Source: Capitulum mitella (Eukaryota > Arthropoda > Thecostraca > Pollicipedomorpha > Pollicipedidae). From it: a stretch of DNA of 64,000 nt. Under the pieces are notes generated by a model. The model was not told the origin of the DNA. It saw only the letters and a list, made by a program, of their open reading frames with translations, and searched no databases. Shown one piece after another: positions 1 through 64,000 of the stretch. The position numbers and the translations under genes are program-made. How positions within the stretch are numbered: the stretch's first letter is position 1; the number at the start of each line of letters is the position of its first letter. Where the stretch lies: NCBI GenBank assembly GCA_030062745.1, contig CP099841.1, positions 3,968,001 to 4,032,000 on the forward strand. Reading direction: 5' to 3'.

Positions 1-530
1 ATTCCTGACTCTGACCAGATTTCCACTTTGGGTGAATTGGGATCGGGTGGACAGTGGGAGCGGATATCAATGGTTTCAATGCGTTTCTTTTCATTCACCA
101 TCAGCGGGCGTAGTGTTAGATTTCGCGAACGCTTATGGGACATGCCCGTACATCTCCCTTGTGCAGTTAGACACGCCTTCAGCCCAGTCAGGGCCAGCGC
201 GGAGTGACGAATCCACAGGTGAAACTGAGCAGGATTTCTCGTGCTGTCCGTTTTGGGAAGTTGCGTTTTGCGCCGCTTCTCCTGTATCATTGTTTCAACG
301 CGATAAAATGCGTTTCTTATCGACATATTTCTTTAATCTCCCATTACGCCTCTCGTTGCAGTTTTATCAGCCAGAGTGCATGGATAGCCGACAAGTAATA
401 ACTAGTGCTAAAGATATCATGAAATATATTTGCAGTTCAATGACGTGCGACACAAGCATCAGTTTCCAAAATGCGTCGGTCGGAAACAAACACATTGCTT
501 CTTAGACGCCGTGAGGAGCTGATATTCCGT
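1..530. other. No supported feature
   Basis: Unique-looking sequence. Open frames of up to 157 codons exist, but they show no recognisable domain or codon pattern. Confidence 0.5.
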
Positions 531-534
531 CCCC

Positions 535-706
535 GGCCCGCTCGGCCAGGCTCGGCCCCCTCGGCTCGGCTCGGCCCCCTCGGCTGGCCAGGCTCGGCCC
601 CCTCGGCTCGGCCAGGCTCGGCCCCCTCGGCTCGGCCAGGCTCGGCCCCCTCGGCTCGGCCAGGCTCGGCCCCCTCGGCTCGGCCAGGCTCGGCCCTCTC
701 GGCTCG
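535..706. repeat. 24-bp GC-rich minisatellite
   Basis: Tandem copies of a 24-bp unit built from GGCTCGGCCAGGCTCGGCCC plus CCTC, about six to seven copies, the first ones irregular. The open frames that cross it are products of the repeat. Confidence 0.85.
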
Positions 707-854
707 AAGACGGACGTCGGCCGGCGGCGGCGCTAATTCTCTCCAGCGGAGCCGTCAGCCGGTAACGGGATTACGCCTGTGCTGGCCGGGCGCCGGCCGG
801 GCCCGCCGCGCACAATCAGCAGCCGCCGACCGGCTCACACGCACCGCGGACAGG

Positions 855-1320
855 GCCGGAGCCGCACAGGCACGGCCTGATCCAGACACGTCCAGAGCCG
901 CACAGGCAAGGCCTGATCCAGACACGTCCGGAGCCGCACAGGCAAGGCCTGATCCATACGGACATGGTCTGATCCATACAGACTCGACCGGAACCACACA
1001 GACATGGCCTGATCCATACAGACGCGGCCTGATCCATACAGATACGGGCGGAACCATACGGACATGGCCTGATCCATACAGACATGGTCTGATCCATACA
1101 GACACGACGGGAACCACGCAGACCCGGCCGGACCCACACAAGCGCGGCCTGATCCATACAGAAACGGCCGAACATATACGGACACGACCGGACCTATGAG
1201 CGGATCCTACGTGATATCCACGACTGGGTCCACACAGACGCGGCAGGAGCCACACAGAAACGACCTGATCCATACAGTTACGGCCGGAGCCATACAGACA
1301 CGGGCGGAACCCCTCAGTCA
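855..1320. repeat. 20-bp minisatellite (GATCCATACAGACACGGCCT)
   Basis: A degenerate 20-bp unit, GATCCATACAGACACGGCCT, repeats more than twenty times, with a variant in which GATCC becomes GAACC. Long open frames on both strands here (for example minus 755-1405, with periodic MDQ and VWIRP motifs) are translations of the array and not genes. Confidence 0.88.
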
Positions 1321-2999
1321 GCGGACACGGTCGAGCCCGTGCGGCCCCTGTACCCAGACCGAGCTCCGGGCCGGTCCCCGCCGGACCCTCACGCTCTCCG
1401 GACACGCACTGTCCGGTCCACGCGGATGCGTCCGGCCGCCGGCTGGTCCCGTCCGGCGTGAATTTTTAATCGGCTGGATTTTCTCCAGTCGCGGGCGGCC
1501 AGCGGCAGCGCGCACCCGACGCCGCTTCGAAAAGAAGGAAAGGAGCGAAACTTTAAAGGCGAACGAACGTGAGGGAATTTCCAAATGGAGAACGGCCAAA
1601 AAAGCGGCTGCCGGTTAAACGGCGGCGGATCAGGGAAACAGATGGTGGGTTCGTGCTCCGGGGCTGTTTACCGCGCCGCCCGTGAACGGTTGGCCCACTC
1701 TGACGCGCACATTTGTCATGGTCGCGTCCTGCGGCCGGCGCTCCGTCTTGCTTTGTGTCCGCTCAAGTCGCGCCCGAATACGTTTCGCCGGCGACACGGG
1801 CGGAAATTCCGGCCTGCTGGAAATATCGGCTCCCGCTTGAGGGACGTTCCGTTCAGAAAAGCCCGTGAGGCGTTGACGCAAGTTCCGGATTGAGTATTCA
1901 GCGAGCGGTTTAGAGGCCCCGAGCGGATATCCCACGTGTTTGTGTTGTGGTCCAGTTGAAGTGGAATGGAAGGCGCTCCTAACAAAAGTTGGGCTTTTAG
2001 TCAGAAGTGCCCAGGCAACTGCTGTTACACGTGTGAGAAAGAGCTACGACATGGCGCCCGCTGGAGTGTGAGCAGATGCTAAAACAGGCGATTTTGTGTT
2101 CCGCGGCGCGGAGCGGACAGCGTGCCGTTGATAAACTGTGCGATTATTGCAAAGTTCATTTGATTATCTTGATAATGTCGGCTTCCAACGAGGAGGGCTT
2201 CTGGGATGCCAACAGCAAGACACATGAAATTTACATTTTAGCTGAGTAGACAGATTATTAATGACGTTTTCACCATTTAATAAATTTGTGCCAAGGGGTT
2301 AGATACCACATGCAGCTCTCCCTAGACATCACATATGCCAAAATCTAGAATGGCGGAATCGCAAAAGGCAATGATTGAGAGAAGACAAGAAGTGCAAGAA
2401 GACGCATCTACCGTTGTGGTCGGACCTTGATACGAATGCCTTGCCTCTACCTCTACCAAAAGTTTATCATCGTCATCATCATGACCGTCGCCATCGCCAT
2501 CATCAGTTATTTCGTACATTCCTCTAAGCGTTTTTTCAGCACAATGATAATTATTGCTCATAATGAAACTCATAAGCAGTATGGTAATTCGGCATAATAA
2601 TAATGTCATAAACATGTTACAAAACATGGTTAATCTAAAACGCTATGGCCATTCCTGGGAGCACTGTGTTGCACAAGCGACAGTTAAAAGCCAACATGCA
2701 AGCCAGTTAGAAGCCAACATGTCTGCAAGCAATAAGGAAAATGTGCGCTCCATTCTTGCTGAACGGGCCCGCTGGGACTGTTGCGTGGAATTGTGAGCGC
2801 CTCTCGCCTGATGCGATTCCGGCGTCCCTCCTCGGCGACCGCTCCAGACCTGGCTGTCGCCCGAGCTTGGCGGCGGCCGGCGTCGAGCGGCGTCCTCGGA
2901 CACCGGCCCGGACAGCCGCCCCCCCCGGGGCAGCGGCGGCGCCCTGTCCGGGGAGCGACCCGTCACGGCCACCTGGCCCGGCTGACGGTGATACGGCGG
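1321..2999. other. No supported gene
   Basis: CpG-rich to about 1950 and then more AT-rich, with a short TCATCATCA-type simple repeat near 2468-2505. No protein family was recognised on either strand. Confidence 0.45.
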
Positions 3000-3400
3000 C
3001 GCAGCACAACACGGCGCCGCCAGACACAGCACAACAACACCGCCGCCGGGGAGACACGCTGCACAGCGAGACATAGCACAACAACACCGCCGCCGGGGAG
3101 ACACGCTGCACAGTGAGACACAGCACAACAACGCCGCCGGGATGACACGCTGCACAGCGAGACACGACACTGCAGTAACGTTATCGGGGAGACACGCTGC
3201 ACAGCCAAACACAGCACAACACCGCCGCTGCGCGGGCCTGCTGCGAAACAACGTGCAGCACAGCACCACTACAGGGGGCACCACTACGTAACATCACCAC
3301 CGAGGAGACACGCTGCAGAGCGAAACACAACACAATACGTCACCGGCGAGGTCTGCTGCACAGTGAGACACAACACAACGCCACCACCGGGAAGGCCTGT
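3000..3400. repeat. 43-48-bp minisatellite
   Basis: The core GAGACACGCTGCACAG recurs near 3051, 3098, 3141, 3189 and 3303, joined by CACAACAACACCGCCGCCGG. Copies become more degenerate rightwards. Minus-strand frames rich in RCCAV or VQRVSP are repeat translations. Confidence 0.8.
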
Positions 3401-4975
3401 TTCAGAGTAAGATCATGCTACTAATGTCCAAGATTTCAGCCCCCCGGCGACAGAAATTATAGGCTTATCCATCTCAAGCACCCTCCCAACTTTGAACGGT
3501 GAAACGGGATGACATTTTCAAGCTGTGTAAGATGCGGAATTACGGGCTCCATGATGGACATAAAAAGAGGGAACACCCACGGGCTGGCCGGTGCCTGCTT
3601 TTGTGTACGTTGTGTACATTGTGTACGTTACCTCGGCTTCGATGTTAGTCAACGTTCCACCAGTGCTGGCGGGAGCTGCCCGCCACATTCGCACGCACGG
3701 CGGCGGGCTGACAGAGCTCGGGAGCTCGGCCTCGGCTCGCGGCCGGAGTCGGCTGCACGTCCCCGGCCGCGACCTCAGACAGCGCGGCGGCGCGGTGACC
3801 GGCACTTAATCTGGCGGCCGCCACCACTCCCCGAGGCAGCTGCAGCTACCGCCACTGATGCCACTCCGGCGCTGTCCGATCTCAGGCGGGCGCCGCCGGC
3901 CTTCCCAGCTGCGAGCAGGTCAAACCCGTGCCCTCGCGCCCGGCCCGCGGCCCAGACCCGGTGGCGACGGCCCAAAATCGCGAAATTGATGTGTCTTTGC
4001 GGCGCTCCCACCGCCCCAAGCGCCGCCTCCTGTAGCGCTAGACGGCATTCTTTGCCCATGTTATGGAAGCTTTGCATGTTCCTCAGCAGAAAAAAGGAAG
4101 AGAAATGGGCCGCTACTCTCGGGATTCGCCATCGCCTTCCCCCGCCTAGCAATAAGCAGCGGCGCATGCCAGGGAGCGGAAACGAGGCCGTGATGCTGCT
4201 GAGAGCAGAAACTGGCCGCAGTCATGCGGAGGGCACATCTCCCTGGCCGTGAACGGGAGCCGCAGCCACGGGACGTGCCGGCATGCCTCACTGTGTTCCC
4301 AAAGAGCCTGATCTCCTGGGTGACGGACGACCGTGAGGCGGCGGAGGATGGTCGTGGACCTCGTCCACGGAATCCGCGCGGAAACAGTGAGGTCAGGCCA
4401 CACTAAAGCGGCCCGGACGTGTCCGTCCCATAGGACAGCTGAGCAGCTTACAAGACAGACACTCCGTATACGTAAATTTATGATAACAATACGCAAATGC
4501 GTAATGTTTGACCTAACAACATGCTAACGATGAGAGAGCAATGACGTTTTCTCGTACACTTATAAACGATTCCGTTTTGGATGAAAGGAAAACAGGTATA
4601 TAATATGAGACATTTAGTATATGGAAATACAAGTATATGATAGTGTATTGTAATGTGTTGGGTTAGGTGAGGACCACGATAATAATAAATCATAATGAGT
4701 GGGCCATATATTGGAAGGTAAACGACTAGGAACCTGTGGCATTCTAGTGTTTACGGTAACCAATTGCAGATGCTCCAATGTTTTTGGTTTAGAGCTCTCG
4801 GTCACGTGACCTTGGTCTCGAGACGCATCTGGCCTGCATTTGACAAACGCAGAATCACAAATCCAGCGTCTGTGATACAACGATCTGGTTTAAATAAAAC
4901 GGCAGTTACTTGCACTTGATCCCCGCCTGCACTGGAAGCGACTATGCGTAGCGACCTGTCGTGCGAAGCATATAC

Positions 4976-4977
<2 letters not shown>
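3401..4977. other. No supported gene
   Basis: CpG-rich between about 3650 and 4430, with overlapping open frames on both strands, as GC-rich DNA gives by chance. AT-rich from 4440. No family was recognised. Confidence 0.4.

Positions 4978-5073
<96 letters not shown>
4978..5073. repeat. (TA)n microsatellite
   Basis: About 90 bases of uninterrupted alternating TA. The two hAT-like MITEs at 17299 and 62525 also contain long TA runs, but their 15-bp termini are not seen next to this one. Confidence 0.95.
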
Positions 5074-5074
<1 letters not shown>

Positions 5075-5079
5075 GTATC

Positions 5080-6135
5080 ATAATTTAATCAGCACTGCCC
5101 GAAAGTCTGGCCAACTGATTCCAGGGTTGCCTAGAAGTCAGGAGACAATCAGCGACGCGGCACGGTGCCACCGCCGCCCGCCTTTGCCAAGGACACGGTG
5201 GCAGCAGAGGGCGCACTAAATGAGGCCCGCCGGCCGACGTATTTACGAAAGGCATGCCGATACGGCACCAGGTTTCTTTGAGTGGCTGTGTAGCACTGCT
5301 GCGGCGTAGTCCGTTTCAGCTATTTTGGGGGTAAACACACAATGCGGGGTCTTCTGTTCTGCTCTCCTTCGTCCCACTCGCCGGCCTGTCGTTGCGTTTG
5401 CGGCCGCGCGCGTGGGAGCCGCTGCGCGTGCCGTCGCTGCGGTGGCCGTTGCCTGCCGAACGGCTTGCTTTCGCTAAAATGTTTGCCGACCCACCGATTG
5501 CCCTCGGAAAGTACGTACAAATCGCTGAGGCGGTCATTTCTGATCGTGCATATGGACAGTGAGTGACGCGGGGTGGAACGGAAAAGGCGAGAGAGGGGAA
5601 GAGGCATTCCGGGGATGACTTTGTAACGGCGGAATCCGGGAACCTTTTACTCATCCCCCCCCCCCCTCAGCTACCTATATCGCCGCACGTCGCCCCAAAA
5701 AAACCTTTTAAGTTTAGTCGTCAAGTAGACAATGTGTTTGAGCCATTTTAGTTAGGTGTAGGCCAGCACAGACTGCGTGCTAGTTTGTTTTAAAATGACG
5801 CAGCTGTGTTGTAGTACTCCACGACGAATGCAAACTGGCCGTCACGCACGTTGGCTAATCCTCCTCTGGTCCATAATTACCCTCTCCAGGTTTCACCCTG
5901 TGTCCTATCCTAGTGACAGAAATGACTCACCCCATCCCTCCCTTCACCTTCGATTTCTTTTTCCCAGCTCCAGTGACGTGCCTTGTCAACACCGGTTGCA
6001 AACGTATGCGGTTGAGACTGTTTCGTCCGTATGCCGAACTTTCTTTCGTCAAGTTTAATTCAGCCCGGCCAGCCTTTTCACCTGGCCAAATGATCCAGCG
6101 TCATTTCAGTGGCTGCCTGGGGTCCCCGGACTTCT
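5080..6135. other. No supported gene
   Basis: CpG-rich, with a poly-C run near 5657-5667. No conserved protein was recognised. Confidence 0.4.
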
Positions 6136-6620
6136 TTTTCCGAGCTGCCATGGCCGCAGCCAGCCCAGTCTTTGCCCCGGGAATCTTGGTTACCGATCAG
6201 TTCGGTCCGAGCCTTTCGACCTGCCGATCCAATGTCCCAGTCTTCCAGCCGTCCACGGTCCGTTCGCCCAGGTCCGGACAGCTGCCGACACTCCCGTCAC
6301 TTGCGCGGAGAAAGAATTTAACAAAACATGCGTTAGATGGCAGCTCCTCACACCAGCGCCGCTGGGGTTCCCCCGGGCGTCCGGTCGGTTCGAGACTCTG
6401 AGGGCCACTCACCCCCGACTCCTCTCTGAGCGGCCGTGGCCTCGGCCAGCTCAGTCCTTATCCTGGGACGTTTAGCTATCGATCACCGCGGTCTGAGCCT
6501 ATTTCGACGTACCGGCCCACCACCCGGTCTTACAGTTGTTTACGGTTCCTTTGTCCAGGTCCGGAAGACGCTGTGACGCGCCTTGCCACTCGCGATTAAA
6601 GATTTTTTTCCACTGTAGAT
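6136..6620. repeat. Degenerate direct duplication, about 280-bp offset
   Basis: Two diverged copies lie head to tail, about 6136-6345 and 6420-6620. Both carry in order GGCC(G/T)..GCCAGC.CAGTC, a GGGA..TT segment, CGATCA..(G)CGGTC.GAGCC.(A)TTTCGAC, CCGTCCACGG/TTTACGG and CCAGGTCCGGA. The similarity is clear by eye but copies differ at many positions and by small gaps. Confidence 0.6.
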
Positions 6621-7249
6621 GCCGAGCTGGCGTTTTTATGACGCACTTACGCGCCGATCGTCCACGGCCTGGCTCTACCTTCCCGGCGAAACGGTGACCG
6701 ACCCCACAGCACCTTTTTGGCGATACACGCGTGCGCCTAAAGGCGACATTATCGGCGGACAACTTCTAACGCCACGCTCTATCGGTTCATCGTTGTGTAG
6801 GTAATACAGGCCGGCTTGGAGCTCTGCGGACTGGACCATAGGCCGCCGTTAGCAGAGGAGCGCCGGTACGGAGCGCGCCTGATCGCATACTCACAGACGA
6901 TCCGCGGTAGGATGATTTTGACCTTACATTTCCCATTTGTGAGATCCTCCCCTGGTACAAAGCCGGCTCTGCACGTCTTGGGCGATCCACCGGCCTAGGG
7001 CGGGTATGGCAGGGTGACTCAGTAACGCCAACTTCTGTCGTTTCGCTCGACCTCTCCGACCTCCTCCGCAAACGACTGGTTCAAGGAGCGCCTTGTATTC
7101 ACCGGCCACTACACACGAGTCGCATATCCAGAAATACGGCCTGCTCTGGCTTCTTGCGGTTCCTGGACCATCACAAAATGTCCCCTCCCCTTTACTAGTC
7201 CCCAAAAATATTACATTCCGGGTGAGGTAGGGTCGCCAACATCAGATAC

Positions 7250-7335
7250 GGAAGTCGGCAGCCCTTCTTCCTGTCTCCCGCCGCGCCACTCACTTTTTCT
7301 GCATGTCGGCAGCACTTCTTCCTGTCTCCCGTCGC
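7250..7335. repeat. 51-bp tandem duplication
   Basis: GTCGGCAGCNCTTCTTCCTG followed by TCTCCCGYCGC occurs twice about 51 bp apart. Confidence 0.7.
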
Positions 7336-7624
7336 AGCGAGGCTCTTCCGCTTCGTCCGTCTTGGTGATGCCTCCGTGATGTTTCCAGCAGTCAACCCCG
7401 TTGCTCCTTTTCCTTCACTTTCTTTAGCCCGGCCCCTCACTACCATCGTCCTATTGGCCCTTTCCCTCTCCCGCTGCTTCTCATTGGCCTGCCTCCTCCT
7501 TGTCGAAATCCGCCCGCCTCTTGCCACTGCCTCCGGCTGGTACCTGCTCTAAATTTCCAGGGTAATCGCTACGCCGTTTGGCTGTCATCGACGCACCACG
7601 CTGCGAGCTTTCGCCGAGGTGCGA

Positions 7625-7895
7625 AGACAAACAGGCAGCCATCTGAGCGCCAGCCCGGCCTGAAACAGAGCTGCCGGCGTGATGGTGATGTTGCATTTAT
7701 TCCAGATGTCGGCGCGGGTCTTCAAAGCTTCCTGACCCGTAATCGTCTTGCCTGGCTGTTCTCGGCGGCCTGTGGCGGGAGTTTTCGAAGTGGTGTAAAA
7801 CAGACGGCCATCTGAGAGCGGCCCGTCCTTAAACAGAGCTGTCGGCGCCGCGGTAATCGTTCTCTTGTTCTCGTTGTCGGCGTTGGACTTCGATG
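7625..7895. repeat. About 167-bp direct duplication
   Basis: A CCATCTGAG(A)GCG..GCCCG.CCT.AAACAGAGCTG.CGGCG block occurs near 7638 and again near 7808. The copies are diverged. Confidence 0.6.
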
Positions 7896-7899
7896 ACAC

Positions 7900-8935
7900 C
7901 GGCCGGCAAATGATCGTGTTTGGCTGGTGCTGGCGCATAATGCGCTGGTCTGTGGAACGTCATCATGAAAAAGTAAATGGATAAAAACGGAATGTAATTT
8001 ATAAAAAAAACGCAAAAATGTGACCCAGTAACACTTTAAACCCCTTTTCAGTGAGTCAAGTCACGTGGCTGGAGGATTTCCACGCCGTGCACAGCTGATG
8101 TAAATGAACGCTGGCCAAAATGGAAATGTAGACGTCGTTACAGTTTATTTGGTACGTGACGTCTTTTAGATTGTTTTTAGGTAACGTCTGGAAATTCTTC
8201 CCTGTCGGTGGTTGCTGTCAACCGGGAAATAGTTTCATGTGCCCCAATGCGTGAATGCGCTAAGAAATGTTGCTGAACTTCTAGTTCATACATAACACTG
8301 AGTAGTAAACCTGTTGATCACTTCAGGAAACCGTCAAAACTCAAAACACTCACAAAAGGCCACCTGTTTTCAGCCTTCCAAAAAGGCCGCACTGTTGTGC
8401 GCCGCGATGGCGCAGTTTGTTGTGACGCTTGCCATTTGAAAACGAGGTGGAGCTGGTTCAGATACAGGTTGTCGCTGCAGTTTTCTGCGAGTCTTTGAAC
8501 GGAGCGATTGTCACTATCCAGCAATGTATTTCCCGGAACTGGCTGTTCTTATTTTATGTTCAGAAACTTTGAAACGAGATGGGTCTTCAAGACAGCATCT
8601 TGCGAGTACAACATTTACGGTCATTGCCCCTTGCATGAAGTGCACTTATTCCACGAAACCTGTTCACATGGCCCAATGTCCCGGGAAGGGAGGATAGCAG
8701 ACAGTAGTACTAAAAGTATAATAAGCATAATAGGAGAAAGTGTAATAATAAGAACCAACATTACTGAAAAGTGCACTGTTGGGTCGTGATAATGTTCGTT
8801 CACCAACGAGTGGCAAAAAAAACTGCCGCGACACCCGGTGTTTGAGTCCTTCCCACTTTGCTTTGCGAACTCCGCTTTGCAGACAAATTCCTGAGTTAAT
8901 AAACAACTTTGCTTATCTTATGCCACATTGATTCC
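7900..8935. other. No supported gene
   Basis: Moderately AT-rich sequence without recognised coding or repeat structure. Confidence 0.4.
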
Positions 8936-9113
8936 CAGGGGCGCGGCCAGGATTTTCTTAAGGGGGAGGGCCCGGAGCTCAGTGTGAGGTGAAATCGTAC
9001 GAAAACCGCCTGCTGGGAAGACGATGTGCATGGTTTTCACAAAAAAATGCAGGCCTAAGGGAGGTGGAGGCGCCCCCACCCAGCCCCTAGCCCCCACCCC
9101 GGCTGCGCCAGCG
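8936..9113 (+). mobile_element. hAT-like MITE, GGCGYAGCCAGGA family, copy 1 (178 bp)
   Basis: Begins CAGGGGCGCGGCCAGGATTT and ends with the approximate inverse GGCTGCGCCAGCG. The flanks TTGATTCC (8928-8935) and TTAATTCT (9114-9121) match at 6 of 8 positions, as an 8-bp target-site duplication should. The interior (CGTACGAAAACCGCCTGCTGG, then GGAAGACGATGTGCATGGTT) matches the reverse complement of the copy at 52633-52807. CAG termini with 8-bp duplications are typical of hAT transposons. No coding capacity. Confidence 0.85.
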
Positions 9114-9119
9114 TTAATT

Positions 9120-9745
9120 CTAGTTTTCTCATTTAAAAAAAGAAATATGGTAGGAATGAGAATCCCAACCAGATTTCTATAACACTTACTAGTTGAGCGT
9201 TACGGTGTCTCCTCAGCTGACTACTTGATTGCAGCTCTTTTACAACCTTCATAGCAACCACCAACAGGAAGTGCTTCCAGATATAACGTGATCTAAAAAA
9301 AACGTCACGCGCCAAATCAGCCAAGCACAGAAATCTGGTGCCTTATTGACATGTCTGTCATTGACAGGACGCCTGGCGCGCTTGCCGCCCGTCAGCGAGG
9401 CTGAGATCCGTCAACGCGGCGGAGACCGGAGCAGCAGCGGCGGCCCGGTGAATGTCAAGTCAGCAAGTCAAATCAGCAAGTCGGCACCGCACGGTTTGAA
9501 CTCAGCGGGGAGGATGCATTGTTTTGCACATGGTTTTCCTGTTACATAGTTTTCTGGCATAACGGAAAAGAACTGCTAGGAGCAGTGAATCATACGGTCA
9601 GCGGAGATACCATGGATAGGCCGGTTCAGAGATAGAAACAGGTGATCTACATGCACCCGGGATCAGAAATACGCCTCACTCGATGCACCTGCCTACACGT
9701 GGTCCAGTCGTGATCACAGCAGTGTTCCGTCGTGGCATTTCCGCT
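9120..9745. other. No supported gene
   Basis: Sequence between a MITE and the dead hAT transposase. It may include the downstream part of that transposon, but no terminal repeat was identified. Confidence 0.4.
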
Positions 9746-9747
9746 CT

Positions 9748-11087
9748 TTACACTTTCGAACATCTGCTCTTTTTCTCTCTTGTTAATGCAAATGATCTGG
9801 AGTATCTTGAGTCCAATATGGTTGCTCTGGCCAGAACATCTCTGTTCGAATTCAAGGCAGTGCGGCGCTTGAAGTTGTCCACCATGGTACTCTTGATAGC
9901 CACCATGCAGTTAAGATCATCCTCTTTCACTTCCATCTGCTTTTCAAGCTGTTTGACCAGTGGAAGGGCAAGTGCTGCCATTTAATATTTGTCTTCTCCC
10001 AGCAGGGTCGTGGACTCATCGAATGGTTCTTGAAAAGTGACCACTTTGTCGGCTCGTTCGACTTCTTTTTCGCCAGTCACCAGTGACGGCTCTCCGATCT
10101 CACGCGAGCAATCGTTAACGAACTGCACGTTCATTAAGCCTGTGTTTTTAGAGGTAACGTGCCCTGGATCATCCAGGTCACTTGCCCTGTCTTCAGAGAC
10201 ATGCTCAGTTTTGTCGGCTTTAATAATGGATTTAACCATTCCAAGGGTACTGTTGCACTCGGTACTTCTTGTTTCAGTGACTGGGTCTTCAGGCTCCGTT
10301 TTGCTGCTGCTTTTCCAGTCTATACTTCATTTCATATATTTTTACGACTTCTTAGCTATATTTTCATCTTATCAATCATGGTGCCTACAGCAAGGCGCGC
10401 TTTTGGTCCATGGCTGACCGTTGACTAAATCAGTTGAGTCATGCGTCGGTTCTTTTCTGGATTCGGGCACGCCGCTCTCATTTTGTTCTCATTGTCCGTT
10501 ACGCGAACACTTCGGCCTTCACTCCAAACTAGGCTTCCACTTTTCTTGTCCTAGCATTGTAGTTTTCTGCTATATGTGATTCTTTCATTTCTTTCACGCC
10601 GAGACTTGAGGACATGAGCTCCCACTTCTCGTCGACGTAGCGGACATTAATGTTCACAAGAGCTAGCAGCGCTATTGCTGGACCATCTATCCGTTGTTTT
10701 TGCCATCGTCTCAACATTTTTCAGGTCAGCCTTCATGAACTCAGCCTCTGATTCATAGAATTCGTCAGTGTAGCTGGCTATCGTTATGCGATGAGGAATT
10801 TCGTACTCGGGAAAAGCAAGTGAACAAAAATCACGGAGGCCACCGTCTTCAGCAATGTATATGAGCCGGTTGTTTCGACAGATCCACTTCGCGATTGCGC
10901 CAGTAGCATCCTTCCATTTCCCAGAATTTCTTCCCCATTTCTTTGGATGGTTTTTACCGGATGCCGAAGGATGCCACAAAACGCTTGCAAGTTCGGTTTG
11001 TTTCTGCTTTTCTTCACGCCTTTGTTTTAGTTCTGGATGTCCCATTACCTTATTAGCCACGTTCGTTGTTTGTTTATAGTTGAGCAC
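9748..11087 (-). pseudogene. Decayed hAT transposase, ZBED-like
   Basis: Minus-strand fragments line up in order with a hAT transposase of the ZBED type. About 10650-11087 holds an AIAKWIC...DGGLRDFCSLAFPEYEIP stretch, the usual segment upstream of the RNase H-like core. About 10529-10700 holds NINVRYVDEKWEL...MKESHIAENYNA, matching the TDxW...HYIDxxWxL...HTxENI part of the fold. Near 10490-10515 VTDNENKM resembles the TDNGSNM catalytic segment. About 9982-10090 holds FQEPFDESTTLLGEDKY and 9748-9981 ends in VLARATILDSRY, the ATxLDPRFK motif. The fragments are in different frames with stops between them, and the C-terminal dimerisation part is missing. Expected role when intact: cut-and-paste transposition. 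It is now inactive. Element ends were not found. Confidence 0.8.
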
Positions 11088-11099
11088 TTCTTCTTAAAT

Positions 11100-12055
11100 A
11101 TTTTGCATGTCACTTTCGTTCTTTCTACGACGCCTGATTCAGGAACGACAAAACCGACATGCTCACAAACCAAGCTCCTGCAGGTGTTTTTGGAGGGACC
11201 AACATACGTTGTTTCTTTTTCCGTTCTGTAAGGACCAAAGTCAAACTTCCTTCTTCAAACAAACTCATTCCTACTTTCGAATCTCTGAAGAAAAAACGGG
11301 AGGGGATTTCATGTTGTCATGATTTTCATGGAGCTATAATGAAGACGCGTGTTTTACTACACTTCAAGACAAGTTAAATATCTATAGAGCAGCAGCAACT
11401 TCCCATTCCGCAGAGGCCGCAGAAAAGAGCATGTGAACGCGGAACACTCCCGGAATCTCAGATGGAAACGGTAAGTTGGCAACAGTATTTAGATCGCACG
11501 TTAAACTCATAACCGTACCGTTAATTCGGAATTACGTAAACGGGCCCTGGGATCAGAATTACGAGCCCAAGCACCAAGGTATGCTTAGATCGAAATCTGA
11601 TTGGAGAAAACGCCCTGACAAAACATTTTCACTGAATTCATGAGATAGCCACCGGAAATAGATGCTCTCATAGTCACCGTTCGGATTGCCATACGCGAAG
11701 AGCCCAACAACTGCGCTGAAACGGCACAAGTTTTGCTCATTGCGCAGCCCGTGCGTTTGATGATCGACACGTTCCACACCCCACATATGGCGCTGAAGAA
11801 ACGCTATTCCAAAACGACCCTCTGTTTAGACACCGGTAAATGACAAAACGAGGAAGTCACCCTCCCACAAACGTGGAAGATAACTCGGCCTTCCAATATG
11901 CGAATGTATCCTGAACTACGGTTGGGTGAACTGCGCAGCCGCCGCTGCGCCCGGCTGCCGTCTCCGGCCGCTGGCCATCCGGGCGCTGAGGCTCTTCTTG
12001 ATGATGCCCTGTTGCTGATAAAAGATAGGCGTCCCCGGTACGGATGGTCAGCTGG
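11100..12055. other. No supported gene
   Basis: If the neighbouring EHMT-like locus were intact, ankyrin repeats and a SET domain would be expected on the minus strand at or below these coordinates. I found neither here nor further left. Confidence 0.4.
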
Positions 12056-12059
12056 ACGG

Positions 12060-13560
12060 TCTTCAGGTGGTCCGTGTTGCCGCACTGGAAGCGCACGACC
12101 AGCTCGCCCTCCTGCATCGCAGACTTGCAGCGGAACAGGCGCGGCACGCGCTCGTGCATGCGCCGCGTGAAAATTCACTGCACGCAGAAAATCCCGCAGG
12201 ATGGGCAGCAGCGATAAAAACGCATGCTCTCCCGGAGCAGGCCGTACTTCAGCAGAAACGGCACGTTAAAGCTGGGGCGAATTATTCGTTAGTTCACAAC
12301 CACGTTGCTGCGGCCGACCACGCAGCCGTCGTTGGCTTCGTTGCCCTGGCAGCAGTAGTCCTCATCAGCCAGCTCTACTTCACCTGTCGGAGTCTTCTTG
12401 CACTGGCACGATATGAGGATCAGTCCGTCATTTTGGCCGACACGGTGCCCTCGGGCGGCGCCGCCTCGTCTGGGCCGCTGCCGCCGGTCACCGAGCCGGC
12501 CGGCGAGCCGGAGAGCGAGTCGATGCAGCCCCAGACGGCTGAAGGCACCGCCGGCGGGGTGACGCTGCTGCGGCGCAGCTTCGCCGCCGACGCCACCGAG
12601 CTGTCGCTGACGGCCGCCTCCCAACCACTTTTTCGTCCTCGAACTCATCAGTCGAGCCCCCAGAGCTCAAGTCGTGGGCGACACTACTCGGTGTAAACGA
12701 CTTTTTTCAGTATAACCTGACGCGTGCTCTTGATGACCGTGTGCCCCCCCCCCGTCATCATCCCCTCCCTGTTCGACACCTTACGTTCTTCAGTTGCATA
12801 GAATTCGAGGCTTCGTTCAGGGTTTTCTGAGTCATCCTCTCCACCTTCTGAAGCCTCGTCTTTAATGCCTTCAATCGCACCATCACAGGCGTTGGAGAAG
12901 AGGGGAGGGACCGGGGGCCGTGCCCCCTCCCACTTTTGGGGAAATTTAACATCTGCCCGATGGGGAATGTTATGTGGGGAAGACGCCTCTGCCGCCCCCC
13001 CCCCCCACTTTTCTGGATGTTCCTACGTTCATGCACATCATCCCCCATATCTTCCACAACTTCACGTCCCAAATCATCTTTGATATCTTCCAGCCGTTCA
13101 TCAGTACCGTCTTCCAGCGATTTAGCTTCAGAACCCTCCCGCTCCTTCATGTAACAGACTTCCTGCTGAACACTCTTCTGAGGAGACTCCTCTTTTTTCA
13201 CCTTCTCTTGGTGACCAGTGCGGCCGCCTTGTTCTTGCTGGTGGTGTTGGACGGCTTCCTTAACTTGATCAGCTTCTTGACGAGCCGGCCGGCTGGCGGG
13301 GCGTCGTCGTCGTCGTCGTCGACGTCGGTCCGGTCGGCCACGCGCCGCCGCTTGCCCCGCAGCTCTCCGGCCGGCTCGTCCTCGGGGCGCGGGCTGCGCT
13401 CGGCCAGCTCGGCCAGCTCCCGGCGCCGTGACCTGCGCCGCCCTGTTTCGCCGGACTCGGAGCCGCCCTCGCTGGCCGAGTCGTTTAGCCGATCAGGCGC
13501 AGCTGCCTGATCACTGGTTCTTCCGGGACCGGCTCCAGCCCGCACACGCCCTCCAGACTT
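12060..13560 (-). pseudogene. EHMT/G9a-like N-terminal and cysteine-rich region, broken
   Basis: Read right to left on the minus strand. 13560-13200 encodes an acidic/basic stretch ending in DVDDDDDDAPPAGRLVKKL and NTTSKNKAAALVTK. After a one-base frame break near 13197, 13195-13034 encodes KVKKEESPQKSVQQE and further acidic sequence. A MITE (12894-13033) follows; beyond it the frame resumes as IEGIKDEASEGGEDD, with a possible GTAAGG donor near 12784. 12650-12420 encodes a Ser/Pro-rich stretch (SSVTPPAVPSAVWGCIDSL). 12420-12060 encodes CQCKKTPTGE, DEDYCCQGNEANDGCV, RPSFNVPFLLK, RCCPSCGIFC, QCGNTDHLKTVQLTI. Order and spacing match the cysteine-rich domain that precedes the ankyrin repeats in EHMT1/2 (CSCRMETP ... 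CCPGCGYFC ... PHCGE). In-frame TAA (just after 12290) and TGA (near 12180) interrupt it. The ankyrin and SET domains, which methylate histone H3 lysine 9, are absent. The family call rests on remembered similarity and is moderate. Confidence 0.5.
12894..13033 (-). mobile_element. 140-bp MITE inside the EHMT-like frame
   Basis: Termini CACAGGCGTTGGAGAAG (left) and, read inwards on the minus strand, CATGAACGTAGGAACATCC. Flanks CGCACCAT (12886-12893) and CACATCAT (13034-13041) match at 6 of 8. Removing the 140 bp and one flank copy joins the minus-strand codons GAT GTG to ATT GAA and gives an open acidic frame, so the insertion site and duplication are supported independently. The interior shares ATGTTAAATTTCCCCAAAAG with the copy at 14336-14453. 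Confidence 0.85.
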
Positions 13561-13634
13561 CTCATCGCCCCGTTTTTGCACGTGTTCCCCTGAAAAACGG
13601 GCAAAGGAAGCGATAATCAACAACTTAAAATTGT

Positions 13635-14335
13635 GTTACCACCTCAACGAAGAAATGGACGTAATACCTGTGGCCAAACATGGAAAAAATGGACTAGAAA
13701 ATGGAATTTTCATCACCGCAAATTCTGGCACAGTCCCGCCCGTTCTAGCAATGGCATTGTGACACAATGACCCACGCATTTTGTGCCTACTTTACGTGTG
13801 GTTATTAAAACTACGCCTTTCGTTTCCGTAACAGCTATTCGAACGTTGTGCGGTTTTCCTTGAGGTTTGATGAGGCTGAGTTCACGAGACGTCACGAGCC
13901 CTCTTTACGAACGTGCATGGGCCTTTTATGAGTCAGTTCAGTCGCAAAGTAGTGTTCCGCGCAGCGACAGGATTTCCGAATAATCACCAGACATAAATGA
14001 CATCCGAGGCGTCACCAGGGTTTCAAACAAGACGAGTTTTCGAGGAAAAGGAGAGGCTAAGCCGTTTGTGTTATCCAATTGGAACAAATCCACCCGATGT
14101 TGAGTCAATATCCGAAGCAAAATTATGCAGTCACAAGCCAACAAAATTCCAAAAAGTGTTAGACAAAAGCTAATATAGGTATATGTAGGCAAAATATAGG
14201 AAAATATACAAAAGCTAATATATAGCTTGAGAGCTATCATAATGTATTTATGTCTACTTTACTTATGTCTTTGACGTTTTTACTTCTACCATCAGCAATA
14301 AATGACCTGCAATAACATCAGGTGTCAGGGATGTA
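13635..14335. other. No supported gene
   Basis: No recognised coding sequence. 14160-14225 has a short imperfect repeat of AAAAGCTAATATA. Confidence 0.4.
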
Positions 14336-14453
14336 GGAGCATTCAGAAAAAGTGTGGGGGCAAAGACGTTTTTCCCATAGGGCTAATGTTAAATTTCCCC
14401 AAAAGTGGGAGCCATGGCCCCCTACCCCCCCCCCCCCCCCTTCTACACCCATG
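14336..14453 (+). mobile_element. 118-bp MITE, same subfamily as 12894-13033
   Basis: Starts CAGGGATGTAGGAGCATTC and ends CTTCTACACCCATG, approximate inverses of each other. Flanks TCAGGTGT (14328-14335) and TCGGTTGT (14454-14461) match at 6 of 8. It contains ATGTTAAATTTCCCCAAAAG followed by a long poly-C run. Orientation is opposite to the 12894 copy. Confidence 0.8.
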
Positions 14454-14459
14454 TCGGTT

Positions 14460-15845
14460 GTCGAGATCAGGAGCTAAGATGCGAAGATTAATACATGAAT
14501 GGGTTGTTCTGCACCATACCCACTAAAAGCATTCTTGTGAAAACATTGAAACATGAAAACATGAAAACAAACACACAAACAAAACATGAAAACATAAACA
14601 CCACTTGTGAAAACATTGACGTGAAAAAGAAGCGCTCTGAAGAGCTTCACGAAAAGAAACTTCAGCACAATACCGTTTTGACGTTTAAAATCGATAGCTT
14701 AAATGTCTGCAAAATACCACTTTGCCATTCAGAAATAGGCCCGGAAACACTTCAGAAGTCCATGCGGGCAACAGTTTGATGGCGCCTGAGAAGAAATTTC
14801 ATGCTGGCGAGGTGAGCGAAACACTGGGTTCGCTCCAAGATCGTTCCTGTCCGGCCGCAGCGGTACCGTGACCCAGCCCAGCCGTCAGTCACCCGTCTCG
14901 GCGCCGGATTCGCGGCCGTCCTCCTCCGCAGATCCGGCGGCGGCGGCCGCCCACCGGCCCGCTAAAATCCCAGCCCTGGATATTGCTCACTGTGCCGGAT
15001 ATTGCTTACTAAGACGGCCTAACGAGGCACCGCCGACGCCGCCGGCGGCCACAAAACGACGACACAGCGCCGCCGGCGGAGCCGAGCCGAGCCGCCGGGC
15101 CCGGGGGCTGCAAAAAACCGCCGCGCCGTCTCCTCTCCGCCTGCGGCGCTCACTCGAGCTGACGAGTGGGAACGAGGAAACAATGAGGCGACGGTGCGCG
15201 GCGCGGCGCGCGGCCGGCCTGGCTGCACGCGGAGTACCGAAGAGCTGCCAGCGAAGAGCTGCCGCCCGGCCGGCGCGGCCACGAAGCTCCCGGAAATGTA
15301 TGGACCGTGGGGGTAATACGTCTGTGGGAGATATCGGCCTGGTGCGAGCTCGGCCGTTAGGAAGGATGTCGGGAGCGTTCCAGTTTCGAGTAAGTCAGAT
15401 ATTTCGAGTTGTACAAGGTCGCAGCGAATCGAAAGAACGTGCCTCAAACCCTTCTTAGACGGCTGCTGGACGTACTAAGACGTCTGTTCAACTGATGTCT
15501 TCATTTGCATGCTTGAAAGGTTGTCTTTCGGTAAGTGGATTACAAATCCTTCTGAAGCGAGCATTTCTGTGGGACAGAAGCGGGCATTTCTCATCCGAAA
15601 TCATTTCTGGAAAGGTGGGAACGCCTAAGAACCTTTGGGAGGGGTCTTAACCCTAGCCCGTGTAAACAACTTCTACATGACGCGGACGTACAGGGGATAA
15701 GACCCCCAGCCACTACCACACCGTGCGTCCTAGAGCGCCGCGGAAGAAAACAGCGTGTTGCGCGTGACGAGGTCTCGCGACTGGTGTCCTTTTTTAAGGT
15801 CCCAGGTCAACGGTGAATTTCCAGGTCGGGTGAAAGGTGGAAAAT
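14460..15845. other. No supported gene
   Basis: 14530-14610 is a GAAAACAT-type simple repeat. 14850-15360 is GC-rich and gives a 196-codon plus-strand frame rich in Arg, Ala and Pro without a recognised domain, most likely a compositional artefact. Confidence 0.4.
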
Positions 15846-15848
15846 TGT

Positions 15849-15935
15849 AAGCGGTAATTTTGAATTGCGAAGCGGTAAATTTGAATTCGAAAAGCGGTAA
15901 ATTGAAAATCAGTAAGCGGTACTTTTTCGGGTTTA
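15849..15935. repeat. 22-bp tandem repeat, four copies
   Basis: AAGCGGTA starts at 15849, 15870, 15892 and 15914, each followed by AATTTGAATT-like sequence. Confidence 0.8.
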
Positions 15936-15939
15936 AGCG

Positions 15940-17298
15940 CAAATGAACGCCAAAGAATAAATGACGATGAATCCAAACCGATACCATAGTGTTCGTCAGT
16001 CAGTTATGAGTCTATCTGTACACCGCATGATACACTACATTTTACCCATGGAGACCGATCCAGGTCATGCTGGTCAGTTCTCGTCAAGCGGGGTCGTCGG
16101 CTTAAATGAGTTCTCGGAGCTGTAGAAGCATTTTTGTAGATAATGATAGATGCTGAGGCAAATGCAGCATCTCCGTCAACAAACACTATTGTCGAATAAC
16201 ACATAAAGGTCATCTTAGGCCATTCACGGTCATAATGGGTCATCTAAAGCCCTCTTAGGTCATCCAAGGTTACCTGAAGCCAATGACCTAGAATGAGCCC
16301 GGAATAGCTAAAAATCGCAGTTTTGATGCCTTAAAAGTGTTTTCGATGTGATATCCAACACAGAATCTGATTTTAGGCACGCCGTGGTATTGCACACACT
16401 CCTCGGCCGACGCCGCTCCGCCCGTCGGAGCAAAAGCCAGGCGTTTGCTGTATTGCTCCCTCTTTTGATGAAATAGAAGATAAATCGCACCAAATTTGTA
16501 TCCATTCGATTCCTTACACCCCAAGCAATCCCAACGTATAAGTTGTTTTCGCGATGCCTATTTCCCATCGCATTCCCAAAAATAAAAAAGTGTTTCTCGC
16601 CGTAGCTCATGACTTCATTTTACACCCTCGGCAATCCTGGCAGTGAGGATGAGCTTATTAAATCAATGTATAGCCTTAAAGAACATATCATTTGGAGTCG
16701 AGCAATATATGTATATATATATCGCATTTGTGCGCTCCAACCGTCTTACAGTGAGACAAAACTGAGACCGTTGTAAACCGGCCGCATCGGCGCGCGAAAA
16801 CGGCTGACATGGTTCCCGTTATGACGTCATAGTCATAGTCTTCGTTACCATATATATCACCATACCATATATACCACATATATACACCATACCATACATG
16901 CCACATAAATATGACCATAAAAACCTAGGGGCATTTTTTCGAGGTCATTACTATGTAACAATGCCTACTTTCTAAGGGTGCGCTCATCTGGGAGCTCTTT
17001 TTGGGGCCTGCTTTACTATACAGGGGTGGCTCCAATGCATTTGTAGCAGACAATGCTAAAATTTCTTCACAGCCATAAAGTCGCTACCAAGGTCAGGCGA
17101 ACAGGGAGCTGGACGAAAGAATCCGGTGTATGGCAGGCGTATCGTTGAGAGGTTGTTGGGTCATCATCTGGTCACGGGCGAACGTGTCAGGGAGCTGAAG
17201 GCACGAGAAAAATATTCCCAGACCAAACGCTTGGGGCTAAGTTACTCTAAATTTGGGAACAGATAGAGGGGTCGGGGTCAGCTAATACAAGCTCAACA
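15940..17298. other. No supported gene
   Basis: 16200-16290 repeats a GGTCATCTTAGGCC-like motif. 16840-16920 is a CATATATACCA-type low-complexity stretch. No coding sequence was recognised. Confidence 0.4.
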
Positions 17299-17506
17299 CA
17301 GGGTTGTCGATTTGTATTCTTTCGAGGGGGCCCTGGCCCACCCAATGTTGATTTAGGCCCCTACAATGTTGGTTTGAGCCCCTCCAACATTTTAAGCCAG
17401 TTTTAAAGGGAACTGGGCAAAAATTACGAAAGAAACGGCCGCAGTAGATAAAAGATAGGCAGCAAGCACAGAATAAGGGATATAGTGATGTATCTATCTT
17501 TCTATC

Positions 17507-17599
<93 letters not shown>

Positions 17600-17789
17600 T
17601 ACATATTTACCTATATACATGGGATATACGCAATTTTTTACTTGAAAAATAGTAACGAAAAAACTCAAAAATTTCCATTGACCAAAATAAAGTGGGCTTT
17701 ATCCGTTGAGAAGCCCACATTTGGGAGAGGTTAGGTTGTCGGGCCGACGGCTCGGCCCACCCAATCATTTAAAGAAATTGACGCCCCTG
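17299..17789 (+). mobile_element. TA-carrying hAT-like MITE, copy 1 (491 bp)
   Basis: Starts CAGGGTTGTCGATTT and ends AAATTGACGCCCCTG; the repeats are inverted (consensus CAGGGGCGTCRATTT). Flanks GCTCAACA (17291-17298) and GCTCAGCA (17790-17797) match at 7 of 8, an 8-bp target duplication as made by hAT transposases. The interior has short blocks around GGCCC(C)TCCAA, then GATAAAAGATAGGC, a TA run (about 17511-17594), and a right part containing GAGGTTAGGTTGTCGGGC. The copy at 62525-63078 has the same blocks in the opposite orientation. No protein is encoded; short frames of Ile and Tyr come from the TA run. Confidence 0.92.
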
Positions 17790-20005
17790 GCTCAGCATAA
17801 CAGACTTTGATATCAGTGCGCTTCGGCAACCTCCAGGTTAATTATGCGAAAAGGAACGCATAGGGGGGGGGGATGCGGCCAACATTCGATGAAATTGTGT
17901 TTTCGATAACTATAATCACCATGCACTGGTCAGCTCTGTTGAATGTTCGGAGTTCCTACTGGGTGCAGTACTTTGATGCGGATATACTTTCCATGCCCTC
18001 ACGTCAGCTCATTTCCATTTTCTTGCCTACGAGCCTTCCTGCTCTTCGGCCCACTACGCGGTGCATCACTCGAGCGGCTGTTCCGTGAAATCCGCCGCAC
18101 ATGTCCGGCGGGATCCTGCAGCGTCTCAGCCGCGGCCATCCATCCGCCGAGGACGGTATCTCGGCAGCCAGACGGACCGGGGACCCGGCCCGGGCCCGCT
18201 ATCTGGCGGACCCCGTCGACGGATGGACGCTGACCCGCTGACGGACGCCTGGGTCCCCAGGGGGCCCCCTCCCCCGACAGGCCGACCCGGGCGAGCGCCG
18301 CAGTCAGCCTCTAGACAAATGGACGAATCAGACTGCCACGTGGCGGCAGTCACTCGGAATTTATACTGTCGGTTAGTATAAATGCGCCACATCAGTGAAG
18401 GAGTGTTTCGTTTACGTCCACCGGCGAGTCAGGTGCGTCAAGTCCAGACGCATTGCACCAGTTCCATACGTGTACGCACGATTTTAGAAAGAAAACGAAA
18501 AATACAATACTTTCCCACCAGAAGAAAATTGCTTCGCCCCCCACGCCTACCCAGCCATTGCTAAGGACGCCTCACTAGCCGGGCATTTTTTCAGTGTTTT
18601 GCGGTGAATGTATGGTTATATTGGACGTCGAAGCTCTTTTGCGAGGCCAAGAATAATAATTTGCCCAGAATTTAACCAAGAATAATAAATAACCTACAGC
18701 TTGACACCTATTCTCCGGAATGATGAGTTTCACAAGATTTTGTTTTCGGGTATGTGTCGGTAATCGCCCAATGGCAGTCTGACTCAGTCCGGACCGGGAC
18801 GTACAGTGACTGATCAGTCCAGACTCCGACCCAGTCCGCCCCGGACCCGTCGTCGGCCTGCGGGGCGGAGCAGACGGACAGACCGGACACTCGGATCTGA
18901 TGACACCCGCCCAGCTATCGCCGGGACGGGGCGCCCCGGTTCCGGGAACCACAGTCGGCCCGGGCCGCGGTGCCGTACTCGGAATCAGACGTAACCAGTC
19001 TGTGTCAGCTTCTATCGAACCGATACAATCCGCAACCGACGCTAATAAATTGGCGGCTCAGACACAATGGTCATATGGGTGCGTGTATTGTATCATGATC
19101 TAGATGGTAACCGGTTATCACTGGACGTCATTTCACAAGGCATTTGATACCTAATGATCCCCTAAACGGGATGATACAATACTACTTCATGTTACATAAC
19201 TTACAACTTATTATATGAGACTGTTTTACGTGACGAAATCGTTTGACTTGTTTACGTAGCCTTAAGAAAGCTCAATAAAAACCCTCAATGATGTATGGGT
19301 CACTATATAACGCAACATTTAAGAAACACGAAAATACTGGCATAACATCAGACTATAAATATCAGATAGCAACACAAAAATCCAAAACCGGACATTTCCA
19401 GTCAAAGGTAAAAACCACAATTCAAAGAAAGGCAAACGACTTCAAAGGATACGTCAATCAAACAACACGCAATGAATATTTAGAAGCGCTATGAGTTTGA
19501 TCCCAGTCACTTAAACTTCCAGCATTGCAGCATTAAGCTTTGCTCCACATGGATGGACTAAAGCACCACTGCATCACTTTGTACTGGAAATGTGAGCAGC
19601 ACTACATATATAATGAAATGAACACCGCGGCACGTCAACCAAAGCTCCCGGCATCAAACAAACCTGTATCACACCAGACAGCTCACCAGCATTTTCAGGC
19701 GCCTATTCATGGTGAAAGACTACGCTGAACGGGCAAACTGAGCAGTCCAAGGCCGGGGCAGCGTGCACGCCACGCTGAACGCGAACGGCAGACCGCCGAC
19801 AGCAGCGCCATCTACGCCACGTCCATACAGCACCGCCTGCCCTTTCTCCGGGTAACGCATCGCCGGCGTCCTCTCCTGCCGTCCCACTGCGCGCTCCTGC
19901 GCACTCACCAAAGACTAGACCTCCTCCGCGCCCCGCTACGCCGGGACAGCGGTCCAGACAGGGTCCGCCGGACCTCCAGGGCAGCGGCTGACCACCGAGA
20001 CCCCG
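17790..20005. other. No supported gene; downstream side of PPT2
   Basis: CpG-rich between about 18060 and 18330 and between 18780 and 19000. AT-rich from 19080 to 19700. The 3' untranslated part of the PPT2-like gene should run leftwards from 20005, but no clear polyadenylation signal was assigned. Confidence 0.4.
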
Positions 20006-23000
20006 TCAGTCCAGGTACGGCAGCACCGCCTGCCGGATGACGGTCACGTTGTGGTGCCACAGCACGTGCGGCACGCCGGCGAACGTGTGCAGCCGCATCG
20101 CCCGCCTCTTGTCCAGCGTCTTCAGGCCGATGTCGTCCTCCCGGTAGCCCCTGCGCCGGTGGACGGGCACCACCGTCATGTTGGCGTCGTAGAAGCCGAA
20201 CTGGCTGCAGGAGGCGGGGGCGGGGCGTCAGAGACCGCGCGGAATCGACGACAGCAGAGTGTCGGCACTAAATGAACCCGGCACAGCTCACGCAAGACCG
20301 AAAATCGCGCGCTCGCATTCGCGGACGGAGCCGACACCGCAGGACCGGAAACCGGGCGTCATCACCACCGCACCTTCGCCAAGAACGACGAATCCGGAAC
20401 ACACAGTCATCAACCGCGCTGACAAAAAAAGAGATTAGCGCCGAAAAAAAACGAATCATCAACACCATCTATCGTACAGAAATTTCATCTCTCCACTCAG
20501 GCAGGGTGGTGGCCGATAACATGACCCAGCCAGCAGGTAATGACTCCATCTCTCACCACCTCTGCTTAAGAGATGATTTCATCTCTCGCCTGCTCTGTCA
20601 CGGGGTGATGACTCCATCTCTCACCTGCTCCGCCAGGGGGTGACGACTCCATCTCTCACCTGCCTGTCAAGGGGTGATGACTCCATCTCTCACCTGCTCT
20701 GTCACGGGGTGATGACTCCGTCTCTCACCTGCTCTGCCAGGGGGCGACGACTCCATCTCTCACCTGCCTGTCACAGTGTGATGACTACATCTCTCACCTG
20801 CTCTGACAGGGGGGTGATGACTCCATCTCTCACCTGCTCTGGCAGGGGGTGATGACTCCATCAAAACCTGTTCTGCCATGGGGCGAGAACTCCATCTCTC
20901 ACCTGCTCTGCCAGGGGGGTGGTGACTCCATCTCTCACCTGCTCTGCCAGGGGGTGATGACTCCGTCGTCCGGCCCTCCGATCAGCACCAGCCGCCTCAG
21001 ACGGCACAGATTGCGCCGATACCGCTTCGAATCGGCCGTCACCGCCTGTCGCGCACGCAGCGACACTCAGCGACACGCAGCGAGACTCAATGAGTTGCGG
21101 CGCGACTCACTGAATTGCAGCAAGACTCAGTGACACGCGGCGAGACTTAGTGAGCCGTAGCGCGACTCGGTGAATCGTAACGAGACTCAGTGAATCGCAG
21201 CGAGGCCCAGTCACTAGAGGGGTCACCCAGTGACTCAAAGCGTGACCAAGTAACTTGGAGCGAAAATCAATGAATCGCAGCGACTCAGCGAACCAAAGCG
21301 AGACTCAGTGAAACGCAGCGAAACTAAATGAATCGCAGCCAGACCCGATATGGTGCCGCTGCAAGTTGTCGGACCTCCTGCTCGGCTCTGACTCGAGAAG
21401 AGGTGGGTATTACTTCAACGCAGAGGGCGTTATGTTCGCAGAACACGAGAAGTACTGTGGGGGTGCTGGCACGGTACAAAACTGTTTTGAAAACGTTCCA
21501 TCGGTGGCGCCACAAGGCTGAGATAGTCATCTGAATTGCTCCATTAAAGGTGGAGAAACCACACGGTATATCGAGTTAGTCTTGAAGAGGAGGAGTGTTT
21601 TGACGGTTCTTTCCTTTACGCCAGCCCCAAAGCAAAAAAAGACGGAAGCCTACGTTTGAAAACCAGTTCCAGAAAGCATATCAGATCTGCACAACCTTGT
21701 GCTGATAAAAGCTGACATGCATGCGGCAGTCATTTGTCACAAACACACATCCACGTTGACGGTGCAGCATAACCAAGGGTCTCGCGCTTGCTTCTGGCTA
21801 TTTCCCGTTAGCTAACCGTCAAACACCAAAAACGCTCCTTTTAAAGGCATTCCACAAAAAGGGGTTCTACCATCAAACTGCGCGAACCTCTAACAGATGC
21901 ATCGCTACTCCGTAAGCTTTGACGCACAGCAGCTCCAGTGACAGCACCAACGATCTACCACGATGTCCGCGGTGATCGCGAGTCAGCCGTCCGTCAGCTT
22001 CGTTCGGCGCACCTCGTTGTCGATGGGCGCCAAGAAGCGGCTGTAGGCGACGTACTTCTTCTGCTGGTGCGGGTCGTTCCAGTAGTTGCCGACCGACGTG
22101 TACTGGCCGAGCCGGTTGTAGAAGAGCCGGTACGCCTCGTCGCGCACCACGCCCGGGAACACGAGGTGCAGGAAACCGTCTGCAACGGCCACCGGTCAGC
22201 AACCGCCGCAGCCGAGTCCGCCGCAGACCGCGATCCACGACGACGAAAATGTCCACGGAAACGGACGTCATATCGGGCAAAACGGCGTCTTGGAAACTGT
22301 CGAGGAACGTTTGCCGAGCAGCTGGTTATCCTTTCAGACTCTCTGGTCGCATTTTGCACTGTTTTATGCAGGAACTTGGAACGCATCAATAACGGGTGGT
22401 CAGAAACGGACCCCAACGTTTTGCCATTCATCCTGCAAAACCCAACATGAACTTTATTCATCACACAAAAAGCAATATGTCAAGAAAAAAAAACTTGTGA
22501 AAGTTTGCAAAAAAAAAACAAACAAAACAAGGCAACAGTTCGTGAATGGAGCGGGCTGCTAAACAAAGGGTCCGGTGCTCGGGCTACCGGTAAACTTACC
22601 TCCAAACTGACCAGCCTGGGGTGGAGCTGAGTGAAATGAAAGTGCTTATGTTATGGTTGTCCCAGTTTTCTATCACTCCTCGGGCAACCAAACCACCTTG
22701 CGAGTACCCTGAAAAATGAGCACAGGCAAGAATGGTACAAGTTCCTTGACTATGTCTCTTGAATGTCTCAAAAACATACAAGCAGGCCAGATTAATAACA
22801 AGTATCCAGCAGAGAGAGAAGAAATACAAGAAATTAAAAATGCAAGAAAAAATACAAGAAATCTGCCATATCACTGGCAACAGAATTGCAGGTGAAAGAC
22901 TGCTTGAGTTTTGATGGCATCCATACTAAAAGGTGGCGTATAAAATGCATGCTTTGTAATGGAATTCAATCAGTGTTTTCGTTCTGTCTATTTCCTTTTA

Positions 23001-23948
23001 AAAGAAGCACAAAGATCCCAAATCCTACTGACAGTAGCCTAAGACACTGGGCAAAACAACTGTGACTACAACTCATGGCAGGGACTGGTACCAGTCTCTG
23101 AAACTTGGGGTCAATAATACCATTCAGCAAGTTCAAGCACAAAAGGACAGACAAGGACAGCATAAGCACAAGACACATTACAAAAGAATACATATGAAAT
23201 GACATAAACCTACCCTTTATTTCATTCTATGATTATTTTCTTTGGGTTTCTGAGCAAGTAACTTGATTTGTGAATCATAATATCCATTATGCTTCCAACT
23301 GACCTATTTTTTCAGGGTTTAAAAATTATTTCTGGCTAATTTTTCATGCTATTTTCATCAACATCCCCCTGTCATCCACTGCACAATGATGCAACAAAAG
23401 TTAGAAGACCTGGAGCAAGTCATCACTGAGGGATGATGTCAAGGCCAGACTACAGTTTTTTTTTTTTTTAATAATCATCCACAATTCCACAGAAAATTGG
23501 ACACTGAAAACATGACCAGCAACACTACTGCACCAATCCCAATTTCTTTCTGGAAAGTTGCTATAGTAGGACATACGTATTTTAAATTCCATGCATCACA
23601 CTATACATGTGACAGCTCACATACTTTCAAATACCTAATAAGTTGATAACCCTTAAAAAAACACTACTTACCTATCAGGTTCACCTTCTTCTGTTCTGTT
23701 TTTCAGAAGCTTTTTCATCTCTGACTGGAATCCCTTTACCTGTCTCCACATAGGCTCCAGGCTGTAGTAGTCAGGAAACAAATTCATGTTGTGCACTTCA
23801 GTGCCAGGATGGGCCTGGAAAAAATCAAGAAAACTTTAGAAAGCATGTCATCACCTCTACCTGTTGTGTAAAAGGTAATATGCAAGGTTCTTGCTAAACA
23901 TGTGTTCTTCTTGCAACAAGAAGAGCACATGTTGCCCCTGACTGCAAC

Positions 23949-24012
<64 letters not shown>

Positions 24013-26273
24013 GGGGAGTTTTTTTTTTTTTCCTTTTTAAAAAATTAAATCTCAACACACCTGAAAAGGTAAAAGCCAAAATATCAGGAAGGCATTGCAT
24101 CACTAGCAATGCTGGACTGAAGGGACCACCAGACAATGACAACTACTATTGCAACCAAACCCTTTGAGCCCCCAGAGAAAAAAGAAATAGAGAGAATTTA
24201 ATGACTGAAAATCATTAAAGAGTGATGCCCAAAGTGAGATGACAATTTCTGTGTATCTTTTTTTACTCCAGAACTGTTTTCCTAGACTAATTTAAAACAT
24301 TTTCAAGATAAACATATGTTGTGGGACATGAAAAATGACTACTCAGCAGTTACAAGCTGCAAAATGCTTGGCTGCACTCCCACAGAAATGTCAGCAGTAC
24401 TGCCCCCTGCAATTTCATTCCACTGTGCCTGCTGCAGTTAAATCTTGTTTTGAGATGTTTGATATGAATTTGATTTTTTTGATTTGATATGGAAGAGAGA
24501 TGAGAAGTTTTGAGATGGTGATACTTTACTTTTCCATTTTTCCATTGACCACTTTTGCTATGCATATGATACAGAAGAGGTCATAAACTTTCCTATGAAA
24601 GGATGAAATGGTGACACTACCAGTATGGTTTCTGGAGGAAATGGGGTTGTATTTCACCACAAGCAAATGTGACCAGAATGGGCAGTGCCATCTTGTTTAC
24701 ACTACCTTTGCTCCAAGGATGCCCTTTGTACTGTGTCATGTTTGATGATATCATCAAGGAATGATACCAGAGGCCACAGTCCAACAAACCAATGTTCATG
24801 GGGTGTCATGCTGTACCAAAGGCACAACCCCCACTGGAGGCATGGTACAGGATACTAGAGGCTGTAGGCCAATAAAGGGAGTAATTGGGCTTGGCTCTGT
24901 CTCACAGAGGTTAGGCTGTGTGACTAAATAGGTTAGGTTAGGTTAGGTTAGGTTAGGCATTTAGGTTAGGTTAGGTTAGGTTAAGTTAAGTCAGTTATGT
25001 TGTTTATTATTCATGAAGTTAGGTTGTACTGATGAAGTCATTAGGCCCAAAACACCTTCACCTTGGGAATTACCATTTTTGACCTTATTGCCACAGAGTT
25101 GCAGCAGAAGTCAAACAGACAAGTGGCACAGTGATAGCATTGGAAACACTGTCATTTCCTGGTGCCAGGGAGCACAAAAAAATTTATACTCCAAGAAAAA
25201 TTTTGTACTCAAAAATGGTCATTTGCCCCCCCAAAAAAGATATGGGTATTCCTATTCCAACCAGAGTTTGAAGTTGCCCAGTGTCCCTCCCCTGGTTGAT
25301 GGTTTACCATCCATACTTGGCTGCTGATGTACCCTCAGAACCCAGGCCAGCTGCCTTCCCCACAGTCAACAACTCTGCTGGCCTACCATGTAAACCCAGG
25401 AGACTGGCTTGCCCCTCTCCAAATGGAGCCACTGGATCCTCCCCTTCTGGCCACATATGCTTGCAAAGCACCTAGTTAGTCCATGTTTCTCACATAAACA
25501 CACGATATTTTATACTCCCAAGAGAGAATTTGTACTCTGACACCAGGAAGAAAATCTAGGTTTCCAACACTGCGCAGTGGTCAGCGACAAATGGAGTGGT
25601 GATATTGTACAGGGCAATTTTTCCACTTCCTTCATCTTGGAATGCTATTATGCAGCAACTGAATCCACAAGTATTTGCCCTAGAACCATTTCTTGTATGA
25701 TGTTTGTGCCATTTATGCTGTTTTCACCACCTGGCACAAATATTATATATGGCCTTTGAGATGGCTTATCCAGAAATCCAAAAAAGCTCCAGAACCTAAG
25801 CAATCAAATGCTTTTTATACATCTGCATGACACCTACTGGGTTGTCATTTCACTACAGGACAGTAAATTTATAATTATGTATGGATAGCATATTAAGTGA
25901 CAGACCTTGAGCAACATATCAAAAAACCAGTGCTTGAACAAGCACAGTAATACACACACTATTCAAAACAGTGCTAACAACATGAAACATCCTTCATTTC
26001 ATAGAGTCAAACCCCTTGTGTAACACAAATAGTGCATTCCGTCTCATTGAAAACACCTTACAAACATTCATTTCCATAAAACACTGTCCAAAGAAACAAA
26101 CAGTAATAAACCAAGCCAAAGCCCAAGCCACATACCTGTTTGATATATTCAGAGAGGTAGTCTAAAGTTCCTTTGTCCCCCATCACACCATGGATGATAA
26201 ACACAATTTTGTACCCTTTCACACACTGAGCAAGAACAACACTAAGTATGAAGCTAAAAACTGAGAAACCCAT
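20006..26273 (-). CDS. PPT2: PPT2-like lysosomal thioesterase, six exons found
   Basis: PPT2 is an alpha/beta-hydrolase of the lysosome that cleaves S-acyl thioester lipids. Coding exons on the minus strand: 26136-26273 (ATG, hydrophobic signal peptide of about 20 aa, then [11 protein letters not shown] and [10 protein letters not shown]), 23672-23814 ([32 protein letters not shown]), 22600-22708 ([28 protein letters not shown]), 22013-22179 ([20 protein letters not shown]), 20939-21045 ([18 protein letters not shown]), 20006-20204 ([23 protein letters not shown], stop TGA). Catalytic Ser is in YSQGG, Asp in GGPDD and His in GVPHVLW. Each junction has AG and GT; the donor after 22013 is GTGCGC. 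Phases agree except in two places. The strand before YSQGG (usually VHLxG) is missing, so an exon of about 14 nt was not located. Exon 22600-22708 carries one extra base after LSS, shifting the end that should read PQAGQFG. About 290 residues are visible; human PPT2 has about 300. Confidence 0.9.
20538..20938 (-). repeat. 35-bp minisatellite made of a PPT2 exon end and its 5' splice site
   Basis: Twelve units of 34-36 bp start near 20538, 20571, 20606, 20641, 20675, 20710, 20745, 20779, 20815, 20850, 20884 and 20920; the thirteenth, at 20955, lies in the PPT2 exon itself. On the minus strand each unit reads GGAGTCATCACCCCCTGGCA then GAGCAGGTGAGAGAT, that is the codons for GVITPWQS plus the donor AG|GTGAGA. 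Ten of the twelve donors keep GTGAG, including the true one at 20934-20938; the units at 20571 (GGCGAG) and 20850 do not. Reading past the true donor gives AGG TGA, a stop, so use of any copy further into the intron would truncate the protein. Confidence 0.93.
21057..21345 (-). repeat. 20-bp minisatellite next to the 3' splice site of the same PPT2 exon
   Basis: About fourteen units of CGCAGCGAGACTCAGTGAAT (plus strand), degenerating to the right, start roughly ten bases outside the acceptor AG (21046-21047) of exon 20939-21045. On the minus strand they read TCNCTGAGTCTCGCTGCG and lead into the acceptor sequence TGCGTGCGCGACAG. Confidence 0.88.
23955..24006. repeat. Poly-T tract (52 bases)
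   Basis: Uninterrupted T run in PPT2 intron 1 followed by A6, G4 and T12 blocks. On the gene's strand it is poly-A. No retroposon body was recognised beside it. Confidence 0.95.
24929..24990. repeat. Interstitial TTAGG repeat
   Basis: Six TTAGG units, the trinucleotide CAT, four more TTAGG units and two TTAAG variants. TTAGG is the telomere unit of most arthropods. It lies inside PPT2 intron 1, so it is not a chromosome end. Confidence 0.95.
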
Positions 26274-26299
26274 TAATGAATGATACTTGACTAGGCGCT

Positions 26300-26830
26300 T
26301 ATATAAGACAGAAACTTATACTGCATCGAAAAGAAGAAAACAGGATGAATTTTTAAAACCCAGCTACTGGAAGCTTGAGCTCAGAGATGGCATATGGCAC
26401 TGGAAATCAGAGAGCTCATTAAATCATAGCTAATGCAGAAATAAAACAAATCGGGAAGTCCCTATCGCCAATGTTGCCGATAACTCGTGGGTGGAGACAA
26501 AACTAACCACAAACAACAAACACTGCAGAATACAAATAAAACAAAGATGAGACATCTATGGAGTTATTCCGACGAAAAGATCAATTGTGACAATCAAATG
26601 AAACTGCCGTTAGACTTATACGAAATGAGCAGATTCTTTGAGAAATTCAGGCAAACTTTACGCAATTAAAATATACGTAGTTGTAGACTGAAATTTGATG
26701 GAAAATTTGGATGGGTTTTTTCTACTTTCAAATTATACCCCCGCTTTCCCATAACCCGCATTTCCGCTTGTAATCACGCATCAAAATATTCACATCAAGT
26801 ATCAAAAATAGCTGAATGCAAGATATTGCA
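26300..26830. other. Upstream region of PPT2; no feature resolved
   Basis: The promoter of the minus-strand PPT2-like gene should lie here. No core element could be assigned with confidence. Confidence 0.35.
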
Positions 26831-26833
26831 TGT

Positions 26834-26978
26834 CAGGGCGCGGGAACTCCTCCACAGTTTGCAAGGGGGGGGGGCAGAGAAACATTTTGGGTCAGTTCTT
26901 TTCAGTCAACTCCCAGAGGTTTAATGTTAAATTTCAAGAAAAAGCTGTAGGGCCACCGAACCGCTTCCCGCACCCTCA
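26834..26978. mobile_element. Possible MITE related to the 12894 and 14336 copies
   Basis: Left part CAGGGCGCGGGAAC and right part TTCCCGCACCCT are roughly inverse. The interior has a poly-G run and AATGTTAAATTTCAAGAAAA, resembling the shared core of the other copies. Flanking octamers agree poorly (about 5 of 8), so the ends are uncertain. Confidence 0.45.
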
Positions 26979-27789
26979 TTGTTTGCTGTATTCTTGGTTA
27001 TGTGGAACGTTTAAATTTTACAAGTTTTTCTTTCTTGCTCCTCACCTCCTACAAGTAGCAGGCCTCATTACAGGTTTCTCGCAGCGCAATGCGAGGGAAC
27101 AAAAACTGACTGCCTCTTATGCTTTTTTGCCAGTATCTTTCTAAAGGATAATGATAGAAGACTGCAATGTTGTGTTTCTTTTGCTGGACTTTTAGCGAAT
27201 CTTTTGCACTCTGAAATGCCATAAGCGGTGTGCCACTTTTTCCACGACATCCTGGCGAAGTCAGAAGGCCGGTCGCGTGGCCGATCCATTGTAGGCGGCG
27301 GACGCCCACACGTTTGTTTGGCCACTATGAATGTCTGTGAAGTTAGCAACGAAAACGAAAACGAAATCAGCAACGATGACAGGGACGTAGCCAGGATTCC
27401 GCCCAGGGGAGACCAAATCGGATCAAGGGGGTCCTCGCCAAAGGCGGGTCCAGGATTTCCCAAGATGGGGAGGTGGAAACGAATGGTCAGCGTGGGGACC
27501 CCATTTTTTAGCTCTTCAGATATGAAAATGAAGTAATTTTCCTTTTTACCGTAAGAAATAATGGAAAAAATTCAAACGCGTCACCTTATTTGAGAAAATT
27601 CCTGCGTTTTGTTCCCGAACAAAGTGGACGAAATCTGACAAAAACGGCGAGATTTTAGACGGTTCTGTCCCTCCCTTCGTTTGAAATGTCGTGTCTGTAT
27701 CTGGTCCAGGAGCCCGTCTGTCCCCCGCCCCCCATCCCGTCACTTCTGGGGACTTTTTTGTCAGCTTAGTTTAGGTTCCCTCTCGCAGT

Positions 27790-29400
27790 TAGAGGAGCAG
27801 TTTTGGTGGTCTCTGGCTGTCTGCCGAGCCTCGACCATCTAGTAGTCTCAGGATCCTTTTGAAATTTCACGCGTCTCGCGGGACGTCTCAGACGCTCTTT
27901 TGGCAGTCTCAGGGGCACCTCGGACCTGTGGACAGTCTCAGGGACCCATCTGCCAGTTTCAGGGACGCCTGGGCCATTTCGGGTTCCCTCCTGTCGTCCC
28001 TGGGACGTTTTTGCCGTCTGAGGGGCCCCTCAGGCACTAAAAAAAACGTCTATAGCACTAAAAAAAGGTCTATAAGTCTCTCTCTGCCATGACAGAGGTG
28101 CCTCTTGCAATCCTTAAGGTTCTTTGGCCATTTCAGGAGCAGTCTGGACGTCTCAAGGTCCAGTAATTTCAGGGGTCCCTCTGGTCGTCTCAGGGGCCCA
28201 TATTGCTAGAGACTTCTAGTTAGCAGTCCCAAAGGTCCCTCTCTAGCAGTCTCAGTGGACCCTCTGGTCCTGGGTACCCATTTCATCTTCTCCGGGAAAT
28301 ATTTTTGCCATGTCAGGGGCCCTCTGGCAGTTACTAAAGACCTTCTGGCAATTGCAGGGCCCCTGTGCCGTATCATAGACCCTCTGAACGTCTTCGGTGG
28401 TGCCCATGGCCGTATCAGGGATCTGGGATCCTCTGTTACATGATGTATATCTGGCAGTCTTTTAGGGGTCTTCTAGCCGTAACAAAGAGCTTTTGTTGGC
28501 GCTTCAGGGGCCTCACTGGCAGTCTCAGTGGGACCTTGCCCGTGCCAGAAGCCCGCCTATTACACTCGGGGACCCTCTGGCCGTCCGGCGCCCCCATAAA
28601 ACCCAAATGCCGTCTCAGAGGTCCTCTTATCGTCTTTGCCTCGCAGGGGCCCTGCCCCCTTTTGGGCGGTCTCAGGGGTCATCTGCGGTGTATGGGCCCA
28701 TCTTGCCGTCTCAGAAACTACCCGACCTTCCCGGGGGGTCCTGACAGCATTAAGAAGGTTTCAAAAAGGCCAGTGTAGCCCATTTGTGGCTCCTCTCGAG
28801 GTTGAGAAGGTCACCGACAAATCCCCGTTCAGGGGACCCTCTGGCTGGCCAGGGTCTCTTTGTGCCGTGCTAGGCTCACCCTTTTAAGTTATTTCCGTCT
28901 CAGGTGCCTCTCTGGCAATTTTACCTGTCTCAAGGATTCTTTGCCGAGTTGGGACCCTTGCGTTCCCAGAGCCCCTTGAAGAGTTTCAAGGGACCTTCTT
29001 TCCATCGTAGGGGCCATCTTACCGTGTCAGGGTCTCATTAAACCTCCCGGAGGCCCTCTGACTACATCAAGAACCTTCAGATTTTCACTCACAGGGGCCC
29101 CCTAGGGACTCAGTCCTCATCTTGGCCGTCTCAGGGGCCCTGTGAGCCATCTGAGGGCCTCAGGGACACTCTGCCATGTTGGGACCCTGTTGTGGTCTCA
29201 GAGGCCCTTTGGGAGCTTCAGGGACCCCAATACGTCTCAGAGACCATCTAACCCTCCAGGAGGCCTTCCTGACTGCATGAAGAGCCCGTCAGGTTCTTAT
29301 AAAGAGATCCCGTGTCATCCCGTGTCATCCCAAGTCATCGGTCGTGAAGCTCATACGAGGCCCCTTCGGGGCTCCTTTTAAGTTTGACAGGGGTCCCTTC
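27790..29400. repeat. Degenerate minisatellite, GTCTCAGGGGCCCTCTGGC type
   Basis: Many diverged copies of GTCTCAGGGGCCCTCTGGC, about 30-40 bp apart, fill the inside of the nested element. Open frames rich in GPS or RGP are repeat translations. Confidence 0.75.
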
Positions 29401-29557
29401 TCAGGCCTCAGGGGGGAAGGGGCGATCGTCCCAGTTGTTCCCCCTTTGGATCCCTGGCCCTCGTGATCAGTGGAGCCCCATGTTAAAATTACTATCGGTT
29501 TGTAAAGGTGCCCCGGTCTATACGTCCCGCTGAAGTGTAAAGGGTGGCCCATGCTTG

Positions 29558-29623
29558 CCTGTAAAGACGTTCCTGCCGACCTGGCGGGTGCCTTTAACAG
29601 GTCGGCAGGAACATCTTTACAGG
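29558..29623. repeat. 25-bp inverted repeat with 16-bp loop
   Basis: 29558-29582 and 29599-29623 are complementary at 24 of 25 positions (one G:A difference). It lies in the nested element and would form a strong hairpin. Confidence 0.93.
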
Positions 29624-30284
29624 AAAGCGGGGGACCCTGAATCATCGTTTGGGGACTCCTGTTGGCCAGGAAGCCCCTGTAAGGGGTCCCTGTCGACCTC
29701 TGGAGGCAGGGACAGGGGCCTGCTTCCAGACCAAAGGGAGGTCCTTTCAGAGGCTGACAGGGGCCCTTTATGGGCCGACAGAGACAGACAGGGCCCTCCC
29801 CAGACAAACAGTGAACTCCCCTGCAAGCTAGCAGGGGTCCCTCAACGCTCATTCAGACCACGGGCCCCTTTTCATAGCACACAAGGCCTTCTTGTATATT
29901 TGGAGTACGAATCTTTAGGTTCGTAAGCCTTTTTTAATGCCTAAAATATTGTCATTTTGCTTTAACTATCAGTTTTGGACAGTGTAAGACGCCCTGCGGA
30001 CGCCTCACGCTAATCACAGAACTGGGGCCTTCGCCCTCAGTTCGGCCGCCGGGGGCCCCGCTTGACCTCCATGGGGGGCCATGGCCCCTTTGGCCCCCTT
30101 GGATACGCCACTAAACGATAACATATTTCGACAAAAACACTGCTCGAAGTCATATCGCATCCAGGTATTACGAATCCGAGGTCCGTTTTCACCTGAGTCC
30201 AAAGAGTCAAAGGTCAAGGCCAAATGAAGCATCCTACAGGGATGTCTTAGGTAAAACTTACATACCTTTTTACGAGTAAGTGGC

Positions 30285-31125
30285 CCCACCTATCACTTAG
30301 TGATGTGCTCCAATAGACAGAGCACATTGGAAGTCTAGGCGGATCATCCGCCGGAATCGACCTCAAGGTCAAAGATCAAGGTCAAAACCAGTGTTGAAAA
30401 TGTACGTACGTTTTCACGAGTAGGTGACGCCACATCACTAAACGTTACGCACCAATAGATGGAGCCTCTAGGTGAGTCATCCTCTAAGATTGACCTTAAG
30501 GCCAAAGATCAAGGTCAAAACGAGCGTTGAAAATTTACGTGCCTTTTGCGAGCAGGTGGTGCCACGTATCACTAAGTGATGCGAACCAATAAATAGAGCA
30601 GGTGAAAGTCTAGGTGGATCATGCGCCGAGATTGACAGCAAGGTCAGATGTCAAGGTGAAAACGAGTGTTGAAAAGTTACGAACCATTCATCAGTAGGTG
30701 GTGCCTTCTACCACCACATGATGCACACCAATAGATAGACCACATAAAAATCTAGATTAGTCGTCCGCCAAAGTTGATCCCCAAGGTAAAAAATCAACGA
30801 AAAAACAAGCCTTGAAAACCTGCGTATCTCTTCACGAGTAGGTGGTTTTACCTATAATTAAATGATAGGCGCCAATAAATAGCACACATACAAATTTTGT
30901 TAGGTCATCCGCCGAAAGTTGACCTCAGAGCCAAATGTCAAGGTCAAAACGACCGTTGAAAACCTCCGTACCTTTTTAGGAATAGCTGGGGTTGCTAAAA
31001 CTAACTGCATGATAGGCTAGAAAAGATAAAGCACATTACAATTTTTGTGAGTCATCCGCCGAAAATAACGCCGTCAAAGGTTAATGTCAAGACGAGCGTT
31101 AAAAATTCAGTGCCTTCCTACGAGC
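30285..31125 (+). repeat. Forward array of 135-150-bp units in the foldback
   Basis: GTTGAAAA-type starts at about 30393, 30526, 30669, 30806, 30954 and 31104. A typical unit has TACGTACCTTTTTACGAG, GGTGGCGCCACC, ATCACTAAGTGATG, CACCAATAGATAGAGCAC and CCGCCGAAATTGACCTC followed by AAGGTCAAGGTCAAAACGAG. Confidence 0.85.
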
Positions 31126-31129
31126 AGGT

Positions 31130-32400
31130 GGCGCCATCTATCAATAACCCACCTGTTCGTTAAGACAAAGTTTTCATCGTTCGTTTTCATCTTGGCCTTT
31201 GAACTTGACGTCAATTTCGGTGGACGATCCACCCAGATCTTTCTGTGTTCTATCTGTTGGTGCCCATCGCTTAGTGATAGATGGCGCCACCTATGGTAAG
31301 AAGACATCTAAATTGTCAACACACGTTTTGACCTTAACACCATGAGGTCAATTTCGGAGATGACTCACTTAGATTTTTATATGCTCTATCTGTTAGTGCT
31401 CATCTTTCAGTGCTAGGTGGCGCCAGCTACTCGTAAAAATATACGTAAATTTTCAATATTCCTTTGTAACCTGACATATCTGGTTACACCCTGACATGCT
31501 CACAAAAAGGTTCGTAGTTTTTGAACGTTCATTTTCGCCTTGAACTTTGACCTTAGGGTCAATTTCGCCGAATAACCCACCTAGATTTGTATGCGTTGTA
31601 TCTATTGGTGTCCATCGCGTGGTGGTAGGCGGCGCCCCTAGTCTTAAAAAGGTACGTATATTTTCAACACTCGTTTTGACCTTGACATCTGACCCTGGGG
31701 TCAATTTTGGCGGGTGACTCACCTAGACTGGCTCACCTAGACTCACCCTGACTCACTCACCTGTGCTCTATCTTTTGGTTTGCATCACTTAGTGATAGGT
31801 GGCGCCATCTACTCGTAAAAGGTATATAAATTTTCAACACTTGTTTTAACCTTGACCTTTGACCTTAAGGCCCATTTCGGCGGATAGCCTAGCCTTTCAT
31901 GCGTTCTGTTTTTTGGTTCGCATCACTTGGTGATAGGCGGCGCCACCTACTCGTAAAAAGGTACATAAATTTCCAACGCTCGTTTTGACCTTGACCTTTG
32001 ACCTTGAGGTCAATTTCGGCGGACAACCCACCCAGCCTTTCATGTGCTCTATCTATTGGTACGCACCACTTCGTGATAAGTAGCACCACCTATTCGCAAA
32101 AATGTATGCCACTTTGCAACCCTCGTTTTGACCTTGACGTTTGACCTTGAGGTCAGTTTCGGCGGATGACCCACCTAGATTTCTATGACTGGTGGTCCAT
32201 CACATGGATGGACACCATGTGATGGACACCAACCTAGATTGGTGTCCATCACATGGTTGTAGATAGCACCCCCTTCTGGTAAAAGGTACGTTAATTTTCA
32301 ACGCTCGTTTTCACCTTGGCCTTTGACCTTGAGGTCAATTCAGGCGGATGGCCCCCTTAAACATCATTTAGTGATAGGTGGCTCCACTTATTCGTACAAA
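31130..32400 (-). repeat. Inverted array of the same units
   Basis: CTCGTTTTGACCTTGACC-type blocks recur near 31316, 31454, 31664, 31832, 31973, 32116 and 32297, giving about seven units opposite in direction to the array at 30285-31125. The symmetry centre is about 31125-31135. Confidence 0.85.
32214..32257. repeat. Perfect 18-bp inverted repeat, 8-bp loop
   Basis: ACCATGTGATGGACACCA at 32214-32231 is exactly complementary to 32240-32257, loop ACCTAGAT. It replaces part of one unit in the inverted array. Confidence 0.95.
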
Positions 32401-32600
32401 GGTACTTAAGTTTTACCTAAGTACATCCCTTTAGGATGTTTCATTTCACTTTGACCTTCTACCCTTAAACCTTAGGTAAAAACGGACCTCAGATTCATAA
32501 TACCTGGATGCTATATGGCGATCAAGCGTGTTTTTGCCGAAATGTGTTATCGTTGCTGGTTTCGTTTTCGTTTTCGTTGATAGCTTCATGGACATCCACT

Positions 32601-33839
32601 ATGATCCGTGGTAGAGCCCTAGGATGGCCACTATGTTGCGCATGTAACAGTTTCTGTCGAGCAGCCAGCTACAGGGCATGACAGACCTGTGCACTTGCAG
32701 CCTTAACGGACATGTGGCGTGAGTCAGGCCACTTGAGTCAACCAATATCAAATGATGAACAAAAAGCATTGTGCCCTTTTACTTCGGACTGGTTCATCCG
32801 ATCTTCAGAACTTTTGGGGAAGTGATAAACGTACTTGACTCGAAATGCAAACAGAGTAAGTCGAGTCATTTCAGGACAACCGACTTCAGATATTGAAAAT
32901 GTAACATTTCGTTAATGGGGCACAAAGACATTGGTAAGGGCTGATTATATATGATGAACACGGATGACCCAAAGTACAGGCAAGCTAGTTCATGTTAGCT
33001 GAGGTCATCCAAGTTCAGTTAGTGAAGATGCAACATTCTGTCTTCGTCAGCAGATTTGCCCAAATATTCTAAATAGCATTTTGTGTGGATACGCTCTGTT
33101 TGCTTTGGCTGACTTCGGATGTCCTCAAATGACTTGAACTGTTTATTTAACGAGGGAAATATGGCGTTATCCCAGCTACTGACAACCAGCTAGATTTAAG
33201 TATCCTCCGTCTTCACAAAATTCAGCTGATTTAAACTAGGACAACTCCGCTTTCCGGGACGTACGTTAATCGTACGGACTAAGCTTCCACAAATCCTAGT
33301 CGTGAACGGCTTAGCAGATCTTGAGAAATGAAAAGGTGTTACTTGTTTGACCTCGTCTGACCTCGGCTAACTTGTTCTACGTCATGCAGGTTTAGGAATT
33401 TGTAAGACCTCTACGCCGACTACCTCCTCACAAATTTTCGTTGTATTCGGTTGAATAGACCAGGAGACAGCGTCAGTATTATCACAAGTTATTCCTAGAG
33501 AGCCACCAGCACACGTGTTAACACGCGCACTGGAAGGGGGTCTTTTTGTGCCCCCCTCCCCACTTGTTTTTCTTGAAAATTTCGAGAACGTATCGAAGTT
33601 AGTTGCTGCTACTTTGTGACATTTATGGCAATTCAATAACTCGTCGACTGAGGCAGAAAAATCGAAAATCGGACGGACATTTTTGAGGTTTCAAGCATTT
33701 GAAATCAAGCAAACGACGACAATATCGGATGTTGCTGACAAATGGGAACTTTGTGAAAAGACCAGCGTTCTACCTAAGATTACCGTTTCAACACAGTCAG
33801 GCGACGTCATTCGGGCATAAGTGATGGATGTACCAAGAC
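32601..33839. other. No supported gene
   Basis: AT-rich, non-coding in appearance. Contains scattered TGACC/GGTCA motifs. No family was recognised. Confidence 0.4.
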
Positions 33840-34160
33840 CAAAGTCAGGGGCAATGAGGGTCAAGGTCATCAGACACCAAAATCAATCCGCTTGCGACCT
33901 GATCCAGATTTGCTTCACATGTCGATTTGTATGAAATATTCATTCAAAGACCATAATAAAAACACGTGTACACACACTGATACGCTTACATATACCAGAG
34001 TCAGTCAAGATCAAGGTCATCAAAGGTCAAGATCAAACATATTGCAACCTGGTCGAGATTGGCTTTGTGACATGTCAATTTGTACGAAATATGCATTTAA
34101 AGACTCTACTTAAAACACGTTTGGCACATTGATACTGATATGTATACATATATATACATG
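33840..34160 (+). repeat. Two-copy tandem repeat, about 160 bp
   Basis: 33840-33999 and 34000-34160 share in order a TCAAGGTCATCA block, GCGACCTG(A/G)TC.AGATT, ACATGTC(A/G)ATTTGTA, GAAATAT(T/G)CATT(C/T)AAAGAC and AAAACACGT. They are followed by a TATATACATA stretch. Confidence 0.75.
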
Positions 34161-34164
34161 CGCA

Positions 34165-35735
34165 TATATAAATAAATATGTATATATATATAATTTTTGC
34201 GTTTTACAGCGCTTTAACCGGGTAATTGGGTACATTATTACGAAACAACTTTAACGCAGACAGTTGACATAAAACTTACTTTGGGTAAAAAAACTCCATC
34301 CATGGTAAATGACCTCACTCCACTTCTTTTGACTTTGCGGAAGTTAGCAAACGGCAGAAGTGACCATATGTACCGGTGTTGGCTACCTTCATTGAAAATA
34401 CGCCAAAAGCTGCGCGTAGCGCCCTCATTTACACTCAAGCTATCCAGTGCTGATCGAAACCTGATCTGCAAAAGATGAAAAAAATGACGCCATAGGTCAA
34501 TGATTTGACATGACCTCGACCCGACATCCTCCGTCAAGACGCCAAATGAATGGAAATTGTCGTATTCCGCGTTTTAACGTTCAAACAATCACCCTTTTCC
34601 CGTTTCGTTCGAAAAGTCGTACGAAATAGCCTGTGCGGGCAGAAAAAGTGTCCAAGGTTGACCTTGACGGCCCCATTTGGCCTTGAAGATATTGACCTAG
34701 GGTCATGTAAATTGTACACAATGTTAATCGTTATGGCCCCACCCTATCCACGTAATTTCATGTCTCTAGCTCTTTCCGTTTCCCAGATTGGAGGGAGGTA
34801 CTTTTGTGTCCCCGCTTCAAATGCGCGTTAGCGCGAAACCCCCTTCCACTGCGCGTGTTAACACTCGCACGGATGACTTGTCAAATACGACGTGGGGGCC
34901 AAATTGACCCCTCCCTTGAGATCTCGAAAACTAACGGGGCTGGATCCACCGAATTTGCAGCGTAGATGCAATCCTAAAGGAGCTTCCTTGTGTAAAAAGC
35001 TGGTGTTTCTGGAGTGTGACCTTCAAGGTCAAATGAGGCCAGAGGTTCAAATTTGGTTCGCCAGACTTCCGCTTGTACCGCGAATACCAGCCCCAAGAAG
35101 TACGGGACATTTTTGTAGGACACACAGAACTGCAATAATTGGTAAATCATTTACATTGTTTGGGCCAGTACTTATGTTTATATTAATGCTTGAGCACAAC
35201 GTAAGCCATATGGCTGTAATTTCACGAAGTGTAATACATCTTGTTTTATGGTATTTCGAGGTTAACTCTGCCGCTGACTTCGAATTTGCCACCCAAGAAT
35301 ACTTTGCACTTTAAATTTCTGCCACCTGCCACCTGCCAAGGCCTCCCAAGGCCACCTGAAGTCAGGCTAGGTCACTGAGCTAAAGATACCTCGAAAAAAT
35401 GAAGATCGCGAAAATTTGTTCCACAGAGCCAACTGCCGTCATCCGGCACAATTTTAGCACTAGAGATTTCGCACTGATAAGTAAAAACCTCATGAAGTCC
35501 TCCGGTTTCGTGAGAATAGTACGCATGGACGGAATGCTGGACCGAAGGCAAAACCTTTTTGACACCTTTTTACCCAAACGTGTACCGTACCTGGGTAATT
35601 TTGAGCGCTGAATTCGAAATCATTGTCAGAAAAAGAAACACTCTACAAAGCAAGTTATTGCAGAAACAGGTGTACCACGGTCAATCAAGGCTATCTCAGG
35701 CCAGTGACGTGGGATGGCCTAGAAGAGATCAAAAC
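34165..35735. other. No supported gene
   Basis: Contains further GACCTTGA and AAGGTCA motifs (for example near 34660, 35020) and a TGCGCGTGTTAACACTCGCAC palindrome-like block near 34848, which resembles the inverse of a block near 33513. Possibly an older, eroded relative of the foldback. Confidence 0.4.
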
Positions 35736-35868
35736 CATCTGAATATGTGGTAAGTCATTTCTGACATTGCTTTGTGTCATTGTAACCTTGAAGCAGACAT
35801 TGGCATCTGAATATGTGGTAAGTCATTTCTGACATTGCTTTGTGCCATTGTAACCTTGAAGCAGGCAT
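35736..35868 (+). repeat. 68-bp tandem duplication, nearly identical
   Basis: 35736-35803 and 35804-35868 start CATCTGAATATGTGGTAAGT and differ at one base within the shared part. Confidence 0.92.
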
Positions 35869-35869
35869 G

Positions 35870-38379
35870 TCATTGTTTGGCCTTTACAGAAAACGGGTGT
35901 GCGCGACCACACTTTCTCTCTCCGTGACTTGATTGATATCGACCGAAAATTTGAAACACACCGGTGGAAGATAAAGTGGCCTTTTACATATGTTCCGATT
36001 GTTTTTGCTGAGGTGATTACAACAGAATTTCTATGTGTAGAAGTAATATTTTATCTTTGGCCTTGATCTGATCTCGTGATCTGACCCCGGATCAATCAAA
36101 CTATGCTGCATTTTTTCAGTCGATTATTTGTGCACCTATAGAAAGTTTGTAAGTCTTTTTTGAACTATATTCGTCGCAGCAGTTTGAAGTGCACCCTAAA
36201 AATGAATATTTCTTAAAACCATGACCTGACCCGCTCTTACTTGGTGATCCCGAACGACCTTGATATTTCTTAACACCAAAAGTTCCGCTATTCAGTTTTG
36301 TACGGCTGTTCCAAATTTGCGGCGGCTATGCTGCGCTGTTTGAAACCTATTCTGGAAAAAACCTCGTGAAACCTTTTGAACCCCCGCCCGCGCGCGTGTT
36401 AAGGTAATGTTTAACAGTAACACGTGTTTTGAACTGAAAAAGCCAAGCTGGAGCCTTTGTCGTCTTAGAGGCTAATTTGTGATATACACTGTGCCTGAGA
36501 ACTCTACATTTACGGAGTTTCAAAGCAATTTCCAACGGTTTCCCCGCATGGCCTGTTCCGCCGCGTCCCATTTCCGACTGCTGCGTGACTTCACGAGCAG
36601 ACACGTCAATGAACGCCTGCGTTCAGTAACCTGAGCAGACTGGTATTTCGTAGTGTAAGTGAATGATGCCTGGGTATGCTTTTAATTCGTCACGTTTTCT
36701 GCAGCTTAGAGGCATTAAAAAACGGCCTGCAAACGTCCTCAGCGGCATCTGTTTTATAAACCAAGCCTATTTATGAAACGCCGTTCAGGGTGGAGCATTC
36801 CCCACATTAACCAAGAGCGGATCTTGAAGGATCTTCGACACTCGCCTTGGAGTGGGTTTCAATCCTCTCGTGCGTTGGATGGGAGCTCCTCTAAAGACTG
36901 CAATATTTTCCTCCAACAGAATTCACCATAACGTTTGCTGGACACCGACAATGTGTCAAGCTGTGTCAAGGGTCCAGTCGAAGTGTAGGAGGAACGACGA
37001 GCCCGAATGTGCTGCATCACACTCGGCCATAGTATTTGGACCTCGTCTGTAATAAAGTGCTGGTAAAGCACCCGGGTCTGGACACACGAAAGATGGTGGC
37101 TACGACCTGAGGACTGACGACTTCACATTACAAGTCGATACTGAATGGCAAGTTTAAAAACGGCGGGTTTGACAACACGCGAATCATTTACAGAGTCCTG
37201 GCATGTCTACAAACCGAAACCAATTCTACTTAATCCGCTTACACCATCGCCGAGTTTCAAGGGTCGATCCTGACCGTGTGCTAGGAGGGGTGGGGGTAAA
37301 TCTCCATAAATGTTCCTGAAAATTCCTTCCTGAAATGTTCCTTCCTCCCGGATTTCGGTCACTTTGCTTCGCAATTTTCGAAAATTGATTTGCGTTTAAA
37401 AAAGCATTACAAACGGAAAATGCATTTTTCCGCACGAAAAGGTGGGCCGAAAGAGATTTTGGCTTCCCTTTTCCAACGAAAGGGGAGCATGGCCCCGATG
37501 CTCCCCCCAGGATCGGCCAATGCAGAGCTTTGATGACAGAAACAAGGCCGACGTCACGTCGCCCAGAACAATACGGAGGCAGGACCACGATTCTTATTTG
37601 TTTCATAAATTTAGCCTTAACGTCTTCAGGTGGGTGGCGTTGAGACTTGAGATCAGCGACCATGAGAAACATAAAAGCCAAAGCAGGACCAGGGTTCTTA
37701 ACAGGGTTCTTATGATATATTACATGTCACTGCCGGAAATCGCGCTGCTGAATAAGAACTTCGGTAAAGACGGGTCAAAACGTGGTCGTGAAAGGAGCTG
37801 AAGCCTCTCACAATGAGTGAGGCACCCGACAGTGTCTCTTGACAGTGATTGAGAATGTTAGGTCCGTTGTGATGAAAGAGTCGCTGCGATGCCAAAACAA
37901 ATCTCCTAACCATCCGCGCCGTTTCCATAAATTTGGCGATTTCTGGCAAGAAAATTCTCTTTCAGGATTAGTCGTCAGCTTCCATATGATAGTATTAGCA
38001 GTTCGTTAAATGTGGACCAGGTTGTTTGTTCAAAACAACTCGTCGTTTAAATATTGCGCTGTCGCTTCAGATGGTTGGCCAAAGAATCTGTGATCCAACA
38101 TTCCTGTCAGTGGGCCATCTGATCGGTGCTTCGCCGATAAGTGCCTGAAGAAAGTGGCCTCAGACATTAGCAGTCCATCTTTTATCGACGACTATCTTCT
38201 GGAGCGTTAATTTGAAATGGAAAAAGGTTTCGCCTGTCATAATCATCTGGTCATTTCAGAAACGTGTCATTTGGAGCGCTTTGTTACCGGAACATTTGGG
38301 TGGGGCAGTGAGGCGTCCATAAAACATTCCATTTCAGCATATATTACATGTGCACATGACAAGAACAGCGCGGTTGTTA
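35870..38379. other. No supported gene
   Basis: Non-coding in appearance. A MITE-like GGGGAGCATGGCCCCGATGC stretch lies near 37480-37510 without clear ends. Confidence 0.4.
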
Positions 38380-38540
38380 AAGAAAATTGTTATGCTAGTC
38401 AATGAATAAAAACGAAAATTCACAAACAGCAGTTGCCTTGAAGCCGTGATCAAAGACAGCCTCAAAGGGTTCACAATGAATGAAACGTAGTGTTCATGAA
38501 CTTTCGTTTTTATTCATTAACTACTACAATAATTTTCTTA
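38380..38540. repeat. Inverted repeat element with a 17-bp perfect core
   Basis: AATGAATAAAAACGAAA at 38401-38417 is the exact inverse of 38502-38518. The similarity continues imperfectly on both sides, to about 38380-38425 and 38493-38540. On the minus strand the right arm supplies AATAAA (38509-38514), the first such signal downstream of the TIPE gene's stop codon. Confidence 0.85.
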
Positions 38541-38764
38541 AACTCAGTGGATTTGGAACCTTGCAAGCATTTCCATACGAGCAAGTCTGAAGTACCAAGG
38601 ACGTAGAACAAACAAACAGAAAAGCCCAATCTCAACGCGTCCACAAGACGCCATTATAGCCAGGGTGGGGTTACATCATTAACATGTCAACACTTGAACG
38701 GTAAAATAGTGCACCCATCGTCAGACAGATATCGAAATCACAGCCACCCACCTCATGCTTCCAC

Positions 38765-39732
38765 TTAGCTCGCGTCATCCTCGCCGGCTTCGAGGATCGT
38801 GTTCAGGTCCTTGGTGATTTTGCCCAGCAGTTCCCGATGCTCCGAGTTGCGAGCGAACACCGCATCCAAAAACTGGGGCTCCCGGAAGAACGAGAACACG
38901 TGCTCGATGCGCGCGAGCGTTTTATCCGTCAGATGTCGTTCCACCAACTTCATGAGCATGGCTTTCATGTCCGAGAGACTCTGAGTGATAAAGCTCCGGT
39001 CGTAGCTGAAGTCGATCTGATAAAAGCTGATGATAGTCATTGACGTCATCTGGAACTTGCGCTGGAACTTGGCCGCCAGCACCATTTCATCGTGGTCGAA
39101 TTGCTCGTTCTTATTCAGGATTCCCACCTTGACGACAACCTTGATAAGGTTCTTGATGACCTTTTCAGACTCCTTCTTGTTGCCAGTCTGCCAGAAAATG
39201 TACAGATCACATTTTTCAAAATCCTTTTCACTTTTTTACCCCTTCGTAACTGCTCCAAGGCTAAGTTTTGAAATGAGTCTCGGTTCCCCCGTAAGCCATG
39301 CCTTAGGGCAGCAGAGATTTCATCGATAGTTCCTCTGCCTTTGCCCTGTTCACTACAGCTAACCACCAGGGCACAGGCATAGACGTCTAGCAGAAAACGA
39401 CACTGGTCTATTTTAGGCAGCTCTTTCCATCACATGCTATAAACGTGGTTTTTAAAACAGGCAAATTAAAAAGTTCACCTGACGTGTATCAGGGCGGAAT
39501 GGTAATACTCATTGTAGCCAGCCAAACTAGGCGTTCGAAATGTCTTTTACAGCAGATTACGCAGATCCCGGAAGCGATGGCTTACCACATTTCTGCACAG
39601 CTTGTACAAATTGTCCAGGATTTGACTAGTGGCGTCGTCTAGCAGCGTCCTTGCCACAGTCTTGTTGCTGATCTTGCTGGCAAGCTTCTTCTGGACGCGG
39701 AGTCCGATGTCCTTGGCGCGGAACTCGCTCAT
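38765..39732 (-). CDS. TNFAIP8/TIPE-family protein, two coding exons
   Basis: TIPE proteins are small cytosolic all-helical proteins with a hydrophobic cavity that bind and transfer phosphoinositides; in animals they affect cell death and inflammation. Exon 39586-39732 starts at ATG (39730-39732 on the minus strand) and encodes 49 aa, with IGLRVQKKLASKISNKTVA and LLDDATSQILDNLYKLCRN. The donor is GTG|GTAAGC, phase 0. The 352-base intron ends at CTGGCAG. Exon 38765-39187 encodes TGNKKESEKVIKNLIKVVVK, QFDHDEMVLAAKFQRKF, FYQIDFSYDRSFITQSLS, LVERHLTDKTLARIEHVFSF and a C-terminal helix, ending at TAA. The total is 189 aa against 184-198 in vertebrate members, so it looks complete. An AG at 39742-39743 nine bases before the ATG suggests a 5' untranslated exon upstream. 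This locus is CpG-rich, unlike the 5' ends of the PPT2 and TPR genes. Confidence 0.95.
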
Positions 39733-39749
39733 TGCTGGCTCCTGGAAAC

Positions 39750-42100
39750 ATAAAAACGCGTCACGTGGGCGTGTATGAGATAAGGGCCCGCTGTCCGCGC
39801 CAGAGAAGCGACCATCTGGCGCAAATTGGCAATGGAACCAAATGCTCGGCGAGGATGGGAAAATCCGGAGGATGCACACGGATGCTGCCTCATATAGGTG
39901 TGCTGAAACCTAACGAGCAGGTCAAATGTTGACACATGGTCTACAAATAACGGTGAACACTCATCATTCGACGCTATTTCGGGACAGACCACCTTGAAAC
40001 GTCATGCAGTTATGGCGCAGGGATATACGCTTACCTCGCTCCATCAAGTTAAGTCGTTACCTTCTCACCAAGGTTGAAATGTCTAGTGTTGAACAAAAAA
40101 AAATCGTGAGATGATCCACAATTGGAAATGTGATCTACCTGGCATCGTTGCTCGAAAGCAAACCGTACGCTGTAACACAGCATACCAGAACGAGTCAGCG
40201 TTGAGCTGAAACGAACCGGCCAATCGGCGGCGCCCCGTTGGACCCCTGCAAATGCAGATGTTCTCAAACGCATTTTTCAACTCCTGACCTGAAACGACGT
40301 CGAAGAGAATTCAGACTAGAAACTCAGGCCATATGGAGGCCAGCCAAGCGTACAGTTCATTGTGTGGGGAGGCGAGGTTATGTAAACCAGGCGGTGTATC
40401 ACTTCTCGTGAAAGTAGCCGCTGGCTTTTGTAGCCGCTCATTTGCCGCGACAACCTCGATCAGTCACCGTGGCCGTGAAAGAACGAAATATCAAGCGCTG
40501 TTGCGACCGGGGATCGGGCCCAAGATTAGCCTCGGGTGCAAGAGTCGACCTAGCTTGTTCGGATCTAGTCCCAGGTAGGCCGGCGAACCCCGGCGCGCCG
40601 CGTCCACTCTGGACGTCCTGACCTCCCGCGCCCCTGGACGGCTCCGCCACTTCCGTAATCGGAGCTGGCCCAGTTCGGGCAGTCGGCGCCCGAGCCGGAC
40701 CGCGCCGGGCCGCGCCCGGCCGGGCCGAGCGCCGAGCGCCGCCCGCCGCGTGGACGGGTTATCGCCGCGATCGCGCCGCCCTCGCCTCGACCTCCGGCCG
40801 GCGGCGGTGGCGGCGCGGCGGCGGCGCGCGGCGCCTCCGCTCGCTGGCGCCGCGGCCGCGGGTGGGAGCAGACACCGCCGCGGCGACGCCAGTCGTCCTC
40901 GAAACGAGACGCGGCGGGACGGAGCGGCCGGCGGCATGGCATTCGTCACAAGGCTTCCATTTCCCCGGCAGCGGCGACTTCGTGACGTGCCATCATTACA
41001 TCTCGGACGGAATTACGGAGCTGGGACGATCCACATCGTGCCGACAAGCACATTCTACCGTGATGTAACACAATGGTGCGATCCACGTGACGATCGACTT
41101 GATTTATGCGCTTTCCGCATGCTGCGGGAGGTTCTGTCGCGGCCGAGTCTCGGGAACGCCAGCGCCTCAGGCTGGATGGAAACGACGAAATTCTCGCCAC
41201 GGGAAATGGCCCAAGGCAATACGTCGTCATTTCCAGAGCCTTGAGAATTCCAGGTGCCCGACGTGTCAACACGGGGTCTCAGAGAAAGAGCGCATGCGGG
41301 ACTAACACTTCGACGAACGGCACCCTGGGGACACTAGGCCTTGCGGTTCATGACCAGTTGCAAAACAAAACAAATGCTGCACATCCTGTTCGAGATTGCC
41401 TCAAAAGTTGGCCACATTGCCTTCCCGCGAAACGATTTTTTCAGCAGAGCAACAGATTTTGCTGACAGAGAACTGAACGACCGGTTTCGTCGCTGTTAGT
41501 TCGTCCGTGACAGTATCATACCACCGAAGAGTGAGTCACTGCACCCGTCTATCTTTCAGGTGAAGGCAATCGCACAGTCACATAAACTCTGATAGCGATT
41601 CGGACGTCTACCTAGGATAGCAGGACATATCAAGAAAATGCCGTGGGGAATCCTTCACGAATGCTAGTTTCCGAAGACCTCCACACCAGACGGTGAACAC
41701 TCCTGGCTGTTCGGCTGAATGGTTTCCGTGCGGTGGCAGACGTTCCATCTGATCAGTTGTTTCAAGCACTATTATTGCTCTTAGACGTAATCGTTTCCAC
41801 ACAACTGGCAGCCTTTGATTACAAGGTCTGATAAGTGATTTCCTCAACCTCCTCGTAATACGGTGCTGCAAGGTTCAGTTGGGAATTGGAGTCGGCAGAC
41901 AAACGTACAGAAAACAAATCGGATACACGTTAGCCAGAATCATCCACTGTCTTATGCTTCCAAACTACACGAAACACCAGACTTCAAACAGCTGAAGAAC
42001 AAAGGCACGGCCCCAGTCCACCTTCCCCAAGACACAACGTCAGCAACCATGCTATGGTCGTGACACCGCTGCGCCGGCAATATCCGGCCCACCGTTACCG
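39750..42100. other. Upstream of TIPE; CpG-rich block at about 40590-40960
   Basis: 40590-40960 is extremely GC- and CpG-rich and gives overlapping open frames on both strands (minus 40491-40949, 40565-40942; plus 40750-41244). It could be a promoter or 5' untranslated exon of the minus-strand TIPE gene, but no splice link was proved. No protein family was recognised. Confidence 0.4.
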
Positions 42101-42109
42101 ATGACGAGA

Positions 42110-43440
42110 CGGACATCACGACGGTGTCACGAGTCGGCAATCTGGGGCCCAGGCCGGACCGGCGCGGAGGCCAATGAAGCCATATTGCATGTCGTCGCCA
42201 CCGGGGCGGCGCCGGGGCGGGCGACGGGGCGCCCTGGCCGAGGTCGGCCGCTCACGCCACATGCAGTCGCCGCGGAGCCGTGAACACAGGGGTTTCCAGG
42301 GCCAGGTGCACGTGAATAGGTTCCTTCGAGGTCGGCGGCGCTTCACACTCGGCCGTCGGCGCGGAACGTCCGGACGGCGCGGCTGCACGCTGGCCCCACG
42401 TGCGGGCAGTCGGACGTCCCGCGGCCGGCCGCGGCGGCCTTGACTGACGGCGGCGGCGCGGCGCCAAATACGGCGCATGCACGAGTTACCTCGCCGCCCG
42501 GCAGCACGAATCAGTCCGCCCGTCGGCTCCGCGGCCGGCCGGGCGGCGCCGCCGCGCGGGTCCGCCGCACGCCTGCGTGTTCTCCGGCCGGGGAGGCGCG
42601 GCCGGCGCCGGGAGCCGCCCCGCCGCACGGCGCCGATGACGCCGGCCGGAGGCGTGCTGTTGAGGCGCGGCCCGGCGTGCCCGGCGACCCTGCCCGCTGA
42701 CCGGCCGGCCGCCTCTCCGCCGGGTCGGACGGGTCCAAGGTCGCGCGACGCCGACCGCACGAAGTGGGTCAACGGACTGCTTAATCGCTTCCTCACTGAC
42801 GTGGCCGATGGCTTCGCGCAGGAACACGTTCGCGCGAGAGCAAGCGGTTTCCAACGCGCGGGTTTACGACAGCGACCGGCGCACGCGCTCGTGTCTTGCT
42901 GCGCTGCTGTTGCAGTGCGGCACGCAACGGCCGGAGGATTTGAAAGAGCGGCGAGCCGCGCGCGGGTCCTCACCTGTGGGGCCGGCCGGATGTGCAGTCC
43001 ATACGCCGACTGGCGCCTCTCCGCGGCCGCGTGCCGCCCTCCGCCGGCGTTCGGCCTGTCTGGAGCTAGCGAGAGAGAGCAGCGCCGCCAGCTGCCCGAT
43101 CGCCGCCCGGCGCACGTCCCGCCCCCGGCCGGCAGCTGCCCGCTCTGCGCGGCCGGCGCGCGCCAACGGCCGCCGGCGCCGGCCGCCGCGGCGCGCCTGC
43201 CACCTGGCGGCTGCGCCCTCAACCAGCGCGGCGGCGGCCAGCGACGGGCGCGACCGCCGGCGAGGGGACGGGAAGGGACGGGACGGCCGGACCGCGGTCC
43301 ACGCGCCGGCCGACCGCGGGCTGACCGCCGATCCCCTGCCGCAGCGCCAGCGACACGGGTATGGTGTCTGCATCGGTCTGTGTTGTTGACTCAGCGCGCT
43401 GACGTTTGGAAGGACAAAGTGCCGGTTCCCCACGCCTGAT
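42110..43440. other. Very GC- and CpG-rich block with long overlapping frames
   Basis: Open frames of 368 codons (minus 42116-43222) and 320 codons (plus 42477-43439) overlap. Both are dominated by Arg, Ala, Gly and Pro and have no recognised domain, so I treat them as a consequence of base composition. A CpG-rich promoter or first-exon region of an unseen gene is possible. Confidence 0.4.
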
Positions 43441-43444
43441 TGGT

Positions 43445-46400
43445 GTTCTTTTACCCTCGGCTTTTTAATGCGAGAAATGTGGGAAAGTGGCAAACGCACG
43501 CTGATACTGTTTCGTCGGACTGACAAAAACGGCCGTTGGGCTTGAGAAAGCCTAGCTGATGGCTTCCATGACAACAGCAAATCATCTGTTACATGTTCCG
43601 TTCCCACGCTTCGAAACACTACCTGCCTACCACATCCGTCTGCAGAGGCTGCAAGGGCTGCAGACCTGACCCGACACGCCCTCCGTGATCGCCACAACTG
43701 CATGTTCCCTCGAGCCGGGCAGGTGCCAGTGTGCCGCGCGCCGGCCCTGTTCGCCACTGATGACGTCAGTCCTGTGACGCCCGGCGGCGCTGGAAGCATG
43801 GCGGCTGCCCCGGAGGTCCATGAGCAGCCGCTGGCCGACTGTGGCCCTCCGCTGCGCACCTGCCGCCTGCGACAGCAGCCGGGGCCTCTGTGTTTCCGTA
43901 GCCTTGGCCGAGGCTTTGTCAGCGCCTACAGTGAACGAGTGCCGGGGGCCAAGGAAAAACGATGGTACGCGAGGCGGAGGGCAAAATTATGACGGGACAA
44001 AATCTATTCCAATTGCCGTAATTTAGTGATACTGCGCCATTGCATCGTGAATCAAAACCAGTGGCTGTGCACACAACATACGGTCCGCTTCAGTTATGTT
44101 AACTGATACATATATTAAACCTTAACGAGTAGGTTTAATGCGTGTAACAGCTATCATAACTGAAGCGGACTGAATGTTCAATAGCAGCAGAGGGTGATGG
44201 CAATGCGCTAATGGCACTTCCTCTCCCCTTGGGCCTCCTAGAGACTGTCTCAACTATCACCCGACATTGCCATCTCTTCATTTCGTGATGGCGTGGAGAG
44301 CTTTGTCATGTCATGCCGGGTTTCCTCCTCGGCGCCGTCTCCCGTTAACGTGGAGGCAGCCAGGCTCTCCTGGCGGAGAGAATATCCGCTCGTGACAGTG
44401 CACGGCCACGCGCCGACTTTTGGGGGCCTCTCCCGCTGCGTCCGTCTCCTGCTTGAGTGTGGCCGCCACGAAAACTTTGGAACCGGAGAATACCAGCTCT
44501 TCCTGCCCTGGACGTCTATATAACACTCGTCAAGGCCTGCCATGCGTAATACAGAATGAGGCGGAGAGGCAGAGTTGAGAAGCGTATCGTTGAATAGATG
44601 CACGTGAGTTCCGCAGGCGGGAGGGGTGATCTTAGCCTTTGGAGCGTCTCTTTCAATGCAGCCCTCATGGAAGTGGTTTTCCATTCCGATAAAGTTGGTA
44701 GTGCCGGTCATTCTCTTTTGTTCAGCCTATGATCCCATTTCCTGGTCTTTTCACCTGTCGTAAGCGATTCGATGCTTCTAACTGAATCCGGTTTTGTCAC
44801 ATGACGTGTATTCATTCTCCGATTTTTTGATGGCTTGGACTTTCGAAAGAGACTGATGCGTCACTCGAAATGAATACGGAACAAGACTGAGCCTTTTCTC
44901 CGATCGTTGTCAACGGCGCTACTTCATCCCAGGGCACGTCACCTTATACGCCTCCTGACCGCTCTTCGCATCGATGCCAGGCGAAGATTGACGAACGGAT
45001 CCAATCAAATCAATTCGTGCAGCTAGCTCAAGCTCCACCCACTTTCGTCACACCCCCAGAAGCCGTAAACCCTTGGCATTTCCGTCGGAGCAGCACCGGG
45101 TGGCGAACGTGACGCGTGCGTCAGCGTGCTGCTGCAAGCAAACACGCTCCGGCTCGGTCTGCATGGCGAATTCAGAGGCCTCTTCCCACCGATGCGCTGG
45201 ACCCGGCGTGTGTGACGCATGCAAATGCGACTGGCTCAAAGTTTGTTTAGCTGAAACGCTGTGAGCTAATCCAATGCTGGCCGGCGCTTTGCTGAACCGT
45301 CCAAAGGGCTGCCGGCTGCTTTCGTTGCGAGTACGATTTTTGCGAATGTTTTTTTTGTAGGACACGGAGGCGAACTTTAGCCAACTGTAATAGAAACATG
45401 ATTCTAGGTAGCAAATTTTAGTCTGCGAATGGTTATGAGGTTGTTCCATTGAAATAGCTGTCACAGTCATTAGCGTGTGTTTTCTCGCTTGGGATGCATT
45501 GGAATCGCCATGCAATTCAGAGGGATTCAATTTTCAGTTCCATTTTGGGATCCTCTGCTCAGATGACCACGTGCATGTCAATGAGCCCCGGCCAGCTCAC
45601 CCTCGTTGCAGAGTCTGCAGCAACGCTATGCGGCATGGTTAGAGAGCACAACGTGAGTACGTAAATCATCTCTGGATATTCATGGAATACTGTTCCAGAA
45701 ACATTCATGGTCAAACGTCGGTTCGTGACCTCATTTGATCCCGTGCTCCAGAGCGAAGTCCAGTTACTCCTCAGGGTGCAAACTGTCATGGGAAAAGGCT
45801 TGTTTGAAAAATTCATTTCCTTCCTTTCGACCATCTTAGATCAGGGCTGTGCCTCTAGAACAGTTGGACATGGCGCATTTCTGGGGTTTTGACTTGGCCT
45901 GTTTCGTTCTCAGTGACCACCTCTGGGACAACGACAGGCCATTTTTTCAGTCCCACAAGGCCGAAGACTGATGTTTGAAGAAACGAAGCCGATCGTTTGA
46001 TTTGGGGTAGATAGGGATAGGGCAAAGCAGATTTATGCAGCAAATGGTAGCTGGTCAAACAGCAGGGTGTTAATCCAGGAAGGCATGGTGCGAACACCAG
46101 GCAACACGCCAGGCCGCCAAGCATGTCCCACGCCAGAGCCGCAGTGCGGAATCAGCACGCGCCGAACGATATCTTCGGTAGATCGATGACAGTGTACAAG
46201 CGACGTTTTGATCATCCAGCTTGCCATCGTGTAGCGTGAAGCAGAGGTGGAAACACTCCACCGTCATAAGAGGGGCAAACTGCATTGGGAGGGGGGAATG
46301 ACTGAATTGATACCATCTGGTTTTTAAAAAATGCATGCAAATTTGCTGGCGAGCAAAACCACAGTTAGATCTTAACTTTACATACATTGCGATGCATGTA

Positions 46401-49400
46401 AATCGCAATGTGGGACGTTTACCAGGTATGACGTATGTTTGCTGCAAACGGGAATGTTCCACTTCGGTCGCTTTATCATCAATAAGCTTGGTTGGTCCGA
46501 AACATGCCGCTTATTACGTTTTCAGTGCCCATTTACGTGGAAAAGTCTAGAAGCATGCTGCTGATATGAAGTAAAACAGTACTTCTACAAGCGTCCATTG
46601 ACCTGCGCACGTTCGTCACGTCAGGCATTAGCGGAAAATAGTATACTGCTGAACAGGACACTTGGGAAAACTCTGAGAAATGGCAATGAATTCCTTATGA
46701 GTAGAGTTTTGAAGCGTAACGTAAATAAGAAACCGATTTCTAAGACATCAGGCTATAACTCGATTAACTTACGTCAGGATACATGTTAGTGGTAGAACAT
46801 TCCTTTAAAGCAAAACTAAAAGCGTTGCCTAATGAAAACCCATGATTTAAAGACCTTTTATCATACGTAAACGTTTAAACAGTGCAAAAAAACATTACGT
46901 GTGCAGCTTGAAACCCAGAGGAAAGCCACATCCTTCGTGTTCCACCAGCTGGGATCGCCCTGGGATTGAAAGTGCCTTTCGACACCGTCTTCATAACGAT
47001 CCAGTCACTGTGTCGGCAATATATTCTCGAGAAAACAATACACATTCGATGTCAGTGATACGAACTCGCCTTGAAAAGCATCCCTGCTGTGCACCTCGAC
47101 ATTCGACACTCCATTTCTGAAGCCGGCGCGTCTTCCAATGATCGGCAGAAACGGAGGGAGGCAGCCAGCTGCGGCCGGGCGGGCCGTCCGCCGCCGGCCT
47201 CGCGGCCTTATTTGTTCAGAGGACGGACTCGACCGTGAGACAGGGCCCGCGGCCGTGTCAGGCGGGTACGGAGACACGCGCCACGAATATGGATTAGATG
47301 GAAACCTGGAGGCCGTGCGAACAATCTGTCATTGGTAGTTTGCTAATGGTGTGGTGTATGGGGAAGGTGCTTTGGCCTCTGAGACCTTTTCCATTAGCGA
47401 GACGTGCCACGGTTGATCCCAGTCTCCAGCATGAATTCTACCCTCAGATTTGTATGTTTCGTTGCGGCTTGCATTGCCTGAACATCAGACTTACGATGGA
47501 AAAGCACACCTGTGAAATAAAATTGAAATCAAATGAAAATCTGACTCCGTGACCAAGCAGGCAGTACTGGTAACCGATATGATTCATACGCCATTACCAA
47601 CAAGTCGAGATACCGATTAGATCAGTCGGGGTATCCAATATTGTCCATGACGTCAGAGGCCGGGCCGTGGCGTCGCCATACCCCAGGGAGGCAGGTTTTT
47701 CGGCCTTGACAGTCCGCTGATGTCCAATGACATCATGGAAATGGGGGAAACAGGAGTGTCTCAGCCCTCCCTGTCCAGCCCCCACCGCAGTTTACTTCTC
47801 TGACAGGAGTCGTATGTCTACAGCTAAATCTGATGTCATCGTCACTTTCGTTATTGTAGGCTGGCGAATCGCGCTTTCACCGATCAGTCGAACACCAGCA
47901 GCTTCATCCAGCAGTTTCACCAGCGTCTTCATCGTGCACTGACGTCCACCACGAAAACGTCTCTTTTGCTGGTCTCCCTGAGGTGGCGGCTCACAAACAT
48001 AACAATTCGACATCCGCAGAGAGTGCCGACTTCCACACCTGCCGTGCGACATGTCAGGGACGGATAGTGGATCTCGCCATCACCCTGCTCTCTGCTCGAA
48101 TGTCCACAAATGTCGGTGGTCGAGACTGACGACACTGCGGCCTGCAGCCGGGCCCGTGCGGCGGTCGCCCGTGACCTGACCCCAGGTCAACGCCTGGTCT
48201 GACACGCGGTGCAGGCGTGTTTCAGGCTGCTGGGGAGGTCGGGAGTCCCCTCCCGGCTCCAGTCAAGCGGGGCCTGTTGGCGATTTCCCGATTTAGCGCA
48301 TACGATAGACTCTGGAGGCGGGAGCAAATAACACCGATGTCCTGTGGAAACGGAGTCCGTCCATGACAGAGCGTAGGCGCATCCAAGCGTGGGGGGCTCA
48401 GGGGCTAGGATACGTTGCAGCGAAAGTCAAAACGATAAGAGCAGCTTTCTGGGGGAATTTTAAAGGTAAATAATAGCCAAGCTATCGTGTTTTTGGAAGT
48501 AATTACTCGCCTCTCCGTGCATAAACCTCGACGACACGTACGTAATGTTTAACAACAACACCACGTGTTTTGCTTCTATCTCTGACTACCTGTTGTCACT
48601 TTGTTGTTAAACTGAAACACTGACCTTAGAATGCGTCAATGTAAAGGTGGCACGTGAGTACTCACGCTTCATTGCGACGGAAGGAAGGCTGATTCCGCCC
48701 TCTGAAGCCGTAAAACATACGCAGTATTTTATACTCGTATATCCTGGTAATTCGTCATCGGTGTAACGAAACTAGAAAGGTACCGAAAATGAGCCGCATG
48801 GTTCTCACCTCCACCGCCAAGATGTGCCGGCTATTTCGGCCGCGGCGCATCTGCTGCAGGGTCACGCGGCGCCCAGCTCACCACCGGGGTAGGCCACCTT
48901 TGGAGCGCATTCGGTCGGCGGAGGCGGGCTGCGGCGCGCCGAGCCATCTGACCCGCCGCTCCCACTGCGGTCTGCACCGGCCGCCGTTCACACGCCGCGG
49001 CCAAAGCGGCGCCCGGCGCGCCACATCGGCAGCCACTTTCGCGTCCACCGCCCCGGGAAGTCCGCGACTCCAGCCACTTACTCGCGCAGTTATGATTTCT
49101 AAGGGCACCCGACGGTGTGCTCCGACAATAGACAGAGCCGGTTAAGAGCTGAGTGAACGTGACGCCGCGGCGACCCTGGCCGGGCCCCGCCGCCGCCCGC
49201 CTTCCCGTGATCAGTGTGGCGGCATTCGTGGCGCGGCGCTACCGTGAACTCGGCACAAACAGCCTTGGGAGTCGTGCGCTCCCGAGTCTCAAAATACACC
49301 GCCAGCACCGAGCTCCGATGTTTATTGGTTCGGTTGCAATCTTGAGGGGCTCAGAACCCGGTAACAGATGACAGTGCACGGAAAGTTTTATGTGCCTGCT

Positions 49401-49545
49401 CACGGAGGGCGTTCAAAATGAATCTCTTCAGGCCGGACTACGTGCATGGTTTTAAACGTCGGAAAGAGTGGCTGGACCCTGTCCCCAGTTTCAATATCAT
49501 GAGTTATCAATTCACGGCTTCTTGACGTGCTGGTATATTCTTGAT
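43445..49545. other. No supported gene
   Basis: Mixed-composition DNA without recognised proteins. On the minus strand a segment about 48820-48862 (QMRRGRNSRHILAVE) is framed by a CTGCAG acceptor and a GTGAGA donor and could be an exon, but it is too short to identify. GC-rich islands lie at 47150-47280 and 48830-49210. Confidence 0.4.
44083..44170. repeat. Nested hairpin, 16-bp outer and 9-bp inner stems
   Basis: GTCCGCTTCAGTTATG at 44083-44098 is perfectly complementary to 44155-44170. Inside, ATTAAACCT (44114-44122) pairs with AGGTTTAAT (44131-44139). The whole is 88 bp, compatible with a short MITE or a folded RNA. Confidence 0.9.
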
Positions 49546-49549
49546 TGAC

Positions 49550-49818
49550 CAGGCACGTAGCCAGGATTTTCCTGGGGGGGGGGGCAAATGTGAAATTTCG
49601 TCATATGCCACAGGCATATGACAAAATATTTTCGTAAAAGCAACAGTTTTATGTAATTAACCCCATATTTAGCGCACAGAAAAAAAAACATATGTTTGCC
49701 TTTGGAACGTATATGTAGTCACTATTCTGCATTCCTGCGAAATCGCTAGATATCTAGTGTGGATCGCTTGACTCAGGGGAGGCATGGCCACGATGTCCCC
49801 CCCCCCGTTACGTGTCTG
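49550..49818 (+). mobile_element. hAT-like MITE, GGCGTAGCCAGGA family (269 bp)
   Basis: Starts CAGGCACGTAGCCAGGATTT, ends GTTACGTGTCTG, an approximate inverse. Flanks TGATTGAC (49542-49549) and TGACTGGC (49819-49826) match at 6 of 8. Contains a perfect hairpin GTCATATGCC/GGCATATGAC at 49600-49622 and poly-G and poly-C runs at opposite ends. Confidence 0.82.
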
Positions 49819-49824
49819 TGACTG

Positions 49825-50310
49825 GCTTCTGTAGACAGAAACGCTGCATGTCGTGTCGATGAGCATGTCCGACATAAACCTATGTCCACAAAGAGAAAAG
49901 ACGAGTCCATGCACGGAGCGACTGCACACCTCTCAACAAGAATGGAACTTTTGCCAGATGATTAACTGACTGACAAATCCAAAGTTCGGTTCGATGCTTT
50001 GGAATCAACGCCTTTGCACAATGTTGAACCATCTTGAATAATCAGGTGCCAGCCGTCCCCCAGTTTGTAGACAAGCTCTACCCCTGCCATCCAGCACGTC
50101 ACTTGAAAAGGCCAGGACTGGCTGCTGCCGTTTGACGTGATTCTGCAGGGTTAAGTTGGTAATACATCAAGCATTCCGCCCAAAGCTGTGCACGCCAACT
50201 TGATCAGGCCACAGTACGATTTCTTACCTTGCCAAATTGTCCTTTGACCCTCAACGAGACCAAATCGAATCCGTCTGGTGTTTCCCGGACGTCTGTCGAA
50301 CGGCACTTTT
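49825..50310. other. No supported gene
   Basis: No recognised coding or repeat structure. Confidence 0.4.
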
Positions 50311-50316
50311 GATGTC

Positions 50317-50524
50317 CATAGGCGTAGCCAGGATTTCGTCGAGGAGGGGCCAGGACAACCTGACCGCATCCTCAAAACTGATAAACTCCTTGGATTTCGT
50401 TCACTTTATTTTCGAGTTCTGGAAATTTTTACTTCTTTTCATTTTTTGTGCGTAAAAAAACGTCAAATGTTTTATCCCTACAGAAGGGCCATAACTCCCA
50501 TGGAACCCCTTGGCAACGTCCATG
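50317..50524 (+). mobile_element. hAT-like MITE, GGCGTAGCCAGGA family (208 bp)
   Basis: Starts CATAGGCGTAGCCAGGATTT; the right end reads inwards CATGGACGTTGCCAAGGGGT. Flanks TTGATGTC (50309-50316) and CTGACGTC (50525-50532) match at 6 of 8. Confidence 0.82.
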
Positions 50525-50529
50525 CTGAC

Positions 50530-52295
50530 GTCGCGCTAAATATTTGCGCATATTTGAAGAACAACACATTTTGTTAAATGGTCGCGAAAAGAATGGTCTT
50601 ACCCTCATCTGCACGGGACCAAACCGGATACACCTGGTGCTTTCCAGATGTTTCAGAAACGGCGCAAATGGCGCCGTGATTAAGATTTACACATATTTAA
50701 ACAAGGAAACAGCATCTGAAATGTCTTAAGTACATCATTTTCAGACCATGGTTGCCAGCACCGACTATTGTCAATTTCATCTATTGTTTTCAGTTCTTTT
50801 GACGTTGTTGCATGAGCATTTTACCAGTGTTATTCTTGACGAATTCTTGATTAAATTGTGTTATGCAACTATGCTTTTGTTCATAAAGTTACACCTGTTA
50901 AATCCTCCCATCGTTTTCAGTTATTCTGACGCGTTGTGCTGTGCACCTATGCTTTTTTAAAAGAAAATAGCACTTCAGGAAGTTCCACCTGCTTAATTGT
51001 CCTAACCATGGTAGATACAGTAACCGCCAACGGCATAACCACACGTCGATCAACATCGATACCGGTTACATCACTCTTTTGAAAAGCAAATACTTGCAAG
51101 CACGATGGGTAATATGAACAGAGGCAAATCAACGCGATACACGGATGGTTTGGGGTCGAAACCGACGCTTTGCATCGCACACAGACCTGTGCACCGGCTG
51201 AGTACCATCATTGCCCGCTCATAAATAAAACAGTCGGAGGCTTCTTGGCTGAGACTACTTTCTCTCATTTGAACACATGCTAATACGGGTGACATTTGTA
51301 TATCAATATTTAGTTTTTTTATTTTTGTCTTCCTTTCTTAGCAGGGAGTGTAACGACTGGTATTATTCCCTTTGGTTCACAACTTTCGTTTCTCTGGAAG
51401 TTAACGTAATGTGACTCGCGTTGTAGTGGACTGGGGCTGGAGCACTCCTGACCATCTGATAAAAGGTGGTCGGTAGAAAAAAACACTTACAAGTCGTACT
51501 ACCATTCACGCAACGGCACGCTTGTAAAAAGAAGGAAATCCGCATAACAACGGCGCATTCTGAGCCATAGAAATTATTCGCGGCCGGCAGGTCTCGAGCC
51601 CGCTCTGTCGGATTCACAAACTCATGCTTTATCCACCCGCCCACGATTACCTGACAGGAGTCGTCTGCAATAGGATCACTCAGTAACCTGTATATATATC
51701 GCCAGGATACATGTATCGCCAGGCCTGAACGACAAAATTGTGTACCTCAGCACGTGCGTCCCGCACATACCAAGCTAAAACTACTGACACGTAAACAGCC
51801 ACGTATTTCGACTGCCACGTATCGCGCGCTCCTGCCCACCAATTTTCGGTATCCTAGCGGTGACAGTTTTGCGGCAATGAAGGAGGGATGTTAAGCGCTT
51901 AGGCACCTCGCGTTTGATGTGCAAGCTGCACTCCGCTTCGGCCTGAATCCATCAAAATTAATCGCCTAGCTTTTGCCTTTCCGAGCCATCATCGCACGGA
52001 ACTACGCCGCTTGCATCCCGGCAATTGGCCCACAAAAAACACGGCTGTTAAAAAGGCACACGTGTACTGCACATAATCCGTTGCACCCTGCCCATCATAT
52101 GGGGTACCGTTAGAGAGCTCTAATGCTGGTCTATCTACCCATCAAATTTCGGCCGCCTAGCTCACTGCTTCTGGCACTGGAAGGTCCCCGAGACCAAATC
52201 GAAACACATGCCTGTGGATCGCCACGGGTATCGCAAGTAGGTGCCGACCACAAAAGCGAGTACCCGCAAGTGGAGTCCGTGTTACCACCAAGTCT
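50530..52295. other. No supported gene
   Basis: 50770-50960 holds an imperfect direct repeat of TCGTTTTCAGTTATTCTGACG followed by a CTATGCTTTT segment. No coding sequence was recognised. Confidence 0.4.
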
Positions 52296-52299
52296 TGAG

Positions 52300-52620
52300 T
52301 CAATAGTACCTGCCATTTGACCAGCACCCATGATTAACTGAATTATGCAGAAGTCCGGGTCGTGCCACTTGTGTCGCGATCGGCTGGCGCGTTCGAGCGA
52401 GAAGATTGGGGCCCATGTTTCCACTAGGTCAACAGCACCCGCCGTTTGACTTGTACCCGTGATTAGTTGAATTCTGCAAAGATTCGGCTCGCGCCACGTG
52501 GCACGTCCCATACGCCACGGATCACTTCGAGACCTGCATCACAATCTGTCCGCCAAGTCGGCGCACCCGATAGTGCCACTTGTGTCGCGATCGGCTCGCG
52601 CGTTCGGGCACTAGACGCTC
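52300..52620 (+). repeat. About 127-bp degenerate tandem repeat
   Basis: Blocks recur in order: ACCTGCCATTTGACCAGCACC / ACCCGCCGTTTGACTTGTACC, ATGATTAACTGAATTATGCA / GTGATTAGTTGAATTCTGCA, and TGCCACTTGTGTCGCGATCG twice. Minus-strand frames containing ERASRSRHKWH twice are repeat translations. Confidence 0.7.
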
Positions 52621-52632
52621 GGAAGCTTGGAC

Positions 52633-52807
52633 CACAGGCGCAGCCAAGGGAGGCTCAGGGAGCCCGGGCCTCGCCTCCCCCCCCCTTATGCCCCCATTTT
52701 TTCGTGGAAACCATTGCATATCGTCTTCCTGGCAGGCGGTTTTCGTATGATCTCAGTTCACATGGAGCTCCGCCCTCCCCCTTACGAAAATCCTGCCTGC
52801 GCCCCTG
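52633..52807 (-). mobile_element. hAT-like MITE, GGCGYAGCCAGGA family, copy 2 (175 bp)
   Basis: On the minus strand it starts CAGGGGCGCAGGCAGGATTT. The other end is CACAGGCGCAGCC on the plus strand. Flanks GCTTGGAC (52625-52632) and GCTTGGGC (52808-52815) match at 7 of 8. The interior follows the 8936-9113 copy throughout, including TACGAAAACCGCCTGC and GGAAGACGATATGCA. Confidence 0.9.
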
Positions 52808-52814
52808 GCTTGGG

Positions 52815-52866
52815 CTGACTGACTGACTGACTGGCTGACTGACTGAATTAATGAATGAATGAATGA
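52815..52866. repeat. (CTGA)n and (AATG)n microsatellites
   Basis: Several CTGA units followed by AATGAATGAATGAATGA, directly beside the MITE end. Confidence 0.9.
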
Positions 52867-52869
52867 CAG

Positions 52870-53605
52870 ACACCTCCATCCGAACTTTTCCAAATGACCG
52901 CCATGTATCAAATCTTACTCGCTGAAAGTGTGCAGTATATTGCACACTTAGATCCTTCGATTTTCAATTAGTGACGAAAGTTTGATGCAAAATGAAAGAA
53001 AAAAACAATGCAAAATGAGCAAGGAAAAAAGTTTATCGATAACGCAACAACACACTGGCATTTGTTCATTTCAATATCTCAAAACACGTTAATTTTGAAG
53101 TTCTTACGAGAAATTGGCCTGTTAAAAGATAAAAGAGGAAGGAATACGTCAAATGATTATCACGACGTCTGATCGGTTTTCAAGGCAACGACTGTTTTGG
53201 TACTGCCTTAAGAATGAAACAGATGCGGCAGTACTGAAACATACAGAATCTGGGGAACTGATGGGCACGCGTATGTTCCAAGATGACTGACGGGCACGCA
53301 AAATATTAAAAAAACACAGCTTCACGCCCGAAAGGTGTTGTTCCTAACCCCACAACAAACAAACAAACAAGTATTGTTTATTCCCGGCTTTTGCCGTAAT
53401 TGTCTTCCGCGTTTTGTAGTCCGTGGACGTGCCTCTTGGGAACTGCATGGTCTGCACCGTATGAGCTCAAAAATGAAATGAGAAATTATCTGTGTTGGAA
53501 AGAGTTAAGAGCATGTAGGACAAGATCATTCCGAACAGGAATTTCCTGCCACCTTTCAGTCGTAACCACGTGATGGTACTCCGGAGTCGGGACAAAATGA
53601 TATGG
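52870..53605. other. No supported gene; upstream of TPR gene
   Basis: AT-rich with CpG still present. The transcription start of the TPR gene probably lies near its right edge, where CpG depletion begins, but no core promoter element was assigned. Confidence 0.35.
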
Positions 53606-53609
53606 CAAA

Positions 53610-56060
53610 TGGCAAAAAAGGTTTTATGATATTGCTTTGTCATGAATGTGCTATTAAAGTACTGCTGCATGTCCTTCTGAGCTTAAACATTTAAGTATAG
53701 AAATTTTTGTGTGGAATATGAGAAATGGCTCTTCAGCAGTTTTTCCGAAATTTCCTGGGGTTTTGTCAAGTCATTGTCCCAAAACCCAGTTTGGGCATGG
53801 GTGCCTGAGTAGAAAATTCATAGGTGTTAGGCCTGGGGAATTGATAATTAATGATTCCTTTGGCCTAACTCCTGTTATTATTAGTATGTTGCCCAGATGG
53901 ATGTGAACCCACACATATCAAGGCCTTATTTGTAGTGAGGTTTCACCTGTTAAATGATATGTGTGCAAATGATCACTGGTCTTTCTCTGCTGCATATTAT
54001 TTTTCATGATTTTGGGAGTGGACAGTCAGCAGTTTGAAGTACAAGATCCTTCAGGCTAGGTGTTATTGCTAGCCCTAAACTATTTATTTTGCTGGCCCCA
54101 AACTACTTATTTCAGGTCACTGTCATATTGGCTATGTATTTTAAGCCATGCTGCTTGTTCCAGGTGTGTAACTTCTATGTGCAAACTGTGAGATCCCATC
54201 ATCTCATAACTGACCAAATAAATGCTGTTTTCAGGACTATCCAAATTCCCAGTTTCTCAGTTTGCTGGGCTGAAGGGTGCAAAATGTCACTGAATAAAAT
54301 CATGTTTTAGCTGCTAGCTAATTCAGCTGTTGAGGAGACAGAAGTCAGTCAAATGTGTCTGTGAACACAGATAAATCATCTCATACAAGCTGATTATGTC
54401 TGAGGTGAGTAATTCAGTATTTTCATTCACTGTCATTCTTGGCATCTCATATTTGTATTTTTGGACAAAATAGTTTGACTATGTATTGTAATCCTTGATG
54501 AGCTTGTGCTGAGCTTTATTGCATTTTACATGGATGTACCTAAAGAACCAGTGTGTGATTTGGTTAATGAAATGGTATATTGTTGTAGATTAATTGCTGT
54601 GATAGCTGTTGAAGTGAAGTTTTTGTTATAGTTACAGTAAGGTGCTAGGAATAACAGTTTTAGTTGGGTGTAATTAGCTGATATAAAATGGGCTGTTGGT
54701 ATGTTTTTAGTTCCTTGGCTTAATGCATTTAAAACAGGTCATCTAAATTTTGTTCCATGTGCTTCTCATTGCAGTGAAAACTTTTCCCACATTCTGTCCT
54801 ACATGTTGTTGCATTGGGAAAGATGAAGAAGTATGTTATTCCAAAGCCTTGAATGTTATGCATTTGTAAAAGGTATGTTATTTCATGGTTGATTTTTGGT
54901 CCATAATATCTGGATATCCTGTGTACAGTGGATATCTGTGTATCTGTGGTTGATTAAGCAGAACAAAATTAAATGAGAGAACCTAGATTGTGTTAAACTA
55001 CATTGGTGTATCTGATGTTCATTTTTATCATTCAGGTTAATGTGCACAGCTTGGATGATTGTTATTTGTATGTTATGTATTTTTTGCCTTCTGAGTTGTT
55101 AAACAACCAGATTCTGCAACCTTTTTCTGATTATTGTTTCCACCAGATCATTGAGTTTTGTATTTATACATGTTTTTAGATGTAGAAGAAACTTGTCCAG
55201 GGTGAGAAAAGTTTTTATTTCCTGGTAATGGTAGTATCTTGCTATCTGCATAATGTTGAAGTGAACTGTTTTACTGAAACCAATGCATCAGTCAATGATT
55301 GGAAGATTTTACTTGCTGTTATTCATACAAAGGTCATATTTTATAGGATTCAGGTGAATTGTGCTCAGGAGTGGGACCAGATAAAAAGTTGGAGGTTGAG
55401 GCTTTTATCTAAGAACAGTGTGCTTCATGGATCTTAATCCAGTAACTGCATTCATTCAAAACGTTTCCATGATGGGCTTTTAAATAATGAGCAAAGGCTA
55501 ATTCAAGAGAAAATTAAGGGTAGAAACAAGACAGTATGTCCCCTTGTATTATGTTTCCAACTGATTGTACCCTCTTTGGTGTTCTTGAACACCATCTTTG
55601 TTTTGCAATAGATAACAACCTTTAGTTGTCCACCAGGTTTTTGAAATATAACTCTGGTAAATGGTCTCAGAATTTAAAGTAGAGAGTAAGAAATCCATAA
55701 CCTGAAGTTTGTAATCCACATAAGTTACTAGCATTTTTTCCAGTGAGATACATCATAGATATATATCTTTCTAATGGAAATTTCTATATTGTTTGCTTGC
55801 TTTGCACTGTGTAAAGTGAAATATGTTGTGACGTTTGCCACCATTATTGCACTAATTACGATTTTAATTAAATTGGATTAAGTTACATCATAATTAGTTG
55901 GGTGTTTTTATATGCATATTAACAGTGACATGAATTCTGGCTTCCCCACTTTCATCCTTGACTCACATCCTTAAACAAACCCTTTATGTGTTACTGAACT
56001 TTGTGCCTTGCTGTTAGTGAAACAAACCTTTCAGACCACTTTTCTGAAGGCTGGACGAGT
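53610..56060 (+). other. CpG-depleted 5' gene body of the TPR gene
   Basis: From 54361 to 54960 there is no CpG in 600 bases, and only a handful in the whole 2.45 kb. CpG returns sharply just before exon 2 (GGACGAGTGTCTCCG at 56052-56066). The stretch spans the presumed 5' untranslated region, the 9-base coding exon and intron 1. Confidence 0.85.
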
Positions 56061-59000
56061 GTCTCCGTGCATGCCTTCTAGACTCAGTCCTGTCTTGCCA
56101 GGCTCTGGAGCTCAAGGAAAAGGGCAATGCCTGCCTGAAGGAGGGCAAGTATCACGAAGCTCTACTTCACTACAGCCATGCTATCAAAAGGGATCCGAAC
56201 AATCACCTGTTGTACAGCAACAGGAGTCATGTACTCCTTAAGCTGGATCAGCACTATCTGGCCCTGGAAGATGCCAGGCGAACAATAATTCTGGACCCGA
56301 AGTGGCCTAAGGTACGGAGTCCTGAGAGGTTCGAGAGTGGCGCGCCTGCCTCGTTAATATTGTAATATAAGATAAATCAGTTTGGTATATCTCGTGCGTT
56401 TTTCGTGTTACCTAATGCGTTTGATTTGTACTTTATGTATTAAGGTTGCTCATGACGCAGCTGAAAATAGGCCCAGTCGTTTTTAGTTTTTCGTTTCACC
56501 GTATGCCGGTTGCATTGAGTGAACCCGGCCCTCTGATGCCGGGCCGCCGCCGCCGCCGCCGCCGCAGGGCTACTACCGGCAGGGACAGGTGGAGATGGCG
56601 GCCGGCTTCTTCGCGGACGCGTGCATCTCGTTCACGCAGGCGCTGGCGCTGCAGCCGCACGACCCGACCCTGCACACGGCCATTCAGGCGGCCGGCGCCG
56701 CCGCGCGCGCCCAGCGCACCAGTGAGTGCGGGCCGGCGCTGCCGCGTCCACCGGTCGGCCGGCGAAGGAGTGGCCTGACGGCGACGTGGGGGTGGCAGGT
56801 GTGCGGGGACGGAAGGGGCCACAGGACCATGCCCTTTTCTCGCACGTCTATGTTTTTTTTCTGGAGTTAACCCATTGGCGACTAGAAATGAGTCGCCTTG
56901 CCTCAGTTTGTCGGTGCCCATTCCCCGATTTTGGGAAGAGGCAAGGTCATAATACGTGGCGACATGTTGGTTTTAGCGGAAGAGCGGGCCTGTGGCGCGT
57001 TGTCATTGACGGGTTTGTGCGTCGTATCCTAACCATAGCATGAAGTGATTGTTGTTTTACGGTGGAATAGGCTGTTTTGCGTGGTCCATACAGCTGTTGT
57101 TCTGGATACGCTGACACCGTGGTCCGCTTTATTTGCCCAGTGCCTATCAGTCGGCTTTGGCTGTTATCTGTTGGTGGGTTTGGTAGCTTCCGTCATGTTC
57201 TACAACCGTGTGGCCTGTTTCCTTTGCACTTTGAATGGGACTTTGGATCTGTTTACCTCGATTCGTGGTGCGCCAGGACGCAGGTGGGCAGTTGTTCGTT
57301 GCAGCACAGAGCGCCAGTCCGTCCGTCCCCAGCCCTACGCTTCCCCCGCCGGTGCCGGCTGTGATCCGCTCCTAGTCTGGCCGATGTCTGCTGTGGTCCG
57401 CTCCTAGTCTGGCCGGTGTCTGCTGTGATTCGCTCCTAGTCTGGCCGGTGTCTGCTGTGATCCGCTCCTAGTCTGGCCGGTGTGTACCGAGGTCCAGGCT
57501 CGTAGCTGCAGTCTCTGATCTGCCCGTGACGCTGCCGCAGCCTCTGACCCTCTGTCTCGCCGCTGCAGTCTGATCCTCCGTCCGTGGCACCGCTGTAGTC
57601 TCTTCTCTCTGTCTCGCCGCCGCAGTTGATCCTGTGACGCCTGTGACGCCGCCCTATGACACCGCCATCGCCACTATCGCTCCATGACGCTGCCACAATC
57701 CCTGATCCTCTCTCTGCGACACCGCCGCGGTCTTTGATCCCCGTTCTGTGACGTCGCCACGGTCTGATCTTCTCTCTGTGACGCCGCCACGGTCATTGAT
57801 CCTCGCTCTGTGACGTCGCCACGGTCTCCTATCCTCTCTCTGACGCCGCCACGGCCTCTGACCCTCTTGGTGACGCCGCCTCGGTCTCTGATCCTCTCTC
57901 TGTGACGCCGCCTCGGTCTCTGATCCTCTCTCTGTGACGCCGCCACAGGTGACCGCCAGACGCCGTACCTGGGCGCCGGAGTCGGCATCGTCCTGGGCGT
58001 GCTGCTGGTGCTGGCCGACGTTTTCACCCAGTCGCCGAAGCTGAACGTGAGCAGCCGGCAGTCGCCGGCGTTGCACCAGGACGGCCGGCTGGTGACCTGG
58101 GCTGTGCTCGTTTACTTTCACGCGTAAATTCTGAACTATCTGCCGCAGCTGACTGTCGCCGGACTCCCTTTCAGTGTGATTTGAAGGACGCATTCTGATA
58201 CTGTAAAACTGATGTCATTTTGCTGTGGCATGAGTTCCACGATCGTGTTATTTCTCGCAGCGAAAAAAAAAACTGGTGGCATGATCACGCACCGCATTCC
58301 GAGAAGATCTTAGGCGTGCTGCTCTCGGAGGGGCGATGCGGCGATACATGGTGCTTGCCCGCTGGTGCGCCAGTGACCGCGGTCTGTGTCGGCAGCACCC
58401 GGTGCCCCAGATCGTGCTCGTGCTGCTGGTGGCCGGCGCGGGGTACGGCCTGTGCCGGGCGTACCGGATGTACCTGGCCGGACAGCGGCGGGCCATGCTG
58501 CAGCCGCCGCCCGACCTGCTCGGTCTCGGGGACCCGACAGAGTCAGGTGGGTGTCCATCTCGGCACGCTCAGGTCGGGCTGGCCGTTCAGAGGTGGCCCG
58601 GGGTCACATGGGTGTCGGGTCCGGGCGGGGCCGGTTCGGACACAGTCAGCTGGAGTCGGGGCAGGTCATGACGTGGGCTGGAGGCGCACGGTCGGCTGGT
58701 GACGGGTCGCGGCGGGGCGGTAGTGTTGCCAGTGAAGCGGTAGGCCCAGGGTCTGACGGTTGGGTCCTGATCAACGTTTGGGTCGTTGTCAGAGACGGGT
58801 TTGGGTTAGACTTAGACGTCCGGGTCATCGTCACTTGGCTGAATCCATGTGTGGCTGGTGGAGCTGGGTCACCCGGGTTATAAATCAACCAGCACCTGCA
58901 GTCCGAATCTCCTCCCCTCCGGCCTACACGCGTGCATTTTCGGTTTTGATTTTGGAGGACCGTTTGCACGGGACTGGTGTCAGGCGGCCGGTGTCAGGAG

Positions 59001-59238
59001 CGGTGTCTGTGCTGTTGTCTGTTCAGCCCTGCAGGGACGGCAGTCGGGCCCCCTCTGCCGGCGGCCGGCTGCGGCGGCTCTGGCCGTGTCCGCGATCTCC
59101 GCCGGGCGCGTCACTCGCCATCCGGCCCTGTCCCCAGGCGAGCCGGCAGGCGACGACGACGCCGAGCCGCCGCCGGCCCGCCACCACCGGTTCACCAAGG
59201 CGCAGGCGCGCAAACGCTACCGCAACGGCAAACGGTGA
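54396..59238 (+). CDS. Membrane-anchored TPR protein, HOP/STI1-like TPR domain, six exons, 235 aa
   Basis: Exons: 54396-54404 (ATG TCT GAG, then GTGAGT), 56102-56311, 56568-56721, 57949-58046, 58411-58546, 59138-59238 (stop TGA). Every junction is GT-AG, the phases agree (0, 0, 1, 0, 1) and coding length is 708 nt. Residues about 4-110 are TPR repeats: ALELKEKGNACLKEGKYHEA, LLYSNRSHVLLKLDQHYLAL, ILDPKWPKGYYRQGQVEMA, the pattern of the Hsp70/Hsp90-binding TPR of HOP/STI1, including the K/N-rich first helix. Residues about 125-145 (LGAGVGIVLGVLLVLADVF) and 158-170 (IVLVLLVAGAGYG) are two hydrophobic segments, likely membrane anchors. The C-terminus is acidic then basic (RFTKAQARKRYRNGKR). It is probably a chaperone-binding adaptor at a membrane; the named orthologue is not known to me. 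The 9-base first exon rests on frame and start context only. Introns 3 and 4 carry minisatellites. Confidence 0.85.
57360..57487 (+). repeat. 32-bp minisatellite in TPR intron 3
   Basis: Four copies of TGTGATCCGCTCCTAGTCTG then GCCGGTGTCTGC, nearly identical. Confidence 0.92.
57500..57948 (+). repeat. 30-32-bp minisatellite made of a 3' splice site
   Basis: Units read TCTCTGATCCTCTCTCTGTG then ACGCCGCCACGG and end exactly at the acceptor of exon 4 (CGCCGCCACAG, 57948). Unit ends fall at 57730, 57762, 57792, 57824, 57854, 57884, 57916 and 57948, spaced 30 or 32 bp. Earlier units end in true YAG at 57511, 57540, 57568, 57598 and 57625. Each unit is a pyrimidine-rich tract plus an acceptor-like end. 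From 57626 to 57946 there is no AG dinucleotide. Confidence 0.93.
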
Positions 59239-61749
59239 TGGGCAGGAGGGAGGCGCGGCCGCGACGGCGCCGGCCGGCCGGCAGCGCAGGGCGGCGGCCC
59301 GCAGCCGGCTGTGGCTCGCACGAGCGTGTTTCTGAACTCCACGGCGGCCCGTCGCGGATGGGAGGCAGCCGAGCCGGACCGTGACGTGTGTGTCGTTTTC
59401 GTGTCGCCGATGTGTCGTGGAGGTGTCCGTTTATTCCCTCGCCTTTTGCGCCCTGATGTAGACGAAATCATGTTTGGACGAGCTCTAAGAGGTCCTTTGT
59501 TCAAGGCGGTTCCTTGCCTGTCCTCAGTTGTTCGAGAGCATTCTCCCACTATTCTGTGAATCATGGAAGGTGTGTATTGAAATGCAATGCTGCACCCAAT
59601 GTTTTGCGGCCCTCAGAGCTGGATAGCTTTCGCGTATGATCATGCTCTTATGTCTGCGGCATGGCTGCCCAGAGACTAAAGGAAACGCATCCGGCTGGTC
59701 AACAGGGACCATTGTTGCTCGTGTGGTGTCACTGGCTCGTGTCTCGCCGCACGAGTACGGGCATGGGCAGCTGCGCGGCACGCTCTTATATCGGCAGAGT
59801 CGCACTATTGAAGCCTAGTCAACGGGGGTGGGTTTTAATGCAGAGGCGATAGCTTTACGTCATTTGATGTGGCAGCGAGTAGGTATGAAGTGAAGTGGAA
59901 ATACATTTACCGTGGTCGAAGTTCTTTGCTCTTCGTAACGGCCGACGGGTCACGCGTCCCAAAGCGGGCGCCGCTGGCTAACCCGGCCCCCGAGCCAGTT
60001 CGCGCGCGGTCTGGCCGAGCGTGGCTCAGCTGAGCCCACCTCTGCCTCCTGTCTGAGCGTGTTGCCCCTGAACCAGGCGTGCATCGTCGCGTCACGGCTT
60101 TGCCGGGCCCCGAGGACCACTGCCCCTGAACGTGAACCCGCAAACCTCTACGACACACCTCTTCCGCCTGGCAGAACTCGACCAACTTCAGCGCAGCAGC
60201 CCATCGCGTGCGCAGACGAAACACGCCAGGATTGCGCAGGGCATGGATGTAGCCAAGTCCCAGAGGTACTTTTAAAGACGCGGAAGAAGGGACTTCCACC
60301 TTCAAAATAATCGTTTGCCATTTGAAATTTTCTTGAAACAGCAAAGGAAAATGGGTAATTTCCCCCTTCAAACATTTTCCGAAACCTAATTCACGCCTGT
60401 TTGCCGGCCCGGTCGCCCGTGAAGCCTCTCGTCGCCGGCCGGGGGTCACGTTGCAGCGGCGGCGGAGCGGCGGGTCGGTTCAAGAACCTGAACCGATCGG
60501 AATTCACGTTCGCATTCATGCGACTGTGGGTTTTCGGTCATGAATGTCAGTTCTGCGACGCGAAACCGCCTGTTGACGCAGACGCTGAACTCTCTGCTGT
60601 TCGAGCACATCAATGGCCCACGCGTAGAGGCATTCAGTGTCATAAACTACGCGCGACATTGGGCTGACCTGGGTCACAGGTTCGAGACGGACAAGTGCAG
60701 GCGCACCACGGCACACGCGTAGAAAGTAAGGCTTCGCAGTTTTTCTACTGACTGCCTGCATGGTCAGTGCGTGGGCTCGAGGGGCCATACGTGGGGCTCT
60801 GTAACGGGTTGGGTTGGGTGAAAGGTCAGGTTTGGGACGGGGACAGGACAAAATCAAGACTTTTTGTTGCCTAGAACTGCTGAGTGTTGAAAATAGTTTG
60901 CTGATGCAGAAGTAAACATTTACGACTGTAGAACATCTGGGTGTTTCTTTCCATTTACCTGATGATGCACAGCTCAATAACATGTACGTAGGCCAATACG
61001 TGAAATTGTGTATCATGACCAATGTCTTAGAGACCTTATCCCTGGCTGTATGGAATACCATTAATCCATTCAGGCGTCCTCCAGTACACATGCTCTTCGA
61101 CGCGTTCTCTTCCCTCTCCTACTTTTTACTACTCCCTCTATTACTTGGGTGAACATGAAATGTACACGTATGCAACAGGCGGTGGATCACAACTCGTGCG
61201 TTTGCTGCCCACACTACAGTGATAAGACATACCTAATTTCGTCTTTCTGGGGGACGCTGCGATAGGGGGCCGATGCCCCTACCAACTTTTGAGTTGAAAC
61301 AGTGTTCTCCTGGCATGAACAAGAAGCTTAACAAGGATGATTAATTCCTACAAAAAGGAAAAACCAGGAGCCAACAATAAGGTGCCCTAAGTCCGAGTAG
61401 TTTTGGTCGTAGGGAAAGGAAGGTACATCTTGCACCCTCAACTTCAATCCGGACACTGCCTGCGCCATTGGTTTTCCCCCTAAATGCAAACCCTAAAATG
61501 CCCACTCAGTTCCACCCGCCCGAAAATTATAGAAATAAGCACATTAGTATGGCTTCATTCCCATTTGGCTTATATGTTGGAAAAACGATCATTCTTGGGC
61601 AGTGACCTCGCTTTTGACCCCGTATCATATCTGATACATTGGGTATTACGGGTGCTAAATTTTACCTGCGTACTCTACAACCTGTCCACATTTCCCCCTG
61701 TCAGTCACGTAACGACGTCCTAGGGAAAATCCCTTCAGGTCGCGGAGTT
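59239..61749. other. No supported gene; 3' flank of TPR gene and of piggyBac copy
   Basis: 59239-59570 should include the TPR 3' untranslated region. The rest shows no recognised coding sequence. The 3' end of the piggyBac element was not located. Confidence 0.4.
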
Positions 61750-62686
61750 TTATTCCTGGTGGAAAGCGACAAAACAGTTTCTATCTCTGTTGAGACAGAG
61801 GTGCACGTCGCACTTTGCACATTTCACGTAGGTGAGTCGAGGAATATCGGCAGGACAAAGCTTACACCTCTGCCTCGAGGAATCCCACAAAGGAAGGTGA
61901 TCGACTGAGTCGAACCACACGTCCTTCGACGTGGACGATGCAGACACCTTTCTTCTTTCCGGCCGCTCCGGGCTTTCACGAGGTGGTCTGCCCCGACCCT
62001 TAGTGGCTCCGGTTTTCGTGAGGGTGCCTCCGAGCTGTCCCTGGAATTGTCTGAGAGGTATTTCTTTCGCTGATCCCATCTGCTTCTGGTGCCGTCTGTG
62101 CAGCAGCCAGGAGTTGACGATGGCGATCGTGACAGAATGCCAAAAGGTGTACAGGTACCACCTGCGAGACCTAATGTTGAAGCGATACAGAGACAACAAC
62201 ATGTCAAGGAGGACGATGCCTCCCACGAATTCATACTATTAACGGTTGAGGAACATCTGCATGACTCTTGGCTTTCCTGTCCCATCGACGTGCAGTGGCC
62301 AGAGGTTCCACGCTAACGTAGGACAAGTTTTACACACTTGCTGTCTAGCCATCTGACCGCGATGATGCCTGTTTTCTCTTCCACTCTGTGATCAAATGAT
62401 CATCGTCCATCCTTCTTCAGGGACTTTTCGTCCTTCATGCAGTATGCTTTGAGTCTCTTGCTCCGTATGGTATCAACAAGCTGGATACCCCTTTCCTTCA
62501 GGTGCATCACGAGTGGCGGGGACGCAGGGGCGTCAATTTCTGTAAATGATTGGGTAGGCCGAGCCCAACAACCTAACCTCCCCCAGATGTGGATTTCTCA
62601 ACGGATTTAGCCCACTTTATTCTGATCAATGGAAACTTTCGAGTTCTTTGTTACCATTTTTCGAATAAAAAATTGAGTATATCCCA

Positions 62687-62760
<74 letters not shown>

Positions 62761-62777
62761 ACATAGATATATATATA

Positions 62778-62872
<95 letters not shown>

Positions 62873-63925
62873 ACAGAAAGATAGATACATCACTTTATGC
62901 CTTATTCTTTGCTTTTTGCCCATCTTGTATCTAATGCGGCCGTTCCTTTCGTTATTTTTGCCCAATTCCCTTTAAAAACCGGCAGAAAATATAGGAGGGG
63001 CCCAAACAAACATTGGAGGGGCCCAAATTAAAATTGGGTGGGCCAGGGCCCTCAAAAGAATACAAATCGACGCCCCTGGAGGGACGTGAAAAAACTGTCC
63101 GCGTAGACCTTGTGGTTTTGTCCAGCAGGTAGTGTATGTCGAGCTTTGCGACATCCCTAGAAACTCTCAGGCCTGAAGTTGCGGACTTCACCCGCAGCGC
63201 CTTGATATACGTCGAAGTCGTAGAGAAATCCGCTGGCTCCAGCTAGGCTTCAGAATTTTGAATCCCGAATTTGTGAGGCTTGCCCGGCATGTACACACGG
63301 AGGTGGGACTTGCCTTTGAACGTTACCATCATTTCGTCTACTGAGTGGCACTCCTCTGGTTTCACCGCCAGGCAGCGTCCCCTGGCAAGATTCAGCCACA
63401 GCCTTATTTTCCAAAGCTTGTCTTTTTTCGTTTCTTCCATAGCAGTGCTGTGCTCCTGAAAGTGAAGTAAGGTCAAAATCTTTTCGAACCTGCTTCTGGG
63501 CACCACGTCTGCCACTGCTGGGTACCTGGTGTCATTTTCCCAATAGCAGCGCACGTTTGCATCTCAGCAAGACCCATCAGCAAGGAGATGCCGATAACCT
63601 GTCTGGTCTCAACCTCCGTGGTATTGGTGCAATGTCCAGTCTTCTCCATACTGTAATTGTTTGCCTGGACAGAGAGCAGTCTCATCACGTCGTCGGTGAT
63701 GAACTGTTCAAAGTACTGGTAAGGTGATGGGTCTAAAGCATCTTCAGGAGGCAGATCCAGGCTTCCTTTGAATTCTACGTCTGATGGGGGCTCGAAGCCC
63801 TTTTTCCTCCAAACGTGCGAGCGAGCCGCAGCTGGCGAGGACGTATGTTCAGGCTCCGGCTGCCGAGATAGGCCAGGAGAGGTGGCGTCTACAGAAAGGT
63901 CATCACTGCAATCACCACTGGACAT
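61750..63925 (-). pseudogene. Decayed piggyBac transposase, interrupted by a MITE
   Basis: Read on the minus strand, the DDE_Tnp_1_7 (piggyBac) order is clear: acidic N-terminus, YFEQFITDDVMRLL (about 63710), RYPAVADVVPRSRFEKILTL, KIRLWLNL, SVDEMMVTFKGKSHLRVYMP and PGKPHKFG (about 63260-63540), KVYADSFFTS (about 63085-63110), PPLVMHLKERGIQLVDTIRS (about 62450-62516), TGIIAVRWLDSK, GIVLLDMLLSLYRFNIRSRRW (about 62170-62230) and a C-terminal zinc-binding CxxC...CAKCDVHLC...CF..FHQE ending at 61750. Intact piggyBac proteins cut and paste at TTAA. This copy has frameshifts (near 63490 and in 62230-62400), stops (near 63243 and 62395), and IV in place of VD in the GGVDLLD motif, so one expected catalytic Asp is missing. 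It cannot be active. TTAA-flanked ends were not identified, and the start may lie above 63925. Confidence 0.93.
62525..63078 (-). mobile_element. TA-carrying hAT-like MITE, copy 2 (554 bp), inside piggyBac
   Basis: Ends CAGGGGCGTCAATTT (left) and AAATCGACGCCCCTG (right) are inverted repeats. Flanks CGGGGACG (62517-62524) and GAGGGACG (63079-63086) match at 6 of 8. Removing the element and one flank copy joins the piggyBac codons for FFTS to PPLVMHLKERG, the expected family sequence, so the target duplication is confirmed. The interior matches the 17299-17789 copy in reverse orientation, except for a much longer TA run (about 62693-62870). Confidence 0.95.
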
Positions 63926-64000
63926 GACTGCTTGTTTCTTCAGCTGGTTCCGCGCACAGAAGATCTGTAATTTTTTTCATCAACGGGATCGAATTCATCC

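Follow-up and report, generated by a model that had tools for sequence, protein, structure and literature searches.

As read from its sequence, the 35-bp tandem array at the exon 5/intron 5 boundary of the barnacle PPT2 gene is a 'mirage', a known kind of minisatellite that spans an exon-intron boundary. The first donor of the array is probably the one used, with the other copies behaving as inert intron. Arrays of this kind have a name and precedents, and in the barnacle genome they are not special to PPT2. The original prediction, which described a splice site amplified in tandem and proposed that copy number might tune PPT2 output, is sound on anatomy and over-read on function.

The window, which is the whole stretch of 64,000 nucleotides analyzed here (C3:3968001-4032000), belongs to a genome of 477 Mb in 16 contigs; according to a figure legend, 16 chromosomes would fit barnacles (PMC11331182). 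PPT2 is encoded by minus-strand exons of the window, as identified with PDB 1pja and Pfam Palm_thioest. The closest PPT2 proteins among 826 homologues are those of two barnacles, Pollicipes pollicipes (76%) and Amphibalanus amphitrite (73%), and on these alignments the host genome is a barnacle's. Exons 5 and 6 match human PPT2 (1pja) with an E-value of 1.5e-25 and Palm_thioest with 1.3e-20, and their junction, WQS/SQFGFY, aligns gap-free in all five PPT2 proteins compared (three from two barnacles, one each from krill and a wasp). The predicted coding exon 5 (20939-21045, minus strand, 107 bp), which is also supported by tblastn with a Pollicipes PPT2, is thus genuine. It ends in GGA GTC ATC ACC CCC TGG CAG AGC AG. 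The last intron, number 5 by our exon reading, carries the array and occupies 20205-20938 (minus strand; first base 20938). The coding part and stop of the last exon (20006-20204, minus strand), delimited by the sequence, the 1pja match and tblastn, contain histidines that are invariant in the PPT2 protein alignment.

Apparent frame anomalies occur in exons 3 and 2 (22599-22707 and 23670-23814, minus strand; sequence and tblastn). As assembled, one apparent extra base near 22622 shifts the frame of exon 3 (tblastn with Pollicipes PPT2), and no matching frame was found for the four residues that precede the nucleophile motif where exons 2 and 3 join, using the sequence, the protein alignment and tblastn. 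A sequencing error, an allele or a recent loss that has left a pseudogene may lie behind these anomalies. PPT2 may consequently be non-functional in the assembly and, if it is dead, the constraint on the exon copy of the array would have lapsed only recently. No second PPT2 copy was detected in the genome: all six PPT2 matches at E ≤ 0.001 lie within the window, leaving no second intron as a paralogue control. In Pollicipes, by contrast, there is a second PPT2-A-like protein (P0003). Two further features of the locus deserve mention. TRF reports a second minisatellite with a period of about 20 bp (21056-21344) on the acceptor side of exon 5, reaching to about 10 bp from the acceptor, so that the 107-bp exon is flanked by minisatellites on both sides. 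A possible alternative last exon lies inside the last intron at 20271-20441 (minus strand), where about 50 codons without a stop follow a sequence that resembles a strong acceptor, ctaatctctttttttgtcag.

TRF places the 35-bp array at 20529-20964 (12.5 copies, score 539), while a split into units and an alignment of U1-U12 extend it over units U1 to U13 (20512-20964, minus strand), starting at 20964 within exon 5 and reaching its far end at about 20512. Each unit, GGAGTCATCACCCCCTGGCAGAGCAG/GTGAGAGAT, consists of 26 exonic and 9 intronic bases, with about 12 further copies running into the intron. U1 (20930-20964, minus strand) sits on the exon end and carries the true donor, CAG/GTGAGA. At all 35 positions, silent sites included, U1 is identical to the consensus of U2-U13, which excludes chance resemblance and bears out the prediction that the unit is the end of exon 5 plus its donor. 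Exon 5 is the source of the unit, since its end encodes a motif kept in all aligned PPT2s and the consensus equals the exon copy. The same identity suggests that the array is young or has been kept uniform with the exon. The two degenerate units, U12 and U13, deviate from U1 at 11 and 12 columns, the remaining copies at 1-9; this decay affects one array end only and spares the exon end, as purifying selection on the exon copy would explain. Within the reach of the genome search, the array DNA matches a single place, namely itself.

GTGAG is kept in nine of the twelve units after U1, and the unit split located all nine downstream donors of the original prediction (20551-20905, minus strand; at 20902, 20833, 20797, 20763, 20728, 20693, 20659, 20624 and 20556). 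Eight of them have the true donor's 9-mer, CAGGTGAGA, and the last reads GTGGTGAGA. The predicted spacing of 34-36 bp applies to intact units that are direct neighbours; with U3 reading GTTTTG and U11 GCGAGA, two intervals are widened to 69 and 68 bp. RNA folding of the array gave a weak signal (z -2.1; 1 of 100 shuffles equally or more stable).

The array appears to have grown partly in blocks. Units U6-U8 (20788-20685) resemble U9-U11 (20684-20581; together 20581-20788, minus strand), and the mean difference of units three apart is 4.89 versus 6.64 in 5000 shuffled orders, with 0.2% of the shuffles as low; among the six offsets tried, the other five were unremarkable (27-59%). These pairwise distances support growth by multi-unit duplication and reveal, in this single assembly, past turnover of the array. 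The AGGTGAG columns are not detectably better conserved than the others, with 4 of 70 versus 27 of 280 differences in U2-U11 (Fisher p 0.36) and 5 of 77 versus 37 of 308 when U12 is added (p 0.22); the nine intronic and 26 exonic columns, U12 included, do not differ significantly either (p 0.09). None of these comparisons gives a significant signal of selection on donors within the array, and the idea was set aside.

We propose that a 35-bp segment across the exon 5/intron 5 junction was first duplicated in tandem and that slippage or unequal exchange would then have lengthened the array, in part by blocks of three units. The first, exonic copy would have been retained by selection because it encodes the conserved motif. 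The spliceosome most likely picks the first donor, which adjoins a defined exon, a choice also favoured by the amphioxus reports (PMC3087553) and the conservation of the protein, and the remaining copies would be spliced out as inert intron. The source in the exon and the multi-unit duplication agree with the earlier proposal that the array was seeded at the junction, whereas slippage or unequal exchange as its mechanism, like the neutrality of the array, is what we infer. Provided that splicing keeps to the first donor, a minisatellite born there does not alter the mRNA, which would explain why the genome can carry many such arrays.

Use of any downstream donor would have a drastic effect, as was predicted and can be read directly after AGC AGG: the sequence AGC AG/G TGA adds an arginine and then an in-frame stop, and translation would end before the last exon, where the invariant histidines lie. 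The distance from stop to junction is 32 nt for U2 and 101-378 nt for the other eight downstream donors. Under the 50-nt rule of mammalian nonsense-mediated decay (NMD), most transcripts from downstream donors would thus be NMD targets. These distances fit the idea of a copy-number rheostat, according to which the downstream donors compete, transcripts with WQSR and a stop are degraded or yield a dead enzyme, and array length tunes PPT2; so do the eight copies of the true donor's 9-mer and human IFI6, where transcripts are reported to take two downstream minisatellite units as donors (PMC4526556). We nevertheless regard such tuning as unlikely, given that the donor columns bear no sign of selection, that unrelated genes carry similar arrays and that amphioxus mirages reportedly have no effect on splicing (PMC3087553). 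First-donor use itself has to be set against the description that, where two donors are comparable, the intron-proximal one is favoured (PMC6002489), which would predict that downstream copies are used.

It appears more improbable still that the array is a weak enhancer, with spare donors that recruit U1 snRNP and so promote splicing or prevent premature polyadenylation. Additional donors upstream of an authentic one can enhance it and the 35-bp unit is close to the reported U1-protected span of 23 nt of exon and 12 nt of intron (both cited in PMC6002489), yet the other 15 arrays read have periods from 23 to 50 bp (search range 20-50 bp) and the donors are not conserved within the array. It is very improbable that the intron itself was born by tandem duplication of an AGGT-bearing exon segment, as in the model of Rogers (1989; summarized in PMC4974935) that has also been proposed for amphioxus mirages (PMC3087553). 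Every intact unit does contain AGGT, and the array is a tandem duplication of an AGGT-bearing segment as in that model; unlike in the model, the segment already had a working junction, neither the acceptor (intron end 20205) nor the 3' part of the intron is built from the unit, and the joined coding sequence, AGCAG/CCAG, lacks AGGT.

In keeping with the preferred reading, a mirage spliced at its first donor, donor words are also arrayed elsewhere in the genome. Three AGGTGAG at a spacing of 20-50 bp, a range that misses arrays with longer periods, give 1719 matches (827+892) in the whole genome versus 285 (164+121) for the reversed word, the only control of this enrichment, while the single words number 56378 and 41241. 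Match counts overstate arrays, as 46 of the 100 donor matches listed and 40 of the 100 control matches listed come from one array each. The listed donor matches represent 15 arrays on C1 up to 21.12 Mb; the reversed word has one array in the same stretch and 28 among its 100 listed matches, which reach C5. At the single-word ratio, 15 of 16 arrays with AGGTGAG has a probability of 0.002. The word CAGGTGAGT has 66+35 triple matches in the genome versus none reversed, and the 100 matches listed form 22 arrays (two of them, on C6, look like mutual copies) versus none; with 3851 versus 2374 single words, 22 of 22 has a probability of 3e-5. By linear extrapolation from C1 we estimate about 340 AGGTGAG arrays genome-wide, not all of them at exons. 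Whole-genome counts were used because the window alone (AGGTGAG 11, reversed 4) is too small a base.

Other splice-site words are arrayed as well. The donor AGGTAAG gives 68+34 triples versus 23+11 reversed, far fewer than AGGTGAG and partly in simple repeats. For the acceptor-side word TTYCAGG the figures are 381+302 versus 78+65, many of the listed matches being one dispersed repeat family. This family repeats TTTCAGG every ~21 bp (TTTCAGGGGCACCTCGGACAGTTTCAGGGACCC...) on several contigs (e.g., C1:13793029 and C2:7169110) and is probably a mobile element. GC content is higher in the 12 arrays within the window than in the window as a whole (0.57 versus 0.50); given this richness and a possible bias to genic DNA, the per-word excess need not mean that donors attract arrays. 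That 5' splice sites of the barnacle lineage are preferred birthplaces of minisatellites is accordingly no more than a tentative suggestion, which we hold to be somewhat doubtful. Probably a few hundred exons would then be followed by 3 to ~50 copies of their own end and donor, the exon-adjoining one being chosen among identical donors against the described intron-proximal preference.

All 15 arrays behind the 100 listed AGGTGAG matches were read. In five of them homology supports an exon before the first donor. These exons encode an ALMS motif (L035, E 5e-8), an F-box (L037, E 4e-17), a NUP210-like segment (L045, NUP210, E 9e-9), an ERMP1_C domain (L043, E 2.5e-10, from two pieces joined by hand across the junction) and part of a PID-type protein that is 78% identical to a Pollicipes protein and alike until the exon end (L048). 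At the F-box, ERMP1, NUP210-like and PID-type loci the array extends 19-44 bases into the exon, and at L035 it starts only 3 bases before the donor. At L040 the match to ERM_helical is weak (E 0.009, below the cut-off), the PDB search of the exon gave no match and the first donor reads GTGTGT. Coding-like exons at L036, L038, L039 and L041 are putative, as open frames alone are weak evidence for exons in such GC-rich DNA, and no exon is evident before the arrays of L034, L042, L044, L046 and L047. Searches of five exons in NCBIfam and of several pieces in Pfam yielded no identity, and PDB held nothing for the L038 exon. A PDB match of the L041 exon to a leucine-rich-repeat protein had no significant single stretch and was discarded as spurious. 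At L038 (C1:4792200-4799500, minus strand), a 45-bp array of 49.2 copies (TRF) holds 48 copies of AGGTGAG behind a putative exon. Beyond the first donor of this array no stop interrupts the reading frame for 464 codons, and reading through it would therefore yield a protein repeat. The same locus, in reversed orientation, has another array of donor type at 5758-5946.

Mirages were described as minisatellites of unstable length across exon-intron boundaries of amphioxus genes (PMC3087553), namely Adh3, the globins BflGb6 and BflGb9 and troponin C, with similar imperfect duplications in PGBD5 (PMC3087553, PMC3902484). For Adh3 and the globins, splicing is reported to be undisturbed (PMC3087553). 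Like these, the PPT2 unit spans the boundary and repeats the splice signal, with AG/GT in many but not all units, and the exon copy lies at the array edge; its 35 bp fall within the 10-72 bp given for Adh3 (PMC3087553, PMC3902484). The barnacle, an arthropod, differs in lineage, and splicing and length instability were measured in amphioxus, while our case is built on sequence comparison. Moreover, the amphioxus reports name single genes, whereas we estimate a few hundred barnacle arrays of donor words. A human minisatellite in IFI6 (6-16) supplies several donors (Turri et al., 1995, via PMC4526556; IFI6 also in PMC2572611). As in IFI6, the PPT2 units carry donors beside a real exon, but two downstream IFI6 units are reported to produce isoforms, whereas the downstream PPT2 donors would give arginine and a stop. 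The Pollicipes genome paper (PMC8917513) does not use the terms tandem repeat, minisatellite or satellite, and a full-text search, which leaves most subscription journals outside and is no proof of absence, found no paper combining barnacle, minisatellite and intron.

The kind of array is known; what is new is its lineage and scale, and it is the number of such arrays genome-wide that most deserves further study. As far as the literature search reaches, boundary-spanning minisatellites are extended from lancelets to an arthropod, which raises the question of whether minisatellites tend to arise at donors. The cause of the preference for the intron-proximal site when two 5' splice sites are comparable is described as not known (PMC6002489). 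In a genome where many exons repeat their own donor, as seems to be the case here beyond PPT2, the gene for a lysosomal enzyme, the choice among identical donors would be readable from RNA-seq at scale, a natural experiment in splice-site selection.
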